This document shows positions 1 through 64,000 of a stretch of DNA of 64,000 nucleotides, piece by piece; the stretch's first letter is position 1; each line of letters opens with the position of its first letter. The stretch is from Streptomyces formicae (GTDB taxonomy: Bacteria > Actinomycetota > Actinomycetes > Streptomycetales > Streptomycetaceae). The stretch spans positions 6,054,001 through 6,118,000 of the forward strand of contig NZ_CP022685.1 in assembly GCF_002556545.1 (NCBI RefSeq). Reading direction: 5' to 3'. The translations under genes were made by a program, and so were the position numbers. Under the pieces are notes generated by a model that was not told the origin of the DNA, made no database searches, and saw only the letters and a list, made by a program, of their open reading frames with translations.

Positions 1-1830
1 GCCGGGGGCTCGCTGGCCTCCGGCGGCGGCGCGGGTGCCCGCCGTGCGGCCGGTGACTCGCTCGGTTCCGGTTCGGCTTTCGCCACGGGTGCGTCGCAGG
101 CTTCGTCCGGTGGCGTCGGCGGTGCGTCGGCCGGTGCGGGTGGCGCGGCGGCCGAGGAGAAGACCAGCGACTGGTTCGCGCCGCGCAAGTCCGCGCCGCG
201 CGGCGGCGAGGGCGCGCCGGGCACGGGCGCGGGCCCGTCGGCCAACGGCGGCTCCCCGGGCGCCGGTTCGGGGGCTTCCGGCGCGGGCGGCTCGGGTGCC
301 TACGACGTGTCCGGCGCGGTGGCGTCGGGCCCCCTCGGCGCCGGTGCCCCGCAGGGCGGTGACCCGACGCGCGGCGACCTGCCGTACTTCTCCGGCGGCG
401 CGGACGACTTCCGCGGTCAGGGCGCGCGCGGTCCCGCGGGCCCGACGGGCGGTCCGGTGACCGGCGACAGCCCGCTGGGGCCGCCCACGCCCCCGGGAGG
501 CCCCACGGGCCCCGGCGGGCCCCAGGGCGCCGCCAACTCGGCGGGCAGGACGCCCCGTTCCGGCGGCATGAGTGACGACACCGCGATCCTGACGCCGCAG
601 AAGGCGGGGCCCGTCTCGCCGCCGCCCGGCGGCCCGCGTCCGCCCGCCTCTGGCGGTCCCGAATCCCTGCCCGGCGGCCCCGGCGCGCCCACGCCCGGCG
701 GCAATGTCTCCGGCGAGACGCTGACCAGCGGCATCCCCGTCGTACCGCCCGCCCAGGACACCTCCCCGTTCGCGCCGGGCGCGCAGGCGGACGGGCCGGG
801 CGCGCACACCCCGCCGAAGCTGCCCGAGCCGGTCCGCTCGGACGTGCCGCCCGCCGCGCCCGCGGCGAAGAAGGCGAAGAAGAAGGGCCGCAGCAAGCTG
901 GTCCTCGTCGTGGTCGCCGCGGTCGTCGTGGGTTGCGGGGCGTACGGCGCGGGGCTCTTGATGAACCACGCCGACGTACCGAAGGGCACCACGGTGCTCG
1001 GCGTCGACATCGGCGGCGGCACCCGCGACGAGGCCGTCAAGAAGCTCGACGCGGCGCTCGGCGAGCGCGTGACCAAACCCCTGAAGCTGTCGGTGGCGGG
1101 CACGCCCGTCACCCTCAAGCCGGACCAGGCGGGGCTGACCCTGGACAGCCAGTCGACCGTCCGCGAGGCCGCGGGCAGCGACTACAACCCCGTCTCGGTG
1201 GTCGGCTCGCTGTTCGGCGGCGAGCGGGTCGTCGAACCGGTCATGCCCGTCGACGAGGAGAAGCTGGCGGCCGCCCTGGAGCGCGCCGCGGGCGGCTCGG
1301 GCTCGGCGAAGGAGGGCACGGTCAAGTTCGTGCCCGGCAAGGCCGTCCCCGTCTACGGCAAGGTCGGCAAGGGCATCGACGCGGGCGCCTCGGCGACCGC
1401 CGTCGCGCAGGCCTACAAGAAGCAGGTCGAGACCGGCAGCGCGGGCACCGTCCAGGTCCCGGTCACCACGCGCAAGCCGACGGTCGCCAAGGCCGAGGTC
1501 GACAAGTTCATGACCACCTTCGCCAAGCCCGCGATGTCCGCCAACGTCACGATCTCGGCGGGCGGCAAGTCGATCCCGTTCGGCCCGGCGAAGTCGCTGC
1601 CGAAGATCCTGGAGACGAAGGTCCTCAAGGACGGCACGCTCCAGCCGCACTACGACCTCGAAGAGCTCAAGAAGCTCTACGGCAACGTCTTCGACGGCGT
1701 GCTGATCCAGCGCGGCAACGGCGACAAGACGCCGGTCCAGCCGACCGACGTGGCCCAGGCGATGGGCAAGGCGCTGCTCGGCAAGACGCCCGCCGAGCGG
1801 GTCGGCGTCATCGAGACGAACGCGAGCTAG
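1..1830 (+). CDS. Membrane-anchored peptidoglycan-binding-domain protein (5' end outside window)
   Basis: The frame is open from base 1, so the true start lies upstream and 609 codons are visible. About 290 residues of Gly/Pro/Ala-rich, low-complexity and presumably cytoplasmic sequence come first. A basic patch (AAKKAKKKGRSK) and one transmembrane helix follow near residues 299-321. The exported remainder looks like the PG_binding_4 domain found in YoaR/VanW-type wall proteins (VLGVDIGGGTRDEAVKKLD near residue 330), with a further copy-like region before the C-terminus. The single-pass topology suggests a wall-associated protein with a long disordered cytoplasmic tail. Substrate and role are inferred only. 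No enzyme motif is visible. Confidence 0.8.
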   Translation, partial: AGGSLASGGGAGARRAAGDSLGSGSAFATGASQASSGGVGGASAGAGGAAAEEKTSDWFAPRKSAPRGGEGAPGTGAGPSANGGSPGAGSGASGAGGSGAYDVSGAVASGPLGAGAPQGGDPTRGDLPYFSGGADDFRGQGARGPAGPTGGPVTGDSPLGPPTPPGGPTGPGGPQGAANSAGRTPRSGGMSDDTAILTPQKAGPVSPPPGGPRPPASGGPESLPGGPGAPTPGGNVSGETLTSGIPVVPPAQDTSPFAPGAQADGPGAHTPPKLPEPVRSDVPPAAPAAKKAKKKGRSKLVLVVVAAVVVGCGAYGAGLLMNHADVPKGTTVLGVDIGGGTRDEAVKKLDAALGERVTKPLKLSVAGTPVTLKPDQAGLTLDSQSTVREAAGSDYNPVSVVGSLFGGERVVEPVMPVDEEKLAAALERAAGGSGSAKEGTVKFVPGKAVPVYGKVGKGIDAGASATAVAQAYKKQVETGSAGTVQVPVTTRKPTVAKAEVDKFMTTFAKPAMSANVTISAGGKSIPFGPAKSLPKILETKVLKDGTLQPHYDLEELKKLYGNVFDGVLIQRGNGDKTPVQPTDVAQAMGKALLGKTPAERVGVIETNAS

Positions 1831-1842
1831 CCGCCGCCCGAC

Positions 1843-1874
1843 GACTCCGGCATGACAGATGTCATGCCGGAGTC
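1843..1874. promoter_or_regulatory. Perfect palindrome (15-bp arms, 2-bp centre), candidate operator
   Basis: Arms GACTCCGGCATGACA and TGTCATGCCGGAGTC flank a central GA. The inner part reads CATGACA-GA-TGTCATG. It starts 12 bp after the stop of the upstream gene and ends about 50 bp before the ABC/two-component operon. It could be the operator of that operon's own LuxR-type regulator (inference) or a compact terminator of the upstream gene. No T-run follows. Confidence 0.6.
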
Positions 1875-1925
1875 ACCACAGTCGACACTGCCGCCCCCAC
1901 CTGCGCCTTCGCGACGATGGACGGC

Positions 1926-2885
1926 ATGACGACGACCTCAGCGGCGAACGGCGCCCCGGCCGTGAGCTTCGAACGGGTGACCAAGAGCTACGGCGACGTG
2001 CGCGCCGTGGACGCCCTCACCCTCGACCTCCGCCCCGGCGAGACCGTGGCCCTGCTCGGCCCGAACGGCGCGGGCAAGTCCTCCACCCTCGACCTGCTGC
2101 TCGGCCTGCGGCAGCCGGACAGCGGCACCGTGCGGGTCTTCGGCACGAGCCCGCGCGAGGCGATCACCGCGGGCCGGGTCGGCGCCATGCTGCAGAGCGG
2201 CGGCCTGATGGACGAGGTCACCGTCGCGGAACTGGTGCGGCTCGCCTGCGCGCTGCACCCGCGGCCCCACCGGGTGAGCGACGTGCTCGCCCACGCGGGC
2301 ATCACGCAGATCGCCGACCGCAAGGTCAACAAGCTCTCCGGCGGCCAGGAGCAGCGGGTGCGCTTCGCGCTCGCCACGGCGGGCGAGAACGACCTGATCG
2401 TCCTGGACGAGCCGACCACCGGCATGGACGTCACCGCCCGCCAGGCGTTCTGGGCGACCATGCGGGACCAGGCCGAACAGGGCCGCGCGGTCCTCTTCGC
2501 CACGCACTACCTGGAAGAGGCCGACGCGATCGCCGACCGCGTCCTGGTGCTGCACCGCGGCCGTCTCCTCGCGGACGGCACCGCCGCCGAGATCAAGGCG
2601 AAGGCGGGCGCCCGGAAGGTCTCCTTCGACCTGGAGGGCCGGGAGGGCCGGGAGGGGCTCGCGGGCATCGACGAGGCGCTCACGGCCGAGCTGCGCGCGC
2701 TGCCGTTCCTGACCACGATCGACGTCTCGGGCCACACGGTCCGCCTCCAGTCGACCGACGCCGACGCCACCGTGCACGCGCTGTACGGGCTCGGCGTCTA
2801 CCCCCGCAACCTGGAGGTCGCGGGACTCGGCCTCGAACAGGCCTTCGTGGCGATCACCGAGGCCGAGGAGGCCAGGACCCGATGA
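1926..2885 (+). CDS. ABC transporter ATP-binding protein (ABC-2 / drug-export type)
   Basis: A 319-aa ATPase that would power the membrane protein encoded next. Walker A GPNGAGKS is at residues 45-52, the signature LSGGQEQ near 136, Walker B LIVLDEPT near 160, followed by the DrrA/CcmA-style phrase ATHYLEEAD. An extra C-terminal domain of about 90 residues fits the daunorubicin-resistance ATPase family. An in-frame ATG also exists at 1917; neither start has a strong Shine-Dalgarno. The stop overlaps the permease start (ATGA), and kinase and regulator genes follow with the same overlaps, so all four are probably one transcript. Substrate unknown; export of an antibiotic or lipid is typical of such systems. 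Confidence 0.9.
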   Translation: MTTTSAANGAPAVSFERVTKSYGDVRAVDALTLDLRPGETVALLGPNGAGKSSTLDLLLGLRQPDSGTVRVFGTSPREAITAGRVGAMLQSGGLMDEVTVAELVRLACALHPRPHRVSDVLAHAGITQIADRKVNKLSGGQEQRVRFALATAGENDLIVLDEPTTGMDVTARQAFWATMRDQAEQGRAVLFATHYLEEADAIADRVLVLHRGRLLADGTAAEIKAKAGARKVSFDLEGREGREGLAGIDEALTAELRALPFLTTIDVSGHTVRLQSTDADATVHALYGLGVYPRNLEVAGLGLEQAFVAITEAEEARTR

Positions 2886-3649
2886 CGTACCCGACGTACT
2901 CCTTCGCCTCGCGCGCGCTCGTCAAGCTGGAGATCACCCGCGCCCTGCGCAACCGCAAGTTCCTGTTCTTCTCGGTGATCTACCCGTCGCTGCTCTTCCT
3001 GATCATCGCGGGCGGCCAGTCCGCGACCACGAAGGTCGAGGGGACGGGCCTGAACCTGCCCGCCTTCTTCATGGTGTCCATGGCGTCCTTCGGCGCCCTC
3101 ACCGCCGTCCTGATGGGCAACAGCGAGCGCATCGCCAAGGAGCGCGAGAACGGCTGGGTGCGGCAGCTGCGCCTGACCTCGCTGCCGGGGCACGGCTACG
3201 TCCTGGCGAAGACCGCCAGCGCGGCCGTGGTGAGCCTGCCGTCCATCGTCGTGGTCTTCGTGGTCGCCGCGGCCGTCAAGGACGTCCGCTTCGACGCCTG
3301 GCAGTGGCTGGCCCTGACCGGCGCGATCTGGGCGGGCAGCCTCTGCTTCGCCGCGCTCGGCGTGGCGATCGGCTATCTCGCGTCCGGTGACGCGGTGCGC
3401 CCGATCACGATGATCGTCTACTTCGGGCTCTCCGTGCTCGGCGGCCTGTGGATGCCGACGACGACCTTCCCCGGGTGGCTCCAGGACATCGCGTCCTGGC
3501 TGCCCACCCACGCGTACGCTGCCCTCGGACAGGCCATCGAACTGGGCAACGCCCCGCATGCGAAGGACGTCACGCTCCTCGTCGCCTACTTCCTCCTCTT
3601 CGCGGGCGGCGCGGCGTGGCTGTACCGGAAGGACACACTGAAGGCGTGA
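2882..3649 (+). CDS. ABC-2 type transporter permease
   Basis: A 255-aa integral membrane protein with about six hydrophobic helices. The first starts near residue 25 after RNRKFLFFSVIYPS, and later ones include LTAVLMGNSERIAKERENG, a typical ABC-2 cytoplasmic loop. It overlaps the ATPase gene by 4 bp upstream and the kinase gene by 4 bp downstream. Together with the ATPase it forms a two-component exporter. Physical linkage to a NarL-type kinase/regulator pair is common where the sensor monitors the cargo or membrane state. The substrate cannot be read from sequence. Confidence 0.9.
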   Translation: MTYPTYSFASRALVKLEITRALRNRKFLFFSVIYPSLLFLIIAGGQSATTKVEGTGLNLPAFFMVSMASFGALTAVLMGNSERIAKERENGWVRQLRLTSLPGHGYVLAKTASAAVVSLPSIVVVFVVAAAVKDVRFDAWQWLALTGAIWAGSLCFAALGVAIGYLASGDAVRPITMIVYFGLSVLGGLWMPTTTFPGWLQDIASWLPTHAYAALGQAIELGNAPHAKDVTLLVAYFLLFAGGAAWLYRKDTLKA

Positions 3650-4842
3650 GCGAGAACGACGCTGTGGGCAACGAGCTGCACCCCGTGTACACGTTCGGGC
3701 GACCGCCCCAGGGCCGCCGTCAGTTCCTGACGAAGGCGGCCTGGATCGGCGTCTGGCTGGTCTTCCTGAGCTCCCCGATGAAGGACCTGGCCGACGGCCA
3801 CCACACGACGCCCGCCACGGTGTTCGGCTGGCTCGGCCTCGCGGTCTTCGTGGTCTGCTACCTGACCCTGGTCTTCCGCTACACCACCAGGATCCTCCAG
3901 TGGGCCCCCGTCATCGGCTCGTTCACGGCGCTCGTCGTCCTCGCCGCGGTCCTCGCGCTCTGCTTCGGCGACCAGTGGCTCGGTCTCTTCGTGTACGTCG
4001 CGGTCTCCGCGGGCGCGGTCCTGCCGGTGCGGTACGCGCTGTGGGTCATCCCCGCGGTCACCCTCCTGATGATCCTGGTGGGCCTGCGCGACGACGGTCT
4101 CGGCGACCTGATCACCAACCTCGGGGTGATCACCCTCCTGGTCGGCTTCGCGATGTCCGGCGTGCGCGAGCTGATCCGTACGACGATCCAGCTCCGCCAG
4201 GCCCGCGCCACCGTCGCCCAACTCGCCGCCAACGAGGAGCGGCTGCGGCTCGCCAGGGACCTGCACGACCTGCTCGGCCACTCGCTCTCGCTGATCACGC
4301 TCAAGAGCGAGCTGGCCGGGCGGATGCTCCCCACCGACCCCGACAAGGCCGCGCAGCAGGTCGCCGACATCGAACAGGTCAGCCGCCAGGCCCTGGTGGA
4401 CGTCCGCGAGGCGGTCTCCGGCTACCGGCGGCGCACCCTGGCGGGCGAGCTCGCGGGGGCGCGCACGGCGCTCACCGCCGCGGGCGTCGAGGCCGACGTG
4501 CCCCTGGACGCGCCCGCCGAACTGCCGGACGAGGAGGGCGAGGCGGCGCTCGCCTGGGCGCTGCGGGAGGCCGTGACCAACGTCGTACGGCACAGTGGCG
4601 CCCGGCGGTGCACGGTGACGTTCACCGCCCGGCAGACGCTCGCGGGGCGGCGCCTGGAACTGTGCGTGGAGGACGACGGTTCGGGTGGCTCGGGCGCCGC
4701 GCCGGGCAACGGCCTCACGGGCCTCGCCGAGCGCGTCCAGGCCGTCGGGGGAGACCTGGAGAAGGGCCCCGCGGCCCGCCACGGCTTCCGTCTCACCGTC
4801 CGCGTGCCGCTCGCCGACGCGGCCGTAGGATCCCCCTCATGA
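3646..4842 (+). CDS. Two-component sensor histidine kinase, NarL/DesK family
   Basis: A 398-aa membrane kinase with a GTG start overlapping the permease stop. About five transmembrane helices occupy residues 30-165, with no large extracellular sensor loop, as in DesK-type intramembrane sensors. A short coiled segment then leads to the HisKA_3 box RDLHDLLGH with the phospho-acceptor His at about residue 207. The ATPase N box EAVTNVVRHSGA is near 308 and the G box NGLTGLAERV near 355. It should phosphorylate the response regulator encoded 4 bp downstream. The intramembrane architecture suggests it senses membrane stress or an ABC substrate rather than a soluble ligand (inference). Confidence 0.92.
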   Translation: MSENDAVGNELHPVYTFGRPPQGRRQFLTKAAWIGVWLVFLSSPMKDLADGHHTTPATVFGWLGLAVFVVCYLTLVFRYTTRILQWAPVIGSFTALVVLAAVLALCFGDQWLGLFVYVAVSAGAVLPVRYALWVIPAVTLLMILVGLRDDGLGDLITNLGVITLLVGFAMSGVRELIRTTIQLRQARATVAQLAANEERLRLARDLHDLLGHSLSLITLKSELAGRMLPTDPDKAAQQVADIEQVSRQALVDVREAVSGYRRRTLAGELAGARTALTAAGVEADVPLDAPAELPDEEGEAALAWALREAVTNVVRHSGARRCTVTFTARQTLAGRRLELCVEDDGSGGSGAAPGNGLTGLAERVQAVGGDLEKGPAARHGFRLTVRVPLADAAVGSPS

Positions 4843-5498
4843 GCAGCGTGAACAGCGGGAGCAGCGGCACGGACGGCAGCGGTGCGGGCGGCGTCATCAA
4901 GGTGCTGCTCGCCGAGGACCAGTCGATGGTCAGGGAGGCACTCGCCGCCCTGCTCGGGCTCGAACCGGACATCGAGGTCGTCGCCCAGGTGTCCCGAGGC
5001 GACGAGGTGCTCGCCGCGGCCCGCTCGCACGACGTGCACGTGGCGCTGCTCGACATCGAGATGCCGGGGTGCACGGGCATCGAGGCGGCGGCTCAACTGC
5101 ACGCCGAGTTCCCCGAGTTGAAGGTGGTCATCCTCACCACGTTCGGGCGGCCCGGCTATCTGCGCAGCGCCATGGAGTCCGGCGCCGACGCGTTCCTGGT
5201 CAAGGACGCGCCCGCGGCCCAGCTCGCCGCCGCGGTGCGCAAGGTCCTCGCGGGGGAGCGGGTCATCGACCCGACGCTGGCCGCCGCGGCCCTCGCCGGG
5301 GGTGCGAACCCGCTCACCGACCGCGAGCGCGAGGTGCTTCGCGCGGCCGCCGACGGCGCCACCAACGCCGAACTGGCCAAGGAGCTGCACCTCTCGCAGG
5401 GCACGGTCCGCAACTACCTCTCGACGGCGATCCAGAAGCTGGCCGTGCGCAACCGCGCCGAGGCGGTCAAGGTCGCACGGGACAAGGGCTGGCTCTGA
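4839..5498 (+). CDS. LuxR/NarL-family response regulator
   Basis: A 219-aa regulator. The receiver domain (about residues 20-135) has the acidic pocket AEDQ and the phospho-accepting Asp at residue 72 in LLDIEMPG. Thr in ILTTF and Lys in LVKDA complete the active site. The LuxR helix-turn-helix at about 155-215 has LTDREREVL and SQGTVRNYLSTAIQKL. It overlaps the kinase gene by 4 bp (ATGA) and is the last gene of the unit. The 32-bp palindrome at 1843-1874 is a plausible binding site, since NarL-type dimers bind inverted repeats. That link is inference. Confidence 0.93.
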   Translation: MSSVNSGSSGTDGSGAGGVIKVLLAEDQSMVREALAALLGLEPDIEVVAQVSRGDEVLAAARSHDVHVALLDIEMPGCTGIEAAAQLHAEFPELKVVILTTFGRPGYLRSAMESGADAFLVKDAPAAQLAAAVRKVLAGERVIDPTLAAAALAGGANPLTDREREVLRAAADGATNAELAKELHLSQGTVRNYLSTAIQKLAVRNRAEAVKVARDKGWL

Positions 5499-5528
5499 GC
5501 CCCGGCGCCGACCCCCGGGCATGAGAGG

Positions 5529-6383
5529 TCAGTTCAGCATCGCCCGGGCCCCGTGCGCCTGCCGCCTGGCCCGGTCCGCCGCCGCCGCGTCCTCCGCGGC
5601 GACGGCGTCCGCGTAGGTGTCGAGCTCCCGCGCGCCCGTGAGGTAATCCCCTCGCTGCACCAGGAGTTCGGCGCGTTCGTAGTGCAGCCGGGCGGGCGGC
5701 GCGGGCAGCAGCAGCGAGAGGTCGATCGCCCACAGGGAGACCTCGGAGCGTTCGGGCCGGGGCGCCGCCCAGGCGCGGACGTTGTTCAGGATCCGCCGCA
5801 CGATGTCCAGGGTCCCCGCGGGCCGCAGCATCGACGGCACGAGCGGCGCCCCGGTGGCCGCGGCGACGAGCAGCTCCGCGTCCGTCGCGGTCAGCACGCG
5901 GCCGCCGGAGAAGGCGTCGGCGAGCACCTGGTCGTCCCCGCCCCCGAAGCCGACCACGAAGTGTCCCGGCAGCGCCACGCCGTGCACCGGGGCGCCCGCG
6001 CGCCGCGCCACCTCCATCCACAGCACCGAGAGCAGGATCGGCAGCCCCCTGCGGCGTCTGAGCACCTCGTGCAGGAGGGAGGACTCCAGACGCTGGTAGA
6101 CGCCGGGCCCGCCCTTGAACCCGTAGCGCTGGCCCAGGAGTTCGGCCGTGGCGAGGGCCCAGGAGCGGGCGGCTTCGGCTGCCGCGGCCCCGCGCGCGGA
6201 CGCGGCCCGGGCGACCTGCGCGGCGAGGCGGTCGATCAGGCGCCGCGCCATGTCGAGGTCCGTCGTGTCGAGCGTGGGGTCCGCCTCCGTGCCGATCAGC
6301 AGACAGAGCAGCGCGAGATCGGGCCGCTCGGACCCGGCCTCGTCCGCGAACAGGCGCCGCCACCGGGCGGTTCGGGGGTGCAT
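5529..6383 (-). CDS. SirB1-type transglutaminase-fold protein, paralogue 1
   Basis: A 284-aa protein of the SirB1 N-terminal (transglutaminase-like) family. Family landmarks are QRLESSLLHEVLRRRRGLPI, then WMEVARRAGAPVHGVALPGHF and a C-terminal helical (TPR-like) part ending RARAMLN-style. The usual transglutaminase Cys is not evident, as in most SirB1 proteins, so enzymatic activity is doubtful. The ATG at 6383 is preceded by AGGGACGT. A close paralogue begins 67 bp further upstream on the same strand. It converges on the response regulator gene with about 30 bp between stops. Role unknown. Confidence 0.8.
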   Translation of the reverse strand: MHPRTARWRRLFADEAGSERPDLALLCLLIGTEADPTLDTTDLDMARRLIDRLAAQVARAASARGAAAAEAARSWALATAELLGQRYGFKGGPGVYQRLESSLLHEVLRRRRGLPILLSVLWMEVARRAGAPVHGVALPGHFVVGFGGGDDQVLADAFSGGRVLTATDAELLVAAATGAPLVPSMLRPAGTLDIVRRILNNVRAWAAPRPERSEVSLWAIDLSLLLPAPPARLHYERAELLVQRGDYLTGARELDTYADAVAAEDAAAADRARRQAHGARAMLN

Positions 6384-6450
6384 ACGTCCCTGGTGCCCGG
6401 TCGGGCCGATCGATACGTCCGTCCGGGGCCGACCTGGCCGTGTCCGTACG

Positions 6451-7281
6451 TCAGTTGAGCATCGCGCGGGCGGCCCGCGCCTGGTGCCTGACCCGCTCCG
6501 CGGTGGTCGGCTCGACCGTCGTCACCACGTCGGCGTACTCGTCGAGCGCCTCCGCGCCGCCCAGGAAGTCACCGCGCTGGACGAGGAGTTGGGCCCGCTC
6601 GTAGCGCAGTCTCGCCGGGTGCGAGGGCAGCAGCAGGGAGAGTTCGAGGGCCCACAGCGCGACGTCGGAGCGCTCGGGGCGGGCGGCGGCCCAGGCGCGG
6701 ATGTTGTTGAGGATGCGCTGGACGATGTTCAGCGGATCGGCGGGCGTCAGCATCGAGGGCTGGATCCCGCCGCCCGTCGTACCGGCCACCAGGAGTTCCG
6801 CGTCCGCGCCGGTCAACAGGCGTCCGCCGTCGAAGGGGTCGGCGAGCACCTGGTCGTCCTTGGGGCCGAAGCCGACGACGAAATGGCCCGGCAGGCCCAC
6901 CCCGTACACGGGGGCGCCCGCGCGCCGCGCCACCTCCATCCACACCACGGACAGCAGGATCGGCAGCCCCCTGCGGCGCCGCAGCACCTCGTGCAGGAGC
7001 GAGGACTCCAGGCGCTGGTAGTCGCCCGGTGTTCCCTCGAACCCGCACTGTCCGCCCAGGAGTTCGGCGAGCGCGGTCGCCCACGCCCGCGGGCCGCCGG
7101 GCCGGAAGGGCAGGAGGCCCGCGAGGCGGTCCAGTTCGATCTCGGCGGCGTCGATGCCCGCCTCGTCGAGGGCGGGATCCGCCTCCGCGCCGATCAGCAG
7201 GCACAGCGGCGCGAGACCGGGCCGTTCGGACCGTGCCTCTTCGGCGAACCGCCGCCGCCATTCGCCGGACTCCGCGTGCAT
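6451..7281 (-). CDS. SirB1-type transglutaminase-fold protein, paralogue 2
   Basis: A 276-aa paralogue of the gene just downstream. The stretch from DYQRLESSLLHEV through ARRAGAPVYGVGLPGHFVVGFG is nearly identical, and both proteins end in ARAMLN. I take the ATG at 7281 (Met-His-Ala-Glu) because it has GAGG 6 bp upstream and matches the Met-His start of paralogue 1. A longer frame to 7473 would run into the GNAT gene; an ATG at 7299 is the other candidate. Tandem arrangement on one strand implies local duplication and probable co-transcription. Function unknown. Confidence 0.8.
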   Translation of the reverse strand: MHAESGEWRRRFAEEARSERPGLAPLCLLIGAEADPALDEAGIDAAEIELDRLAGLLPFRPGGPRAWATALAELLGGQCGFEGTPGDYQRLESSLLHEVLRRRRGLPILLSVVWMEVARRAGAPVYGVGLPGHFVVGFGPKDDQVLADPFDGGRLLTGADAELLVAGTTGGGIQPSMLTPADPLNIVQRILNNIRAWAAARPERSDVALWALELSLLLPSHPARLRYERAQLLVQRGDFLGGAEALDEYADVVTTVEPTTAERVRHQARAARAMLN

Positions 7282-7396
7282 ACGTGCCTCGTGTCTCATG
7301 CCCTCGACGGGCGCTGTTTCCCGTGCCGTGCTCTCGTGCAGTGTGCCGCTCGCCCGCGCGTCTCCCGCCCGCGAGCCCCCGTCCCGCCGGGACCGC

Positions 7397-8428
7397 TCAG
7401 GCGGCCCCGTACCGGTAGTGGTGGTACGCGTGATGCGCCGCGAAGCCCATCTCGCCGTACAGCGCCCGCGCACCGTCGTTGTCGTCCTCCACCTGCAGCC
7501 AGGCCGCCGACGCGCCCTCCGCGAGGGCCTGCCGCGACAGCGCGGTCATCACCGCGGTGGCGAGTCCCTGCCGCCGGTGCTCCGGGTCCACCTCGACCGC
7601 CATGAAACCGGCCCAGCGCCCGTCCACCACGCACCGCCCGATGGCGGCCGGCGATTCCCCGCTCCCGGGCACGGAAGCGAACCACACCGAGGGCCCGCTC
7701 GCCAGCACCTTGAGCACATGCGGTCCGGGAACCCCGAACCGCTTGTACCGCCGCAGCCACGCCTCGTCATAGGACCGGGAGAGTTCCACGCGCGACACGT
7801 CCGCGTCCAGGTCCCCGACCGGGGCGAGTCCGCCGATGTGCAACCGGGCGCTCACCTCGCGCTCCCAGCCGCGTGCCGCCAGCTCGGCGCAGAGCAGCTC
7901 CTGCGTGCCCTCGGCGCCCGTCGCGGTCTGCACGTAGGCGGGCAGCTCCCGGGCCGCGTACCAGTCGCGCACCTGCCGCAGGGCCTCGTCAAGGGGTCGG
8001 CCCGGATCGCCGAGCGGCAGCACCGAGTTGGCCCGCCGGGTGAACCCCGACGCCGCCCGCAGCTCCCACGCGCCGAGCCGCTCGCTCTCCACCGGCTGCC
8101 AGGCCCGCGCGCTGACCCGCGCCAGCTCCTCGTACGAGGCGGCGGGGCCCCGCCTGCGGGCCGGGGCGGCGGGGACGACCTTGCCCGCGACGAGGGATCG
8201 CTCGTCGATCCTGACGCTTTCCCCGTCGCGTCGTGTGATGAGCACCACACCGTCGTTCCACGATGTGAGAACGCCCACCGTGTCGGTGAACTTCCCGGCA
8301 GGCTCAAGGGCCTCGCTCACGCGTCGAACAGAGACGCGTTTACCCACGTCAGCAGGGGTGATTCGGACCTCAAGCCGTCCGCCCGCAGTGAATTCCACAG
8401 CTCTGTACGCCCCTCCTGTTCGGATCAT
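7397..8428 (-). CDS. GNAT-family N-acetyltransferase with extra N-terminal domain
   Basis: A 343-aa protein. The C-terminal acetyltransferase fold shows the acetyl-CoA loop VDPEHRRQGLATAVM followed by LQVEDDNDGARALYGEMGF, the usual GNAT motif A/B signature. About 100 residues at the N-terminus (VEFTAGGRLEVRI onwards) form a small beta-rich domain of unknown role seen in Streptomyces homologues. The ATG at 8428 was preferred; the frame continues to 8515 but the extra residues are basic and unconserved in character. It is divergent from the ferredoxin gene, with about 110 bp between. Substrate unknown. Confidence 0.82.
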   Translation of the reverse strand: MIRTGGAYRAVEFTAGGRLEVRITPADVGKRVSVRRVSEALEPAGKFTDTVGVLTSWNDGVVLITRRDGESVRIDERSLVAGKVVPAAPARRRGPAASYEELARVSARAWQPVESERLGAWELRAASGFTRRANSVLPLGDPGRPLDEALRQVRDWYAARELPAYVQTATGAEGTQELLCAELAARGWEREVSARLHIGGLAPVGDLDADVSRVELSRSYDEAWLRRYKRFGVPGPHVLKVLASGPSVWFASVPGSGESPAAIGRCVVDGRWAGFMAVEVDPEHRRQGLATAVMTALSRQALAEGASAAWLQVEDDNDGARALYGEMGFAAHHAYHHYRYGAA

Positions 8429-8541
8429 GCCCGGGAACGGAGATACTAGGGGCGGGCATCGACGACGCCGCGCTCCCGCGCGCCAGGCGAGCGGAGCCTG
8501 AAGACGGCCCGCCAACGCCCGTATCGAGGAGGAACGACAGC

Positions 8542-8862
8542 GTGACCTACGTCATCGCGCAGCCTTGTGTCGACGTCAAGGACAAGGCGTGCATCGAGGA
8601 GTGCCCGGTCGACTGCATTTACGAGGGCTCCAGGTCCTTGTACATCCACCCGGACGAATGCGTCGACTGTGGAGCCTGCGAACCGGTCTGCCCGGTCGAG
8701 GCGATCTTCTACGAGGACGACACTCCTGAGGAGTGGAAGGACTACTACAAGGCGAACGTCGAGTTCTTCGACGAGCTCGGTTCGCCCGGTGGCGCGAGCA
8801 AGCTCGGCCTGATCGAGCGCGACCACGCCTTCATCGCCGCCCTGCCGCCGCAGAACCAGTAA
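8542..8862 (+). CDS. fdxA: 7Fe ferredoxin FdxA
   Basis: A 106-aa small acidic electron carrier. The first cluster ligands are Cys9, Cys17 and Cys21 with CPVDC; the second set is ECVDCGACEPVCP (Cys40, 43, 46, 50). This is the pattern of the 3Fe-4S/4Fe-4S ferredoxins of actinobacteria. Length and the C-terminal helix (EEWKDYYKANVEFFDELG) are standard for the family. The GTG start is preceded by GAGGAGG about 10 bp away. A strong hairpin follows the stop, so it is probably monocistronic. Redox partner unknown from this context. Confidence 0.95.
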   Translation: MTYVIAQPCVDVKDKACIEECPVDCIYEGSRSLYIHPDECVDCGACEPVCPVEAIFYEDDTPEEWKDYYKANVEFFDELGSPGGASKLGLIERDHAFIAALPPQNQ

Positions 8863-8879
8863 CGGCAGTCAGAGCGCCG

Positions 8880-8919
8880 CCCCGGTCCCGTACGGCACGT
8901 CCGCCGTACGGGACCGGGG
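8880..8919 (+). terminator. Intrinsic terminator after fdxA
   Basis: A 16-bp perfect stem (CCCCGGTCCCGTACGG with its complement) and an 8-bp loop, 18 bp after the ferredoxin stop. No U-tract, as is usual in Streptomyces. Confidence 0.85.
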
Positions 8920-8987
8920 CATTTGCACAGCGACGCGTCGCGTCGTACAAGCGCCGCACGCACCACACGCATTACGGGAGTCACCAC

Positions 8988-10082
8988 GTGTCCGTAGTCT
9001 CCGACCGCCTTCCCACCTTCCCCTGGGACAAGCTCGAGCCGTACAAGGCCACGGCGGCCGCCCACCCCGGCGGCATCGTCGACCTGTCGGTGGGCACCCC
9101 GGTCGATCCGGTGCCCGAGCTCATCCAGAAAGCACTGGTCGCGGCCGCGGACTCGCCGGGCTATCCGACGGTGTGGGGCACCACCGAGCTGCGCGACGCG
9201 ATCACCGGATGGTGCGAACGGCGCCTCGGCGCACGGGACATCACCCACCGCAACGTCCTGCCGGTCGTCGGCTCCAAGGAGCTGGTGGCCTGGCTCCCGA
9301 CGCAGCTGGGCCTCGGCCCCGGCGACGTCGTCGCCTACCCGCGGCTCGCCTACCCGACGTACGAGGTGGGGGCGCGCCTGGCCCGCGCGGAGTACGTCGC
9401 CTACGACGACCCGACGGAGCTGGACCCCACGGGCCTCAAGCTCCTCTGGCTCAACTCGCCCTCGAACCCGACCGGTCGCGTCCTGTCCAAGGACGAGCTG
9501 ACCCGCACGGTGGCCTGGGCGCGCGAGCACGGCGTGCTGCTCGTCAGCGACGAGTGCTACCTGGAGCTCGGCTGGGAGGCGGAGCCGGTCTCGGTGCTGC
9601 ACCCGGACGTGTGCGGCGGTTCGTACGAGGGGATCGTGGCCGTCCACTCGCTCTCCAAGCGCTCCAACCTGGCGGGCTACCGCGCGGCGTTCGTCGCCGG
9701 TGACGCGGGCGTGCTCGGCGACCTGCTCCAGATCCGCAAGCACGGCGGCATGATGACGTCCGCGCCGACGCAGGCGGCGGTCGTCGCGGCGCTCGGTGAC
9801 GACGAGCACGTGCGCGAGCAGCGCGAGCGGTACGCGGCCCGGCGCGCGGCCCTGCGCGACGCGCTCCTGAAGCACGGCTTCCGCATCGAGCACAGCGAGG
9901 CGAGCCTCTACCTGTGGGCGACCCGCGACGAGTCCTGCTGGGACACCGTCGGACACCTCGCGGAGCTCGGCATCCTCGTGGCGCCCGGCGACTTCTACGG
10001 CCCGGCGGGCGAGCGCTTCGTGCGCGTGGCCCTGACGGCGACGGACGAGCGCGTGGCGGAGGCGGTCGCGCGCCTGGCCTGA
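8988..10082 (+). CDS. dapC: N-succinyl-LL-diaminopimelate aminotransferase
   Basis: A 364-aa class I/II PLP aminotransferase. It would make N-succinyl-LL-2,6-diaminopimelate for lysine and peptidoglycan. The start region LPTFPWDKLEPYKA is typical of actinobacterial DapC. LNSPSNPTGRV is the cofactor/substrate loop, SDECYLELGW holds the PLP-ring Asp, and SLSKRSNLAGYR contains the Schiff-base Lys at residue 224. The GTG at 8988 is preceded by GGGAG. dapE lies 1.9 kb downstream, which strengthens the pathway call over a generic aminotransferase. A 21-bp-stem terminator follows. Confidence 0.9.
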   Translation: MSVVSDRLPTFPWDKLEPYKATAAAHPGGIVDLSVGTPVDPVPELIQKALVAAADSPGYPTVWGTTELRDAITGWCERRLGARDITHRNVLPVVGSKELVAWLPTQLGLGPGDVVAYPRLAYPTYEVGARLARAEYVAYDDPTELDPTGLKLLWLNSPSNPTGRVLSKDELTRTVAWAREHGVLLVSDECYLELGWEAEPVSVLHPDVCGGSYEGIVAVHSLSKRSNLAGYRAAFVAGDAGVLGDLLQIRKHGGMMTSAPTQAAVVAALGDDEHVREQRERYAARRAALRDALLKHGFRIEHSEASLYLWATRDESCWDTVGHLAELGILVAPGDFYGPAGERFVRVALTATDERVAEAVARLA

Positions 10083-10094
10083 GGCGCACGGGAA

Positions 10095-10137
10095 CGCGGG
10101 AAGGGCCCGGAGCCACTGGCTCCGGGCCCTTCCCGCG
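10095..10137. terminator. Bidirectional terminator between dapC and the convergent gene
   Basis: A perfect 21-bp stem (10095-10115 with 10117-10137) and a 1-base spacer, so the real loop opens a few pairs. It lies between convergent stops at 10082 and 10150 and can serve both strands. Confidence 0.9.
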
Positions 10138-10149
10138 TCCGTGCCGGGA

Positions 10150-10593
10150 CTAGCCGAGGGGCAGGCCCTTGAGCGGCAGCTGGTCGGTGGGCAGGCCGCC
10201 CTTGGTGACCGCGTCGGTGGGCAGGCCGCCGTCGGTGGCCGTGCCCGCGGTGTCGCCGAGCACCTCGCCCGCGCTGCCCGCGACGTCACCGGCGGCCTTC
10301 TGCGCGGCCGGGGTGGTGGTCTTGGCGCCCTTGCCAACGGCCTTGCCCGCGGCGGGAACGGCCTTCTTCACGGTCTTGCTGCCGGTCTCACCGGCGAGCT
10401 TGCTGGTGTGCTGGGCGGCACCGTCGACGGTGTTGCCCAGGTTGGCACCGTCCAGGGCGGTGAGTCCGCCCAGGTCGGGGGCGGCGGGGAGAGCCGCGGC
10501 GCTTGCGGAGCCGGCCGCACCGACCGCGGCAGCTGCACCGGCTGCGCCGAGCAGCGCGGCACGGGCGATCCGGCGGGTCAGGGGGAGGGACAT
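10150..10593 (-). CDS. Secreted Ala/Gly/Lys-rich small protein of unknown function
   Basis: 147 aa. An N-terminal signal peptide (MSLPLTRRIARAALLG, Ala-rich core, ASA-like cleavage near residue 32) is followed by a low-complexity mature part rich in Ala, Gly, Thr and Lys. The end has repeated GGLPTD motifs (GGLPTDAV, GGLPTDQL). No catalytic motif is visible. Proteins like this are common in Streptomyces and are often mislabelled. The tail repeats and basic middle suggest a cell-surface or wall-associated protein. The ATG at 10593 has a purine-rich region upstream. Gene-free DNA of 325 bp separates it from the next gene. Confidence 0.65.
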   Translation of the reverse strand: MSLPLTRRIARAALLGAAGAAAAVGAAGSASAAALPAAPDLGGLTALDGANLGNTVDGAAQHTSKLAGETGSKTVKKAVPAAGKAVGKGAKTTTPAAQKAAGDVAGSAGEVLGDTAGTATDGGLPTDAVTKGGLPTDQLPLKGLPLG

Positions 10594-10918
10594 GATGCTC
10601 CTTCAGACGGGAGAGAACATGGGGTCGTCCGGCCGGATCGGCTCCGGCTGCCCGCCGGATGGGTTCCGGCGATCGGACGCAGTGACTACCGCTCGAAGCC
10701 CGCGAAGGTTGCGGTGGCGCAACGTAAAGAGTTGGCAATGCATCGCATTATCGGCTTCGGATAAAAACGGGCAAACGCCCTTCGTCGCGAATCGCCGCGG
10801 AATCCTTAATCCCCTTTGTTCTCAAGGGATGTGGGGAGTACGGGGGAGGGGCGGGGCGCATCAGGGAGAGAGGCCGTCGACCGGTGATCTCCGTGCCCCG
10901 ATCGAGTGACCCGCCGTA
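10594..10918. other. Gene-free 325-bp interval
   Basis: It lies between the start of the secreted protein gene (-) and the stop of the lysozyme-fold gene (-). The middle (about 10715-10790) is AT-richer than the surroundings and contains ATGCATCGCAT and GGATAAAAACGGG. It probably carries the promoter of the secreted-protein gene. I could not define clear -35/-10 boxes or a terminator. Confidence 0.4.
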
Positions 10919-11857
10919 CTACTGCCCGGTGACAATGCGGACCTCGGCCGCGTCCCGCTCCGCCCCCGCGGCGCCCTCTTCGCGGCCCTTCGGCGTCCTG
11001 CGCCATCGCCCCGCGCCGTCCCCGGAGCCCTCGCCGTCCCCCGCGCGCCACTCGCGTCCCGCGTAGGAGACCCGCTCGATGCGCAGCGCGGAGGACTGGG
11101 CCACCGCCCAGTGCGCCAGCTCCCAGCCGCGCGCGGGGGCGCCGCCGTCCGTCGTCGTCGGCGTCGAGGACACCGGCACGGAGACCGTGCGGCCCCCGGT
11201 GTCGTCAGGGCGCACCGCCCGGCCGAAGTCGCGGACCAGCGCGGCCCGTACCTGCGCGGGGCCGCCCGGGTCCGTGCCGGGGCGGCCCTCGCAGCTCAGG
11301 GTGGCGGGCGCGCGCCCGGTCAGCGCCGCCGCGAGCAGCGCCGCGTCCGGTTCGTGCTTGGCGTACGCCTGCGGATAGCCGCTGTGCTGCACGCGCTGCG
11401 CGGCGACCGTGAGGGGCAGCCGTGAGTAGCCGGGGACGTCGGCGAGGTGGGCGTAGAAGCGGGCCGACGCGTACGCCGGGTCCATGATCTGCCGCTCGTC
11501 GCCCCAGCCCTGCGAGGGCCGCTGCTGGAAGAGGCCGAGCGAATCGCGGTCGCCGTGGCGGATGTTGTGCAGGCCCGACTCCTGGAGCGCGGTCGCCAGG
11601 GCGATGGTCACCGCCCGCTCGGGCATGCCGCGCGAGGTGCCGACCACGGCGACCGTCGAGGCGTTCCGCGCCTGCTCGGCCGTGAAGGTGTACGAAGCGC
11701 CGTCGCCGTTGCCCGACACCACCGTGCACCGCGGCTCCGGCTTGCCCCCGTACACGTACTGCACCGCCACGTAACCCGCGACGGCGAGCAGCACGGCGAA
11801 CGCGGTCCCGAGGCGCGGAAGACGGCCGCGCCACCGTGGGGTGGGGGGCTCAGGCAC
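10919..11857 (-). CDS. Membrane-anchored lysozyme-fold / transglycosylase-like protein
   Basis: 312 aa. A short cytoplasmic N-terminus is followed by one transmembrane helix (residues 17-36), then an extracytoplasmic domain. ALATALQESGLHNIRHGDRDSLGLFQQRPSQGWG resembles the catalytic-Glu region of resuscitation-factor/lytic-transglycosylase folds (ALQESG with the Glu, then SLGLFQQRP). YASARFYAHL follows, as in that family. The C-terminal 90 residues are low-complexity. Such proteins are often wrongly called heavy-metal transporters. A role in wall glycan binding or cleavage is inference. It is divergent from dapE, 80 bp between starts. Confidence 0.75.
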   Translation of the reverse strand: MPEPPTPRWRGRLPRLGTAFAVLLAVAGYVAVQYVYGGKPEPRCTVVSGNGDGASYTFTAEQARNASTVAVVGTSRGMPERAVTIALATALQESGLHNIRHGDRDSLGLFQQRPSQGWGDERQIMDPAYASARFYAHLADVPGYSRLPLTVAAQRVQHSGYPQAYAKHEPDAALLAAALTGRAPATLSCEGRPGTDPGGPAQVRAALVRDFGRAVRPDDTGGRTVSVPVSSTPTTTDGGAPARGWELAHWAVAQSSALRIERVSYAGREWRAGDGEGSGDGAGRWRRTPKGREEGAAGAERDAAEVRIVTGQ

Positions 11858-11937
11858 GTGTCCACGGTACTGGAGTTCCGTGCGGTGCCCGAGTCCTGCG
11901 AGCGGTCGCGGGGACGGCGGGCGTTAGGGTCGTGAGC

Positions 11938-13017
11938 ATGACCGATACGCCGCTTGACCTCACGTTGGACGCCGCGGAGCTGACCGCGAGGCTGGTCGAC
12001 TTCCCGTCCCCGAGCGGGTCCGAGAAGGGGCTCGCCGACGCCATCGAGACGGCCCTGCGCGCCCTGCCGCACCTCACCGTGGACCGGTACGGCAACAACG
12101 TGGTGGCCCGCACGGACCTGGGCCGCGCGGAGCGGGTCATCCTCGCCGGGCACATCGACACGGTGCCGATCGCGGACAACGTGCCCTCGCGCCTGGACGA
12201 CGACGGCGTCCTGTGGGGCTGCGGCACCTGCGACATGAAGTCGGGCGTCGCCGTCCAGCTGCGCATCGCGCAGACGGTGACCGAACCCAACCGCGACCTC
12301 ACCTTCGTCTTCTACGACAACGAAGAGGTGGCCGCGCACCTGAACGGCCTCGGGCACGTCGCCGAGGCCCACCCCGACTGGCTCGCCGGTGACTTCGCGA
12401 TCCTCCTGGAGCCGACCGACGGCCTGGTCGAGGGCGGCTGCCAGGGCACGCTCCGGGTGCTCCTGAAGACCAAGGGCGAGCGGGCGCACTCCGCACGCGC
12501 GTGGATGGGCTCCAACGCCATCCACGCCGCGACGCCCATCCTCCAGAAGCTCGCCGCGTACGAGCCCCGCACGCCGGTCGTCGAGGGCCTCCGGTTCCAC
12601 GAGGGGCTCAACGCCGTCCGCATCGAGGGCGGCGTCGCCACCAACGTCATCCCCGACGAGTGCACCGTCACCGTCAACTTCCGCTACGCGCCGGACCGCA
12701 GCGAGGAGGAGGCGCTCGCCTTCGTGCGCGACTACTTCGCGGACTGCGGCGTCGAGGAGTTCATCGTCGACGACCACACCGGCGCGGCCCGGCCCGGACT
12801 GACGCACCCGGCCGCCGCCGCGTTCGTCGCGGCCGTCGGCGGCGAGGCCCGCCCCAAGTTCGGCTGGACGGACGTGGCGCGCTTCAGCAGGCTCGGCGTG
12901 CCCGCGGTCAACTACAGCCCCGGCAACCCGCTGCTCGCCCACAAGGTCGACGAGCGCGTCGAGGCCAAGCGGATCCCGGAAGCGGAGGAGCGGCTGCGCG
13001 GCTGGCTGACGGCGTGA
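11938..13017 (+). CDS. dapE: Succinyl-diaminopimelate desuccinylase
   Basis: A 359-aa M20-family metallohydrolase releasing LL-diaminopimelate from its N-succinyl form. ILAGHIDTVP carries the first metal His and the general Asp. WGCGTCDMKSG has the bridging Asp. YDNEEV holds the catalytic Glu pair, and SPGNPLLAHKVDE is the C-terminal metal His. The central dimerisation domain has RAHSARAWMG. The ATG at 11938 follows GGGT and GTGAGC. dapC lies upstream, and the LOG, folP2 and tag genes follow in the order I recall from mycobacteria (Rv1202, Rv1205, Rv1207, Rv1210). Confidence 0.93.
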   Translation: MTDTPLDLTLDAAELTARLVDFPSPSGSEKGLADAIETALRALPHLTVDRYGNNVVARTDLGRAERVILAGHIDTVPIADNVPSRLDDDGVLWGCGTCDMKSGVAVQLRIAQTVTEPNRDLTFVFYDNEEVAAHLNGLGHVAEAHPDWLAGDFAILLEPTDGLVEGGCQGTLRVLLKTKGERAHSARAWMGSNAIHAATPILQKLAAYEPRTPVVEGLRFHEGLNAVRIEGGVATNVIPDECTVTVNFRYAPDRSEEEALAFVRDYFADCGVEEFIVDDHTGAARPGLTHPAAAAFVAAVGGEARPKFGWTDVARFSRLGVPAVNYSPGNPLLAHKVDERVEAKRIPEAEERLRGWLTA

Positions 13018-13115
13018 CATCGATGAGGCTCCCGGAACCGGACATCCCGACGTCCCTCGGCTGTAACCCGCGTAGACCTACGCTGTGATTCACGTACGCA
13101 TGGAGGGAGCAGACG

Positions 13116-13865
13116 ATGAGCAACCCTGAGGGCAGGAAGCGTCCCGAGGAGCAGCGGCTCGGCCCGGTGCTGCGACGCAGGGACAAGGTCCAGCCCGGCA
13201 CCACCGACCAGCGTCTCCTCGACTCCGACGGACCCTCCGAGTGGGTGCACACGGATCCCTGGAGAGTCCTGCGCATCCAGTCCGAGTTCATCGAGGGCTT
13301 CGGCACGCTCGCCGAACTCCCGCCCGCGATCAGCGTGTTCGGCTCGGCGCGCACCGCGGAGGACTCGCCCGAGTACGCGGCGGGCGTCGAGATCGGCAAG
13401 GCGCTCGTGGAGGCGGGCTTCGCGGTGATCACGGGCGGCGGTCCCGGCGCCATGCAGGCCGCCAACCAGGGCGCGGTCGAGGCCAAGGGCACGTCCGTCG
13501 GCCTCGGCATCGAGCTCCCCTTCGAGCAGGGCCTCAACCAGTACGTCGACATCGGCGTGAACTTCCGCTACTTCTTCGTCCGCAAGACGATGTTCGTGAA
13601 GTACGCCCAGGGCTTCGTGGTCCTGCCCGGCGGCCTCGGCACCCTGGACGAACTCTTCGAAGCGCTCACCCTCGTACAGACCCGCAAGGTCACGCGCTTC
13701 CCGATCGTCCTGTTCGGATCGGAGTACTGGAACGGCCTGATCGACTGGCTGAAGAACACGGTCATCGCCCAGGGCAAGGCATCGGAGGCGGACCTGCTCC
13801 TCTTCCACGTCACGGACGACGTGGACGAGGCGATCTCCTTGGTGACGAAGGAAGTCGGTAAGTAG
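13116..13865 (+). CDS. LOG-family nucleotide 5'-monophosphate nucleosidase
   Basis: A 249-aa Rossmann-like protein of the 'lysine decarboxylase' (TIGR00730/LOG) family. These enzymes release bases from nucleoside monophosphates; the name lysine decarboxylase is historical. The diagnostic motif PGGLGTLDELFE is near residue 175, with RKTMF shortly before and ITGGGPGAMQAAN near 105. About 70 N-terminal residues precede the domain, as in other Streptomyces homologues. The ATG is preceded by GGAGGGAG. The mycobacterial counterpart next to folP2 makes cytokinin-type bases; that activity is not proven here. Confidence 0.88.
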   Translation: MSNPEGRKRPEEQRLGPVLRRRDKVQPGTTDQRLLDSDGPSEWVHTDPWRVLRIQSEFIEGFGTLAELPPAISVFGSARTAEDSPEYAAGVEIGKALVEAGFAVITGGGPGAMQAANQGAVEAKGTSVGLGIELPFEQGLNQYVDIGVNFRYFFVRKTMFVKYAQGFVVLPGGLGTLDELFEALTLVQTRKVTRFPIVLFGSEYWNGLIDWLKNTVIAQGKASEADLLLFHVTDDVDEAISLVTKEVGK

Positions 13866-13910
13866 CACCCCGCGCGCGGGGGCAGGCTCTCGGGCCGGCC
13901 CCCGCCGCAC

Positions 13911-14771
13911 TCAGGCCAGCCCCCGCCGCGCCACCGCAGGCGCCCGGTGCCCCGCGATCGTCGCCACCATGTCCAGGACCTGCCTCGTCTCGGCGACCTC
14001 GTGGACGCGGTAGACCTGGGCGCCGAGCCACGCCGAGACCGCCGTCGTCGCCAGGGTGCCGATCACGCGCTCCTTGACCGGCTTGTCGAGGGTCTCGCCC
14101 ACGAAGTCCTTGTTGGAGAGCGAGACCAGGACCGGCCAGCCCGTCTCCGTCATCTCGCCGAGCCTGCGGGTGGCCTCCAGGCTGTGCCGGGTGTTCTTGC
14201 CGAAGTCGTGCCCCGGGTCGATCATCACGGACTCGCGCGGGACGCCGAGTTCCACCGCGCGCTCGGCCAGGCCGACCGTCACGCGCAGGATGTCGGCCAT
14301 CACGTCGTCGTACGTGATCCGGTGCGGCCTCGTCCGAGGCTCCGCGCCGCCCGCGTGCGTGCACACCAGGCCCGCCCCGTACCGCGCGGCGACCTCCGCG
14401 AGCTTCGGATCCACCCCGCCCCAGGCGTCGTTGAGCACATCGGCGCCCGCCTCGCAGACCGCCTCGCCCACGTCGTGCCGCCAGGTGTCGACGCTGATCA
14501 CCACGTCGGGGAACCGCCTGCGCACCTCCGCGACGAAGCCGACCGTGCGGCGCGCCTCCTCCTGCGCGGTCACCTCCTCGCCGGGTCCCGCCTTGACCCC
14601 GCCGATGTCGATGATGGCGGCGCCCTCGGCCACCGCCTGTTCCACCCGGGCCAGCGCGGGCTCGTCGCGGAACGTGGCCCCCTGGTCGTAGAAGGAGTCC
14701 GGGGTCCGGTTGACGATCGCCATGATCACCGGCTCGTGCGCGTCGAACTCGCGCCTGCCAAGCCTGAGCAT
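13911..14771 (-). CDS. Dihydropteroate synthase paralogue, FolP2 type
   Basis: A 286-aa TIM-barrel protein. IMAIVNRTPDSFYDQGATF is the N-terminal DHPS signature, ADVLNDAWGG the pterin pocket and VMIDPGHDFGKN the second Asp motif. The NRTPDSFYDQGAT wording and the neighbours (LOG, DivIVA-type, tag) match mycobacterial FolP2, not the FolP1 of the folate operon. FolP2 of mycobacteria does not act as a normal DHPS as far as I know, so folate synthesis should not be assumed. It is divergent from the DivIVA-type gene, and converges on the LOG gene. Confidence 0.85.
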   Translation of the reverse strand: MLRLGRREFDAHEPVIMAIVNRTPDSFYDQGATFRDEPALARVEQAVAEGAAIIDIGGVKAGPGEEVTAQEEARRTVGFVAEVRRRFPDVVISVDTWRHDVGEAVCEAGADVLNDAWGGVDPKLAEVAARYGAGLVCTHAGGAEPRTRPHRITYDDVMADILRVTVGLAERAVELGVPRESVMIDPGHDFGKNTRHSLEATRRLGEMTETGWPVLVSLSNKDFVGETLDKPVKERVIGTLATTAVSAWLGAQVYRVHEVAETRQVLDMVATIAGHRAPAVARRGLA

Positions 14772-14897
14772 CCCCTGTGATCCTCCTGGGTCCTTGTCGC
14801 ACTGCGGCCGCCTGCGACCTTAACTGTCAGTGCCGCATGGCACGATCGGACCCTGACAGTTTCAGCACGGGCACGTCGAGCGTGGGGGCCTGAAGAG

Positions 14898-15293
14898 ATG
14901 GTCTTGTTCTTGTTCCTGGTCATCGCCCTCGTGGTGGTGGTCGGCGCGGTGACGCTCGCCGTGGTCGGCGGCGGCGAGAGCGGCGCGCTGCCCGATGCCG
15001 CGCCCGAGCGGTTCACCGACCCGCTCCCCGAGGACCGCCCGCTGCGCCGTGCCGACGTGGACGAGGTCCGCTTCCCGCTGACGCTGCGCGGCTACCACAT
15101 GGGCGAGGTGGACGACGTGCTCGGCCGCCTCGGCGCCGAGCTCGCCGAGCGGGACGCCCGCATCGCCGAGCTGGAGGCGGCCCTGGCCGGGGCGCAGGCC
15201 ACGGCGGTCGGCGGCAAGGACCTCTTCGACGGGTACGAACCGCGCAAGGCGGCGGGACCGGACGAGCAGCGGCAGACAGGGGACGACCAGTGA
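14898..15293 (+). CDS. Small membrane-anchored DivIVA-domain protein
   Basis: 131 aa. One transmembrane helix fills residues 2-23. A DivIVA-type N-terminal motif then appears (RFPLTLRGYHMGEVDDVLGRL, about 57-77), followed by a short coiled coil (AELAERDARIAELEAAL). DivIVA motifs normally bind curved or anionic membranes. Here the membrane anchor replaces the free N-terminus. It overlaps the tag gene by 4 bp (GTGA), so the two are co-translated. Mycobacteria have an equivalent gene before tagA. Cellular role unknown, perhaps polar localisation. Confidence 0.8.
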   Translation: MVLFLFLVIALVVVVGAVTLAVVGGGESGALPDAAPERFTDPLPEDRPLRRADVDEVRFPLTLRGYHMGEVDDVLGRLGAELAERDARIAELEAALAGAQATAVGGKDLFDGYEPRKAAGPDEQRQTGDDQ

Positions 15294-15880
15294 GCACGAG
15301 CGACGCCGTCGCGGGACCCGACGGGGGCCTGCGCTGCCCCTGGGGCCTGTCCACCGAGGACTACGTGGCGTACCACGACGACGAATGGGGCCGCCCGGTC
15401 CACGGCGACGACGCGCTGTACGAGCGGCTCTGCCTGGAGGCGTTCCAGTCGGGCCTGTCGTGGATCACGATCCTGCGGCGCCGCGAGGGCTTCCGGACCG
15501 CCTTCGCCGACTTCAAGATCGCCTCGGTCGCGGAGTTCACCGACGCGGACAGTGCGCGGCTCCTCGCCGACCCGGGGATCATCCGCAACCGCGCCAAGAT
15601 CGAAGCGACCCTGGCCAACGCGCGCGTGCTCGCCGACTGGTCCGACGGCGAACTGGACTCCCTGATCTGGTCGTTCGCGCCGGACGCCGCCTCCCGCAAG
15701 GCGCCCAGGAAGCTCTCCGACGTGCCCGCGATCACCGAGGAGTCCACGGCCCTGTCCAAGGCCCTCAAGAAGCGCGGCATCCGCTTCGTCGGCCCCACCA
15801 CGGCGTACGCCCTGATGCAGGCCTGCGGTCTGGTCAACGACCACCTCGCGGACTGCGTGGCCCGCGAGGCGGCGGGCTAG
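15290..15880 (+). CDS. tag: DNA-3-methyladenine glycosylase I
   Basis: A 196-aa HhH-family base-excision enzyme removing 3-methyladenine. RCPWGLSTEDYVAYHDDEWG carries the zinc Cys and His near the N-terminus. WITILRRREGFRTAF is the family core, IIRNRAKIEATLANA the DNA-binding helix region and VNDHLADC supplies the last zinc His/Cys. The GTG start overlaps the upstream stop by 4 bp. The TAG stop codon lies inside the terminal CTAG of a 178-bp inverted-repeat element, so the insertion may have trimmed or replaced the original C-terminus. Confidence 0.93.
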   Translation: MSTSDAVAGPDGGLRCPWGLSTEDYVAYHDDEWGRPVHGDDALYERLCLEAFQSGLSWITILRRREGFRTAFADFKIASVAEFTDADSARLLADPGIIRNRAKIEATLANARVLADWSDGELDSLIWSFAPDAASRKAPRKLSDVPAITEESTALSKALKKRGIRFVGPTTAYALMQACGLVNDHLADCVAREAAG

Positions 15881-16054
15881 GCCCTGTCGTCAAACTCCCG
15901 TCTGCCCCGCGACGTCTGGCACGCACGCTCGCGGCGTTGCCGGAATGCCCGAGTAGGCCCACTACGAGGACATCCCGGCGCCTTGCGATCGCACGCACCA
16001 GACGCCGCGGGGCCGCCCTTCGGGCGACGACGGGAGTTTGACGACAGGGCCTAG
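15877..16054. mobile_element. MITE-like inverted-repeat element with 26-bp perfect termini
   Basis: The ends CTAGGCCCTGTCGTCAAACT (15877 onward) and their complement (to 16054) form 26-bp perfect inverted repeats. The interior continues as a long imperfect palindrome, e.g. GCCCCGCGACGTCTGG against CCAGACGCCGCGGGGC, with a loop of about 40 bases in the middle. There is no ORF. CTAG at both ends fits a target duplicated by an IS5-like or TA-targeting transposase. It lies between the convergent tag and enoyl-CoA hydratase genes and could also act as a terminator. The mobilising transposase is not in the window. Confidence 0.8.
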
Positions 16055-16072
16055 GGCCTGCCCGGCGGCCGT

Positions 16073-16873
16073 TCAGCGCCCGAGGTACTCGGGCTTCTCC
16101 TTCGCGATGAAGGCCCGCACGGCGATCGTGTGGTCCTCGGACTGCCCCGCCTTCGACTGGAGCTCGTCCTCCTTGTCGAGAGCCTCGTCCAGGGTGTGGC
16201 CCGCGGCATAGGCGAGGGACTCCTTGAGGGCCCCGTAGGCGAGCGTGGGGCCTTCGGCCAGGGTGCGGGCCACCCTCGCGGCCTCCTCGGCCAGCTCGGC
16301 GGCGGGTACGACCTTGTTGGCGATGCCCAGGTCGTACGCCTCCTGCGCGCTGATGTTCCGCGGGAACAGCAGCAGGTCGGCGGCCCTGCCGGGACCGATC
16401 ACCCTCGGCAGCGTCCAGGAGACACCCGAGTCGGCGGTCAGCGCGACCCCGGCGAAGGAGGTGTTGAACTTGGCGTTGTCCGCGACCACGCGGTAGTCGG
16501 CGGCGAGCGCGAAGCCGAATCCCGCGCCCGCGGCGACTCCGTTGACCCCGGCGACCACGGGCTTCGGCATCCCGGCGATGGCCCGCACGATGGGGTTGTA
16601 GTGCTCCTTGACGGTGGTCATCGTCTGCCCCGTGCCCGCCTCGCGGTCGGTCATCAGGAACCCGATGTGCTCCTTGAGGTCCTGCCCCACGCAGAAGGCG
16701 CGCCCGGTCGCGGTGAGCAGGACGGCCCGCACGGCGTCGTCGTCGGCGGCGGCCCGCGCGGCGTCGCGCAGGGCGACCTTGGCCTCGGTGTTCATCGCGT
16801 TCATCGCGTCGGGGCGATTGATCGTGATCGTCGCGAGTCCGTCGCTCACCTCGTAGAGCACGCTGTCCGACAT
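16073..16873 (-). CDS. Enoyl-CoA hydratase/isomerase family protein
   Basis: A 266-aa crotonase-fold enzyme. The oxyanion-hole motifs are AFCVGQDLKE (about 58-67) and VAGVNGVAAGAGFGFALAAD (about 103-122). The substitution pattern ADSGVSWTLPRVIGPGRA resembles PaaG/1,2-epoxyphenylacetyl-CoA isomerase-like members as much as true hydratases, so the reaction is left open. The ATG at 16873 is preceded by GGAGGGG. Longer in-frame starts lack that site. The gene ends 19 bp from the MITE-like element. No other beta-oxidation genes are nearby. Confidence 0.88.
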   Translation of the reverse strand: MSDSVLYEVSDGLATITINRPDAMNAMNTEAKVALRDAARAAADDDAVRAVLLTATGRAFCVGQDLKEHIGFLMTDREAGTGQTMTTVKEHYNPIVRAIAGMPKPVVAGVNGVAAGAGFGFALAADYRVVADNAKFNTSFAGVALTADSGVSWTLPRVIGPGRAADLLLFPRNISAQEAYDLGIANKVVPAAELAEEAARVARTLAEGPTLAYGALKESLAYAAGHTLDEALDKEDELQSKAGQSEDHTIAVRAFIAKEKPEYLGR

Positions 16874-17181
16874 GGTGGTCCCCTCCGCTGGTCCAGTACG
16901 TAGGAGCTCAGCATGACGGAGATCATCGGGCTCCGGTACGAGGCCGGAGATGTGACCTGCGTCAAAGAAATCCGGGGCCCTGAGGCGTATGGGGCGGCGA
17001 AGTATCGCAGCCACATCGCCGAATTGGGTGGTTTTGCGGGCGCGCGTTGCGCAAGCGATGCCGACCGATGTTGGTCATCGGGTCCTGCCATGCGGGATAA
17101 TGGCCTGGAAGCAATGTGTTCGATGCCGGTGACACCTGGGTTGTCGGCTGCGATGAGCTGGTTTCAGGAAGGGGAACGAGC
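16874..17181. other. 308-bp divergent intergenic region
   Basis: It separates the enoyl-CoA hydratase gene (-) from the DUF3117 gene (+). It holds the candidate promoter at 17071-17101 for the DUF3117 gene. I see no hairpin, repeat or small ORF I can support. Confidence 0.4.
17071..17101 (+). promoter_or_regulatory. Candidate sigma-70-type promoter for the DUF3117 gene
   Basis: TTGGTC at 17071-17076 and GATAAT at 17096-17101 are 19 bp apart. The -10 box is one of the best in the region, the -35 is weak. Transcription would begin about 75 bp before the gene. Confidence 0.5.
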
Positions 17182-17349
17182 ATGGCGGCCATGAAGCCGC
17201 GGACGGGCGACGGCCCGCTCGAGGTGACCAAGGAGGGGCGGGGCATCGTCATGCGCGTTCCGCTCGAAGGCGGCGGACGACTTGTCGTCGAACTGACTCC
17301 GGACGAGGCCGACGCGCTCGGCGACGCCCTGAAGAAGGTCGTCGGCTGA
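17182..17349 (+). CDS. DUF3117 small protein
   Basis: A 55-aa protein conserved through actinobacteria (Rv1211-like, from memory). The whole sequence is the domain: MAAMKPRTGDGPLEVTKEG then a hydrophobic strand and a helix rich in Asp/Glu (LTPDEADALGDALKKV). The ATG at 17182 follows GGAAGGGG at 8 bp; longer frames to 17116 lack a site. A 17-bp-stem terminator follows directly, so it is a single-gene transcript. Biochemical function unknown. Confidence 0.9.
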   Translation: MAAMKPRTGDGPLEVTKEGRGIVMRVPLEGGGRLVVELTPDEADALGDALKKVVG

Positions 17350-17372
17350 CGCGGAAGCGCGCCCGAACTTTT

Positions 17373-17409
17373 CACTGCCCCGGCATCGTACGACGATGCC
17401 GGGGCAGTG
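17373..17409 (+). terminator. Terminator of the DUF3117 gene
   Basis: A 17-bp perfect stem (17373-17389 and 17393-17409) with loop ACG, 24 bp after the stop codon, preceded by CTTTT. Confidence 0.9.
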
Positions 17410-17435
17410 CTGTCTCCGGGTCGAGCCCGCGCCCT

Positions 17436-17457
17436 AGGGGCGCGGGGAACTGCGCGA
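17436..17457 (+). repeat. Dispersed 22-bp intergenic repeat, copy 1
   Basis: Reads AGGGGCGCGGGGAACTGCGC plus GA. A second copy follows at 17512 in the same orientation, and the flanks (CCCCGTCGCGGA / CCCCGCCGCGGA) are also alike. It lies between convergent genes. The family recurs across the window. Confidence 0.85.
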
Positions 17458-17511
17458 ATCCCCGTCGCGGAGGCGGGCAACGGTCACACGAGCCCCGTCG
17501 CGGAAGGATCT

Positions 17512-17533
17512 AGGGGCGCGGGGAACTGCGCAA
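17512..17533 (+). repeat. Dispersed 22-bp intergenic repeat, copy 2
   Basis: Same core as copy 1 with CAA in place of CGA at the end, 76 bp downstream of it, in the same orientation. Confidence 0.85.
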
Positions 17534-17636
17534 AACCCCGCCGCGGAAGCGCAAAACGGCTACACAGCCCCCGTCACGGAAGAGAAGCCGCACCGGGGAC
17601 CCGAGGAACGGGAAAACCGCCCAAGCCAGCGCAGCG

Positions 17637-18269
17637 TCACCGTTTGACGACACAGAGAAGCCCATCCCCCACCGGCACCAACGACGGCACCAGCTCCGCA
17701 CTCTCCCGCACCGTCCGCAAAAGATCCCGAAGCCGAAGCACCTCCACCGGCTGCGGCCCCGAGTCCACCGTCCTGCCGTCCGCGAAGACGCCCTCGAAGC
17801 AGACGAGCCCACCGGGCCGCAGCAGGCGCAACGATTCAGCGAGGTATTCGAGGGACTCCGTGCGGTCGCCGTCGCAGAAGACGAGGTCGTAGCCGCCGTC
17901 GGCGAGGCGGGGCAGGACGTCCAGCGCGCGCCCCGGGATGAACCGCGCCCGGTTCCCGGCGAACCCGGCCGCCCGGAAGGCCTGGCGGGCGAACTGCTGG
18001 CGGTCCGGCTCGGGATCGACCGTGGTCAGTACGCCGTCGGGCCGCATCCCGTGCAGCAGGTGGATCCCCGACACCCCGGTCCCGGTACCGATTTCGGCCA
18101 CCGCTTTCGCGTCAACGGTGGCGGCGAGCATCCGCAGCGCGGCGCCGGTGCCGGGCGACACCGAGGGCAGCCCTGTCTCCCGGGCCCGGTCCCGGGCCCA
18201 GCGCAGCGCCTCGTCCTCGGCGACAAAGGCGTCGGCGAACGCCCAGCTCGTCTGCCGGTTGCCGGTAAT
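17637..18269 (-). CDS. O-methyltransferase, probable ATT start
   Basis: A SAM-dependent methyltransferase of the catechol-O-methyltransferase-like group. AVAEIGTGTGVSG is motif I, LTTVDPEPDRQQFARQAF motif II and YDLVFCDGD motif III; the C-terminus is VPVGDGLLCVV. It is the counterpart of mycobacterial Rv1220c, divergent from sigE. No ATG or GTG exists in frame before the conserved NRQTSWAFADAFVAEDE. Only TTG at 18389 or 18368 would extend it, neither with a ribosome site. ATT at 18269 has AGGAG at a perfect 6-bp spacing, and a start there leaves the sigE promoter non-coding. I chose ATT. Substrate unknown. Confidence 0.75.
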   Translation of the reverse strand: MTGNRQTSWAFADAFVAEDEALRWARDRARETGLPSVSPGTGAALRMLAATVDAKAVAEIGTGTGVSGIHLLHGMRPDGVLTTVDPEPDRQQFARQAFRAAGFAGNRARFIPGRALDVLPRLADGGYDLVFCDGDRTESLEYLAESLRLLRPGGLVCFEGVFADGRTVDSGPQPVEVLRLRDLLRTVRESAELVPSLVPVGDGLLCVVKR

Positions 18270-18322
18270 GGCCCTCTCCTGTCCCCGTGGTTGCCTGGCC
18301 GTGACTGTATCCGTTGGGGCCG

Positions 18323-18348
18323 GGAACCCGCAGATGGGACCGGGCGTT
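18323..18348 (+). promoter_or_regulatory. ECF-sigma-type promoter upstream of sigE
   Basis: GGAAC (18323-18327), 17 bp, CGTT (18345-18348). This is the classical -35/-10 pair of group IV (ECF) sigma factors. Transcription would start near 18355, about 130 bp before the preferred sigE start. It suggests the gene activates itself. Confidence 0.7.
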
Positions 18349-18488
18349 ATGAGGGGGTGGGAGCGCAACGGGGGTAACGGATGGATCAAGACGGGAAGCG
18401 GGCGCGACGAAGGGGCAGGACACCTACGCGGAAGCCCGTACCAAATTCACGTAAAAACGCTTATCCGGAGCTAACGGGCGAGGTGGTT

Positions 18489-19262
18489 ATGGTAGGGGCT
18501 CCACTGGACACCACCAGAGCCGATAGGGGAGGTGCGGCTGCGTCCGCGGATCGGGGAGGAGCGCTCCGGCGTTTTCTCAGGTTGGCGGGTGAGCCGAAAT
18601 CCGTGACCAACACCGCTGACCGATTCCGTGCCGACGACTCCGCTCAGACCGCGACCTTTGCCGCTGACGCGGATGCGCAGGCGTGGACTCCGCCCACCTG
18701 GGAGGAGATCGTCAGCACGCACAGCGGCCGCGTATACCGCCTGGCGTATCGCCTGACCGGTAACCAGCACGACGCCGAGGACCTCACGCAAGAGGTCTTC
18801 GTCCGTGTCTTCCGGTCCCTTTCGACCTACACGCCCGGCACCTTCGAGGGCTGGCTGCACCGGATCACCACCAACCTCTTCCTGGACATGGTGCGTCGCA
18901 AGCAGCGCATCCGCTTCGACGCGCTCGGGGACGACGCGGCCGAGCGGCTGCCCAGCCGCGAGCCGTCGCCCCAGCAGGTCTTCAACGACACGCACTTCGA
19001 CGCGGACGTCCAGCAGGCGCTCGACACCCTCGCGCCCGAGTTCCGTGCCGCCGTGGTGCTCTGCGACATCGAGGGCCTGTCGTACGAGGAGATCGCCGCG
19101 ACCCTCGGCGTCAAGCTGGGTACGGTCCGCAGCCGTATCCACCGTGGCCGTTCGCAGCTGCGCAAGGCGCTCCAGCACCGCTCGCCCGAGGCCCGCGCCG
19201 AGCGCCGCTCGCTCGCGGTGACGGGGGCCGTGGTGCCGGGAGGAGGGGGCGCGACCGCGTGA
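18489..19262 (+). CDS. sigE: ECF RNA polymerase sigma factor SigE
   Basis: A 257-aa sigma factor. Region 2 ([31 protein letters not shown]) and region 4 ([40 protein letters not shown]) are complete. The order sigma, anti-sigma, htrA, tatB matches mycobacterial sigE-rseA-htrA-tatB, which responds to envelope stress. The ATG at 18489 has GAGG just upstream. An ATG at 18381 with GGGGG in front would add 36 basic residues; mycobacterial SigE is known for alternative starts, so both forms may be made. The name follows Mycobacterium and is not S. coelicolor SigE (SCO3356). Confidence 0.9.
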
Positions 19263-20266
19263 GTGGATCACGGTCGAATCCTGCCGAACGGCAACTAGCC
19301 GAGGCCGAGCAGCATCTGGGGGACCGACTCGCCGCCCTGGTGGACGGCGAGTTGGGCCATGACGCGCGCGAGCGCGTCCTCGCACATCTGGCGACCTGTC
19401 CGATGTGCAAGACCGAGGCCGACGCCCAGCGTCGCCTGAAGAACGTCTTCGCGCAGGCGGCCCCGCCGCCGCCGACCGAGAGCTTCCTGGCCAGGCTCCA
19501 AGGTCTTCCAGGAGGCGGCATCGAGCCCCCCGGGGACGGGGACGGTGACGGATTCGCCACCGGATCGACCGGATCGACGGGACTGCCCCGGTCCGGGGTC
19601 TTCGGCGTGAGCACGGAGTCCTTCGTGGGGTACGTGCCGTCCGGCATCCACGCCGCGGTGCTCCCCAGCGAGCAGCGGGGCTTCCGCATCCACGACGTCC
19701 GCAGGCCCGAGCCCGAGCGTTCCGCCTGGCGCGGGCGCCGGTTCGCGTTCGCCGCCGCGGGCGCGGTGTCGCTGGCCGCGATAGCGCTGGGCGGTGTCAC
19801 GGCGGTCGCCCCCGCCGATGTGAGCGACTCCCGCGCGGGCGGCTCCGGCAGCAACAGCAACGTGACTCCGCAGCGCACGCAGGGCTCGGGCCCCGCGGCG
19901 ACGTCGGACTCCACGCGGCGCCGCGGCGGCGGCAATCCGCTGTCGGTGCAGGGCAGGCGCCCCGGCGTCCTCGCGACGCCCGTCGCGCCGACCGAGGTGG
20001 CAGGGCCCTTGCTGCCCGGCGCCCCCGCGCAGCCCCTGCGGCAGCAGGACCCGGTGTACGCGTTGACCGCGCCGCTGGTGGGCGGTGCCACCGCGATGTC
20101 CCCGTTGATACGCCCGCCGTCCCCGGACCGCCGGGTCGCCGAGACCCAGGAGTCCGAACTGCCGGGCACGGGCGGCTCCCTGGGGCCCCTGGGTTCCGAG
20201 TCGTTCAGTGCCGCCACGTCGGCGCCCGACCCGGGACCGCTGAAGGGAACGTCGCAGCTGCGCTGA
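19259..20266 (+). CDS. rseA: Membrane anti-sigma factor of the zinc (ZAS/RseA) family
   Basis: 335 aa. The zinc anti-sigma domain is at residues 10-60, with the ligand pattern in [18 protein letters not shown] (His, then His-x3-Cys-x2-Cys). A Gly/Asp-rich linker follows. One transmembrane helix is near residues 160-185 ([19 protein letters not shown]), then a 140-residue disordered extracytoplasmic tail. GTG start overlapping the sigma gene stop by 4 bp. It should sequester SigE at the membrane and release it on stress, as RseA does in mycobacteria. The neighbouring HtrA may process it (inference). Confidence 0.88.
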
Positions 20267-20396
20267 CGTGACGTCGCCCTGCGCTCCGGCGGGCGAACCT
20301 GGTTGAATCCTCGGTGGGCCGTGCTTGCCGAGGACTCGGCGGGCGCGGGGTTGAGTACCTAATCGGCGTCCGCCGCGGGCCAGTTGTGGGGAGAAC

Positions 20397-22139
20397 ATGG
20401 ACGAGGGGAAGCCCACGAAGGCGAAGTGGTGGAGCCGCCCCCGGCCGGAGGTACCGGGCATCGCGCCCGCGCCGCAGCAGGAGTCGCAGCAGGACCGGCA
20501 CGCACCGCGGGCGGCCCCGGATCCGGCCCAGCCCTCGCCCCCGGCCGCCGGGGCGCCGCACGGCCCGATACCGCACGCTCCGATACCGGGTGGCCCGACG
20601 CCGCCCGTGGGCACGGGGTTCGACGCGGCCCCGCAGGGCCCCGCCCCCGAGCGCACGGCACCGGCCGACGCGCTGCCGCCCGTTCCCGCGCGGCCCGCCC
20701 CGGACGCCGCCGCGCCCGCCGAGCGGCCGCGCCCCCTGCACGATCCGGACCCGTACAGCACCCCGCCGTACGGCGAACCGGGCCCCTGGGCCCCCGCCCC
20801 GCCGGTGCAGCACCCGGTGGCGACCCCGGCCCACGGCACCGCGCTCCCCCCGACCTCACCGCCCCCGCACGGGGCGACCCCGCCGCACGGCACCCAGGCG
20901 CCCGTCCCGCCCCCGTACGACGGCTCCACGCCCCCGCGGGGCGGTGTGCCCCGGCAGCCGTACGACCCCTGGAACGCGCCGCTCCAGCAGACCGGTTCGC
21001 TGCCCCCCGAGCCGCCGGAGAAGCAGCGCAAGCGGGCGCGGCGGGTGGTGGTGGTCGGGTTCGTGGTGATCGCTCTCGTGGCCGGAGGGATCGGCGGTGC
21101 GATCGGGTCGTATCTGGAGCGCAACGGCGGCGTCGGTGAGATCGAGCTTCCGCAGGCGGGCACGGAGTCCAAGGACCGGCCCAAGGGCAGCGTCGCGGGC
21201 ATCGCGTCCGCGGCCCTGCCCGGCGTCGTGACCCTGCACGTCAGCGGCGACTCGGCGCAGGGCACAGGGACCGGATTCGTCCTGGACGCCAAAGGCCACA
21301 TCCTGACCAACAACCACGTCGTCGAGCCCGCGGGGACCGGCGGCGAGATCACGGTGACCTTCAGCGGCGGCGAGACCGCCAAGGCCGAGGTCATCGGCCG
21401 CGACTCCGGCTACGACCTGGCCGTCGTCAAGGTCTCCGGCGTCCGCGGACTGCACCCCCTGCCCCTCGGGAACTCCGAGAACGTCCAGGTCGGCGACCCC
21501 GTCGTAGCGATCGGCGCCCCCTTCGACCTGGAGAACACGGTGACCTCCGGGATCATCAGCGCCAAGGAGCGGCCCATCACCGCGGGCGGCGAGAAGGGCG
21601 ACGGCAGCGACATCTCGTACGTCGACGCGCTCCAGACGGACGCCCCCATCAACCCGGGCAACTCGGGCGGCCCGCTGGTCGATTCGAAGGCCCGCGTCGT
21701 CGGCATCAACAGCGCCATACGCTCCGCCGACGAGGGCTCCGAGCAGGGCGGCGGCCAGGCGGGGTCGATCGGCCTCGGCTTCGCCATCCCCATCAACCAG
21801 GGCAAGCGCGTCGCCGAGGAGCTGATCAACTTCGGCAAGGCGACGCACCCGGTGATCGGCGTCACGCTCGACACCGAGTTCACCGGCGACGGCGCCCGCA
21901 TCGCCGACAAGGGCAGGGACGGCGGCCCCGCCGTCAACGCGGGAGGACCCGGCGACCGGGCGGGTCTCAAGCCCGGCGACGTCATCACCGAGGTGGACGG
22001 GAACGCCGTGCACTCCAGCGACGAGCTCATCATCAAGGTCCGCGCGCACCGCCCCAAGGACCGCCTGGCGCTGACCGTCGAGCGCGGCGGCGCGGACCGC
22101 GAGGTGACGTTGGTGCTCGGCTCGGCCGGCGGGAGCTGA
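20397..22139 (+). CDS. htrA: HtrA-family membrane-anchored serine protease with PDZ domain
   Basis: 580 aa. Residues 1-200 are Pro-rich and cytoplasmic, then a transmembrane helix (about 218-240). The trypsin-like domain has His307 (NNHVVEP), Asp340 (SGYDLAVVK) and Ser423 (NPGNSGGPL). One PDZ domain near residues 485-575 has GPGDRAGLKPGDVI. The triad is complete, so it should be an active envelope protease. The ATG at 20397 follows GGGGAG. It lies 131 bp after the anti-sigma gene. A weak ECF-like box at 20246 may drive it. Likely target: misfolded envelope proteins and possibly the anti-sigma factor (inference). Confidence 0.93.
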   Translation: MDEGKPTKAKWWSRPRPEVPGIAPAPQQESQQDRHAPRAAPDPAQPSPPAAGAPHGPIPHAPIPGGPTPPVGTGFDAAPQGPAPERTAPADALPPVPARPAPDAAAPAERPRPLHDPDPYSTPPYGEPGPWAPAPPVQHPVATPAHGTALPPTSPPPHGATPPHGTQAPVPPPYDGSTPPRGGVPRQPYDPWNAPLQQTGSLPPEPPEKQRKRARRVVVVGFVVIALVAGGIGGAIGSYLERNGGVGEIELPQAGTESKDRPKGSVAGIASAALPGVVTLHVSGDSAQGTGTGFVLDAKGHILTNNHVVEPAGTGGEITVTFSGGETAKAEVIGRDSGYDLAVVKVSGVRGLHPLPLGNSENVQVGDPVVAIGAPFDLENTVTSGIISAKERPITAGGEKGDGSDISYVDALQTDAPINPGNSGGPLVDSKARVVGINSAIRSADEGSEQGGGQAGSIGLGFAIPINQGKRVAEELINFGKATHPVIGVTLDTEFTGDGARIADKGRDGGPAVNAGGPGDRAGLKPGDVITEVDGNAVHSSDELIIKVRAHRPKDRLALTVERGGADREVTLVLGSAGGS

Positions 22140-22279
22140 GTAAAGGACTGGCCAGGTGTGTCCCGGGTTGTCGTGCAGCGGCTACCGGACGGACACGAGC
22201 GGCGGGTACCGTGGTCACGGTCCAGACCACGCATACGGGCTGAGGACAAACGGGCTGAGGACATCGCAAGGAGCTCAAG

Positions 22280-22750
22280 GTGTTCAATGACATTGGCGCA
22301 CTCGAGATAGTGACGCTGGTCGTCCTCGCCGTGCTCATTTTCGGTCCCGACAAGCTGCCGAAGGTCATTCAGGACGTCTCCCGCACGATCCGCAAGATCC
22401 GCGAGTTCTCCGACAGCGCGAAGGCGGACATAAGGGAAGAGCTGGGCCCGGAGTTCAAGGACTTCGAGTTCGAGGACCTGAACCCGAAGAAGTTCATCCG
22501 CAAGCAGCTCGACAACGACGAGCTCGGGCTCAAGGAAATCCGCAACGGCTTCGACCTGAAGAAGGAGATGAACGAGGTCGCGGACGCCGTGCACGGCCGC
22601 GAGAGCGATTCCTCGGACGACTCCGACGACTCCTCGGAGGCGCCCGCCGCGCTCTCCAAGGGGGCCCGCGTCGACATGCTGAAGAAGCCCGCGGAGCCCA
22701 AGAAGCTCGACGCGGGGGACCGCCCGCCTTTCGACGCGGACGCCACCTGA
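22280..22750 (+). CDS. tatB: Sec-independent protein translocase subunit TatB
   Basis: 156 aa. The N-terminal transmembrane helix and hinge read IVTLVVLAVLIFGPDKLPKVIQDV, where FGPDKLP is the TatA/B hinge. A long amphipathic, charged helix follows (RTIRKIREFSDSAKADIREELG). The extended C-terminus and the linkage to sigE/htrA identify TatB rather than TatA. The tail is acidic, with a Ser/Asp run. The GTG start at 22280 follows AAGGAG. Two 14-bp direct repeats (ACGGGCTGAGGACA) lie just upstream. Confidence 0.93.
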   Translation: MFNDIGALEIVTLVVLAVLIFGPDKLPKVIQDVSRTIRKIREFSDSAKADIREELGPEFKDFEFEDLNPKKFIRKQLDNDELGLKEIRNGFDLKKEMNEVADAVHGRESDSSDDSDDSSEAPAALSKGARVDMLKKPAEPKKLDAGDRPPFDADAT

Positions 22751-22870
22751 GCCATCGCCTGAGCCGCCGCCGGGAACCGGTGTGGCTATCCTGCCTTGTT
22801 GTCCGGCGTGAGGACGCCCGAGGGGGGCGGGCCGCTCCGGACCGACGAGAGCGAGGAGGCGGCCGGGTAC

Positions 22871-23539
22871 ATGGAGACGACAAGTCGGGTAGGCGCGCAG
22901 GCGCCGGCCGCGGACGGCACCGCACAAGCGGTGCCCTCCGCCCGGCGCACGGTCGACGGCTACCTGCTGGCGCCCTTCCCCTGGTACGGCCTTGACGAGG
23001 CCTTCACGGGGCAGCGCTGGCTGATGCAGGTCGGCGCGACGGCGGACGGTGCCGTGGAGCACGGTTCGATCGGGCACGGTGACGAGCCGTCGGTCCGGGC
23101 CGAGGGCACCCTCGGCACCAGCGACAAGGAGCGCTTCGCGGTCGTGGTGACCGTCGCGGCCAATCCCGTGCGGCGCAGCTCCGACGGCACCGGCGTCCTG
23201 GAGGCCACCTCGGTCTCCTCGGCGGCCTGGCTCGCCGGTGTGGGCCTGCTGACCCACACCTGGCCCGGGCAGATGGACCACACGCTGCGCGACGACTGGC
23301 TGGACCAGCAGACGGAGACGGCCTGGGCCCTCGCGGACGATCTGGAGGGCTCCGACTGGTCGGCGCTCTCGCTGCCGGTGGACGGGGTGCCGACGCCGTT
23401 CCACTACCGCGAGTCCGAGTTCGGGTGGGTGCTGGCGGGGTCCACGAAGGAGGGCGTGCACCTCGGCGCCTACGGGCGCGGGATGAGTGCGTACGGGCTC
23501 GGCTTCGCCGTCATCAAGGACATCACCGCGTACGCCTGA
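22871..23539 (+). CDS. Conserved hypothetical protein
   Basis: 222 aa, no recognised catalytic motif and no signal peptide. Mixed alpha/beta sequence with aromatic stretches (YLLAPFPWYGLDEAF, FHYRESEFGWVLAG, YGRGMSAYGLGFAVIKDITAYA). I recall similar proteins in other Streptomyces at this place between tatB and mrp. The ATG at 22871 has GAGGAGG 11 bp upstream; the frame continues to a TTG at 22796. It converges on mrp, with a repeat element between. Function unknown. Confidence 0.7.
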   Translation: METTSRVGAQAPAADGTAQAVPSARRTVDGYLLAPFPWYGLDEAFTGQRWLMQVGATADGAVEHGSIGHGDEPSVRAEGTLGTSDKERFAVVVTVAANPVRRSSDGTGVLEATSVSSAAWLAGVGLLTHTWPGQMDHTLRDDWLDQQTETAWALADDLEGSDWSALSLPVDGVPTPFHYRESEFGWVLAGSTKEGVHLGAYGRGMSAYGLGFAVIKDITAYA

Positions 23540-23560
23540 CACTCCGTGGGGCGCGTGGTT

Positions 23561-23645
23561 CTGTGCGGGTCGACCGTGGCTGGTCGCGCCCACGCGGCGG
23601 AGCCGCAAATTGACACAGTCCCGCGCCCCTTACGGGGCGCTCCTA
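23561..23645 (-). repeat. Intergenic repeat related to the 22-bp family
   Basis: Contains CCCGCGCCCCTTACGGGGCG and the conserved-looking lead CGCCCACGCGGCGGAGCCGCA. The core is a diverged form of the 22-bp repeat seen at 17436 and elsewhere. GCCCCTTACGGGGC forms a 5-bp stem. It lies between convergent stops (23539 and 23665). Confidence 0.6.
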
Positions 23646-23664
23646 CCGGGGCACCTCTCAGAAC

Positions 23665-24798
23665 TCAGAACTTGTTGCGCGGCGTGACCCCGAGCGACAT
23701 GCCCGCGAGGCCGCGCTGGCGGCCGCCCAGCTTGCCCGCGATCGCGCGCAGCGCCGAGCCCGCGGGGGAGTCCGGGTCGGTCAGGACGACGGGCTTGCCC
23801 TCGTCGCCGCCCTCGCGCAGGCGGACGTCGATCGGGATGGAGCCGAGGACGGGGACCGTCGCCCCCGTCGTCTTCGTGAGGCCCTCGGCGACCCGCTGGC
23901 CGCCGCCCGTGCCGAACACGTCGACCATCTCGTCGCAGTGCGGGCAGGGCAGCCCGGACATGTTCTCGACGACGCCGACGATCTTCTGGTGGGTCTGCAC
24001 GGCGATGGAGCCCGCGCGCTCGGCGACCTCGGCCGCGGCCTGCTGGGGCGTGGTGACGACGAGGATCTCGGCGTTCGGCACGAGCTGCGCCACGGAGATC
24101 GCGATGTCGCCCGTGCCCGGCGGCAGGTCCAGGAGCAGCACGTCCAGGTCGCCCCAGAAGACGTCGGCGAGGAACTGCTGGAGGGCGCGGTGCAGCATCG
24201 GTCCTCGCCACACGACCGGTGCGTTGCCCGGGGTGAACATGCCGATGGAGATGACCTTCACGCCGTTCGCGGACGGCGGCATGATCATGTTCTCGACCTG
24301 GGTGGGCTTGCCGTCGGCGCCCAGCATGCGGGGGACGGAGTGGCCGTAGATGTCCGCGTCCACGACGCCGACCTTCAGGCCGTCCGCCGCCATCGCGGCC
24401 GCCAGGTTCACCGTCACCGAGGACTTGCCGACGCCGCCCTTGCCGGAGGCGACCGCGTAGACGCGGGTGAGGGAGCCCGGCTTGGCGAAGGGGACCTCGC
24501 GCTCGGCGGTGCCGCCGCGCAGCGCGGCGGCCAGCTCCTTGCGCTGGTCGTCGCTCATCACGTCGAGCGTCACGTCGACGCGCGTGACGCCTTCGACGGC
24601 CGCGACCGCGTCCGTCACGTTCTTGGTGATCGTCTCGCGCATCGGGCAGCCGGAGACCGTCAGGTACACGGTGACCGCCACCGCCCCGTCGGGGGCGATG
24701 TCCACCGATTTGACCATCCCCAGCTCGGTGATGGGTCGCTGGATCTCGGGGTCGTTCACCGTCGCCAGTGCTTCAAGCACCGCGTCTTCCGTAGCCAT
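23665..24798 (-). CDS. mrp: Mrp/NBP35-family iron-sulfur cluster carrier ATPase
   Basis: 377 aa. A DUF59/MIP18 domain spans residues 5-90 (LATVNDPEIQRPITELGMV, then SGCPMRETI). The deviant Walker A SGKGGVGKSS lies near 117 and DADIYGHSVP follows. PPGTGD is the switch region. The CPHC pair (SGLPCPHC) near 275 can bind a bridging cluster. All hallmarks of an Fe-S scaffold/carrier are present. ATG at 24798. It precedes the DUF1003 and MgtE_N/CBS genes on the same strand, as Rv1229c does in mycobacteria. Confidence 0.92.
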   Translation of the reverse strand: MATEDAVLEALATVNDPEIQRPITELGMVKSVDIAPDGAVAVTVYLTVSGCPMRETITKNVTDAVAAVEGVTRVDVTLDVMSDDQRKELAAALRGGTAEREVPFAKPGSLTRVYAVASGKGGVGKSSVTVNLAAAMAADGLKVGVVDADIYGHSVPRMLGADGKPTQVENMIMPPSANGVKVISIGMFTPGNAPVVWRGPMLHRALQQFLADVFWGDLDVLLLDLPPGTGDIAISVAQLVPNAEILVVTTPQQAAAEVAERAGSIAVQTHQKIVGVVENMSGLPCPHCDEMVDVFGTGGGQRVAEGLTKTTGATVPVLGSIPIDVRLREGGDEGKPVVLTDPDSPAGSALRAIAGKLGGRQRGLAGMSLGVTPRNKF

Positions 24799-24842
24799 AC
24801 GACCGATAGTACGGCGCGGTAACCCGGGCCGGGAAAGGCCCG

Positions 24843-25400
24843 TCAACGGTCGCCTACATCACTTCCCCGCGAGCGCTCCTGCGGGAATACGGCGCGCTGC
24901 TCCTCCAGCTCCTTGACCAGGTCCTGGAGTTCGGAACGGATCCAGTCGCGGGTGGCGACCTCGCCGAGCCCCATGCGGAGCGAGGCGATCTCGCGGGTGA
25001 GGTACTCGGTGTCCGCGATGGAGCGCTCGTTCTGCTTGCGGTCCTGTTCGAGGTTGACGCGGTCGCGGTCGTCCTGGCGGTTCTGCGCGAGCAGGATCAG
25101 CGGAGCGGCGTACGACGCCTGGAGGGAGAGCATCAGCGTCAGGAAGATGAACGGGTACTGGTCGAAGCGGTACGCGTCCGGGGCGGCGATGTTCCACACC
25201 ACCCACATGATGATGACGACCGTCATCCAGACGATGAACCGGCCCGTGCCGAGGAACCGGGCGATCCGCTCGGACATCCGCCCGAACGCCTCGGGGTCGT
25301 AGTCGGGCAGCAGCTTGGTGCGCGGGACGCGCGGCTGGTCGAGGCGGAATCGGGAGGGCCTCGGCTCGGCGCGGTTCTCGCGGTCGCGGTCAGCCGCCAT
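24843..25400 (-). CDS. DUF1003 membrane protein
   Basis: 185 aa. Two transmembrane helices (about 56-72 and 80-103) come with the DUF1003 signature FGRMSERIARFLGTGRFIVWM and FPFIFLTLMLSLQASYAAPLIL-like wording. A long cytoplasmic coiled coil follows (QNRQDDRDRVNLEQDRKQNE). The start overlaps the end of the MgtE_N/CBS gene by 11 bp, so the two are coupled. Mycobacteria have the same pair (Rv1231c-Rv1232c, from memory). Role unknown; the neighbours suggest divalent cations. Confidence 0.88.
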   Translation of the reverse strand: MAADRDRENRAEPRPSRFRLDQPRVPRTKLLPDYDPEAFGRMSERIARFLGTGRFIVWMTVVIIMWVVWNIAAPDAYRFDQYPFIFLTLMLSLQASYAAPLILLAQNRQDDRDRVNLEQDRKQNERSIADTEYLTREIASLRMGLGEVATRDWIRSELQDLVKELEEQRAVFPQERSRGSDVGDR

Positions 25401-26664
25401 GTCCCGCCTCCTCCTCCAGATGGAACTCCGTCTCGCGCCAGTCGTCGGGCAGCATGTGGTCCAGTACGTCGTCGACGGTGACCGCCCCGAGCAGCGCGCC
25501 GCCCTCGTCGACGACGGGCGCGGCCACCATGTCGTACGTCGCGAAGAACCCGGCGACGGCGGGCAGGGTGGCGTCCGGGGCGAGGGGCAGCAGGTCGTCG
25601 TCGAGGATCGAGCCGACCAGCGTGTAGGGCGGATCGCGCAGGAGCCGCTGGAAGTGCACGGTGCCCAGGTACTTGCCGGTCGGCGTCTCGTCCGGCGGGC
25701 GGCACACGTACACCTGTGCGGCGAGCGCGGGGGAGAGGTCCTCCATGCGCACCCGTGCGAGGGCGTCGGCGACGGTGGCGTCGGGGCGGAGCACGATCGG
25801 CTCGGTCGTCATCAGACCGCCCGCGGTGCGCTCCTCGTAGGCCATCAGGCGCCGCACGTCCGCCGCGTCGTCCGGCTGCATCAGGGTGAGCAGGCGTTCC
25901 TTGTCGTCCTCGGGCAGCTCGGCGAGCAGGTCGGCGGCGTCGTCGGGGTCCATGGCCTCCAGGACGTCCGCCGCGCGCTCCTCCTTGAGCTTGCCGAGGA
26001 TCTCGATCTGGTCGTCCTCGGGGAGCTCTTCGAGGACGTCGGCGAGCCGGTCGTCGTCGAGGGCGGCCGCGACCTCGGCCCGTCGCTTCGGCGTCAGGTG
26101 GTGCAGGACGTTGGCGAGGTCGGCGGGGCGCAGCTGTTCGAAGGTGGCGAGCAGGTTCTCGGCGCCCTGCCCGTGCTCCTCCAGGGAGAAGCCGTCGACC
26201 GCCGACCAGTCGACGGTCAGCGTCTCGCCCTTGCGGCGGAACGTTCCGCCTTTGCCCTTCCGTACGAAGACCCGGTCGATCTCCCAGTCGCGGCGGGCGG
26301 GCAGTTGCTGGACCGACACGTCCAGGACGGTCACCTCCTCGCCCGTGTCGACGAGGTTGACCCTGCGGTCGAGCATCTCGCCGAGGACGAGCCGTTCGGT
26401 GGGCCGCTGTTCGAAACGCCGTACGTTCAGTACGCCCGTGGTGATGACCTGGCCGGACTCGACGCCGGTGACGCGGGTCATCGGCAGGAAGATCCGCCGC
26501 CGCGTCGACAGCTCCACGACGAGACCGAGCACCCGAGGGGGTCTGCGGCCGACGCGCAGCATCACGACCACGTCGCGCACCCGGCCCACCTGGTCGCCGT
26601 TCGGGTCGAACGCGGGGACGCCGGAGAGATGTGAGACGAATACTCTGGGGGCGCCTGCCGCCAT
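25390..26664 (-). CDS. PRC-barrel / MgtE_N / CBS-domain protein without a transport domain
   Basis: 424 aa. A PRC-barrel-like N-terminus (VSHLSGVPAFDPNGDQVGRVRDVVV) is followed by the MgtE N-terminal helical domain (about 170-275; LEELPEDDQIEILGKL, AADLLAELPEDD). Two CBS domains end the protein (TTEPIVLRPDATV, VDEGGALLGAVTVDDVLD). In MgtE channels these domains sense cytosolic Mg2+. The five-helix pore is absent here, so this is a detached sensor/regulatory module. Its likely partner is the overlapping DUF1003 membrane protein. Mg2+ sensing is inference. Confidence 0.88.
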   Translation of the reverse strand: MAAGAPRVFVSHLSGVPAFDPNGDQVGRVRDVVVMLRVGRRPPRVLGLVVELSTRRRIFLPMTRVTGVESGQVITTGVLNVRRFEQRPTERLVLGEMLDRRVNLVDTGEEVTVLDVSVQQLPARRDWEIDRVFVRKGKGGTFRRKGETLTVDWSAVDGFSLEEHGQGAENLLATFEQLRPADLANVLHHLTPKRRAEVAAALDDDRLADVLEELPEDDQIEILGKLKEERAADVLEAMDPDDAADLLAELPEDDKERLLTLMQPDDAADVRRLMAYEERTAGGLMTTEPIVLRPDATVADALARVRMEDLSPALAAQVYVCRPPDETPTGKYLGTVHFQRLLRDPPYTLVGSILDDDLLPLAPDATLPAVAGFFATYDMVAAPVVDEGGALLGAVTVDDVLDHMLPDDWRETEFHLEEEAGHGG

Positions 26665-26857
26665 GCGTGCGCTCCCTTCTCACCTGGGGATTCATCCCGC
26701 TTGATCCGGCAATACGGGCTTCAGGCTAGCCCGTCCCTGTCGGATGCGCCCCGGCGGAGGGTCCGGACGGCCTTGCGCCGTACCGCTGCGTCGGCACGGG
26801 TACGCTGCCGTACTGCCGAAGCCGTAGAGGCCGTCCGCACGAGAGGCAGCGCCACCT

Positions 26858-27631
26858 GTGACCGCACTTCCCCCGGCAAGCCGCACCCGCAGGGCCGCAC
26901 TCGTGAGCGCGATGTGCGCGGGCCTGGTGGTGGGGGTCACCAGTCTGACGGGGTGCAGCAGCGAGGACCCGGACGCGGGCACCAACGGCGTCGGCAAGCT
27001 CCCCGCGTCGAAGATCCAGAGCAAGTCGAGCAAGGCCGCGCAGGACGCGTCGGCGGTCCGGCTCTCCGGCACCGTGGTGAGCAAGGACCACACCTACACC
27101 CTGGACATGCGGGTCAAGGACGAGGGCGGCACCGGCTCGGTCACCTCCAAGGGCCAGACGTTCCAGCTCCTGCGTGTCGGCGAGCAGCTGTACCTGAAGG
27201 CCGACTCGGAGTTCTGGACGCACAAGAAGGGTCAGGGCGGCGACGGGAAGGGCGCGCAGGGGGACGAGGCGGCCGCGGCCAAGCTGGACGGCAAGTACGT
27301 CAAGGTCCCCAAGGGCGACCCCGCCTACCAGCAGCTGAGCGGTTTCACGGACAAGAGCGTGCTCCTGGACGGCATGCTCACGCTGCACGGCGAACTCGCC
27401 AAGGGCGACCGGGGCAAGACGGGCAGCACCCGCACCATCAAGATCACCGGCGACGAGGGCGCGGGCGGCACCCTGGACGTCTCCCTGGACGGCAAGCCCT
27501 ACCCCCTGCGCCTGGAGCGCGGCGGCCACGCGGGCACCCTCAAGCTCACGGACTGGGGCAAGGACTTCAGGGCCGAGGAGCCGGACAAGACGGAACTGGT
27601 CGACTACGGCGCACAACTGCCGACGTCCTAG
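26858..27631 (+). CDS. Secreted lipoprotein (LppX/LprG-like fold suspected)
   Basis: 257 aa, GTG start. The signal peptide has the lipobox LTGC, with the modified Cys near residue 33. After a Ser/Lys linker the domain SAVRLSGTVVSKDHTYTLDM and later IKITGDEGAGGTLDVSLDG resembles the LolA-like mycobacterial LppX/LprAFG half-barrel that carries lipids. Residues 128-145 form a Gly/Ala/Lys insert. It is divergent from the MgtE_N/CBS gene and followed by a 22-bp family repeat. Lipid carriage is inference from fold resemblance only. Confidence 0.75.
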   Translation: MTALPPASRTRRAALVSAMCAGLVVGVTSLTGCSSEDPDAGTNGVGKLPASKIQSKSSKAAQDASAVRLSGTVVSKDHTYTLDMRVKDEGGTGSVTSKGQTFQLLRVGEQLYLKADSEFWTHKKGQGGDGKGAQGDEAAAAKLDGKYVKVPKGDPAYQQLSGFTDKSVLLDGMLTLHGELAKGDRGKTGSTRTIKITGDEGAGGTLDVSLDGKPYPLRLERGGHAGTLKLTDWGKDFRAEEPDKTELVDYGAQLPTS

Positions 27632-27649
27632 GGGGGCGGAAGCCCTGTA

Positions 27650-27671
27650 AGGGGCGCGGGGAACTGCGCGA
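27650..27671 (+). repeat. Dispersed 22-bp intergenic repeat, copy 3
   Basis: Exact AGGGGCGCGGGGAACTGCGC plus GA, 18 bp after the lipoprotein stop and 40 bp before a convergent stop. Confidence 0.85.
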
Positions 27672-27710
27672 GCAATCAGTACGCACCCGCAGTCGAAGAC
27701 GGCGAATCCT

Positions 27711-28223
27711 TCAGCGGCGCTTGCGCTTGAAGAGCAGCTTCGGAAGGCCCCCGGGCACCGGTTGACGCGTAGTCGCCCCCGTGGCCAAGGGCGCAGCCGC
27801 CAGCGACCCCTCGGGCAACTCCGCGACCCCGTCCAGCGGGGTGAGCCGGACGACCCGGCACTGTGAGGCCCACCGGTCGGTGATCCCCTCCGCGTCGGAC
27901 GCGTTCAACCGCTTCCCCTTGAGCTCGGCGACAGCCGCTTCCCACGGCTCGGAGCCGGGCGCCAGCTCACTGACCCGCGCCGTCCAGGCGACCACCCGGC
28001 CGCCCTTGTCCTTGCTGCGCACGGTCACCTCGGCGACGCCCCCGTCGACGAGTCCGGGCAGGGGCTGCTCGCCGGGCCCGTCGCCGACGAGATGCGCGGC
28101 GTCCTCGTGCCACACGTGCCACAGCGCCCGGGCGGGGGAGTCCTCGCCCTGGACCCAGACGAGGCCGGACTTCTTGGTGGCCTCCTCGACGAGGGCGCGG
28201 TCGAGCAGCGGGTCAGCAGTCAT
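27711..28223 (-). CDS. Conserved hypothetical protein
   Basis: 170 aa. VWVQGEDSPARALWHVWHEDAAHLVGDGPGEQ followed by strands (AEVTVRSKDKGGRVVAWTARV) has the look of a pyridoxamine-5'-phosphate-oxidase-like split barrel. I cannot assign a flavin site. A basic C-terminus (LLFKRKRR) follows a Pro/Gly linker. It sits 24 bp downstream of corA on the same strand, so it may share its transcript. No function assigned. Confidence 0.7.
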   Translation of the reverse strand: MTADPLLDRALVEEATKKSGLVWVQGEDSPARALWHVWHEDAAHLVGDGPGEQPLPGLVDGGVAEVTVRSKDKGGRVVAWTARVSELAPGSEPWEAAVAELKGKRLNASDAEGITDRWASQCRVVRLTPLDGVAELPEGSLAAAPLATGATTRQPVPGGLPKLLFKRKRR

Positions 28224-28246
28224 GGCGGCAGCCTACCGAGTGGCGG

Positions 28247-29383
28247 TCAGAGCCAGCCGTTGCGCTTGAGGGTCCGGTGGATCGCGAAGCAGACGCCGCC
28301 GATGAGGGCGAGCACCATCGGGTAGCCGTACCGCCAGTGCAGCTCGGGCATGTGCTTGAAGTTCATGCCGTAGACGCCGCACACGGCCGTCGGCACGGCG
28401 ATGATCGCCGCCCACGAGGTGATCTTGCGCATGTCCTCGTTCTGGGCGACGGCGGCCTGCGCGAGGTTGGCCTGGAGGATCGAGTTGAGCAGCTCGTCGA
28501 AGCCGATCACCTGCTCCTGCACGCGCGTGAGGTGGTCGGCGACGTCGCGGAAGTACTTCTGGATGTCGGGGTCGACGAGCCGCATCGGCCGCTCGCTGAG
28601 CAGCAGCATCGGGCGGAGCAGCGGGGACACGGCCCGCTTGAACTCCAGGACCTCGCGCTTGAGCTGGTAGATCCGTCCGGCGTCGACACCGCGCGAGCTG
28701 CCCTTGCCCTTGCTCGGCGCGGAGAACACCTCGCTCTCCACGTCGTCGATGTCGTCCTGCATGGCGTCGGCGACCGCGAGATAACCGTCGACGACGTGGT
28801 CGGCGATGGTGTGCAGGACGGCGGAGGGGCCCTTGGCGAGCAGCTCGGGGTCCTCCTGGAGGCGGCGGCGCAGGGCGCGCAGCGAGCCGTGCCCGCCGTG
28901 CCGCACGGTGATGAAGAAGTCCCGGCCGGTGAAGCACATCACCTCGCCGGTCTCCACGATCTCGCTGGTGGCGGTGAGTTCGTCGTGCTCCACGTAGTGG
29001 ATGGTCTTGAAGACGGTGAAGAGCGTGTCGTCGTAACGCTCCAGCTTGGGCCGCTGGTGGGCGTGGACCGCGTCCTCGACGGCGAGCGGGTGCAGCCCGA
29101 ACTCGGCCGCGATACCGGCGAATTCGGCCTCGGTCGGCTCGTGCAGGCCGATCCACGCGAAGCCGCCCCGCTTGCGCACCTCCAGCATCGCCTCGTGCGG
29201 CGTGAGGGCGTCGGCGCACTCCAGGCGCCGCCCGTCGCGGTAGACGGCGCAGTCGACCACGGCCGACGCGGCGTCCCTGGTCGCGTCGTACGGGTAGGGG
29301 GAGGTGGGCGACGAGGGGTAGCCGCTGCCGTCCTTGCGCAGCGAGGGGCGGACGGCGGCACGAAGGTCGCGGATCATCGACAT
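28247..29383 (-). CDS. corA: CorA-family magnesium/cobalt transporter
   Basis: 378 aa. The large cytoplasmic domain includes HPLAVEDAVHAHQRPKLERY (about 97-116), the long stalk helix, and two C-terminal transmembrane helices. The selectivity motif YGMNF follows the first helix and the periplasmic loop has MPELHWRYGYP. Everything needed for a pentameric Mg2+ channel is present. The ATG at 29383 has AAGGAG at 7 bp. Mycobacterial corA (Rv1239c) closes the same conserved block. Upstream DNA of 500 bp has no M-box I can recognise. Confidence 0.93.
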   Translation of the reverse strand: MSMIRDLRAAVRPSLRKDGSGYPSSPTSPYPYDATRDAASAVVDCAVYRDGRRLECADALTPHEAMLEVRKRGGFAWIGLHEPTEAEFAGIAAEFGLHPLAVEDAVHAHQRPKLERYDDTLFTVFKTIHYVEHDELTATSEIVETGEVMCFTGRDFFITVRHGGHGSLRALRRRLQEDPELLAKGPSAVLHTIADHVVDGYLAVADAMQDDIDDVESEVFSAPSKGKGSSRGVDAGRIYQLKREVLEFKRAVSPLLRPMLLLSERPMRLVDPDIQKYFRDVADHLTRVQEQVIGFDELLNSILQANLAQAAVAQNEDMRKITSWAAIIAVPTAVCGVYGMNFKHMPELHWRYGYPMVLALIGGVCFAIHRTLKRNGWL

Positions 29384-29883
29384 GGGCAGGCTCCTTCGAC
29401 GGAGGCCGCCTGCGACGGTTGGAACTGCCCGGAATGGGGACGTCCTACTGCGGGAATGTTTGGCACGTCCACAAAGCGGGGAGCACCGCACCGTCGCGGT
29501 GGCAGCTTCGCTACTGACACAGATCAGGGAACTCAGACAGATCAGGTGAAAACGAAGTGCTCTTCCGTCGCACACGGCACGAACAGTGCATGCGGTGCGT
29601 GTGTGTGCGTGCGCAGCTACCGGGCTGCGTGATTCACCGGGCGGAAGAGCGGGTGGTACTGCACGGTCGACTTCGGTCCATTGCAGCCCCACCTCCTCCG
29701 GCCGGTCCCCCGTAAGGGAAGTCCCATGCGCCCTCTGCGCCCGTGGCGCAGAGTCAGTGTCTGTCTGCAGGGCTTGAAAGCGACGCTTCTGCGTGCTGCC
29801 CTGAGCCAGCGGCCAACACTATCAGCCGACTGAAGTGTCAAGCCCCCGCTTTGCGCTTCACTGACGAGTTCTATGCTCGCGTC
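29384..29883. other. 500-bp divergent intergenic region
   Basis: It separates corA (-) from the SUFU-domain gene (+). It contains two ACAGATCAGG direct repeats (29519-29528, 29537-29546; 18-bp register), a GT/GC-alternating tract near 29588-29615, and a small hairpin CTCTGCGC-CCGTG-GCGCAGAG (29733-29753). A promoter for the SUFU gene is at its right end. No ORF or known riboswitch is recognisable. Confidence 0.5.
29851..29877 (+). promoter_or_regulatory. Candidate leaderless promoter of the SUFU gene
   Basis: TTGCGC at 29851-29856 and TATGCT at 29872-29877. The -10 box ends 6 bp before the ATG at 29884, and there is no Shine-Dalgarno, so transcription and translation probably start at the same base. 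The spacer is short (15 bp). Confidence 0.5.
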
Positions 29884-30468
29884 ATGGCTGATGTTCTTAC
29901 CCTCGTCGAGGCCCGTCTCCGCACCGGCCTGGGGGAACCCGACGCGCGCGCCGCGGTGACCTTCCTCGGCACCGACCGCTTCGAAGTGCTGCGCTTCACG
30001 GACGGCGACGTCGTGCGCTACGCCACGCTCGGCATGTCGGCCCAGCCGATGACCGACCCCACCGCCGCACTGGCCGACCCGGTCGAGGGCCCGCGCGCGG
30101 AGCTCGTCCTCTCGGTACGAGGAGGGCTCGCCGACACCGACAAGGTGCTGCGCCCCCTGGCCGTCCTCGCCGCCTCGCCCCAGGTCGAAGGGCTGGTGGT
30201 GGCGCCGGGCGCGTCGCTGGACGTGGGCGAACCGCTGTGGCCGGGCGCGCCGTTCACCTCGGTCCTGGTCGCGGAGCCGGGCGGCCTCGTCGAGGACCTG
30301 GACCTGGACGACCCGATGGATCCGGTGCGGTTCCTGCCGCTGCTGCCCATGACGCCGAACGAGGCGGCGTGGAAGCGGGTGCACGGCGCGGAGGCCCTGC
30401 GGGAGCGCTGGCTGAACAGCGGAACGGACCTGCGCGATCCGCTGCGCAAGTCCGTGTCGCTGGACTGA
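29884..30468 (+). CDS. Suppressor-of-fused (SUFU)-domain protein
   Basis: 194 aa. Family features are VLRFTDGDVVRYATLGMSAQPM in the first third, ELVLSVRG, and LLPMTPNEAAWKRVHGAEALRERW near the end. Bacterial SUFU-domain proteins often occur as immunity or toxin-neutralising proteins, but many stand alone as here. ATG at 29884 starts at the conserved Met-Ala-Asp-Val; no ribosome site precedes it. It converges on the MFS gene with 18 bp between stops. Role unknown. Confidence 0.8.
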   Translation: MADVLTLVEARLRTGLGEPDARAAVTFLGTDRFEVLRFTDGDVVRYATLGMSAQPMTDPTAALADPVEGPRAELVLSVRGGLADTDKVLRPLAVLAASPQVEGLVVAPGASLDVGEPLWPGAPFTSVLVAEPGGLVEDLDLDDPMDPVRFLPLLPMTPNEAAWKRVHGAEALRERWLNSGTDLRDPLRKSVSLD

Positions 30469-30486
30469 AACTCCTCGCGGTGAGCC

Positions 30487-31740
30487 CTAGTTGGCGAAGA
30501 CCGTGACGCTGTCCTCGGTGGCGTGCTTCGGTTCCAGTTCCTCGGCCTCGTGGGTGAGGGCGTTCCTGCGCACCCAGACCACGACCGCGCCGAGCACCGC
30601 CGTGACCGCCGCGACCACGAACGGGATGTGGATGTCGCTCCACTCCTCGATCTTCGGCGCGAAGAACGGCGCGGCGGCCGCGGCGAACCAGCGCACGAAG
30701 TTGTAGCCCGCGCTGGCCACCGGGCGCGGCGCGTCGGAGACGCCGAGGGCGAGCTCGGTGTAGACGGTGTTGTTCACGCCGATGAAGGCGCCGGACAGGA
30801 TCGTGCAGACGACGGCCGCGGTGTGGTTGCCGTACCCGAGCACCAGGACGTCCACGGCGAGCAGCACCAGCGAGCCGCCGAGCACCTTCAGCGAGCCGAA
30901 CCTGGCCTGGAGACGCGGCGCGACGAGCACCGAGAAGACCGCGAGCAGCACGCCCCAGGCGAAGAAGACCGCGCCCGATGCGTACGGCGTCATGTTCAGC
31001 ACGAACGGCGTGAAGGCCAGCACGGTGAAGAACGTGTAGTTGTAGAAGAACGCCGAGGCCGCCGCGGAGGCGAGGCCGCCGTGGCCCAGTGCCTTGATCG
31101 GGTCGAGCAGCGAGGTCTTCCTCGCGGGCTTCGGCTGCTCCTTGAGGAACGCCGTGATGCACAGGAAGCCGATCGCCATCAGGGCCGCGGTGCCGAAGAA
31201 CGGGTAGCGCCAGCTGGCGTCGCCGAGCAGCGCGCCGAGCAGGGGGCCGCAGGCCATGCCGAGACCGAGGGCCGACTCGTAGAGCAGGATCGCGGCCGCG
31301 CTGCCGCCCGCCGCGGCGCCGACGATGACGGCGAGGGCGGTCGAGACGAAGAGCGCGTTGCCGAGGCCCCAGCCCGCCCGGAACCCGACGAGTTCACCGA
31401 CCGAGCCCGAGGTGCCGGAGAGTCCGGCGAAGACGACCACGAGCGCGAGGCCGAGCAGCAGGGTCTTCTTGCCGCCGATGCGGCTGGAGACGAAGCCGGT
31501 CACCAGCATCGCGACGGCGGTGATCAGGAAGTACGAGGTGAACAGGAGCGAGACCTGGCTGGCGCTGGCGTCCAGGCCCTTGGCGATGGAGGGCAGGATC
31601 GGGTCGACGAGGCCGATGCCCATGAAGGCCACGACGGAGGCGCCCGCCGTGGCCCACACGGCCTTCGGCTGGCGCAGGAGGCTGGTCGCCCCCGCGTCGA
31701 ACGGATCCCCTTCGGCGGGGCCTCCCGTACTGCTGTTCAT
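30487..31740 (-). CDS. MFS transporter
   Basis: 417 aa, about 12 transmembrane helices. The loop 2-3 motif appears as GFVSSRIGGKKTLLLG. AGWGLGNALFVSTALAVIVG and a helix-5-like LGMACGPLLGALLG resemble the drug:H+ antiporter-1 motif C, so export is likely. ATG at 31740 with GAAGGAG. The upstream DNA is unusually AT-rich and contains an iron-box-like sequence at 31791-31809, which raises the possibility of a siderophore or metal-related exporter. The substrate is not known. Confidence 0.9.
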   Translation of the reverse strand: MNSSTGGPAEGDPFDAGATSLLRQPKAVWATAGASVVAFMGIGLVDPILPSIAKGLDASASQVSLLFTSYFLITAVAMLVTGFVSSRIGGKKTLLLGLALVVVFAGLSGTSGSVGELVGFRAGWGLGNALFVSTALAVIVGAAAGGSAAAILLYESALGLGMACGPLLGALLGDASWRYPFFGTAALMAIGFLCITAFLKEQPKPARKTSLLDPIKALGHGGLASAAASAFFYNYTFFTVLAFTPFVLNMTPYASGAVFFAWGVLLAVFSVLVAPRLQARFGSLKVLGGSLVLLAVDVLVLGYGNHTAAVVCTILSGAFIGVNNTVYTELALGVSDAPRPVASAGYNFVRWFAAAAAPFFAPKIEEWSDIHIPFVVAAVTAVLGAVVVWVRRNALTHEAEELEPKHATEDSVTVFAN

Positions 31741-31790
31741 ACAGCCGCTCCTTCACGCTTCCGGTGAGTTCGTTGACGTATACACATATT

Positions 31791-31809
31791 AAGTTAGGGA
31801 GGCTAAATG
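31791..31809. promoter_or_regulatory. Weak iron-box-like operator candidate
   Basis: TTAAGTTAGGGAGGCTAAA matches 12 of 19 positions of the DmdR/IdeR consensus (TTAGGTTAGGCTAACCTAA), nearly all in the left half. It lies about 50 bp upstream of the MFS start, next to TTAATATGTGTATAC on the minus strand. Match is partial. Confidence 0.3.
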
Positions 31810-31902
31810 ATGCAAGCTACATCTAGTTTTGCCTGGTGACAGCGCCACCGGACGGGTGATCGTCCTTGACGGGGCGACGACCGGGGAGGACCGTTGGGCG
31901 CT

Positions 31903-32544
31903 ATGAGGGGCGAACCCAGTTGCCCGAAGTGTGGTGGCCGGGTCAGGGCTCCCGGTCTCTTTGCCGACTCCTGGCAGTGCGATGTGCACGGCACCGTGCA
32001 CCCGCTGCAGCCCGTGATCCCGCCCAGCGTCGAGGCCCTCCAGGTCGTGGTGCGCCGCGCGCAGGTACCGGTGTGGATGCCGTGGCCGCTGCCGGTCGGC
32101 TGGCTGTTCACGGGCGTGGCCTGCGCGGGGGACGACCGGAGTGGTGGGCGTGCGACCGCGGTGGCCTGCTCGGGGCCCGCGCCGCTCGGTGGCGTCGGCG
32201 AGCTGGTGCTCGTCGCCGAGGAGCTGGGCGTCGGCCTCGGCGCGCGCTACGCGGGCATCGACGGGCCCGATCCCGGCCCCTTCATGGGCGTCGAGAAGCC
32301 GCCACAGGCCAAGCTCCTCGCGGCGGGGCGGCCGACGCCGATGTGGCACGTCTCGGGCACTCCGGACGACCGCGCGGTCTTCGCGGGGGAGGCGCGGGGG
32401 TTGTGGCTGTGGGCCATCGCTTGGCCGGAGCAGTCGGGGCTCTTGATGTACGACGAGTTGGTGCTCACGGATTTGCGGGACGCGGGGGCGGAGGTCGATC
32501 TGTTGCCGTGTGGGGCGTTGTCGCCGCGCTTGCTCATGCCGTAG
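31903..32544 (+). CDS. Conserved hypothetical protein with N-terminal Cys pair
   Basis: 213 aa. It opens with CPKCGGRVRAPGLFADSWQC, a likely zinc ribbon (Cys-x2-Cys and a later Cys-x2-His). A Trp/Gly-rich domain follows (VWMPWPLPVGWLFTGVA, GLWLWAIAWPEQSG, LVLTDLRDAG). I recall this as a Streptomyces-specific family (DUF6758-like) of unknown role. ATG at 31903 lies 12 bp after GGGGAGGA; TTG at 31894 is the alternative. The end of the gene uses unusually many low-GC codons. Confidence 0.75.
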   Translation: MRGEPSCPKCGGRVRAPGLFADSWQCDVHGTVHPLQPVIPPSVEALQVVVRRAQVPVWMPWPLPVGWLFTGVACAGDDRSGGRATAVACSGPAPLGGVGELVLVAEELGVGLGARYAGIDGPDPGPFMGVEKPPQAKLLAAGRPTPMWHVSGTPDDRAVFAGEARGLWLWAIAWPEQSGLLMYDELVLTDLRDAGAEVDLLPCGALSPRLLMP

Positions 32545-32583
32545 TTGCTCGCTGCCGTCGTTTGTGCGGCCCGCACCGGGGAT

Positions 32584-32741
32584 TCGCGCAGTTCCCCGCG
32601 CCCCTTGATTTTCCCCCGGCCGTCGGTGGCCTGCGGGCCCGCTGTGGCTTGGCGCGCAGTTCCCCGCACCCCTTGGATTTGCCTCGGCTGTCGGTGGTCT
32701 GCGGGTCCGCTGTGGCTTGGCGCGCAGTTCCCCGCGCCCCT
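32584..32741 (-). repeat. Tandem array of 68-bp units carrying the 22-bp core
   Basis: Cores at 32584-32605, 32652-32673 and 32720-32741 are exactly 68 bp apart. Spacers are near-identical (GTCGGTGG-C/T-CTGCGGG-C/T-CCGCTGTGGCTTGG). Sequence differences between units are few, so the expansion is recent. Confidence 0.9.
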
Positions 32742-32775
32742 TGACGGAACCGTGCTGGCCGGTGCGTCGCAGTTA

Positions 32776-32797
32776 AGGGGCGCGGGGAACTGCGCGA
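32776..32797 (+). repeat. Inverted 22-bp copy forming a long hairpin with the array
   Basis: AGGGGCGCGGGGAACTGCGC plus GA. With 32721-32742 it makes a 22-bp perfect stem with a 32-base loop, a strong terminator-like structure. Confidence 0.85.
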
Positions 32798-32947
32798 AAC
32801 CCCGGGGCCGGTCGTGCCGAACGGGGGCACCGGCCACGGAGTGGCGACCGTGAGCGATGCCTCGTTCGCCGCGGCGGGTGGAGGGGGCGATTCCCGTTAT
32901 CCTTGGGCGTCCCCCCGTGCCACCCGTCAGAGCCTGGAGTCCGCAGC

Positions 32948-33814
32948 GTGCGCATCGATCTGCACACCCACTCCACCGCCTCCGACGGCACGGACACCCC
33001 GGCCGAGCTGGTGCGCAACGCCTCCGCCGCCGGGCTCGACGTCGTCGCGCTCACCGACCACGACACCACCAGGGGACACGCCGCGGCCATCGAGGCCCTG
33101 CCCGCCGGACTCACCCTCGTCACCGGCGCCGAGCTCTCCTGCCGCCTGGACGGCGTGGGCCTGCACATGCTGGCGTACCTCTTCGATCCCGATGAGCCGG
33201 ACCTCGCCCGCGAGCGCGAGCTGGTCAGGGACGACCGGGTGCCGCGCGCCAAGACGATGGTCCGCAAGCTCCAGGAGCTCGGGGTGCCGGTGACCTGGGA
33301 GCAGGTCGCGCGCATCGCGGGCGACGGTTCCGTCGGGCGTCCGCACGTCGCCGAGGCCCTCGTCGAGCTGGGCGTCGTGCCCACCGTCTCCGACGCGTTC
33401 ACGCCCGAGTGGCTCGCCGACGGCGGTCGCGCGTACGCGGGCAAGCACGAGCTCGACCCCTTCGACGCCATCCGCCTGGTCAAGGCGGCCGGGGGCGTCA
33501 CCGTCTTCGCGCACCCCGCCGCCGTCAAGCGCGGCCAGGTGGTTCCCGAGGCCGCGATAGCCCGGCTCGCCGCGGCGGGTCTCGACGGCATCGAGGCCGA
33601 CCACATGGACCACGCGCCCGAGACCCGCGCCCGGCTGCGCGGCCTCGCGGCCGACCTGGGCCTGCTCGTCACCGGGTCCAGCGACTACCACGGCAGTCGC
33701 AAGACGTGCGTGCTCGGGGAGTTCACCACCGACCCCGAGATCTACGGCGAGATCACCCGTAGGGCGACGGGCGCGTTCCCCGTGCCGGGCGCCGGCGGAC
33801 GCCCCGCGGCGTAG
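32948..33814 (+). CDS. PHP-domain metal-dependent phosphoesterase
   Basis: 288 aa. RIDLHTHSTASDGTDTP is PHP motif I (His-x-His), VVALTDHDTT motif II, TGAELSC holds a metal Glu, HPAAVKRGQ motif III and GSSDYHGS motif IV. All metal ligands of the TrpH/YciV-type (3',5'-nucleotide or oligoribonucleotide phosphatase) are present. GTG at 32948 follows GGAG; the frame upstream has no site. It is followed by a MarC-family gene 170 bp away on the same strand. Substrate is inferred from the family. Confidence 0.9.
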   Translation: MRIDLHTHSTASDGTDTPAELVRNASAAGLDVVALTDHDTTRGHAAAIEALPAGLTLVTGAELSCRLDGVGLHMLAYLFDPDEPDLARERELVRDDRVPRAKTMVRKLQELGVPVTWEQVARIAGDGSVGRPHVAEALVELGVVPTVSDAFTPEWLADGGRAYAGKHELDPFDAIRLVKAAGGVTVFAHPAAVKRGQVVPEAAIARLAAAGLDGIEADHMDHAPETRARLRGLAADLGLLVTGSSDYHGSRKTCVLGEFTTDPEIYGEITRRATGAFPVPGAGGRPAA

Positions 33815-33986
33815 CGCCCCGCGAGACCCTCGCGCTCCCCTCTCTCCTCACTTCACTCCACTCCACCGCGCTTCCGCGGCGGCTGTCGCCGTGCGCCGTG
33901 CCCCGTGCCCGGCGTCGACCGGCGCCGCCCTGCGTGCCCGCGTGGCTCCTTCGTACCGTCTCTCCACTCTCTGCAAGGCCATCACT

Positions 33987-34592
33987 GTGTTCGACGTCGC
34001 CGTCTTCGGATCCCTCTTCCTCACGCTGTTCGTGATCATGGACCCCCCTGGGATCACCCCGATCTTCCTCGGCCTGACCGCGGGACGCCCCGCCAAGGTG
34101 CAGCAGCGGATGGCCTTCCAGGCCGTCTGCGTCGCCTTCGGCGTGATCGCCGTCTTCGGTCTCGTGGGCCACCAGATCCTCAACTACCTGCACGTCTCCG
34201 TGCCCGCGCTGATGATCGCGGGCGGACTCCTGCTGCTGCTCATCGCGCTCGACCTGCTCACCGGCAAGACGGACGAGCCGAAGCAGACCAAGGACGTCAA
34301 CGTCGCGCTCGTACCGCTCGGCATGCCGCTGCTCGCCGGGCCCGGCGCGATCGTCTCGGTGATCCTGGCCGTGCAGAACGCCCACAGCGCCGCCACGCAG
34401 ATCTCCGTCTGGGCGGCGATCGTGGCGATGCACGTGGTGCTGTGGCTGGTGATGCGGTACTCGCTGCTGATCATCCGTGTGATCAAGGACGGCGGCGTGG
34501 TCCTCGTGACCCGGCTCGCGGGCATGATGCTGTCCGCCATCGCCGTGCAGCAGATCATCAACGGCGTGACGCAGGTGATCAAGGGCGGCTGA
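33987..34592 (+). CDS. MarC-family integral membrane protein
   Basis: 201 aa, six transmembrane helices. FLTLFVIMDPPGITPIFLGLT is the first conserved MarC block (Asp-Pro-x-Gly), and VPLGMPLLAGPGAIVSVIL the second. GTG at 33987 with AAGG upstream; the open frame to 33891 is not supported. MarC proteins were once linked to multiple antibiotic resistance, without proof. Substrate and direction unknown. A perfect 19-bp-arm hairpin follows. Confidence 0.9.
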   Translation: MFDVAVFGSLFLTLFVIMDPPGITPIFLGLTAGRPAKVQQRMAFQAVCVAFGVIAVFGLVGHQILNYLHVSVPALMIAGGLLLLLIALDLLTGKTDEPKQTKDVNVALVPLGMPLLAGPGAIVSVILAVQNAHSAATQISVWAAIVAMHVVLWLVMRYSLLIIRVIKDGGVVLVTRLAGMMLSAIAVQQIINGVTQVIKGG

Positions 34593-34609
34593 GGTCGCGT
34601 CCCGGCACA

Positions 34610-34647
34610 CGAAGGGCCCCGGCACCACGTGGTGCCGGGGCCCTTCG
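34610..34647. terminator. Bidirectional terminator
   Basis: A 38-base perfect palindrome centred on CACGTG (arms CGAAGGGCCCCGGCACCAC and complement). It lies between the convergent MarC gene and the 50-codon gene. Confidence 0.9.
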
Positions 34648-34668
34648 ACGTCTGCGTACGCGTAAGTG

Positions 34669-34821
34669 TTACGAAGCCGAGGATTCGGCCGGGCGGATGT
34701 AGATGCGCTGGCCTATTGCTGCGGCCTGCTGCACGATCCGGTTGACGGAGGCGGCGTCCACGACGGTGCTGTCCACGGCGGAGCCGTCGACGTCGTCAAG
34801 TCGCATGATTTCGAAGCGCAT
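34669..34821 (-). CDS. Conserved 50-aa protein
   Basis: Begins MRFEIMRLDDVDGSAVD and ends YIRPAESSAS, with a helix ASVNRIVQQAAAIGQR in the middle. I recall near-identical 50-residue proteins at this site in many Streptomyces. ATG at 34821 has GAAGGGAG at 8 bp. It is shorter than most gene-finding cut-offs. The stop is 22 bp from a strong terminator. It is divergent from the NYN-domain gene. Function unknown; no membrane or metal motif. Confidence 0.85.
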   Translation of the reverse strand: MRFEIMRLDDVDGSAVDSTVVDAASVNRIVQQAAAIGQRIYIRPAESSAS

Positions 34822-35060
34822 GGTGGCTTCTCCCTTCGTCTGGTCATCCTCCTGAAGGAGAACTACTGAAGATGGTCAGGCCGTTGCCTGCCTGTTAAGT
34901 GTGGGTTGCGGGGCCAGTGGGCCTCGCGTTCCTGATGGGTACAACGAGTTGCTTCCAGCAAACATTCCCTACGCTAAGGAAATTTTTCGCGAACCTAATT
35001 ACCTACGAGTAGCGGGACCGGTTGTGTTCGCTGTGTGACCGGCGGGAGACTGGGTTCCTT

Positions 35061-35969
35061 ATGAACCACGCCGACCACAGCGCAGCCGACATCAGTGCTC
35101 AGCTGGAGCGCGCCAACGGGCTCCTGGAGCGGATGCTCGCCGAGGTGGCCAAGACCCCGTCCACCCACGCGATCTTCGTCGACGCCGGATACCTGTACGC
35201 GGCCGCGGGACGGCTCGCCACGGGCACCGAGGACCGGCGCGCCTTCGACCTGGACGCCGAAGGGCTCATCGAGGCGCTCATCGACAAGGCGCGCACGATC
35301 TTCGCGGACAGCCGACTGCTGCGCGTCTACTGGTACGACGGGGCCAGGCGCCGCATCCACACGACCGAGCAGCAGTCCATCGCCGAGCTGCCCGACGTCA
35401 AGGTCAGGCTCGGCAACCTGAACGCCAACAATCAGCAGAAGGGCGTCGACTCGCTGATCAGGAGCGACCTGGAGTCCCTCGCCAGGCACCGCGCGATCAG
35501 CGACGCCGCGCTGATCGGCGGCGACGAGGACCTGGTCTCCGCGGTCGAGGCCGCACAGGGGTACGGCGCGCGGGTCCACCTCTGGGGCATCGAGGCGCCC
35601 GACGGCCGCAACCAGGCGGAGCCGCTGCTCTGGGAGGTCGACAGCCAGCGCACGTTCGACCTCGACTTCTTCAAGCCGTACGTCACGCGCCGGGCGGCCA
35701 CGACGTACGAGACGGGCCCCTCCGCGCACCGGCCCTCGCGCGAGGACGTCCGCTTCGTCGGCGCGCAGATCGCCGCGAAGTGGCTGGCCGCGCGGGGGCG
35801 CGAGGCGCTGGTGGGGCTGCTCCCCGGCCATCCGTATCTGCCGGGCTCGGTGGACCAGGAACTGCTCGTGGAGGCGGAGCGGCTGCTGCAGTACTCGCTG
35901 CGCGGGCAGTCGGACCTGCGCAGGGCGCTGCGGGACGGCTTCTGGGACCACCTCCAGACGCAGTACTGA
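35061..35969 (+). CDS. NYN-domain (LabA/PIN-like) protein
   Basis: 302 aa. The NYN nuclease-like fold covers about residues 30-180: AIFVDAGYLY carries the first Asp, KGVDSLIRSDLESLARHR the middle Asp pair and AALIGGDEDLVSAVEAAQGYGARVHLWG the third acidic cluster. All acidic positions expected for a PIN/FLAP-type RNase are present. A C-terminal helical domain (SREDVRFVGAQIAAKWLA, LPGSVDQELLVEAERLLQYSL) may bind RNA. ATG at 35061 with GGGAGA at 11 bp. RNA cleavage is inference. Confidence 0.88.
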   Translation: MNHADHSAADISAQLERANGLLERMLAEVAKTPSTHAIFVDAGYLYAAAGRLATGTEDRRAFDLDAEGLIEALIDKARTIFADSRLLRVYWYDGARRRIHTTEQQSIAELPDVKVRLGNLNANNQQKGVDSLIRSDLESLARHRAISDAALIGGDEDLVSAVEAAQGYGARVHLWGIEAPDGRNQAEPLLWEVDSQRTFDLDFFKPYVTRRAATTYETGPSAHRPSREDVRFVGAQIAAKWLAARGREALVGLLPGHPYLPGSVDQELLVEAERLLQYSLRGQSDLRRALRDGFWDHLQTQY

Positions 35970-35972
35970 CCG

Positions 35973-36851
35973 TCAGACCCGGTTCCAGAAGGCGATCAGG
36001 GCCGCCGCCGTCTCCGCGGGGCGGTCCGTGTTGGGGGAGTGCTCGGCACCGGCGATCACCGAACGGTGGGCCCGCAGGCGCTGCGCCATCTCGTCCAGGA
36101 GCGGCACCGGCCAGGTGTCGTCGCGCTCGCCCGAGAGGACGTGCTTGGGCAGCGGCGTCGCGGCGAGCTCGTCGATCCGGTCCGGTTCCGTGGAGAGCTG
36201 CCCGGCCGTGGCGATCAACTGGGCCGGATTGTGCCGCAGCCAGCGGGCGCGCAGGGCCTCGCTGTCGTCGGCGCCGGTTTCCGCGTCCTGCGGGGGCGGC
36301 GGCTCCATGGCCCGCATCGCCTGCCACACCTCGTCCATCGACAGGACGCCGACGGCGTCCGCCAGCATCTTGGCGCGGGCCTGCTGGGTGGGGGTGATCG
36401 CGGCGGGGCCCGAGGACATGAGGGTGAGCGACGAGAAGACGTCGGGGGCGAGGAGCACGGCGGCTCGGGCCACCTGGCCGCCGAGGGAGTGGCCGAGCAG
36501 CGCGATGGTTCCGGCGGCGGGGCCGGTCTCGTCGCCGAGCGCCGCCGCCTGGGCGAGGGCGTCGCGGGCCAACTCCTCCTGGGCGTACGCCGATTCGTCG
36601 GCCGGACCCTCGGTCTCGTACTGTCCGCGGCCGTCCACCGTGACGGCGCGGTAGCCCGCGGCGGCGATCGGCTCCAGGAGGGCGATGAAGTCCTCCTTGC
36701 TGCCGGTGAAGCCCGGAAGCATGAGGACGGTCCCCGCGACCGGGACGCCGCGCGGCGGGACCGCGTCGAGCACCGCGAAGTCGCCGCGGGCGGTCCTGAG
36801 GGTGCGCGCGGTGGCGCACGGGGGCGGAACGAAGGTGGGAGGCCGGCTCAT
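35973..36851 (-). CDS. Alpha/beta hydrolase
   Basis: 292 aa. VLMLPGFTGSKEDF is the oxyanion-hole strand, LLGHSLGGQVAR the nucleophile elbow (Ser in GHSLGG), HVLSGERDDTWP holds the likely acid Asp and IAGAEHSPNTDRP the catalytic His. A cap of about 80 residues sits between. It converges on the NYN gene with 3 bp between stops. The gene before it on the same strand is separated by a hairpin. Substrate unknown. Confidence 0.88.
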   Translation of the reverse strand: MSRPPTFVPPPCATARTLRTARGDFAVLDAVPPRGVPVAGTVLMLPGFTGSKEDFIALLEPIAAAGYRAVTVDGRGQYETEGPADESAYAQEELARDALAQAAALGDETGPAAGTIALLGHSLGGQVARAAVLLAPDVFSSLTLMSSGPAAITPTQQARAKMLADAVGVLSMDEVWQAMRAMEPPPPQDAETGADDSEALRARWLRHNPAQLIATAGQLSTEPDRIDELAATPLPKHVLSGERDDTWPVPLLDEMAQRLRAHRSVIAGAEHSPNTDRPAETAAALIAFWNRV

Positions 36852-36906
36852 GGGCCGAGGCTAACCGGTCGGCTTCGGGGCGCGGCGGCGCACCTGCGGC
36901 CTACCG

Positions 36907-36964
36907 GGGCCGGACCGGCCCGCCCGGCCCCGGTACGCCGGGCTCAGGCGGGCCGGTCCGGCCC
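36907..36964 (-). terminator. Terminator of the DUF4232 gene
   Basis: 18-bp perfect stem (36907-36924 and 36947-36964) with a 22-base loop, just beyond the stop at 36970 on the minus strand. Confidence 0.75.
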
Positions 36965-36969
36965 GAGGC

Positions 36970-37491
36970 TCAGGCGGGGAGCGCCGCGTCCGCCTGGGCC
37001 CGCGTCGGCTTCCACCACGTCGTCACCGGCTCCCAGACGCGCACGCCGTCGGGCAGGCCGAGGGCGTCGGCGGTGAAGCTGCGGCCCGCGTGCGAGGGGT
37101 CGCCCGCGACGGTCACGAAGTCCACGACGCGCGCCTGCGGGTTGCCCGGGTCGTCGACGGTGCGCACCGCCGCGTACGCCGTACCGCCCGTGGCGAGCCG
37201 GTACGGGGCGCTCTCCGACGGCGGGACCGGCTGGGCCGCGCCGTCCAGATCGCCGAAGGTGACCGTCGGGACGCGGTCGACGACGCAGGCGGGGCCGCGG
37301 TTGGTGACGCTGACGCGGAGTACGCCGGGTTCGTCCGAGGCGGACGCCGCCACGCGCAGCGACGCCTCCTTGCAGGTGGCCGCGCGGGCGGCGGACGCGT
37401 CGGGGTGGGCCCCCGCGGCGGGAGCGAAGGTCAGCAGGGTGGCGCCGAGCCCGGCCGTGGCCGCGGCGGCGAGGAAGGAGCGAGCGTGCAT
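36970..37491 (-). CDS. Secreted DUF4232 protein
   Basis: 173 aa. The signal peptide (MHARSFLAAAATAGLGATLL, cleavage near AGA-HP at about 28) is followed by a beta-sandwich domain of the DUF4232 type: CKEASLRVAASA, VSVTNRGPACVVDRVPTVTF. The two Cys (about 40 and 69) can form a disulfide. Exported, single domain, function unknown. A terminator follows, and the helicase terminator lies upstream of its start, so it is its own transcript. Confidence 0.82.
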   Translation of the reverse strand: MHARSFLAAAATAGLGATLLTFAPAAGAHPDASAARAATCKEASLRVAASASDEPGVLRVSVTNRGPACVVDRVPTVTFGDLDGAAQPVPPSESAPYRLATGGTAYAAVRTVDDPGNPQARVVDFVTVAGDPSHAGRSFTADALGLPDGVRVWEPVTTWWKPTRAQADAALPA

Positions 37492-37578
37492 GGAGTGTCG
37501 TCCTCTGTTCCGCTTGTTCCGGATGATCCGCTGTCGTCCTGGATGACCGGTGAGGGGCCCCGGTGGTTGTACGACGCG

Positions 37579-37611
37579 CGAAGGCCCGCCCCGAACGGGG
37601 GCGGGCCTTCG
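37579..37611 (-). terminator. Terminator of the DEAD-box helicase gene
   Basis: 14-bp stem CGAAGGCCCGCCCC with its complement and a 5-base loop, 20 bp beyond the helicase stop on the minus strand. Confidence 0.85.
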
Positions 37612-37631
37612 TACGAGCGCGGGACCTGGCG

Positions 37632-39968
37632 TCAGCTCTCCGTGGTCTCCACGGGCTCGGCCTTCTTGCGCGTACGGCGCTTCGGCTTCTCGGCAGGCGC
37701 CTCGGCCTCGGCCGCTGCCACCGGAGCGGCGGCGGCCTTGCGGGTCCTGCGCTTGGGCTTCGGCTCCTCCGCGGACTGCGCGGGGATCTCGGCCTCGACC
37801 GCCGCGGCAGCCTCGGCGGCCTTGGCCGCCGCGGTCTTGCGGGGCTTGCGCTTCGGCTTCTCGACCGGGGCTTCCGCCGCGACCTCGGGGACGGCCGCCT
37901 CGGCGACCTTCTCCGCGACCTTGCGCGTACGACGGCGCGGCTTGGCGGCCGGAGCCTCGGCCTCGGCCGTCTCCACGACGGTCTCGGCCGTCTCGACCGC
38001 GGCGGCGGCCTTGCGCGTGCGGCGCTTCGGCTTCTCGGCGGGGGCCTCGGCCACGTCCGTGGCGCCTTCGGCGGTGTCCACCGCGACCTCGGCTGCCTTG
38101 CGGGTGCGGCGGCGCGGCTTGGCGGCCGGGGCCTCCGCCTCGACGGCTTCGGCGGCCTTGGCCGCCGCGGTCTTGCGGGGCTTGCGCTTCGGCTTCTCGG
38201 CCGGAGCCTCGGCCTCGACCTCGGGGACGGCCGCCTCGGCGACCTGCTCCGCGACCTTCTCCGCGACCTTGCGCGTACGGCGACGCGGCTTGGTCACCGG
38301 AGCCTCGACCACCTCGACAGCCTCAGCGACGACCTCGGCCACGGGGGCCTCGGTCACGGTCGTCGTGCCCTCGGCCGTGGCCAGGGCCTCCGACGCCGCT
38401 CCGCCGCGCGTGCGACGGCGACGGCGCGGGGTGCGCGGCTCCGTCGCCTCGGGGGCCGCGTCGGCCTCCGGAGCGGCGGGCGCGACCGGCGCGGTCGTGG
38501 TCGCCGTGGCGTCCAGCGGGCTGCCTGCGCGGGTGCGGCGACGACGCCTCGGGGTGCGCGCGGGGCGCTCCTCCTCGGCGGCCGCCGGGCCCGAACGGTC
38601 CCGGCCCCGGTCGCGGTTCCTGTCGCGGTCCCGGTCACGGTCCTGCGAGCGCCCGCCGGAGCGGCCGCCGCGGCCGCGCCCACCGGTCTCGCCGAGGTCC
38701 TCGATCTCCTCCGCGCCCAGACCCGCACGGGTCCGCTCGGCGCGCGGCAGAACACCCTTGGTGCCCACCGGGATGTCGAGCTCCTCGTACAGGTGCGGCG
38801 AGCTGGAGTACGTCTCGACCGGGTCCGGGAAGCCCAGGTCCAGGGCCTTGTTGATCAGCTGCCAGCGCGGGATGTCGTCCCAGTCGACCAGCGTGATCGC
38901 GATGCCCTTGGCGCCCGCGCGGCCGGTGCGGCCGATGCGGTGCAGATAGGTCTTCTCGTCCTCGGGGGACTGGTAGTTGATGACGTGCGTGACGCCACCG
39001 ACGTCGATGCCGCGCGCGGCGACGTCCGTGCAGACGAGCACGTCCACCTTGCCGTTGCGGAACGCGCGCAGCGCCTGCTCGCGGGCGCCCTGGCCGAGGT
39101 CGCCGTGGACGGCGCCCGAGGCGAAGCCGCGCTTCTCGAGCTGCTCGGCGATGTCCGCGGCGGTCCGCTTCGTACGGCAGAAGATCATCGCGAGTCCGCG
39201 GCCCTCGGCCTGGAGGATGCGCGAGACCATCTCGGGCTTGTCCATGTTGTGCGCGCGGTACACGTGCTGCTTCGTGTTCGCGACGGTCTGGCCCTCGTCG
39301 TCCGGCGCGGTGGCGCGGATGTGCGTGGGCTGCGACATGTAGCGACGGGCGAGGCCGATGACGGCGCCCGGCATGGTCGCCGAGAACAGCATCGTCTGGC
39401 GCTTCGCGGGAAGCATGTTGATGATCTTCTCGACGTCGGGCAGGAAGCCCAGGTCGAGCATCTCGTCGGCCTCGTCGAGCACCAGGCACTTGACGTGCTT
39501 GAGGTCGAGCTTGCGCTGGCCCGCGAGGTCGAGCAGTCGGCCGGGGGTGCCGACGACGATGTCGATGCCCTTCTTGAGGGCCTCGACCTGCGGCTCGTAG
39601 GCACGGCCGCCGTATATGGCGAGGACGCGGACGTTGCGCGCCTTGCCCGCGGTCAGGAGGTCGTTCGTCACCTGCTGGCAGAGCTCGCGCGTGGGGACGA
39701 CGATGAGCGCCTGGGGCGCCTCGGTCAGCTGCTCGGGCTCGGCGCGGCCCGCCTCGACGTCGGCGGGGACGACCACGCGCTCCAGGAGCGGGAGTCCGAA
39801 GCCGAGCGTCTTGCCGGTGCCGGTCTTGGCCTGGCCGATGACGTCCGTGCCGGAAAGGGCGACGGGGAGCGTCATCTCCTGGATGGGGAAGGGATTGATG
39901 ATGCCGACGGCCTCAAGGGCCTCGGCCGTCTCGGGAAGAATCCCGAGCTCTCGGAAAGTCGTAGTCAG
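37632..39968 (-). CDS. DEAD-box RNA helicase with long repetitive basic tail, apparent CTG start
   Basis: 778 aa if started at CTG 39968. The sequence TTTFRELGILPETAEAL then NPFPIQEMTLP is the family N-terminus with the Q motif. Then come Walker A AKTGTGKT (47-54), VLDEADEMLD, SATMP and HRIGRTGRAG. The first in-frame ATG (39875) would delete the Q motif, and no GTG or TTG exists before the stop at 40029. AGAGG lies 7 bp before CTG. The last ~330 residues are Lys/Arg/Ala/Glu-rich repeats (KPKRRTRKAA type), likely RNA-binding. It resembles mycobacterial RhlE (Rv3211) by context. Role: RNA remodelling or decay. Confidence 0.9.
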   Translation of the reverse strand: MTTTFRELGILPETAEALEAVGIINPFPIQEMTLPVALSGTDVIGQAKTGTGKTLGFGLPLLERVVVPADVEAGRAEPEQLTEAPQALIVVPTRELCQQVTNDLLTAGKARNVRVLAIYGGRAYEPQVEALKKGIDIVVGTPGRLLDLAGQRKLDLKHVKCLVLDEADEMLDLGFLPDVEKIINMLPAKRQTMLFSATMPGAVIGLARRYMSQPTHIRATAPDDEGQTVANTKQHVYRAHNMDKPEMVSRILQAEGRGLAMIFCRTKRTAADIAEQLEKRGFASGAVHGDLGQGAREQALRAFRNGKVDVLVCTDVAARGIDVGGVTHVINYQSPEDEKTYLHRIGRTGRAGAKGIAITLVDWDDIPRWQLINKALDLGFPDPVETYSSSPHLYEELDIPVGTKGVLPRAERTRAGLGAEEIEDLGETGGRGRGGRSGGRSQDRDRDRDRNRDRGRDRSGPAAAEEERPARTPRRRRRTRAGSPLDATATTTAPVAPAAPEADAAPEATEPRTPRRRRRTRGGAASEALATAEGTTTVTEAPVAEVVAEAVEVVEAPVTKPRRRTRKVAEKVAEQVAEAAVPEVEAEAPAEKPKRKPRKTAAAKAAEAVEAEAPAAKPRRRTRKAAEVAVDTAEGATDVAEAPAEKPKRRTRKAAAAVETAETVVETAEAEAPAAKPRRRTRKVAEKVAEAAVPEVAAEAPVEKPKRKPRKTAAAKAAEAAAAVEAEIPAQSAEEPKPKRRTRKAAAAPVAAAEAEAPAEKPKRRTRKKAEPVETTES

Positions 39969-40338
39969 GGCAATGCCTCTTCTGTGAGACGCGGCGCGAG
40001 GCGAACGCTGGGGGTCGTGACCGTGCCACTACCGCCGGCTGCTTGGGGGGCGGGCCGGGGGCGCGGGACCACTGCCTGCGCTCGAGCGCTCATACCGCTG
40101 AGGTTCCCTCCTCATGCCGTACGCATCTGCGCGTACGCCCTGGAGGGCTGTCAGGTCGGAGCCGATCGGGCCACCGACCGGGCATCCTCATTCGTACGGC
40201 CCGTCGAATATTCAGCGGGCGCATTACCACTGTACCCCGGAATCTCGCATGCGTGTCCGGCGAATTGGTCACATGGTCGTGGTCACAGTGCATGACCAGG
40301 GCCTTCCGCGTTACGGCAGGCGGGCTATTGTGCGCTTC
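39969..40338. other. 370-bp divergent intergenic region
   Basis: It separates the helicase (-) from the ferritin-like gene (+). Between 40266 and 40298 it has TGGTCA, TGGTCA and TGACCA at 14- and 13-bp spacing, a possible operator. The right end holds the candidate leaderless promoter of the ferritin-like gene. No gene seen. Confidence 0.5.
40326..40331 (+). promoter_or_regulatory. Candidate -10 box of a leaderless promoter
   Basis: TATTGT ends 7 bp before the ATG at 40339. No ribosome-binding site precedes that ATG. No convincing -35 box was found. Confidence 0.4.
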
Positions 40339-41076
40339 ATGGAGACTCCTGACACCCCTGCTGAATCCGCCCCCGAACCGACCGGAGTCGCCGCCCAGGA
40401 CTGGGCGAAAGCTTCCGCCGAGCCCCACTACCGCGCCGCGGTCGTGGACCTCCTCGGTGCGCTCGCCTACGGGGAGCTCGCCGCGTTCGAGCGGCTCGCG
40501 GAGGACGCGAAGCTGGCTCCGACGCTCGGCGACAAGGCGGAGCTCGCGAAGATGGCGTCGGCCGAGTTCCACCACTTCGAGCAGCTCAGGGACCGGCTCT
40601 CGGCGATCGGCGAGGAGCCGACCGAGGCGATGGAGCCGTTCGTCGCCGCGCTCGACGGCTTCCACCGGCAGACCGCTCCTTCCGACTGGCTGGAGGGCCT
40701 GGTCAAGGCGTACGTCGGCGACTCGATCGCCAGCGACTTCTACCGCGAGGTGGCGGCCAGGCTGGACGCCGATACGCGCGAGCTGGTGCTCGGCGTCCTC
40801 GACGACACGGGGCACGCCAGCTTCGCCGTGGAGAAGGTGCGGGCCGCGATCGACGCGGATCCGCGAGTGGGGGGGCGGCTCGCGCTGTGGGCGCGGCGGC
40901 TGATGGGCGAGGCCCTTTCGCAGTCCCAGAGGGTCGTCGCCGACCGGGACGCGTTGTCGACCATGCTCGTCGGGGGCGTGGCCGACGGGTTCGACCTTGC
41001 CGAGGTCGGGCGGATGTTCTCGCGGATCACTGAGGCGCACACGAAGCGGATGGCTGCGCTGGGCTTGGCGGCGTAG
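40339..41076 (+). CDS. Ferritin-like-fold protein (putative hydroxylase family)
   Basis: 245 aa, all helical. Pairs of metal-binding residues can be seen in GELAAFERLAEDAK and ASAEFHHFEQLRDR (Glu-x-x-His type), then VGDSIASDFYREVAA and LDDTGHASFAVEKVRAAI. This pattern fits the di-iron ferritin-like group related to MiaE-type tRNA hydroxylases. The substrate is not known. Position next to a DEAD helicase, DUF3107 and TetR gene matches Rv3208-Rv3211 as I recall. No Shine-Dalgarno; probably leaderless. Confidence 0.82.
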   Translation: METPDTPAESAPEPTGVAAQDWAKASAEPHYRAAVVDLLGALAYGELAAFERLAEDAKLAPTLGDKAELAKMASAEFHHFEQLRDRLSAIGEEPTEAMEPFVAALDGFHRQTAPSDWLEGLVKAYVGDSIASDFYREVAARLDADTRELVLGVLDDTGHASFAVEKVRAAIDADPRVGGRLALWARRLMGEALSQSQRVVADRDALSTMLVGGVADGFDLAEVGRMFSRITEAHTKRMAALGLAA

Positions 41077-41125
41077 GTCCGTTCCGAGGGGCCGGTTCGG
41101 TCGGCTGCGGGCTGGCTCTGGTTGC

Positions 41126-41147
41126 TCGCGCAGTTCCCCGCGCCCCT
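41126..41147 (-). repeat. Dispersed 22-bp intergenic repeat, minus orientation
   Basis: TCGCGCAGTTCCCCGCGCCC plus CT, 50 bp after the ferritin-like gene stop and before a convergent stop. It continues into two further GCGCCCCTTGCGGGGC units (to about 41190). Confidence 0.85.
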
Positions 41148-41205
41148 TGCGGGGCACCGCCTCAGCCCGCGCCCCTTGCGGGGCTCCCCCCTCAGCCCGC
41201 GTCGC

Positions 41206-41475
41206 TCATGCTGTTGCCGAGTGGCGCAGTCTGCCGCGGGTGGGGCGGAGCAGGAGGGAGAGCAGGGCCGCGGAGACCGCTACCGCGCCTGCGAGCGTCG
41301 CCGCCGCGTGGCCGGGGCCGAGTGCCATGTGCGTGATGAAGGCGCCGATGAGGGCGCCCGCGGGGCCCGTCGAGAGGACGAGGCTGCGCGCCGGGAGCCG
41401 GTGGCTCAGGCGGTGCGCGGTGGCCCAGGCCAGGGCGAGGCCGAGCAATGTGGCGCCGAGTGCTTCGAGAATCAT
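41206..41475 (-). CDS. Small integral membrane protein
   Basis: 89 aa, three probable transmembrane helices (about 1-20, 32-52, 55-76), short basic C-terminus (LRPTRGRLRHSATA). ATG at 41475 has GGAGGG at 8 bp; the frame upstream to 41505 is not supported. No family recognised. A terminator separates it from the DUF3107 gene upstream. Function unknown. Confidence 0.72.
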   Translation of the reverse strand: MILEALGATLLGLALAWATAHRLSHRLPARSLVLSTGPAGALIGAFITHMALGPGHAAATLAGAVAVSAALLSLLLRPTRGRLRHSATA

Positions 41476-41590
41476 GGTGGTGCCCTCCCTCGCGGCCAGG
41501 TGCAAATCGGTCGTAGCCGGTCTACCCCAGGCGGCCGGAACGCAACCCTCCGTCGGCGGGCGCCACCGCCGTCCTTTCGGTCAACACGCA

Positions 41591-41627
41591 AGAAGAGCCC
41601 GGTGGTTGGTGACCACCGGGCCCTTCT
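41591..41627 (-). terminator. Terminator of the DUF3107 gene
   Basis: A 16-bp stem with one mismatch (AGAAGAGCCCGGTGGT against its near-complement) and loop TGGTG, 12 bp beyond the DUF3107 stop on the minus strand. Confidence 0.85.
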
Positions 41628-41639
41628 CGTGTGTGCGTC

Positions 41640-41867
41640 CTACAGGGCGCTGAAGCCCACCTTGCGCGCGGTGGGCTCGCCGAGCTCCACATACGCGAGG
41701 CGGTCGGCCGGAACCAGGACCTTGCGGCCGTGGTCGTCCACGAGGCTCAGCAGCGGCGACTTGCCGGTCAGCGCCTCGGACACCGCGCGCTCGATTTCCT
41801 CGGCGCTCTGGCCGCTCTCCAGCACGATCTCGCGGGGCGCGTACTGCACGCCGATCTTGACCTCCAC
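41640..41867 (-). CDS. DUF3107 protein
   Basis: 75 aa. VEVKIGVQYAPREIVLESG, a helix SAEEIERAVSEALTG and the C-terminal VPADRLAYVELGEP make up the whole domain. The GTG at 41867 follows GGAGGGA at 9 bp. The mycobacterial homologue is TB9.4 (Rv3208A), also beside a TetR gene. Function unknown; it may act as an ATP- or RNA-interacting small protein, but nothing in the sequence proves it. Confidence 0.9.
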   Translation of the reverse strand: MEVKIGVQYAPREIVLESGQSAEEIERAVSEALTGKSPLLSLVDDHGRKVLVPADRLAYVELGEPTARKVGFSAL

Positions 41868-42006
41868 GGCTTTGTCCCTCCGACGGTCAGTCTGTGCGCG
41901 GCCGTCCGCGCCGTACCCAGCACACATTAGCCCGGTGAGGGGACGGGGAAGGACGCGGCCGTGAACGCCGGTAGCGAACACCGGACGGGAACAGGAGCGC
42001 GAGAGG

Positions 42007-42660
42007 TCAGTGACCCTCTCCGTGCCCCTCGATGCCGTGCAGCGGGAAGCCCGCGATGCCGCGCCAGGCGAGCGAGGTGATCAGCTCCACCGCCTTGTCG
42101 CGGGGGACCGTGCTGCCGCTGGCCAGCCAGTACCGCGCGACCACCTGCGAGTACCCGCCGAGCCCGACGGCGAGGAGCATCGCCTCGTCCCTGGGCAGGC
42201 CGGTGTCCTCGGCGATGACCTCGCAGATCGCCTCGGCGCACTGGAGCGTGACGCGGTCCACGCGCTCGCGCACCGCCGCCTCGTTGGTCAGGTCCGACTC
42301 GAAGACGAGCCGGAACGCGCCGCCCTCGTTCTCCACGTACGCGAAGTAGGCGTCCATCGTCGCGGCGACGCGCAGCTTGTTGTCCGAGGTGGACGCGAGC
42401 GCCGTGCGGACGGACTGGAGGAGGGACTCGCAGTGCTGGTCGAGCAGCGCGAGATAGAGGTCGAGCTTGCCCGGGAAGTGCTGGTAGAGCACCGGCTTGC
42501 TGACGCCGGCGCGCTCGGCGATGTCGTCCATCGCGGCCGCGTGGTACCCCTGGGCGACGAATACCTCCTGGGCCGCGCCCAGGAGCTGATTGCGCCGGGC
42601 ACGGCGCGGCAGGCGTGTCCCCCGCGGGCGTGCTGCCTCTGTCTGCTCGATGGCTGTCAC
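42007..42660 (-). CDS. TetR-family transcriptional regulator
   Basis: 217 aa. The helix-turn-helix (about 21-67) reads RRNQLLGAAQEVFVAQGYHAAAMDDIAERAGVSKPVLYQHFPGK, split by normal turns. The ligand domain has YFAYVENEGGAFRLVFESDL. GTG at 42660 with GGGAGG. The position beside DUF3107 and the helicase matches Rv3208. Such regulators usually control themselves and a neighbour. I did not find a convincing palindromic operator in the 160 bp upstream. Confidence 0.92.
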   Translation of the reverse strand: MTAIEQTEAARPRGTRLPRRARRNQLLGAAQEVFVAQGYHAAAMDDIAERAGVSKPVLYQHFPGKLDLYLALLDQHCESLLQSVRTALASTSDNKLRVAATMDAYFAYVENEGGAFRLVFESDLTNEAAVRERVDRVTLQCAEAICEVIAEDTGLPRDEAMLLAVGLGGYSQVVARYWLASGSTVPRDKAVELITSLAWRGIAGFPLHGIEGHGEGH

Positions 42661-42824
42661 GCCGCCTCCCAATCGTCCGATGTGCGGTGAGCGCCGCGCC
42701 GCCATCGTACTTTTCGGTAACAGTGATGTGCGCGGTGCGAGCGCAGAATTTCACGGACTGGACCGCCGCAGAAGGGCCCCGCGACTGCGCGTAGCAGGGC
42801 AAACACGGTCAGGTCGCCGCCCGC

Positions 42825-43052
42825 CTAGCGGTAGTCGTCCTCGTCCAGGCTGACGACGCGGGCCTGTTCGGCGAGGTCCGCCTCGTTCGCGGCGCCGGGA
42901 TCGGCGTCCCGCAAGGAGTCGTCGCGCTCGGGCGTGAGGTCCGTGTGCTGCTCGACGGAGTCGGCCTCGGGGGCCTCGACATCGGCCTCGGCCGCCTCTG
43001 TCGCCGCGCTTTCGGGCTCGAAGGTGTCCGGGTCGCTGGGATCGACGGTCAT
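42825..43052 (-). CDS. Small acidic protein of unknown function
   Basis: 75 aa, very rich in Glu, Asp and Ala (MTVDPSDPDTFEPESAATE start; VVSLDEDDYR end). Predicted disordered, no Cys. The ending with DEDDYR is the most distinctive element. It is on the same strand as the TetR gene, 165 bp upstream of it, and divergent from the hydrolase gene. I recall similar acidic proteins in Streptomyces. No role assigned. Confidence 0.65.
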   Translation of the reverse strand: MTVDPSDPDTFEPESAATEAAEADVEAPEADSVEQHTDLTPERDDSLRDADPGAANEADLAEQARVVSLDEDDYR

Positions 43053-43208
43053 CGTGGCTCTCTTCCCTAGTGGTGCCTAGTGGAGCGAGTGCCCTGTTCG
43101 CCCTCTTCTATGAGCGTAGGAGACACCCGCGCGGGGCGCTATGTGATCGGTCGGCGCGCGATGCGGGGGTCGGCCGTGATCCGTGGGAGATCTGTGACAG
43201 CGAACACG

Positions 43209-43237
43209 TGAACTACCGCGTGATCGTCTCGTAACAT
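43209..43237 (+). promoter_or_regulatory. Candidate leaderless promoter of the alpha/beta-hydrolase gene
   Basis: TGAACT (43209-43214), 17 bp, TAACAT (43232-43237). The ATG is at 43244, 7 bp after the -10 box, with no ribosome site. Confidence 0.5.
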
Positions 43238-43243
43238 TGCCGC

Positions 43244-44230
43244 ATGTCTTCGACCGAGCTGCCGAACCTCTTGGCCAGTGCCGTCGCGCCCAAGCCGGGT
43301 GCCGTGGCGGTCGCGGAGGGTGAGCGGCTCGACTCCGTGGGCCTGCCGGGACTCACGCTGTCCGTGCGGTCGAGGCCCTCGACGCGCACCGGACTGCCGC
43401 CCGCGCTGTACGTGCACGGCCTCGGCGGCTCCTCGCAGAACTGGTCGGCCCTGATGCCGCTCCTGGAAGACGTCGTGGACTGCGAGGCGCTGGACCTGCC
43501 GGGATTCGGGGACTCCCCGCCACCGGACGACGGCGACTACTCCATCACCGGGCACGCGCGCGCGGTCATCCGATATCTCGACGCGCGCGCCCGCGGCCCC
43601 GTCCACCTCGTCGGGAACTCGATGGGCGGCGCCGTCACGACGCGCGTCGCCGCGGTCCGCCCCGACCTCGTCCGCACGCTGACGCTGGTGTCGCCCGCGC
43701 TCCCCGAGCTGCGGGTGCAGCGCACGGCGCTGCCGACCGGGCTCCTCGCGGTGCCCGGCGTCGCGTCGCTCTTCACCAGGCTCACCAAGGACTGGACGGC
43801 CGAGCAGCGGGTGCGCGGCGTCATGGGGCTCTGTTACGGCGACCCCGGCAGAGTGACGCCGGAAGGGTTCAGTGCCGCGGTGCGGGAGATGGAGCGCAGG
43901 CTCCAGCTCCCTTATTTCTGGGACGCGATGGCGCGTTCGGCGCGCGGGATCGTGAACGCGTACACCCTGGGTGGCCAGCACGGTCTGTGGCGGCAGGCGG
44001 AGCGGGTGCTCGCGCCGACGCTGCTCGTCTACGGAGGGCGCGATCTGCTCGTCTCGTACCGCATGGCGCACAGGGCGGCCGCCGCGTTCCGCGACTCACG
44101 GCTGCTGACCCTGCCGGACGCGGGGCACGTGGCGATGATGGAGTATCCGGAGAGCGTGGCCACGGCCTTCCGTGAACTGCTCGTGGATACGGGCGAGTTG
44201 ACTGCTCGACGTACGGTTTCGGGGAGCTGA
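43244..44230 (+). CDS. Alpha/beta hydrolase (LipV-like)
   Basis: 328 aa. ALYVHGLGGSSQNW forms the oxyanion loop, LVGNSMGGAVTTRVA the nucleophile elbow (Ser), YGGRDLLVSY the acid Asp and LPDAGHVAMMEYPE the catalytic His. The triad is complete. Cytoplasmic, no signal peptide. The ATG at 43244 follows a -10-like TAACAT directly. The DUF3152 gene starts 8 bp after its stop, so the two are probably co-transcribed. Substrate unknown (esterase or lipase-like). Confidence 0.9.
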   Translation: MSSTELPNLLASAVAPKPGAVAVAEGERLDSVGLPGLTLSVRSRPSTRTGLPPALYVHGLGGSSQNWSALMPLLEDVVDCEALDLPGFGDSPPPDDGDYSITGHARAVIRYLDARARGPVHLVGNSMGGAVTTRVAAVRPDLVRTLTLVSPALPELRVQRTALPTGLLAVPGVASLFTRLTKDWTAEQRVRGVMGLCYGDPGRVTPEGFSAAVREMERRLQLPYFWDAMARSARGIVNAYTLGGQHGLWRQAERVLAPTLLVYGGRDLLVSYRMAHRAAAAFRDSRLLTLPDAGHVAMMEYPESVATAFRELLVDTGELTARRTVSGS

Positions 44231-44238
44231 GGCGGCGC

Positions 44239-45621
44239 GTGGGACGTCATAGCCGTCGCGGTCCTGTCGACACCGGGAACACCACGGACACCTCTGACAT
44301 ACCGCTCGCACAGGGCGCGGCCCGCCCGCCGGGACCCGGCACCGGGCGCAGGCGGAAGGTGCCGGCACCGTCGTCGACGGGGGCGTCGGCGCCGGACGGC
44401 GCTCCGCATGTGCGGGGCGGGCATCCCGAGCAGCGCGAGTCCGGCGGCGGCTGGGGCGACGTCGCGAGCAGCGGTTCAGGGCCGCGGATGGGGGCCGGGT
44501 ACACGGTGCCGGGGCCCCGGCGCGAGTACGTCACGGCCTTCCCCGAACGGGACGGCGACCAGGACGGCGCGACCCCGGACGCGCCGTCGGCGGTCGCTTC
44601 GTCTCCGGCGGCCACCTCGTCCCCGGCGGCGGCCCCGTCGCCGAGCGCGCCCCCGCCGCCCCGCGATCCGTACGCCTCCGTCACCGACTGGGACGAGGAC
44701 CCCGACGCCCCGCTCGGCGCCGACGGTGCCGAGGGCGGGGACGGTGCGGGGACCGACGCGGAGGCGAAGGGCGCGGGCGGCGCGAAGGGCGGCAGGGGCC
44801 GCACCTTCACCGGCATCGCGGCCGCTGCGGTGACCACCGTGCTCGCGGTCGTCGTGGCCGGTCAGGTCACGGGCGGGGCCAAGGACTCGACCGCGGAGAG
44901 CCGGTCGGTGCCCGGCGGCGGAGCGCGCGACACGGACGACCCGGCCTCGCGCTCGGACGACCGTGCGACTCCGAGCAACAAGCCGAAGGTGCTCCCGGCG
45001 ACGTACGAACAGAAGATGGGCAAGAAATACCCGCTGGACGCGAAGCTGAAGGCGTCAGGGGACTTCGAAGCGATATCCGGATTCGAGAAGGCGCCCGGCA
45101 AGGGGCGGCTCTGGAAGTATCGCGTCGACGTCGAGAAGGGACTCGGTCTGGACGGTGAACTCTTCGCGAAGGCCGTGCAGAAGACCCTGAACGACAACCG
45201 GAGTTGGGCCCATGCGAAGGCCCGCACCTTCGAGCGGATATCGTCGGGGAAGCCCGATTTCGTCATTACCCTCGCGAGCCCGGGAACGACCGCTGACTGG
45301 TGCGCGAAATCCGGCCTCGATACGACTCAGGACAATGTGTCCTGCGATTCCGCGGCGACGGAACGCGTGATGATCAATGCCTATCGGTGGGCGCAGGGCG
45401 CGAAGACCTACGGCGACGCCGTGCAGAAGGAATTCGGCAACGCGATCTTCCCGTACCGCCAGATGCTGATCAACCACGAGGTCGGGCACCGGCTCGGCTA
45501 CAACCACACGGACTGCGACAAGGACGGGGACCTCGCGCCCGTCATGCAGCAGCAGACCAAATTCCTTGATCACGACGGGATCACGTGCAAGGCCAACCCC
45601 TGGGTGTTTCCCAAGGGTTGA
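44239..45621 (+). CDS. DUF3152 membrane protein with metalloprotease-like motif
   Basis: 460 aa. About 185 residues of disordered Pro/Ala/Asp-rich cytoplasmic tail are followed by a transmembrane helix (near 193-213) and an exported domain. LINHEVGHRLGYNHTDC is a complete HExxHxxGxxH zincin motif. Two Cys pairs (WCAKSG, VSCDSA; TDCD, ITCKA) probably form disulfides. The family (Rv3207c in mycobacteria) is called DUF3152; peptidase activity is inferred from the motif. GTG start 8 bp after the hydrolase stop. The final third uses more AT-rich codons. Confidence 0.88.
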   Translation: MGRHSRRGPVDTGNTTDTSDIPLAQGAARPPGPGTGRRRKVPAPSSTGASAPDGAPHVRGGHPEQRESGGGWGDVASSGSGPRMGAGYTVPGPRREYVTAFPERDGDQDGATPDAPSAVASSPAATSSPAAAPSPSAPPPPRDPYASVTDWDEDPDAPLGADGAEGGDGAGTDAEAKGAGGAKGGRGRTFTGIAAAAVTTVLAVVVAGQVTGGAKDSTAESRSVPGGGARDTDDPASRSDDRATPSNKPKVLPATYEQKMGKKYPLDAKLKASGDFEAISGFEKAPGKGRLWKYRVDVEKGLGLDGELFAKAVQKTLNDNRSWAHAKARTFERISSGKPDFVITLASPGTTADWCAKSGLDTTQDNVSCDSAATERVMINAYRWAQGAKTYGDAVQKEFGNAIFPYRQMLINHEVGHRLGYNHTDCDKDGDLAPVMQQQTKFLDHDGITCKANPWVFPKG

Positions 45622-45653
45622 GCCGGGCGGGCGGGGGCGTCACGGCGGTCGCT

Positions 45654-45682
45654 TTGACATCCGTCGGAAGTTCGTTCATATT
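45654..45682 (+). promoter_or_regulatory. Near-consensus promoter of the leader peptide/ABC operon
   Basis: TTGACA (45654-45659), 17 bp, CATATT (45677-45682). This is the best sigma-70-type match in the window. It would start transcription at or within a base or two of the ATG at 45690, making the leader ORF leaderless. Confidence 0.8.
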
Positions 45683-45689
45683 TCTCCGC

Positions 45690-45782
45690 ATGTCGAACCG
45701 TCACGCCCCGTCGAGCGCCGCCATTGAGCTGGCGCTGTTCGGCGTGACCGCGCTCTGCGTCGCCGACATTCACTGTTGCTGA
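45690..45782 (+). CDS. Leaderless 30-aa leader peptide ending Cys-Cys
   Basis: Reads MSNRHAPSSAAIELALFGVT and ends ALCVADIHCC, with consecutive Cys codons TGT-TGC immediately before TGA. There is no ribosome site; the promoter -10 box ends 8 bp before the ATG. It fits the actinobacterial putative leader peptide class, some of which act in cysteine-responsive attenuation (known for mycobacterial uORFs). The ABC importer begins 191 bp downstream. Translation stalling at the Cys codons would then control the importer (inference). Confidence 0.8.
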   Translation: MSNRHAPSSAAIELALFGVTALCVADIHCC

Positions 45783-45973
45783 CGACCGCCCCGGTGCGTG
45801 CGTCGCATTTTCCCGGCTCCGGCTGCCCTTAGGTCCTCCGTGGACCCGTACGGGCCCTTCGCTGTCCGCTGTCGGATTCCGCTGCCTTTTCCCGCACCTC
45901 CCCGGGGCGAGCTCTGCTCAATTCCCGCTGATCCGCCGCTCTTTCGCGGCGTCCCCCGAGAGGTCCTCTTCCG

Positions 45974-47692
45974 ATGCGTCAATCGTCCGTCATAGCCCGC
46001 CGCGTGGCAGCGGCATCCGTCAGCCTGGTCCTGGCCTCGGGCGTCGCCGCCTGCGCGGGTCCCAAGGACAGCGACGCCGGGAGCGGCGGCGACGGCAAGC
46101 CCGCCAAGGGCGGCACGCTCACCGTCCTCAACCGCGACCCGCAGAAGACCTTCGACCCCGCGAGGCTCTACACCTCGGGCGGCGGCAACGTGCCGAGTCT
46201 CGTCTTCCGTACGCTCACCACGCGCAACCGCGAGGACGGCGCCGCGGGCACGAAGGTCGTCCCCGACCTCGCGACGGGCCTGGGCAAGCCGAACAAGGAC
46301 GCCACGGCGTGGACGTACACCCTGAAGAAGGGCCTCAAGTACGAGGACGGTTCGCCGATCACCACGGCCGACATCAAGTACGGCATCGAGCGCTCCTTCG
46401 CCGCCGAACTCTCCGGCGGGGCACCCTTCTTGAGGGACTGGCTCATCGGCGGCGCCGACTACGAAGGGCCGTACAAGGACAAGGGCGGACTCAAGTCCGT
46501 CGAGACGCCCGACGCGCGGACCATCGTGTTCCGTCTCAACAAGCCCGTCGGCGACTTCGACTACGTGGCCACCCAGACGTCGTTCGCGCCCGTCCCCAAG
46601 AGCAAGGACAAGGGGACCAAGTACGCCGAGCACCCGATCTCCTCGGGGCCCTACAAGGTCGTCAAGAACGACAACGACGGCGAGCGCCTGCAACTGGAGC
46701 GCAACCCTCACTGGTCGGCGAAGACCGACGACGAGCGCAAGGCCTACCCGGACCGGATCGACGTGCGCTCCGGGCTCAACTCCTCCGTCATCAACCAGCG
46801 CCTGTCCGCCTCGCAGGGCGACGACGCCGCCGCCGTCACCACCGACACCAACCTCGGGCCCGCCGAACTCGCCAAGGTCAGCGGCGACAAGAAGCTCGCA
46901 GGGCAGGTCGGCACCGGACACTTCGGCTACACGAACTACCTCGCCTTCAACCCGAAGGTGAAGCCCTTCGACGACCCGAAGGTGCGCCAGGCCATCGCGT
47001 ACGCCGTGGACCGCACCTCCCTGGTCAACGCGGCCGGTGGCTCCTCGCTCGCCGAGCCCGCCACCACCTTCCTGCCGAACCAGAAGGCCTTCGGCTACAC
47101 GAAGTTCGACCACTTCCCCGCGGGCGCGAGCGGCAACCCGAAGAAGGCCAAGGAGCTCCTGAAGGAGGCCGGTCACCAGGACGGCCTGACCATCACGCTC
47201 ACGCATTCCAACGCCAAGAACTTCGAGTCGAGCCCGGAGATCGCCACCGCCGTCCAGGACGCCCTGAAGAAGGCGGGGATCACCGTCAAGCTCCAGGGCC
47301 TGGAGGAGAACGACTACGAGGACAAGGTCCACAACGTCAAGCAGGAACCCGGACTCTTCCTCGCGCACTGGGGTGCCGACTGGCCCTCCGGCGGTCCCTT
47401 CCTCTCCCCGATCTTCGACGGCCGCCAGATCGTCGAGGACGGCTACAACTTCAACTCCGGTTTCCTGAACGACAAGTCGGTCAACAGCGAGATCGACGCG
47501 ATCAACAAGCTGACCGACCACGCCGAGGCCGCCGGGCGCTGGGGCGCCCTCGACAAGAAGATCGGCGCCAAGGCCCTGAACGTTCCGCTGTTCCACCCGG
47601 TCTACAAGCGCCTCTACGGCAAGGACGTCAAGAACGTCGTCATCAGTGACTGGACCGGTGTGCTCGACGTCTCCCAGGTCGCGGTGAAGTAG
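45974..47692 (+). CDS. Oligopeptide-type ABC transporter substrate-binding lipoprotein
   Basis: 572 aa, SBP family 5. The lipobox is SGVAAC with Cys at about 27. KGGTLTVLNRDPQKTFDP opens the domain, and DLATGLGKPNKDATAWTYTLKKGLKYEDGSPI is the family signature region (broken by normal turns). IAYAVDRTSLVNAAGG lies in lobe II. The ATG at 45974 follows GAGAGG. The permease gene follows after 2 bp. The upstream Cys leader suggests cargo containing sulfur, such as cysteine peptides or glutathione, but nothing in the binding protein itself proves that. Confidence 0.92.
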   Translation: MRQSSVIARRVAAASVSLVLASGVAACAGPKDSDAGSGGDGKPAKGGTLTVLNRDPQKTFDPARLYTSGGGNVPSLVFRTLTTRNREDGAAGTKVVPDLATGLGKPNKDATAWTYTLKKGLKYEDGSPITTADIKYGIERSFAAELSGGAPFLRDWLIGGADYEGPYKDKGGLKSVETPDARTIVFRLNKPVGDFDYVATQTSFAPVPKSKDKGTKYAEHPISSGPYKVVKNDNDGERLQLERNPHWSAKTDDERKAYPDRIDVRSGLNSSVINQRLSASQGDDAAAVTTDTNLGPAELAKVSGDKKLAGQVGTGHFGYTNYLAFNPKVKPFDDPKVRQAIAYAVDRTSLVNAAGGSSLAEPATTFLPNQKAFGYTKFDHFPAGASGNPKKAKELLKEAGHQDGLTITLTHSNAKNFESSPEIATAVQDALKKAGITVKLQGLEENDYEDKVHNVKQEPGLFLAHWGADWPSGGPFLSPIFDGRQIVEDGYNFNSGFLNDKSVNSEIDAINKLTDHAEAAGRWGALDKKIGAKALNVPLFHPVYKRLYGKDVKNVVISDWTGVLDVSQVAVK

Positions 47693-47694
47693 TC

Positions 47695-48621
47695 GTGACG
47701 ACCTTCTGGCGGCGGCTGCGCGAGCAGCGCGCCGCCCTCGTCGCGGCGGGCGTCGTCGCGCTGCTCGTCCTGGTGGCGCTCGCCGCGCCGCTGCTCACCG
47801 CCCTGGAGGGGCAGGACCCCACCACGTACCACCCGGAGCTCGTCGACTCGGCGCGCGGCGGCGTGCCCATCGGCTCCTTCGGCGGGATCAGCGCCGAGCA
47901 CTGGCTCGGCGTCGAACCGCAGACCGGGCGCGACCTCTTCGCCCGCCTCGTGTACGGCGCGCGCGTCTCGCTCGGCGTCGCGCTCGCCGCGACCGTCGTG
48001 CAGGTGTTCCTCGGTGTCGCCGTCGGCATCGCGGCCGGGATCGGCAGCCGCTGGGTGGACCAGCTGCTCAGCCGGGCCACCGATGTCATCGTGGCGCTGC
48101 CGCTGATGGTCCTCGCGCTCGCCCTGATGGCGATCGTGCCGAGCGGATTCCCGCGTCCCGTGCTGGTCGCGCTGGTCATCGGGCTCGTCGCCTGGGGGAA
48201 CATGGCCAAGATCGTGCGCGCCCAGACGGTCACGCTCAAGGAACTCGACTACGTCGCCGCCGCGCGGCTCAGCGGCTGGGGCACCGTGCGGATCGCCCGG
48301 CGCGAGCTGCTTCCCGCGCTCGCCGCGCCCGTCATCACCTACGCCGCGCTGCTCGTCCCCGTGAACATCACCGTCGAGGCCGCGCTGTCGTTCCTCGGCG
48401 TGGGAGTGAAGCCGCCGACTGCGTCGTGGGGACAGATGCTCACGGCCGCCGACGTCTGGTACCAGGCGGCGCCGCAGTACCTGCTGTTCCCGGCGGGCGC
48501 GCTGTTCGTCACCGTGCTCGCGCTCACCGTCCTCGGTGACGGGGTGCGCACCGCGCTCGACCCGCGGGCCGCGTCACGGCTGCGGGTCGGCACGGGCCGC
48601 AGGCAGGAGGCCAAGGCATGA
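47695..48621 (+). CDS. Oligopeptide ABC transporter permease (DppC/OppC type)
   Basis: 308 aa. An N-terminal transmembrane helix is followed by a loop with HWLGVEPQTGRDLFARLVYGARVSL, the OppC signature. Four to five more helices follow. The EAA loop is ELDYVAAARLSGWGTVRIARRELLP. GTG start 2 bp after the binding-protein stop; the end overlaps the next permease by 4 bp. OppC before OppB is the reverse of the classical order. Forms the channel with the next gene. Confidence 0.92.
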   Translation: MTTFWRRLREQRAALVAAGVVALLVLVALAAPLLTALEGQDPTTYHPELVDSARGGVPIGSFGGISAEHWLGVEPQTGRDLFARLVYGARVSLGVALAATVVQVFLGVAVGIAAGIGSRWVDQLLSRATDVIVALPLMVLALALMAIVPSGFPRPVLVALVIGLVAWGNMAKIVRAQTVTLKELDYVAAARLSGWGTVRIARRELLPALAAPVITYAALLVPVNITVEAALSFLGVGVKPPTASWGQMLTAADVWYQAAPQYLLFPAGALFVTVLALTVLGDGVRTALDPRAASRLRVGTGRRQEAKA

Positions 48622-49607
48622 CCGGATTCCTGCTGCGGCGCCTGATCGGCGCCGTCGTCACGCTGTTCGCCATCTCGGTGATCATCTACGTGGTGTTCTA
48701 CGCCGCGCCGGGCAACGTCGCCCAGATCACCTGCGGACCGCGCTGCTCGCCCGCCCAAGTGCAGCAGGTCGCCGAGCAGTTGCGGCTCGACGATCCGCTC
48801 TACGTCCGCTACTGGGACTTCTTGCAGGGCATCTTCGTCGGCCATGACTACTCGACCGGCACGGCGGTGGAGCACTGCGACGCGCCCTGCCTCGGCCTCT
48901 CCTACCAGAGCGACCAGCAGGTCACCGCGCTGATCGCGGCCAAGCTGCCGGTCACCGGGTCCCTCGCGCTCGGCGCGATGGTGATGTGGCTGATCCTCGG
49001 CGTGGGCACCGGCGTGCTCTCCGCCTGGCGGCGCGGCCGGGTCAGCGAGCGGGTGCTCACCGCCGTCACGCTCGCGGGCACGGCGACGCCCGTCTTCGTC
49101 ATCGGCCTGCTGCTGATGATCGTGGTCTGCGGCCAGCTCCAGTGGCTGCCCTTCCCGCAGTACGTCGACTTCGCCGACGACCCGACGCAGTGGGCGTGGA
49201 ACCTGCTGCTGCCCTGGCTCTCGCTGGCCCTCATCGAGGCCGCCAAGTACGCGCGCCTGACCCGCTCGTCGATGCTGGAGACGCTCGCCGACGACCACGT
49301 GCGCACCTTCCGCGCGTACGGCGTGGGGGAGCGGTCCATCATCGGCAGGCACGCGCTGCGGGGCGCCCTGGCGCCCGTCATCGCGCTGACCGCCAACGAC
49401 TTCGGGTCGATGTTCGGCGGCGCGGTGCTCAGCGAGACGCTGTTCGGCCTGCCCGGCATCGGGCGCGAACTCGTGCACGCCGTCAAGGTCGTCGACCTGC
49501 CGGTGGTGGTCGGGATGGTCATGGTCACCGGCTTCTTCGTGGTGCTCGCCAATGCCGTCGCGGACGTCCTGTACGCGGTGGCCGACCGACGGGTGGTCCT
49601 CGCATGA
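48618..49607 (+). CDS. Oligopeptide ABC transporter permease (DppB/OppB type)
   Basis: 329 aa. Begins TGFLLRRLIGAVVTLFAISVII, the OppB N-terminal helix. A Cys-containing loop (QITCGPRCSP, EHCDAPCLG) is unusual for the family and could form two disulfides outside the membrane. EAA loop: TLADDHVRTFRAYGVGERSIIGRHALRGAL. Ends with VADVLYAVADRRV. 4-bp overlaps on both sides. The extra extracellular cysteines fit with the Cys-ended leader only loosely. Confidence 0.92.
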   Translation: MTGFLLRRLIGAVVTLFAISVIIYVVFYAAPGNVAQITCGPRCSPAQVQQVAEQLRLDDPLYVRYWDFLQGIFVGHDYSTGTAVEHCDAPCLGLSYQSDQQVTALIAAKLPVTGSLALGAMVMWLILGVGTGVLSAWRRGRVSERVLTAVTLAGTATPVFVIGLLLMIVVCGQLQWLPFPQYVDFADDPTQWAWNLLLPWLSLALIEAAKYARLTRSSMLETLADDHVRTFRAYGVGERSIIGRHALRGALAPVIALTANDFGSMFGGAVLSETLFGLPGIGRELVHAVKVVDLPVVVGMVMVTGFFVVLANAVADVLYAVADRRVVLA

Positions 49608-51226
49608 CTCTCGTAGACGTCACGGATCTCTCCGTGGAGTTCACCTCGGGCGTACGCGCCGTGGACGGCCTCTCCTTCACGCTCGACGCGGGCGGGGCGC
49701 TCGCCCTGGTCGGCGAGTCGGGGTCCGGCAAGTCGACCGTGGCGGCCGCGCTGCTCGGGCTGCACCGGGGCACCGGCGCGCGCGTCACCGGCTCCGTCCT
49801 CGTCGACGGCGTCGACGTGGAGCGGGCACCGGACGCGGAGCTGCGGCGGCTGCGCGGCGGGAGGGCCGCGATGGTCTTCCAGGATCCGCTGTCCTCCCTC
49901 GACCCGTACTACGCGGTGGGCGACCAGATCGCCGAGGTGTACCGGGTGCACTCGGGAGCCTCCCGGCGAGCGGCACGCGCGCGTGCCGTGGAGGTGCTCG
50001 ACCGGGTCGGCATTCCCGACGCGGCCCGCCGCTCGCGGGCGCGGCCGCACGAGTTCAGCGGCGGCATGCGCCAACGCGCGCTCATCGCCATGGCGTTGGC
50101 CTGCGAACCCGCGCTCCTGGTCGCCGACGAGCCGACCACCGCGCTCGACGTGACCGTGCAGGCCCAGATCCTCGACCTGCTGCACGCGCTGCGCCAGGAG
50201 ACCGGCATGGGGCTGCTCCTGGTCACGCACGACGTGGGGGTCGCCGCGGAGAGCGTGGAGGACGTCCTGGTCATGCGCGGCGGGCGCGCGGTGGAACGGG
50301 GCGCGGTGGGCGACATCCTGGGCGCTCCGCGCGAGGCGTACACCCGGGAGCTGCTCGACGCGGTGCCCCGGGTGGACGCGCCGCGCGGGCGCCCCGCCGC
50401 GGAGCAGGGCGACGTGGTGCTCGAAGCCGTCGGCCTGCGGCGGGAGTTCGGGCGCGGCCGACGCGCGGTCACGGCGGTCGACGGGGTGTCGCTCACCGTG
50501 CGCGAGGGCGAGACCCTCGGCATCGTGGGGGAGAGCGGCAGCGGCAAGACGACGCTCGGCCGCATGCTCGTGGGTCTCCTCCAGCCGACCGCCGGGCAAC
50601 TCCGTCACGGGGGTGCGGAGCGGCCCGGCGGCCGGGTCAGGACCGATGTGCAGATGGTGTTCCAGGACCCGGTGTCCTCGCTCAACCCGCGGCGCTCCAT
50701 CGGCGAGTCCATCGCGGACCCGCTGCGCGCACGGGGCGCCGAGGACACCCTCGTACGGGAACGGGTGAGCGATCTCCTGTCCCGCGTCGGGCTCGAACCC
50801 GCGCACTACGACCGCTATCCGCACGAGTTCAGCGGCGGCCAGCGCCAGCGCGTCGGCATCGCCAGGGCGCTCGCCGCCGAGCCCCGGGTCATCGTGTGCG
50901 ACGAGCCGGTCTCCGCGCTCGACGTCACGACGCAGGCCCAGGTGACCGGGTTGCTCGCCGAGTTGCAGCGCGAGCTCGGGCTCGCGCTGGTCTTCATCGC
51001 GCACGACCTCGCGGTCGTGCGCCAGGTCAGCGATCGCGTCGCGGTGATGCGTCAGGGGCGGATCGTGGAGTGCGGCCCGGCGGAGGAGGTGTACGGCGCG
51101 CCCCAGGACCCGTACACGAAGCGGCTGCTCGCGGCCGTGCCCGCGCTCGATCCCGAGGCGGCGGCGCGGCGGCGCGAGGCCCGCGCGGAGCTGGCGGCGG
51201 ACGGCCAGGAGATGGCCGCAGCCTGA
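49604..51226 (+). CDS. Fused two-domain ABC ATPase (DppD-DppF type)
   Basis: 540 aa with two complete nucleotide-binding domains. Domain 1 (1-260) has [24 protein letters not shown] and [12 protein letters not shown]. Domain 2 (270-530) has [24 protein letters not shown] and [12 protein letters not shown]. The oligopeptide-family C-terminal segments [12 protein letters not shown] and [12 protein letters not shown] are in both. The fusion gives the whole ATPase heterodimer in one chain. ATG overlaps the permease stop by 4 bp. A 15-bp-stem terminator follows the operon. Confidence 0.93.
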
Positions 51227-51313
51227 CTCTCCGTAGCGAAAAGGGGCTTTCGAGGCGCTATAGCGCGACAGAACGCTACCGGCGCGGGAAAGTTACGGCC
51301 GTTCACCCCTTTT

Positions 51314-51347
51314 GGTGGCGCGATGGACAACCGTCCATCGCGCCACC
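51314..51347 (+). terminator. Terminator after the ABC importer operon
   Basis: 15-bp perfect stem GGTGGCGCGATGGAC with its complement and loop AACC, preceded by CCTTTT, 87 bp after the ATPase stop and before the exopolysaccharide-like genes. Confidence 0.8.
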
Positions 51348-51427
51348 GTCATGACCGCATACGTTCGTCCCGCTGCGAGCCGCCGGTCCAACGGCGGCTC
51401 CCCAAACGGGAGATCGGGGGTGCACTC

Positions 51428-53191
51428 GTGCGCATCGGACTGCTTACGGAGGGTGGCTATCCGTATGTGAGCGGTGAGGCCAGGCTGTGGTGCGACCGGC
51501 TCGTCCGTGGGCTCGGGCGGCACGAGTTCGACATCTACGCCCTCAGCCGCAGCAGGCGGCAGGAGCAGCAGGGCTGGATCGCGCTCCCGCCCCAGGTCAG
51601 CCGGGTGCGCACGGCGCCGCTGTGGACCGTCGACGACGGCGCGCTGTCCGGCGCGGGCCCCCGGGGAGGCCACGGCAGGCGGGCCAGGCGACGCTTCACT
51701 GAGTGCTTCGGGGAGCTGGCGGCGGTGATCTGCCGGGGCGATTCCGGGGGCGCGGCGACCGACACGGAGCGCCGCCCGCAGGACGTGGCGGACCGTTTCG
51801 GCAACGCGCTGTACGGGCTCGCCGAACTCGCCCGCGACGAAGGCGGCCTCGCCGGTGCCCTGCGCTCCGAGTCCGCCGTGCGCGCCCTGGAGAGCGCCTG
51901 CCGCGCGCCCGGCGCGCTGCGCGCCGCACGCACCGTCCGGGTCCCCGATCTGCTCGCCGTCGCGGGCCTGCTCGAGCGCGCGCTGCGCCCCCTCTCCCTC
52001 GACTGGTACGGGGACGACGGGCTCGGCGCCGTCGACCTGTGCCACGCCACCTCCGGCGGACCCGCGGCGCTGCCCGGGCTGCTCGCCAGGCACTTCGCCG
52101 GAGTGCCGCTGCTCGTCACCGAGTACGGGGTGCAGCTGCGGGCGCACTACCTCGCCGCGGGCGACACCGACCTGAGCGCCCCCGCACGCGCCCTGCTCGC
52201 CTCCTTCCACGGTCTGCTCGCCGCCGAGGTGTACGACAGGGCCACCCTCATCACCCCCGGCAACACGCACGCCCGTCGCTGGCAGGAGCGCTGCGGCGCC
52301 GACCGGGCCAAGCTGCGCACGGTCCACCCCGGCATGGAGGCGGACCGCTTCGCCGAGGTCGGCGAGGGCGGCTACGACGACTCCGCCGCCGACCTGAGCA
52401 CCCTCCTGTGGGTCGGCCGCATCGAGCCCACCAAGGACCTGATCTCCCTGCTCCACGCCTTCGCGGAGGTCCGCAAGGAGGAGCCCGACGCGCGGCTGCG
52501 CATCGTCGGGGCGCCCGCAGAAGGACCCGAGGCGGCCGCCTATCTGGCGCACTGCCGCGCGCTCGCCGCGCAGCTCTTCCCCGACGAGGCCGACGGCGCG
52601 CACGCGGTCGGCGACAACCCCGTCTCCTTCGAGGAGATCGGCGGGCCCGAGACCCCGGAGCTCGTCGACGCGTACGCGGGCGCGGGCGTCGTCGTCCTTT
52701 CGAGCGTCGTCGAGGGCTTCCCGATCAGCCTCGTCGAGGCCATGTTCTGCGGCCGCGCGACCGTCTCGACGGACGTGGGCGCTGTCGTGGAGGTCATCGG
52801 CGGCACGGGCCTCGTCGTACCGCCGCGCAATCCGCGGGCGCTCGCGGAGGCGTGCGTGGCGCTCCTGCGCGACCCCGAGCGCTGCGCGCGCCTGGGCGCG
52901 GCGGCGCGGGCGCGGGCACTCGAACTCTTCACCGTCGAGCAGAACGTCGCGGCCTTCCGGGGGATCTATCTGGAGATCGTCTCGCACTGCCCGGTCCGCA
53001 GGGAGGCCCTCGACGCGTCGGGCGAACCGGTGCCCTTCGCGAACCCCGCCGAGGCGTCCGTGCCGGGCCGCTGGGCGGTCGCTGTGGGGCCCGCGTCCGG
53101 CATGGAGCCCGGCAACGAGAGCGCGGGCGTGCCGAGTTGGGCCGTGGACCGCGTTCCTGCGGACGCCGAGTTGAAGGGGGCGGCCGTATGA
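51428..53191 (+). CDS. PelF-like GT4 glycosyltransferase (DUF3492)
   Basis: 587 aa. The N-terminal DUF3492 part opens with RIGLLTEGGYPYVSGEARLW. LLVTEYGVQLRAHYLA corresponds to the TEHG-type motif of PelF. The C-terminal GT-B half has LLWVGRIEPTKDLISLLHAF and SSVVEGFPISLVEAMFCGRA, the acidic donor-binding Glu pair, then VSTDVGAVVEVIGG. PelF polymerises N-acetyl-hexosamine from UDP-sugar in the cytosol. Residues after about 525 are a Pro/Ala-rich tail. GTG at 51428 with a G-rich tract before it. Overlaps the next gene by 4 bp. Confidence 0.88.
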   Translation: MRIGLLTEGGYPYVSGEARLWCDRLVRGLGRHEFDIYALSRSRRQEQQGWIALPPQVSRVRTAPLWTVDDGALSGAGPRGGHGRRARRRFTECFGELAAVICRGDSGGAATDTERRPQDVADRFGNALYGLAELARDEGGLAGALRSESAVRALESACRAPGALRAARTVRVPDLLAVAGLLERALRPLSLDWYGDDGLGAVDLCHATSGGPAALPGLLARHFAGVPLLVTEYGVQLRAHYLAAGDTDLSAPARALLASFHGLLAAEVYDRATLITPGNTHARRWQERCGADRAKLRTVHPGMEADRFAEVGEGGYDDSAADLSTLLWVGRIEPTKDLISLLHAFAEVRKEEPDARLRIVGAPAEGPEAAAYLAHCRALAAQLFPDEADGAHAVGDNPVSFEEIGGPETPELVDAYAGAGVVVLSSVVEGFPISLVEAMFCGRATVSTDVGAVVEVIGGTGLVVPPRNPRALAEACVALLRDPERCARLGAAARARALELFTVEQNVAAFRGIYLEIVSHCPVRREALDASGEPVPFANPAEASVPGRWAVAVGPASGMEPGNESAGVPSWAVDRVPADAELKGAAV

Positions 53192-54576
53192 ACGGCGTGG
53201 AGCGGACGGCATCCGATGCCGTGGACGCGCCCCGCGCACCGCAGGGCGCGGACGGCTGGGACACGCGGTCCGAGGAGCTTCTCGCGGACGCGGCGCTGAC
53301 GCCGGGGGCGTCGGAACTGCTGCCGGGGGCGTCGGCTCGGGCGCCTGAGTTCGGAGCGTCGATCCCCGCCTTCGGGGAGGCGGACACCGGCATCAGCACC
53401 GGCACCGGCATCAGTACCGGCACCAGCAGAGCGGGGCGCGCGCGGGCCGCCGTCGCCAAGGTGGGACGGCGCGGCGGCGCCGACCCCGTGAAAGCGCTGA
53501 TGCACCGGCACCGCGAGCTGTGCGCCCGCGCCGTCGACCCGCTGGAGATCGCCGCGGGCCTCGAGGCGCACGGCGTGACCGACCGCACCGCGGCCCGCTT
53601 CCGCCACCGCGATGTGTTCGCCCTGGCCGAGGAGATGTACGCGCGCGTGCCGCGCGGTGGCGACGACGGGATTGAACACGCGTCGCCGAGCGCCGCCGAC
53701 GACGTGCGCAACGCACCCGAAGTGCCGCCCGGATGGGCCCTGTTCGCGCTGCTGCCCGGTGCGGTGTGCGCGCTCACCGTCGGGGGGATCGCCCTCTCCG
53801 AGGGCACCACGCGCCTCGTGGTGGGGCTCGGGGGCGCGGCCGCCGTGGCGGTGGCCCTGCGCATCGCCCTGCGGTACGGGCCGCTGCGCTCCCCGGCTCG
53901 TCCGGCGCCCTCCACGCGCGCGTGGGTGTGCTTCCTCCTGGCGTACGCGCTCCTGGGCGACGGGCTGCTGGCGGGCGCCGTGGCGGGCGGACCCGACGAG
54001 CTCTGGGCGCCGTCCTTCGCCGCGGCCCTTGGCCTGTCCTTCGCCGTCGCGCCCGCGATCTGGTGCGCCCGACTCTTCGCCGTACGGGCCGGGGGACGGC
54101 TCCGCGCCAGCCGCGGACTCGATGAATTCGCCCACTCCGTACGGCCGTTGCTCCTCGGCGTGATCGGTATCTTCCTCGCGGCGCTCGCGGCGCTCCTCGT
54201 GCTGTCCGGCGCGGCAGTCGACGCGTGGGGCGGAGAGCGCGGCGCCGCGCCCGCCGGCGCGCTCGGCGGGGCCGGTGCGCTGGGGGCGCTGCTGCTGCTC
54301 GCGCGGCTGCTCGGGGCGTACGGATGCACGCGGGCGCCCGCCCTGCTGCTCGGCGCGGTCGGCGCGGCCGAAGCGCTGGCCGTGGCCCTGGTGTTCGCGG
54401 GGCGGCTGCCCGGGTGCGAGGTGCTCGCGGAGCCCGGCACGGCCGTCGTCGACGCCTGGGGCCCCGGAGCCGTACCCGTCATCGTCTGCGGCACCGCGGC
54501 CCTCGCCCTGCTCGTCCACGCGACCAGGACCCTGACCAGGGCGTCCGCCCACGCCGGACCCGGCGAGGCGCCGTGA
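53188..54576 (+). CDS. Polytopic membrane protein of the exopolysaccharide-like cluster
   Basis: 462 aa. About 95 disordered N-terminal residues contain a GTGISTGT repeat. A conserved-looking cytoplasmic segment follows (VKALMHRHRELCARAVDPLEIAAGLEAHG, with a turn). From residue 180 on there are about eight hydrophobic helices. It has neither the 12-helix MATE-like pattern I would expect of PelG nor a GAF/GGDEF domain as in PelD. It is sandwiched between the PelF-like and epimerase genes with 4-bp coupling upstream. Export or anchoring of the glycan is a guess. Confidence 0.7.
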   Translation: MNGVERTASDAVDAPRAPQGADGWDTRSEELLADAALTPGASELLPGASARAPEFGASIPAFGEADTGISTGTGISTGTSRAGRARAAVAKVGRRGGADPVKALMHRHRELCARAVDPLEIAAGLEAHGVTDRTAARFRHRDVFALAEEMYARVPRGGDDGIEHASPSAADDVRNAPEVPPGWALFALLPGAVCALTVGGIALSEGTTRLVVGLGGAAAVAVALRIALRYGPLRSPARPAPSTRAWVCFLLAYALLGDGLLAGAVAGGPDELWAPSFAAALGLSFAVAPAIWCARLFAVRAGGRLRASRGLDEFAHSVRPLLLGVIGIFLAALAALLVLSGAAVDAWGGERGAAPAGALGGAGALGALLLLARLLGAYGCTRAPALLLGAVGAAEALAVALVFAGRLPGCEVLAEPGTAVVDAWGPGAVPVIVCGTAALALLVHATRTLTRASAHAGPGEAP

Positions 54577-54722
54577 ACCGGCGCGTCGCGAGCGCCCACG
54601 ACCGCACCTCGGCCCGCTCCGCGGGGACCCTCACGCACCACCGTGCAGACCACTCTCCCGCGGGGCCGACACCGCGGGCCTTATCCCGTGAACCACGGCA
54701 ACCTCCCGAAGGAGAAAGACAG

Positions 54723-54779
54723 ATGATCACCCGCAGCCACCTCCGCCTCCGCGCGGTTACCCCGGGAGGCCCCCGATGA
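54723..54779 (+). CDS. 18-codon ORF coupled to the epimerase gene
   Basis: MITRSHLRLRAVTPGGPR, ATG at 54723 with a strong AAGGAG 8 bp upstream. Its TGA overlaps the epimerase ATG (ATGA). The epimerase itself has no good ribosome site, so this mini-ORF probably feeds ribosomes to it. The same frame extends to a GTG at 54573 (68 codons) overlapping the membrane protein stop, but that stretch has no site of its own. Peptide function unknown. Confidence 0.55.
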   Translation: MITRSHLRLRAVTPGGPR

Positions 54780-55729
54780 GGGTGCTGCTGATCGGAGCCA
54801 ATGGTTACCTCGGCCGCTTCGTCGCCGACCGGTTGCTCGCCGACCCCGCGGTGCAGCTGACCGCGCTCGGCCGCGGCGACGACTCGGACGTGCGCTTCGA
54901 CCTCGCGAGCGGCAGTCCCGGCGCGCTGACCCGCTTCCTCGACGCGGTGCACCCGGGCGTCGTCATCAACTGCGCGGGCGCGACCCGAGGCGGCGCCCGC
55001 GAGCTGACCCGGCACAACACCGTCGCCGTCGCCACCATCTGCGAGGCCCTGCGCCGCAGCGGCTGCGGCGCCCGGCTCGTGCAGCTGGGCTGCGGCGCCG
55101 AGTACGGGCCGAGCCAGCCCGGCTCGTCGACCGCGGAGGACGCGGTGCCGCGGCCCGGCGGGCCCTACGGCGTCAGCAAGCTGGCGGCCACCGAACTCGT
55201 GCTCGGCTCCGGGCTCGACGCCGTCGTCCTGCGGGTCTTCTCGCCCGCCGGGCCCGGCACCCCTGCCGGGTCGCCGCTCGGGCGGCTCGCGGAGGCCATG
55301 CGGCGCGCGATGCAGGCGGGCGACGGCGAGCTCAAGCTCGGCGGCCTGGGCGTGCAGCGGGACTTCGTCGACGTACGGGACGTGGCGCGCGCGGTGCACG
55401 CCGCCTCGCTCTCCGCCGCCCAGGGCGTGGTGAACATCGGCGCGGGCCGCGCCGTGCGGCTGCGCGACGCCGCCGCCGTGCTCGCCCGCGTCGCGGGATA
55501 CGGCGGCGCGTTGCACGAACTCGACCAGGTGCCCGTACGGCCATCCATCGGGCACCCCCGCACCGAATCAGAGCACGGGGCCCCGGCCGCCTACCCCTAC
55601 CCGGACGGCTGCGGCAGCTGGCAGCAGGCGGACGTGCGCACCGCGCGCGACCGGCTCGGCTGGCGGCCCCGCATCAACCTCGAAGAGTCACTCGCCGACA
55701 TCTGGATGGAGGCCGCATGCCGCATCTGA
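54776..55729 (+). CDS. NAD-dependent sugar epimerase/dehydratase
   Basis: 317 aa, extended SDR. LLIGANGYLGRFVADRL is the GxxGxxG nucleotide loop (residues 4-20), INCAGATRGG follows strand 4 and YGVSKLAATEL has the catalytic Tyr-x3-Lys (about 136-140). QRDFVDVRDVARAVHAA is the epimerase substrate region. In Pel and galactosaminogalactan loci the matching enzyme is a UDP-GlcNAc C4-epimerase (PelX/Gne). Here the sugar is inferred from context. It overlaps the spherulin gene by 13 bp. Confidence 0.88.
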   Translation: MRVLLIGANGYLGRFVADRLLADPAVQLTALGRGDDSDVRFDLASGSPGALTRFLDAVHPGVVINCAGATRGGARELTRHNTVAVATICEALRRSGCGARLVQLGCGAEYGPSQPGSSTAEDAVPRPGGPYGVSKLAATELVLGSGLDAVVLRVFSPAGPGTPAGSPLGRLAEAMRRAMQAGDGELKLGGLGVQRDFVDVRDVARAVHAASLSAAQGVVNIGAGRAVRLRDAAAVLARVAGYGGALHELDQVPVRPSIGHPRTESEHGAPAAYPYPDGCGSWQQADVRTARDRLGWRPRINLEESLADIWMEAACRI

Positions 55730-56466
55730 CCAGGACCGCCAGGGGCACAGCGAGCACCGACGTACGCATCGGCTTCGGCGTTCCGGGCTTCGCCCACCCG
55801 CTCGTCGCCCCCGCCGAGTGGTCCGAACTCACCCGTCCCGGCACCCCTTTGAAGTGGGTTGTCCTGAATGTCGCCAATGGTCCGGGGGAGCGCCCCGATC
55901 CGCACTGCCTGGAGGCGGCGGGACGGCTGCGGAACGCGGGCGTCCGCGTCCTCGGGCACCTCGACATGACGTACGGCGCCCGGCCCTTCGGCGAGCTGGT
56001 CTCCGACGCCCACCGCTATCTCGACTGGTACCAGGTCGACGGCTTCTCGCTGGACCGCTGTCCGACCGAGCGGGCCGTGCTGCCCGAGGTCCGCAGGACG
56101 GTCACGACGCTGCGCGCGCTGATCGACGACGCGCACATCGTGCTCGGCCACGGCACCCATCCGTACCCCGGATACGCCGAGACGGGCGACCAGTTGGTGA
56201 CCTTCACCGGCCCGTGGAGCGACTACCGCTGGTCGCAGGTGGCCGAGTGGACCGCCGACTACCCACCCGAGCGCTTCTGCCACTTCGTGCACGGCATGCC
56301 GCGCGGGCACCTGGAGGAGGCGCTGCGCATCGCGCGCTGGCAGGGTGCCTCGACGATCTACTTCACCGACCGGGTCGGCGACGGCGGTACGAACGCGCCC
56401 TGGGAGTCCATGCCCGGTTACTGGGACGAGATCGTCTCGCGCATCGGAACAGGTGTCTCGGAATGA
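55717..56466 (+). CDS. Spherulin-4 (GH135-like) family protein
   Basis: 249 aa, TIM-barrel type. KWVVLNVANGPGERPD matches the NxNxGPG opening of the family, GHLDMTYGARP strand 3, and RYLDWYQVDGFSLDRC strand 4. Fungal Sph3 (GH135) cleaves galactosaminogalactan and PelA has a similar hydrolase. The acid pair expected at the strand-4 end reads Asp-Arg here (LDRC), and the usual VTFEG reads VTFTG. Activity may be lost or altered. No signal peptide is evident, which is odd for a glycan hydrolase. Overlaps the epimerase by 13 bp. Confidence 0.78.
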   Translation: MPHLTRTARGTASTDVRIGFGVPGFAHPLVAPAEWSELTRPGTPLKWVVLNVANGPGERPDPHCLEAAGRLRNAGVRVLGHLDMTYGARPFGELVSDAHRYLDWYQVDGFSLDRCPTERAVLPEVRRTVTTLRALIDDAHIVLGHGTHPYPGYAETGDQLVTFTGPWSDYRWSQVAEWTADYPPERFCHFVHGMPRGHLEEALRIARWQGASTIYFTDRVGDGGTNAPWESMPGYWDEIVSRIGTGVSE

Positions 56467-56529
56467 AGGAGGGCGTGGCAGTGTTACACGCAGAACAACC
56501 GTTCCGAATTTCCGACCAACGGAGTCCCC

Positions 56530-57708
56530 GTGTCGCTGCCACCCCTGGTCGAGCCCGCCTCTGAGCTCACCGTCGACGAGGTCCGCAGGTACTCCCGCCA
56601 CCTGATCATCCCCGATGTCGGGATGGACGGGCAGAAGCGGCTGAAGAACGCCAAGGTGCTCTGTGTGGGCGCCGGTGGTCTGGGCTCTCCGGCCCTGATG
56701 TACCTGGCCGCCGCCGGTGTGGGCACGCTCGGCATCGTCGAGTTCGACGAGGTCGACGAGTCCAACCTGCAGCGCCAGATCATCCACAGCCAGGCGGACA
56801 TCGGCCGCTCCAAGGCGGAGTCCGCGAAGGACTCGGTGCTCGGCATCAACCCGTACGTGAACGTGATCCTCCACGAAGAGCGGCTCGAGGCCGAGAACGT
56901 GATGGACATCTTCAGCCAGTACGACCTGATCGTCGACGGCACGGACAACTTCGCGACCCGCTACCTGGTCAACGACGCGTGCGTGCTGCTCAACAAGCCG
57001 TACGTCTGGGGTTCGATCTACCGCTTCGACGGCCAGGCGTCGGTCTTCTGGAGCGAGCACGGTCCGTGCTACCGCTGCCTCTACCCGGAGCCCCCGCCGC
57101 CCGGCATGGTCCCCTCCTGCGCCGAGGGCGGCGTGCTCGGCGTGCTGTGCGCGTCGATCGGTTCCATCCAGGTCAACGAGGCCATCAAGCTCCTCGCGGG
57201 CATCGGCGAGCCGCTGGTCGGCCGCCTGATGATCTACGACGCCCTGGAGATGCAGTACCGCCAGGTCAAGGTCCGCAAGGACCCCGACTGCGCGGTCTGC
57301 GGCGAGAACCCCACCGTCACCGAGCTCATCGACTACGAGGCCTTCTGCGGCGTCGTGTCCGAGGAGGCCCAGGAGGCGGCGGCCGGTTCGACGATCACTC
57401 CCAAGCAGCTCAAGGAGTGGATCGACGGCGACGAGAAGATCGAGATCATCGACGTTCGCGAGCCGAACGAGTACGAGATCGTCTCCATCCCCGGCGCCAA
57501 GCTGATCCCCAAGAACGAGTTCCTCATGGGCACCGCCCTGGAGAGCCTTCCGCAGGACAAGAAGATCGTCTTGCACTGCAAGACGGGTGTCCGCAGTGCG
57601 GAGGTCCTCGCGGTCCTGAAGTCGGCGGGCTTCTCGGACGCGGTGCATGTGGGTGGCGGCGTGATCGGGTGGGTCAACCAGATCGAACCCGACAAGCCGG
57701 TCTACTAG
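56530..57708 (+). CDS. moeZ: MoeZ: adenylyltransferase/sulfurtransferase (ThiF + rhodanese)
   Basis: 392 aa. The ThiF/MoeB domain (1-270) has VGAGGLGSPALMYLAAAG (ATP loop), ESNLQRQIIH with the Arg finger and zinc Cys pairs CYRC and CAVC. The rhodanese domain (about 290-390) carries the persulfide Cys in LHCKTGVRSAEV. It activates ubiquitin-like sulfur carriers (for thiamine, molybdopterin, CysO-type cysteine and thio-natural products) and sulfurates them. GTG start with GGAG at 7 bp. It resumes the conserved block (Rv3206c) interrupted by the ABC and exopolysaccharide genes. Confidence 0.93.
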   Translation: MSLPPLVEPASELTVDEVRRYSRHLIIPDVGMDGQKRLKNAKVLCVGAGGLGSPALMYLAAAGVGTLGIVEFDEVDESNLQRQIIHSQADIGRSKAESAKDSVLGINPYVNVILHEERLEAENVMDIFSQYDLIVDGTDNFATRYLVNDACVLLNKPYVWGSIYRFDGQASVFWSEHGPCYRCLYPEPPPPGMVPSCAEGGVLGVLCASIGSIQVNEAIKLLAGIGEPLVGRLMIYDALEMQYRQVKVRKDPDCAVCGENPTVTELIDYEAFCGVVSEEAQEAAAGSTITPKQLKEWIDGDEKIEIIDVREPNEYEIVSIPGAKLIPKNEFLMGTALESLPQDKKIVLHCKTGVRSAEVLAVLKSAGFSDAVHVGGGVIGWVNQIEPDKPVY

Positions 57709-57730
57709 GCGTAGCGCCTGAACGGAGACT

Positions 57731-57761
57731 GAGGGCCCGCACCATGAAGGTGCGGGCCCTC
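57731..57761 (+). terminator. Terminator of moeZ
   Basis: 13-bp perfect stem GAGGGCCCGCACC with its complement, loop ATGAA, 22 bp after the stop. Confidence 0.9.
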
Positions 57762-57824
57762 CGTCCTTGCGTCAACCGCTCGCCTTGAGGGCTCGTCCTC
57801 AAACGCCGGACGGGCTGGTTCTCC

Positions 57825-59402
57825 TCAGGACGAGCAGACCTTGCCGTCCTTCGGGACCTTGCCGGTGAGGAGGTAGTCGTCGACCGTGCCGTCCACGCAG
57901 TCGCTGCCGTTGCCGTACGCCCCGTGTCCCTCGCCCTTCCAGGTCAGCAGCGTGCCGACGCCCTTGCCGAGCTCGTCCGCCATCTTGCGGGCGCCCTCGT
58001 AGGGCGTCGCCGGATCGCCGGTGTTGCCCACGACGAGGATCGGGGCGGCGCCGGGGGCGCTCACCTCGGGGGAGTCGTGCAGTCCGGCCACCGGCCAGTC
58101 GTGGCACCAGCCCGCCGTGTCCCAGCCGAGGAACTCGCCGAAGACCGGGGAGATCTCACGGAACCGGCCGAGCCGCTGCTTCGCCTCCTCCGGGGTCGTG
58201 CGCGCCTTGTCGTCCAGGCAGGAGATCGCCCGCTGCGAGTGGCTCTGCGTGCTGTAGTGACCGGAGGGATCGCGTTCGTTGTAGGCGTCCGCGAGTTGCA
58301 GCAGCGCCGAGCCGTCGCCCTTCTCCGCGTCCTGGAGGGCACGGGTCAGCGTCGGCCAGGTCTGCTTGCTGTAGAGCGTGATGGTGATGCCGGTCATCGC
58401 CAGGGACTCGGTCAGCTCGCGGTCGCCCGAGGCGCGCAGCGGCTTGGCGTCGAGGTCCTTGAGCAGCTTCACGACCTTCGCGGAGCCCTTCTTCGGGTCC
58501 TCGCCGAGCGACGTGAAGTAGTTGTCGAGGGCGCGCTGGAAGCCACGCGCCTGGTTCTCCGCGTGCCCCACCGAGTCCGCGCTCGGGTCGACGACCGCGT
58601 CGAGGGTGAGGCGGCCGACCCGCTCGGGGAACAAGTGCGCGTACGTCCCGCCGAGTTCGGTGCCGTACGAGATGCCCATGTAGTGCAGCTTGTCGTCGCC
58701 GAGGACCTGGCGCATGACGTCCATGTCGCGGGCGGCGTCGGCCGTGGAGACATGGCCGATGACCTTCTTCGCCCCGCGCGCGCAGCCCGCGCCGAAGTCG
58801 GCCGCGTCCTTGAAGTAGGTCTTCTCCTCGGCCGCCGTGTTCGGCGTGAGGTCCACCTTCCGCTCGGCGGCCTGTGTCGCGCTGTCGTCCCGGCAGCGCA
58901 CGCCCTCGCTGGCCGCGACGCCGCGCGGGTCGAAGCTGACCAGGTCGTACCGCTCGCGCAGTGAGCCGTACATGTCGGCGAAGGACGGCAGCCCGGAGAC
59001 GCCCGAGCCGCCGGGGCCGCCGAAGTTGAAGAGGAGCGAGCCGATGCGGTCGCCCTTGCCGGTGGTCTTGGCGCGGATCAGGGCGATGCCGATCGTCTCG
59101 CCCTTCGGCTTCGCGTAGTCGAGGGGGACGTCGAGGGTCGAGCACTGCCATTCCGCGCCGGGCGCGGTGCCTCCCTCGGGGGCCTTGCAGCGCGACCAGT
59201 CCAGCTTCTGCGCGGTGACCGAGAGCGGCAGGGAGGAGGAGGGGTCGGGCTTCGGCGCCGCGCCCGAGGTGTCCGTCGACGGGCCCTTGCCGCTGCCCTT
59301 GCCGTCCCCCTTCGCGTCGTCGTCCGACGAACAGCCGACGGCGAGTCCCGCCATCAGGACTCCGGCCGCGGCGAGGGCCGCGGAACGCACGAAACGCTGC
59401 AT
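57825..59402 (-). CDS. Secreted TAP-like alpha/beta-hydrolase lipoprotein, paralogue 1
   Basis: 525 aa. Lipobox GLAVGC (Cys about 24), then a Lys/Gly/Asp linker. FNFGGPGGSGVSGL is the oxyanion loop, YMGISYGTELGG the nucleophile elbow (Ser), LVVGNTGDPATPYEGA the acid Asp and GEGHGAYGNGSDC the His. This is the order of Streptomyces tripeptidyl-aminopeptidase SlpD/TAP-type enzymes with the TAP C-terminal domain. It would trim N-terminal peptides outside the cell. A close paralogue lies directly upstream on the same strand. Confidence 0.9.
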   Translation of the reverse strand: MQRFVRSAALAAAGVLMAGLAVGCSSDDDAKGDGKGSGKGPSTDTSGAAPKPDPSSSLPLSVTAQKLDWSRCKAPEGGTAPGAEWQCSTLDVPLDYAKPKGETIGIALIRAKTTGKGDRIGSLLFNFGGPGGSGVSGLPSFADMYGSLRERYDLVSFDPRGVAASEGVRCRDDSATQAAERKVDLTPNTAAEEKTYFKDAADFGAGCARGAKKVIGHVSTADAARDMDVMRQVLGDDKLHYMGISYGTELGGTYAHLFPERVGRLTLDAVVDPSADSVGHAENQARGFQRALDNYFTSLGEDPKKGSAKVVKLLKDLDAKPLRASGDRELTESLAMTGITITLYSKQTWPTLTRALQDAEKGDGSALLQLADAYNERDPSGHYSTQSHSQRAISCLDDKARTTPEEAKQRLGRFREISPVFGEFLGWDTAGWCHDWPVAGLHDSPEVSAPGAAPILVVGNTGDPATPYEGARKMADELGKGVGTLLTWKGEGHGAYGNGSDCVDGTVDDYLLTGKVPKDGKVCSS

Positions 59403-59519
59403 TGAGGCGCTTCCCCCCTTGGAAGACAGTCAGGCCATAGTAGGCGGGGCCACTGACAGGGTCCGGGCCGGTGGTGTCGGCCCCTGCCCGTGTTGCTGTC
59501 GCTGTTGCCGGTGTCGGGG

Positions 59520-61067
59520 TCAGCCGCAGACCGTTCCCGTCTTCGGCACGGTGCCGTCCAGCAGATAGCCGTTCACGGCACCCCGTACGCACGCGTTCTT
59601 GCTGTCGTACGCCCCGTGGCCCTGGCCCTTGTACGTCAACTCGACGCCGACGCCCTTGCCCAGTGCCTGCGCCATCTTCCGCGCTCCTTCGTAAGGCGTG
59701 GCCGGGTCGCCCGTGTTGCCGATGACGACGATGGGCGGCGCGCCTTCGGCGCCGACGTTCGGGTGGTCGGCCTGGCCCTCCACCGCCCAGTCCGTGCAGC
59801 CGACCATGCCCCAGGCCAGGTAGTCGCCGAACAGCGGTGACGCCTCGCGGAACCCGGGGAGCTTCTGCTCGACGTACTCCCTGGTGTAACGCGCCTTGTC
59901 GTCCGCGCAGTTGATGGAGACGTTGGCCGCCTGGATGTTGCTGTACTCGCCGTCCTCGCCGCGTCCGTTCATCGAGTCGGACAGGGACATGAGGATCTTG
60001 CCGTCGCCGTCGTACGCCTCTTCGAGCCCTTGCGTGAGGTACGGCCAGAAGTCCTTGGAGTACAGGGACTGCGCGATGCCGTTGGTGGCGGCGGTCTGGG
60101 TCAGCTCGCGGGGCGGCAGGCCGGTGATCGGCTTGCTGTCGAGGTCATCGAGCAGCTTGGCGATCTTGTCCTTGACGTCCTGTTCGGTGTCGCCGACGGG
60201 GCAGTCCGTCACCTTGGAGGTGCAGTCCTTCGCGAAGTTGTCCAGCGCGAGCTGGAACCCCTTCGCCTGGCCGAGGGAGCCCTGTTCGGCCGTCTGGGTG
60301 GGGTCGACCACCGCGTCGAAGACGGCCCGGCCCACCTTCTTGGGGAACAAGTGGGCGTATACGCCGCCGAGTTCGGTGCCGTACGAGATGCCGAAGTAGT
60401 GCAGCTTGTCATCGCCGAGCACCTGGCGCATCAGGTCCATGTCGCGGGCCGCGTCGGTGGTGCGCACGTGGGGGAGCGTCTTGCCGGAGTTCTTCTCGCA
60501 GGCACCGTTGAACGACTTCACGTTCTCGACGAGCTTCTTCTTCTCGGCGTCGTCGTCGGGGGTGGAGTCCTGCTGGAAGTACTCGTCCAGTTGTTCGTCG
60601 TCCTCGCACTTGATGCCCGCGCTGCGGCCGACGCCGCGGGGGTCGAAGCTGACCAGGTCGTAGCGGGTGCGCAGCTTGGCGTAGTCCGCGCCGAAGGCGG
60701 GCAGCGTGGTGACGCCCGAGCCGCCGGGGCCGCCGAAGTTGAAGACCAGGGAGCCGATGCGGTCGTCATCGTCCCCGCTCGTCTCGGCCCTGATCAGCGC
60801 GATGTCGATCGTGTCGCCCTTGGGGTCGGCCCAGTCGAGCGGCGCCTTCATGGTGGCGCACTGCCACTCGGCTCCGCCGGGCAGCGGTGACGGGGCGCCT
60901 CCGCCGCCCTCGGCGGCCGAGGGCGCGGGGCAGTCCTTCCAGCTCAGCTTCTGGTCCGGCAGGGCCTCGTCCTTGGAGTCGCTGCCGCCACAGGCCGCGA
61001 GCGTGGCGACGAGCAGGGCGGCGGTGGCGGCCACGGCGGTGGTGCGTGGCGGGGACTGTGTGGGCAT
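59520..61067 (-). CDS. Secreted TAP-like alpha/beta-hydrolase lipoprotein, paralogue 2
   Basis: 515 aa, same architecture as the gene after it: lipobox ATLAAC (Cys about 26), FNFGGPGGSGVTTL, FGISYGTELGGVYAHLFP, VIGNTGDPATPYEGA and GQGHGAYDSKNAC. The two proteins are similar over their full length, so this is a tandem duplication. ATG at 61067 has GGGGA upstream; the frame runs on to 61217 without a site. The 117-bp gap to paralogue 1 has no clear terminator. Likely extracellular aminopeptidase. Confidence 0.9.
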   Translation of the reverse strand: MPTQSPPRTTAVAATAALLVATLAACGGSDSKDEALPDQKLSWKDCPAPSAAEGGGGAPSPLPGGAEWQCATMKAPLDWADPKGDTIDIALIRAETSGDDDDRIGSLVFNFGGPGGSGVTTLPAFGADYAKLRTRYDLVSFDPRGVGRSAGIKCEDDEQLDEYFQQDSTPDDDAEKKKLVENVKSFNGACEKNSGKTLPHVRTTDAARDMDLMRQVLGDDKLHYFGISYGTELGGVYAHLFPKKVGRAVFDAVVDPTQTAEQGSLGQAKGFQLALDNFAKDCTSKVTDCPVGDTEQDVKDKIAKLLDDLDSKPITGLPPRELTQTAATNGIAQSLYSKDFWPYLTQGLEEAYDGDGKILMSLSDSMNGRGEDGEYSNIQAANVSINCADDKARYTREYVEQKLPGFREASPLFGDYLAWGMVGCTDWAVEGQADHPNVGAEGAPPIVVIGNTGDPATPYEGARKMAQALGKGVGVELTYKGQGHGAYDSKNACVRGAVNGYLLDGTVPKTGTVCG

Positions 61068-61250
61068 GTCCCCATCCTGCGGGGGCTCCTGATGGCGCGC
61101 TCGGGGCGCGGGCCGTGTGGGTGAGTTTGCTGGCGGGGCGCCTCGGACCGTGTCGTGGGGCCGGGCCGCGGCGGTGTGCCCGCCTCGCCCCGGGCGGCCC
61201 CACCACCACGTCCACACTCCACCGGCACCCGCACCCCCGAGCCCACCCGC

Positions 61251-61360
61251 CGGGCTTCCGCCGGGCTTCCGCCGGGCTTCCGCGCCGCTTCCGCCCGGCT
61301 TCCGCGCCGCTTCCGCCCGGCTTCCGCGCTGCTTCCGCCGGGCTTCCGCCCCGCTTCCGC
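61251..61360. repeat. 11-bp minisatellite, 10 copies
   Basis: Ten exact 11-bp registers of the form CGGGCTTCCGC. CTTCCGC is present in all; the first four bases vary (CGGG, GCCG, CCGG, GCTG, CCCG). Total exactly 110 bp. Confidence 0.9.
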
Positions 61361-61465
61361 GCCGCCCCTGCCCCCGCCCCCGCCCCGGGGCAGGCCGCTC
61401 CCGCCGTGGGCGCTTACCGCTGTGGGCAATTGTTCCGCGGGGCGGAACGGGTGGGCACAGCCCCC

Positions 61466-61797
61466 GTCGCCGAGGGGCGGGGAGGGGACGCGGGTCACGG
61501 TGCGGGTGGGTGCAGCCGTGTTGCCGAGGGGGAGAGGTGGCGCGTCAGCCGCCGTGCGGGCGAGGCCGGGTCGCCGAGGGGCGGGGAGGGGGCGCGGGTC
61601 ACGGTGCGGATGGGGGCAGCCGCGTTGCCGAGGGGGGGAGAGGCGGTGCGTCAGCCGCCGTGCGGGCGAGGCCGCGTCGCCGAGGGGCGGGGAGGGGGTG
61701 CGGGTCACGGTGCGGGTGGGTGCAGTCGCGTTGCCGAGGAGCGGGGAAGGGGACGCGGTCACGGTGCCGGTGGGCACAGACGCTTCGCCGAGGAGGA
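61466..61797. repeat. Tandem array of ~105-bp units
   Basis: Units start with GTCGCCGAGGGGCGGGGAGG at 61466, 61570 and 61676. Each also contains GCGGGTCACGGTGCGG and a half-unit GTTGCCGAGG. A partial fourth unit follows from about 61730. Period 104-106 bp. Confidence 0.85.
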
Positions 61798-61828
61798 AGA
61801 CGGGGCACAAGCCACCGCCCCGGTGACC

Positions 61829-63226
61829 TCAGCCTTCGGCGAGGGCAAGAGCGGCCCCCGTCCCCGTGGAAACGCACGCCGCCACCCCCACCCCCTCGTA
61901 CGCCGCCCCACACAGCTGGATCCCGGCGAGCTTCCCGACCGCCTCCCTGACACGGGCAATCCGCTCCTTGTGGCCCACCCCGTACTGCGGAAGCCCCCGC
62001 TCCCAGCGCGTCACCCGCGCGGCGACGGGCTCGCCGATGGACCCGAGCGCCTGGTGCAGCTCGATGACGGAGCTGCGCACGAGGTGCCGGTCGGGCACGT
62101 CGAGCCGGTGTTCCTCGCAGACACGGCCGATCGAGGTGCGCAGCAGGAAGACGTCGGGCGCCGCCTCGCCCTGCCACCCCCACTTGGTGGAGAGGAACGT
62201 GGCGGCCTTGATGGTGTGGCCGTCGATGGCGGGCACCAGGAAGCCGTTGCCCTCGGGCAGCGCGTCACCCCGGGCGAGCGCCTTCGTGCGAGGGAACGCC
62301 ATCGTCACCACGGCGGTGCTCGCGTGCTGGATCGCGCCGAGATCGGCATCGGCGAGCGGCGCGTGCGGACGCAGCAGCTCGGCCGCCTCGTACGCGGGCA
62401 CCGCGAGGACCACCGCGTCCGCCTCCAGCAGGAGCGGCCCGTCACTGGTCACGGCGAGCACCCGCCACCGCCCCGCCGCGGTGCGTTGCAGTTCACGCGC
62501 GCGCGTGCCGGTCAATATCCGCGCGCCGCTCGCCTCGGCGACGGCCCGCGGCAGGCGCCCCGTGCCGCCGCGCAGCCCTTGGACGGGCACGACCCCGGGG
62601 CTCCGCGTCGCCCCCGGGGGCGTACGCGTCCTCCGCAGCGCGGACAGGAGCGGCTCGCCCCGCTCCGCGATCGCCGCCACCCTCGGCAGCACCGCCCGCA
62701 GCGAGAGCCGGTCGGGGCGGCCCGCGTACACCCCGCCGAGCAGCGGCTCCACCAGGCGGTCCACGGCCTCCTGGCCGAGTCGCCCGCCGAGGTACTCGGC
62801 CACGGACACGTCCTCCGTGAGCGCCTCGGCGGGCAGCGCCTCCTCGTGGCGGAGCCGGGCCGCGCCCTCCTCGGACAGCAGCCCGGTGCCCGTCAGCGCC
62901 TCGGGCTCGGTGGGGATGCCCATGACGTGGCCCCGCGGCAGCGGCCGCAGCGCGCCGCCCGACCACAGGGTGGTGGGCGCGGGCGCCGGGTCGCACAGCT
63001 CGGCGCCGAGACCGACGTCCTGGGCGAGCCGTACCGCTTCGGGACGCAGCGCCATCAGCGATTCCGCGCCCTCGTCGACGGGCACGCCCGCCAGCGTGCC
63101 GGTGCGCAGCTTGCCGCCGATGCGCGGGCCGCCCTCCAGGACGGTCACCTCCGCGTCGTCGCGCAGCCGCCAGGCGGCCGTCAGACCGCTGATGCCGCCG
63201 CCGACGACGATCACTGAACGCGTCAT
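61829..63226 (-). CDS. hemG: Protoporphyrinogen/coproporphyrinogen oxidase (HemG/HemY type)
   Basis: 465-aa flavoprotein. VIVVGGGISGLTAAWRLRD (FAD dinucleotide loop) at residues 5-23, EGGPRIGGKLRT, then VPVDEGAESLM. C-terminal FAD motif GVGVAACVSTGTGAALAL. Gram-positive enzymes of this family usually oxidise coproporphyrinogen III (CgoX) in the coproporphyrin route to heme; actinobacteria normally use that route. ATG at 63226; the frame continues upstream but overlaps the radical SAM gene, whose stop overlaps this ATG (ATGA). The two are one transcript. Confidence 0.9.
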   Translation of the reverse strand: MTRSVIVVGGGISGLTAAWRLRDDAEVTVLEGGPRIGGKLRTGTLAGVPVDEGAESLMALRPEAVRLAQDVGLGAELCDPAPAPTTLWSGGALRPLPRGHVMGIPTEPEALTGTGLLSEEGAARLRHEEALPAEALTEDVSVAEYLGGRLGQEAVDRLVEPLLGGVYAGRPDRLSLRAVLPRVAAIAERGEPLLSALRRTRTPPGATRSPGVVPVQGLRGGTGRLPRAVAEASGARILTGTRARELQRTAAGRWRVLAVTSDGPLLLEADAVVLAVPAYEAAELLRPHAPLADADLGAIQHASTAVVTMAFPRTKALARGDALPEGNGFLVPAIDGHTIKAATFLSTKWGWQGEAAPDVFLLRTSIGRVCEEHRLDVPDRHLVRSSVIELHQALGSIGEPVAARVTRWERGLPQYGVGHKERIARVREAVGKLAGIQLCGAAYEGVGVAACVSTGTGAALALAEG

Positions 63227-64000
63227 GCCGCGCTCCCTTCCGTGCGGGCGGCGCGCGCGGGACGGGCGGTCGCCGCGTCCGCGAGCAGCTCCCGCAGCTC
63301 GTCCTGGTAGGGGAAGCTGCCCGGCTCGTACGCGCACCACGGATCGGCGGTGAGCACCCGCCCCGTCGCCCCGTACGCGCGCGAACGGGAGCCCCCGCAC
63401 ACGGTGTTGAACTCGCAGCGCCCGCACGCGCCGCCGAGCAACGAGGGGTCGCGCAGCGTCGTGAAGAGCGCGGAGCCCCGGTAGATGTCGCCGAGCGGAT
63501 GGTGCTTCACATTGCCCGCGGACAGCGGCAGGAAGCCGCTGGGGTGCACCTCGCCGGTGTGCGAGACGAAGACGAAGCCGCGCCCGGACGAGACGTCCAT
63601 GGGTGGCCTGCGCACCGCGCGCCGCTCCCCGTCGTGCAGACCGAGCTCACGCGCGCGTGCCGTCAGACGCGCGTACAGGGGGCCCAACTCGGGCGTCTCG
63701 CCGTGCCGTTCCAGGATGGTCCGCTGGAGCGCCACCCGGCGGAAGTGATGGCCCTCGGTGGTCTTGGTGGCGAGCACCGCGCCCGTGTCGTACAGGAAGT
63801 GCAGGACGTCCTCGACCTCGTCGGCGCCGAGCGCGGAGAGCTGTTCGCCGCGCCCCGTCGGGACCAGCACGAAGCCGCTCCAGAGCATCGCGCCCTCGCG
63901 CCGCACCAGCGCCGCGATGTCCGCGAGGTCCTCCAGGCTGTCGCGGGTGACGGTGGTGTTGACCTGCACCTTCAGGCCCAGTTCGCGGGCGGTGCGCCAG
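63223..64000 (-). CDS. Radical SAM/SPASM protein, heme-linked type (5' end outside window)
   Basis: Only the C-terminal 258 residues are visible; the frame is open to base 64000. ELGLKVQVNTTVTRDSLEDL is a late radical SAM barrel strand. CGRCEFNTVCGGSR is the SPASM/twitch cluster region with a further Cys in DPWCAYE. Wording matches the TIGR04053-type proteins related to AhbD and NirJ heme enzymes. The CxxxCxxC SAM motif lies outside. It overlaps hemG by 4 bp, which supports a role in heme or porphyrin modification. Confidence 0.85.
   Translation of the reverse strand, partial: WRTARELGLKVQVNTTVTRDSLEDLADIAALVRREGAMLWSGFVLVPTGRGEQLSALGADEVEDVLHFLYDTGAVLATKTTEGHHFRRVALQRTILERHGETPELGPLYARLTARARELGLHDGERRAVRRPPMDVSSGRGFVFVSHTGEVHPSGFLPLSAGNVKHHPLGDIYRGSALFTTLRDPSLLGGACGRCEFNTVCGGSRSRAYGATGRVLTADPWCAYEPGSFPYQDELRELLADAATARPARAARTEGSAA

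What the first reader, a model, noticed from the sequence alone, without database searches (positions are those of the whole stretch)
51428..56466. Minimal Pel/galactosaminogalactan-like exopolysaccharide locus
PelF-like glycosyltransferase, an 8-helix membrane protein, a sugar epimerase and a Spherulin-4 (GH135-like) protein overlap as one unit. Pel and fungal galactosaminogalactan loci combine the same functions (polymerase, export, UDP-sugar C4-epimerase, Sph3/PelA hydrolase). No PelD, PelG-type MATE protein, deacetylase or c-di-GMP receptor is present, so this would be a distinct, simplified system.
Basis: partly seen in the sequence, partly recalled or inferred. Interest (0 to 1): 0.75.

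Follow-up and report, generated by a model that had tools for sequence, protein, structure and literature searches.

The report
Stripped-down exopolysaccharide operon in Streptomyces
Streptomyces and related genera carry next to the housekeeping gene moeZ a reduced copy of a fungal-type sugar-polymer operon whose hydrolase has lost a catalytic residue, so it probably makes some other, unidentified glycan.

Summary
The four genes are real: a PelF-like GT4 enzyme, an 8-helix membrane protein, an extended SDR and a Spherulin-4 (GH135-fold) protein, followed by moeZ. The set occurs in 65 of 65 Streptomyces sampled (Spherulin-4 missing or a remnant in 5) and in other Streptomycetaceae. The GT does not group with PelG-linked PelF; it is sister to GTs of fuller galactosaminogalactan(GAG)-like operons (CE18-like deacetylase, GT, ~11-helix protein, Spherulin-4, often GH114), noted in Actinobacteria by Bamford et al. 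2020. Against those, the moeZ-linked copy lacks deacetylase and GH114, has about three fewer helices and an altered GT loop; its SDR triad Ser is Cys (64/64; type II Ser 17/17) and its Spherulin-4 acid/base Glu is lost (0/59 against 33/33 in GAG-like copies; 0/120 in a second, database set). Wenjunlia tyrosinilytica keeps both residues, so both changes map near one branch. Best reading: a vertically inherited derivative that still transfers sugar in the cytoplasm, with Spherulin-4 as a glycan-binding pseudoenzyme; the product is unknown, probably not a cationic biofilm polymer. 'Minimal Pel' is not supported; GAG-like ancestry is.

The parts
51314..51347 (+). 15-bp stem hairpin between the upstream oligopeptide ABC operon and the GT gene; probable boundary or terminator, so that the GT starts its own unit (inference)
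   Evidence: RNA fold of 51305-51365 -33.5 kcal/mol, z -6.4, 0 of 200 shuffles as good; the simple T-tract terminator scan did not list it; conservation not tested
51428..53191 (+). GT4/DUF3492 PelF-like glycosyltransferase; EX7E kept, N-terminal GG loop altered (SGE)
   Evidence: Pfam; NCBIfam PelF 104.1 bits vs 100; motif comparison; tree
53188..54576 (+). 8-TM membrane protein with conserved N-terminal helical domain (about residues 99-156, cytosolic by inference); shortened homologue of the ~11-TM protein of GAG-like operons; possibly MOP (MATE/MurJ-like) fold
54723..54779 (+). 18-codon leader ORF with Shine-Dalgarno, its stop overlapping the SDR start (ATGA)
   Evidence: an SD-preceded short ORF ending at the same place in 65 of 79 moeZ-linked loci; SDR codon 2 is AGG/AGA in 79 of 79 although AGR makes about 2.4% of Arg codons in the rest of the gene
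54776..55729 (+). extended SDR (NAD-dependent epimerase/dehydratase family), about 90% identical across the genus; triad Tyr131/Lys135 kept, Ser replaced by Cys106 (codon 55091-55093)
55717..56466 (+). Spherulin-4 / GH135-fold protein without a hydrophobic N-terminus; Asp113 (56053-56055) kept, acid/base Glu replaced by Thr164 (56206-56208): probable pseudoenzyme
56530..57708 (+). MoeZ (ThiF + rhodanese), invariant downstream neighbour, perhaps co-transcribed; SCO5178 (moeB, putative sulfurylase) of S. coelicolor is presumably the orthologue
   Evidence: SCO5178 annotation from PMC4340878 passages, orthology recalled, not tested

Best explanation
The locus is a vertically inherited, reduced paralogue of the bacterial galactosaminogalactan-like operon (CE18-like deacetylase, PelF-like GT4, ~11-TM membrane protein, in some also NDP-sugar genes, GH135, GH114 lipoprotein), fixed upstream of moeZ in Streptomycetaceae. 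SHOWN by sequence: shared descent with those operons rather than with PelG-linked Pel; absence of the extracellular tailoring enzymes from the locus; a membrane protein with fewer predicted helices; an altered GT loop with the C-terminal EX7E intact; SDR Ser to Cys; loss of the Spherulin-4 acid/base Glu. INFERRED mechanism: in the cytoplasm the SDR makes or edits an NDP-sugar (perhaps a 4-keto/6-deoxy sugar rather than UDP-GalNAc); the GT4 transfers it to a membrane-bound acceptor; the membrane protein anchors the GT through its conserved N-terminal domain and may translocate the product; Spherulin-4 no longer cuts but binds the nascent chain, as a glycan chaperone or length sensor. The product would be a neutral envelope glycan or glycolipid, not a de-N-acetylated adhesive biofilm polymer.
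Against: No product, acceptor or expression evidence; all function is inferred. The GT loop change could mean loss of activity. The GAG-like operons' Spherulin-4 also lacks a strong hydrophobic N-terminus, so location says nothing special about this copy. Spherulin-4 is absent or a remnant in 5 of 65 genomes. The window genome has one GH114 elsewhere, so a hydrolase could act in trans. The residue changes trace to about one branch each and are not independent events; genus g103 (L210) has SDR Ser but Spherulin-4 Glu replaced by Asp.
Confidence: 0.55

Rival explanations
1. One reading: a minimal but complete Pel/GAG-like system that makes and exports a GalNAc-rich exopolysaccharide, with Spherulin-4 as its hydrolase.
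For: Marginal PelF equivalog score; Spherulin4 family and Sph3 fold; descent from GAG-like operons; possible MOP fold of the membrane protein.
Against: Acid/base Glu lost; no deacetylase or GH114 in the locus and no CE18 homologue in the genome; membrane protein shortened; SDR triad Ser lost.
Confidence: 0.1
2. The GT conjugates a single sugar or short oligosaccharide to a lipid or small molecule (glycolipid or intracellular glycoside); the membrane protein is only an anchor.
For: Altered N-terminal loop with intact EX7E; about three helices fewer in the membrane protein, which weakens a transporter role; no secreted component in the locus.
Against: A GH135 fold is retained under purifying selection in 60 of 65 genomes, which suits a chain rather than one sugar.
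Confidence: 0.2
3. The module has become regulatory or structural: altered GT, SDR and GH act as NDP-sugar or glycan sensors, with little or no synthesis.
For: Changed active-site residues in three of the proteins.
Against: SDR under very strong constraint with Tyr and Lys of the triad kept; GT EX7E pattern found 59 times in 64 genus copies.
Confidence: 0.1
4. The invariant moeZ neighbour is functional: sulfur activated by MoeZ is used on the glycan or its sugar nucleotide.
For: moeZ downstream on the same strand in 65 of 65 Streptomyces loci and 15 of 20 others fetched, median 63 bp after Spherulin-4 in 69 loci; MoeZ-type proteins feed thiosugar pathways (recalled, no call).
Against: moeZ is a general housekeeping gene; all these loci may simply inherit one ancestral insertion; no sulfur-transfer enzyme in the locus.
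Confidence: 0.04

Closest known systems
Actinobacterial Agd3(CE18)/GH114/Spherulin-4 operons (Bamford et al. 2020, PMC7229062: passages and section 13 seen, no supplement); here types II and III
   Same: Same GT, membrane-protein, SDR (type II) and Spherulin-4 families; sister GTs
   Different: Those have a CE18-like deacetylase, GH114 in 19 of 34 loci fetched, ~11-TM protein, intact Spherulin-4 Asp/Glu and SDR Ser; a second strong DUF3492 match of this kind is in 35 of 65 genomes (my tally; loci of 26 of the 35 fetched); no moeZ beside them in the 34 stretches
Fungal galactosaminogalactan cluster (gtb3, agd3, ega3, sph3, uge3)
   Same: Glycosyltransferase, SDR/epimerase, GH135 fold
   Different: Fungal Sph3 is membrane-bound and acts outside (PMC12054363 passages); here without membrane anchor and lacking the acid/base Glu; no agd3 or ega3 counterpart in the locus
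Pel operons, Gram-negative and Gram-positive (pelDEADAFG; PMC7112168 passages)
   Same: PelF-family GT4 with DUF3492
   Different: No PelD, PelE, deacetylase or sequence-recognisable PelG beside it; GT on the other side of a 100/100 branch
Streptomyces PNAG (MatAB) and CslA/GlxA polymers (PMC5972031 passages)
   Same: Streptomyces envelope glycans
   Different: Different synthases at other loci (recalled; not compared here)

Membership tests
Pel system | PelF glycosyltransferase (family model) | tested here: met
   NF038011 104.1 bits, cut-off 100: a marginal pass
Pel system | GT groups with PelG-linked PelF | tested here: not met
   100/100 separation of 5 PelG-linked PelFs (with a Paenarthrobacter GT without annotated pelG) from the GAG-like and moeZ-linked rows; the tool warns of long branches
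Pel system | PelG transporter | tested here: inconclusive
Pel system | PelD, PelE and deacetylase beside the GT | tested here: not met
   Neighbours are an oligopeptide ABC ATPase and MoeZ; type II/III homologues of the membrane protein are not PelE-like. The rest of the genome was not searched for PelD or PelE
GAG-like operon (CE18 type) | CE18/Agd3-like deacetylase | tested here: not met
   None in G000; 4 of 4 tested genomes with type II/III operons rang, 9 of 9 without did not (G000 included)
GAG-like operon (CE18 type) | GH114 endo-galactosaminidase in the locus | tested here: not met
   The only GH114 match of G000 lies at 334032, far away
GAG-like operon (CE18 type) | GT and membrane protein of the GAG-like families | tested here: met
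   GT tree; hhalign of membrane proteins prob. 99.3 over 154 columns of the C-terminal part
GH135 (Sph3) | Sph3-like (beta/alpha)8 fold | tested here: met
GH135 (Sph3) | catalytic Asp166 and acid/base Glu222 | tested here: not met
   Window has Asp113 but Thr164; Glu in 0 of 59 genus copies
GH135 (Sph3) | extracytoplasmic location | tested here: not met
   No hydrophobic stretch (15-aa mean 1.6 or more) in the first 45 residues of 59 of 59 genus copies, a crude test
UDP-sugar 4-epimerase (extended SDR) | GxxGxxG and Ser/Thr-Tyr-Lys triad | tested here: not met
   GxxGxxG, Tyr, Lys kept; Ser is Cys in 64 of 64
UDP-sugar 4-epimerase (extended SDR) | epimerase activity | not testable with these tools
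   Two best solved chains are GDP-6-deoxy-hexulose/-mannose reductases
MOP superfamily (MATE/MurJ/PelG) | 12-14 TM two-lobed fold | tested here: inconclusive
   8 TM here, ~11 in relatives; structural matches coherent but within the range chance can give for helical models

The most novel reading that the evidence does not exclude
Streptomycetaceae turned a patchily distributed GAG-type exopolymer operon into a fixed core module that makes a so far undescribed, conserved envelope glycan: the cytosolic GH135 became a glycan-binding pseudoenzyme (a chaperone or ruler of the nascent chain), the SDR acquired a Cys-Tyr-Lys triad with altered chemistry, and the exporter is a truncated MOP-like protein.
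Probability: 0.3. Interest if true: 0.75.

Novelty: new variant of a known kind. Interest (0 to 1): 0.5.

Why it matters
A glycan locus present in every Streptomyces genome sampled here (65 of 65) has no function assigned in what I saw of the paper searches (listings; open-licence papers only). If the reading holds, it shows how an exopolymer machine was taken into the core genome by losing its extracellular half and its hydrolase activity. It also offers a natural experiment on what GH135/GH166-type hydrolases do in synthesis: the fold is kept while the catalytic Glu is lost, with an intact sister copy in Wenjunlia and intact paralogues in about half of the same genomes. The seemingly cytosolic GH135 in the fuller bacterial operons is itself at odds with the extracellular placing in the fungal model.

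Tried and rejected
Minimal Pel: rejected on the GT tree and profile comparisons. Chance or artefact: rejected by genus-wide conservation. Recent horizontal island: rejected for the moeZ-linked copy (65 of 65 genomes); related fuller operons are on plasmids in Kocuria rosea, S. californicus and Deinococcus. A named fold for the membrane protein: Foldseek gave nothing at E 0.001; VIA-align gave MOP proteins as the first 13 rows, kept as suggestive because helical models can reach such Z by chance. Pfam at E up to 10 gave only one chance-level match (E 2.8) in 11 of them, and PDB sequences nothing below E 0.06. CE18 label: Pfam Agd3_CE is below its cut-off in the two members tested (18.5 and 19 bits against 27.6) and no PDB chain matched one of them; the name rests on these weak hits plus the published operon description, so it is written CE18-like. 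LegB-like: TIGR04180 455 bits, below its cut-off of 475. Developmental regulon paper: none of the terms tried occurs. S. coelicolor tags SCO5179-5182: no paper found; that these are the orthologues is recalled, not shown. Sulfur link through moeZ: kept only as a 4% rival.

Dropped rows and results against the story: residue counts use genes my simple caller found: 64 of 65 GT (one contig ends, G046), 64 of 65 SDR and 59 of 60 Spherulin-4 (G014 mis-called). Single-protein helix counts of the genus copies scatter (8 in 28, 7 in 20, 6 in 12, 9 in 1 of 61 over 340 aa). The GT loop pattern matched 48 of 64 genus copies (42 acidic, 6 Gly, the latter unchecked); of 16 unmatched, 14 were read by eye as acidic, 2 gave nothing. 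g103 (L210) has SDR Ser, Tyr to Phe, and Spherulin-4 Asp/Asp; one Actinacidiphila-group copy (L159) has Asp in place of the Glu with SDR Cys. Asp113 is kept in only 30 of 59 copies though in 104 of 120 closer ones. Glu167 of Sph3 is not kept even in type II/III. The Cys branch has support 90/71 only. The second and third residue sets may share species with the first. Spherulin-4 of type II/III: 3 of 33 have an N-terminal stretch at 1.6 or more, none at 2.0; the secreted CE18-like set reaches 2.0 only in 17 of 33, so the test is crude. Three genomes without a DUF3492 match (G268, G269, G270) still have the SDR; moeZ was seen beside it in G268 and G269; G270's locus was not fetched.
Full report
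WHAT IS THERE. The window lies in a 9.61-Mb single-contig genome; the membrane protein's nearest named relative is from Streptomyces formicae, 97%. At the given coordinates are four co-directional genes: a GT4 glycosyltransferase with an N-terminal DUF3492 domain (NCBIfam PelF 104.1 bits against a cut-off of 100), an 8-helix membrane protein without a Pfam family, an extended SDR and a Spherulin-4 protein. The next gene, moeZ, follows 63 bp on. A strong 15-bp hairpin separates the GT from the oligopeptide ABC operon upstream. GT/membrane protein and SDR/Spherulin-4 overlap; between membrane protein and SDR lie 199 bp with a short leader ORF.

HOW WIDESPREAD. In 80 genomes of the order, GT (DUF3492), membrane protein and SDR (E 1e-30) were found in 65 of 65 Streptomyces and in 0 of 15 others, with the order GT-TM-SDR-(Spherulin-4)-moeZ where the stretch holds the genes (the GT is cut off in G046, the SDR and Spherulin-4 were mis-called in G014 though found). 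Spherulin-4 is missing from the locus in G022, G035, G040 and G064 and is a 37-residue remnant in G055. In 121 genomes drawn from the family 109 have DUF3492 (14 of 17 genera). Of 20 further loci fetched, most chosen for scores like the window's, 15 are moeZ-linked copies in other genera. In 197 genomes of the class 19 rang, 16 of the genus and 3 others.

ITS RELATIVES. The same gene families form larger operons. Type II has a CE18-like secreted protein, a PelF-like GT (about 190-214 bits for DUF3492 as a rule), membrane protein, LegB-like 4,6-dehydratase, nucleotidyltransferase, SDR, Spherulin-4 and, in 10 of 17 stretches, GH114. Type III has CE18-like, GT, membrane protein, Spherulin-4 and, in 9 of 17, GH114. 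By my tally, 35 of the 65 Streptomyces genomes have a second DUF3492 match of 150 bits or more; I fetched such loci for 26 of the 35. The window genome has none and no CE18 homologue; of 13 genomes tested, the 4 with such operons rang and the 9 without did not. These are the kind of Actinobacteria operon that Bamford et al. 2020 described as holding a cytoplasmic GT, a multi-spanning membrane protein, GH114 and in some cases spherulin-4 (PMC7229062, passages, section 13). Similar sets occur in Deinococcus and on plasmids of Kocuria rosea and S. californicus.

THE SDR AND GT HAVE CHANGED TOO. The SDR is the most constrained of the four proteins (about 90% identity; dN/dS 0.13 against 0.15 for moeZ). 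Its triad Ser is Cys in 64 of 64 genus copies and Ser in 17 of 17 readable type II copies. In 30 loci from 15 genera of the family, 16 SDRs have Cys: where a Spherulin-4 residue could be read (11) none has the Glu. Of 14 with Ser, three have a readable Spherulin-4: Asp/Glu in Wenjunlia and in g108 (not moeZ-linked), Asp/Asp in g103. The Cys form arose once on the SDR tree (support 90/71), and the GT tree places the Wenjunlia copy just outside the changed clade (96/92). The GT keeps EX7E, but the second Gly of its N-terminal GG loop is acidic in at least 56 of 64 copies (42 by pattern, 14 by eye), against Gly in 38 of 39 type II/III copies (36 by pattern, 2 by eye); TEHG reads TEYG in 51 of 64 (TEHG in 4). 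The two best solved chains for the SDR are 6-deoxy-hexose reductases, and in type II it sits with a 4,6-dehydratase and a nucleotidyltransferase, which suggests a 6-deoxy sugar rather than GalNAc (inference). The window genome has a 54%-identical dehydratase elsewhere.

READING. The evolutionary statement (derived from a GAG-like operon, fixed next to moeZ, stripped of extracellular enzymes, hydrolase inactivated) rests on sequence and I hold it at about 0.85. What it makes is open: I favour a membrane-associated glycan made in the cytoplasm with Spherulin-4 as a glycan-binding pseudoenzyme, at about 0.55 for the explanation as a whole. A secreted adhesive GalN polymer is unlikely without the deacetylase. 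The kind of system is known; this variant, as far as the ten paper searches reach, is not described.

Noticed in passing
54723-54779 and the same place in related loci: Short leader ORF with SD, its stop overlapping the SDR start, in 65 of 79 moeZ-linked loci; SDR codon 2 is the rare AGG/AGA in 79 of 79. In Wenjunlia (L158) the membrane-protein gene itself overlaps the SDR start, so the leader may be a relic that keeps translational coupling; an A-rich start is an alternative reason for AGR.
   Followed up: partly
L165 and L207 (G274, genus g108): A full type II operon (CE18-like, dehydratase, nucleotidyltransferase, Spherulin-4 with Asp/Glu) whose SDR is closer to the moeZ-linked SDRs (60-66%) than type II SDRs are (about 46%): a possible picture of the ancestral state.
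   Followed up: partly
L057:11394-12119, L065:9049-9708 and other type II/III loci: In the fuller bacterial GAG-like operons the catalytically intact Spherulin-4 (GH135) has no strongly hydrophobic N-terminus (0 of 33 at 2.0), unlike membrane-bound fungal Sph3.
   Followed up: yes
L180 (Kocuria rosea plasmid), L181 (S. californicus linear plasmid), L173 (Deinococcus plasmid): GAG-like operons occur on plasmids; the Kocuria one is flanked by two copies of the same transposase in opposite orientation.
   Followed up: no
G077:C89:28435-28716 and G034:C2:75928-76008: Extra stretches of about 30 residues resembling the C-terminus of the membrane protein lie downstream of its gene.
   Followed up: no
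57825-59402 and 59520-61067 (minus strand): Two adjacent paralogous lipoprotein alpha/beta-hydrolases (tripeptidyl-aminopeptidase-like by eye) convergent with moeZ.
   Followed up: no
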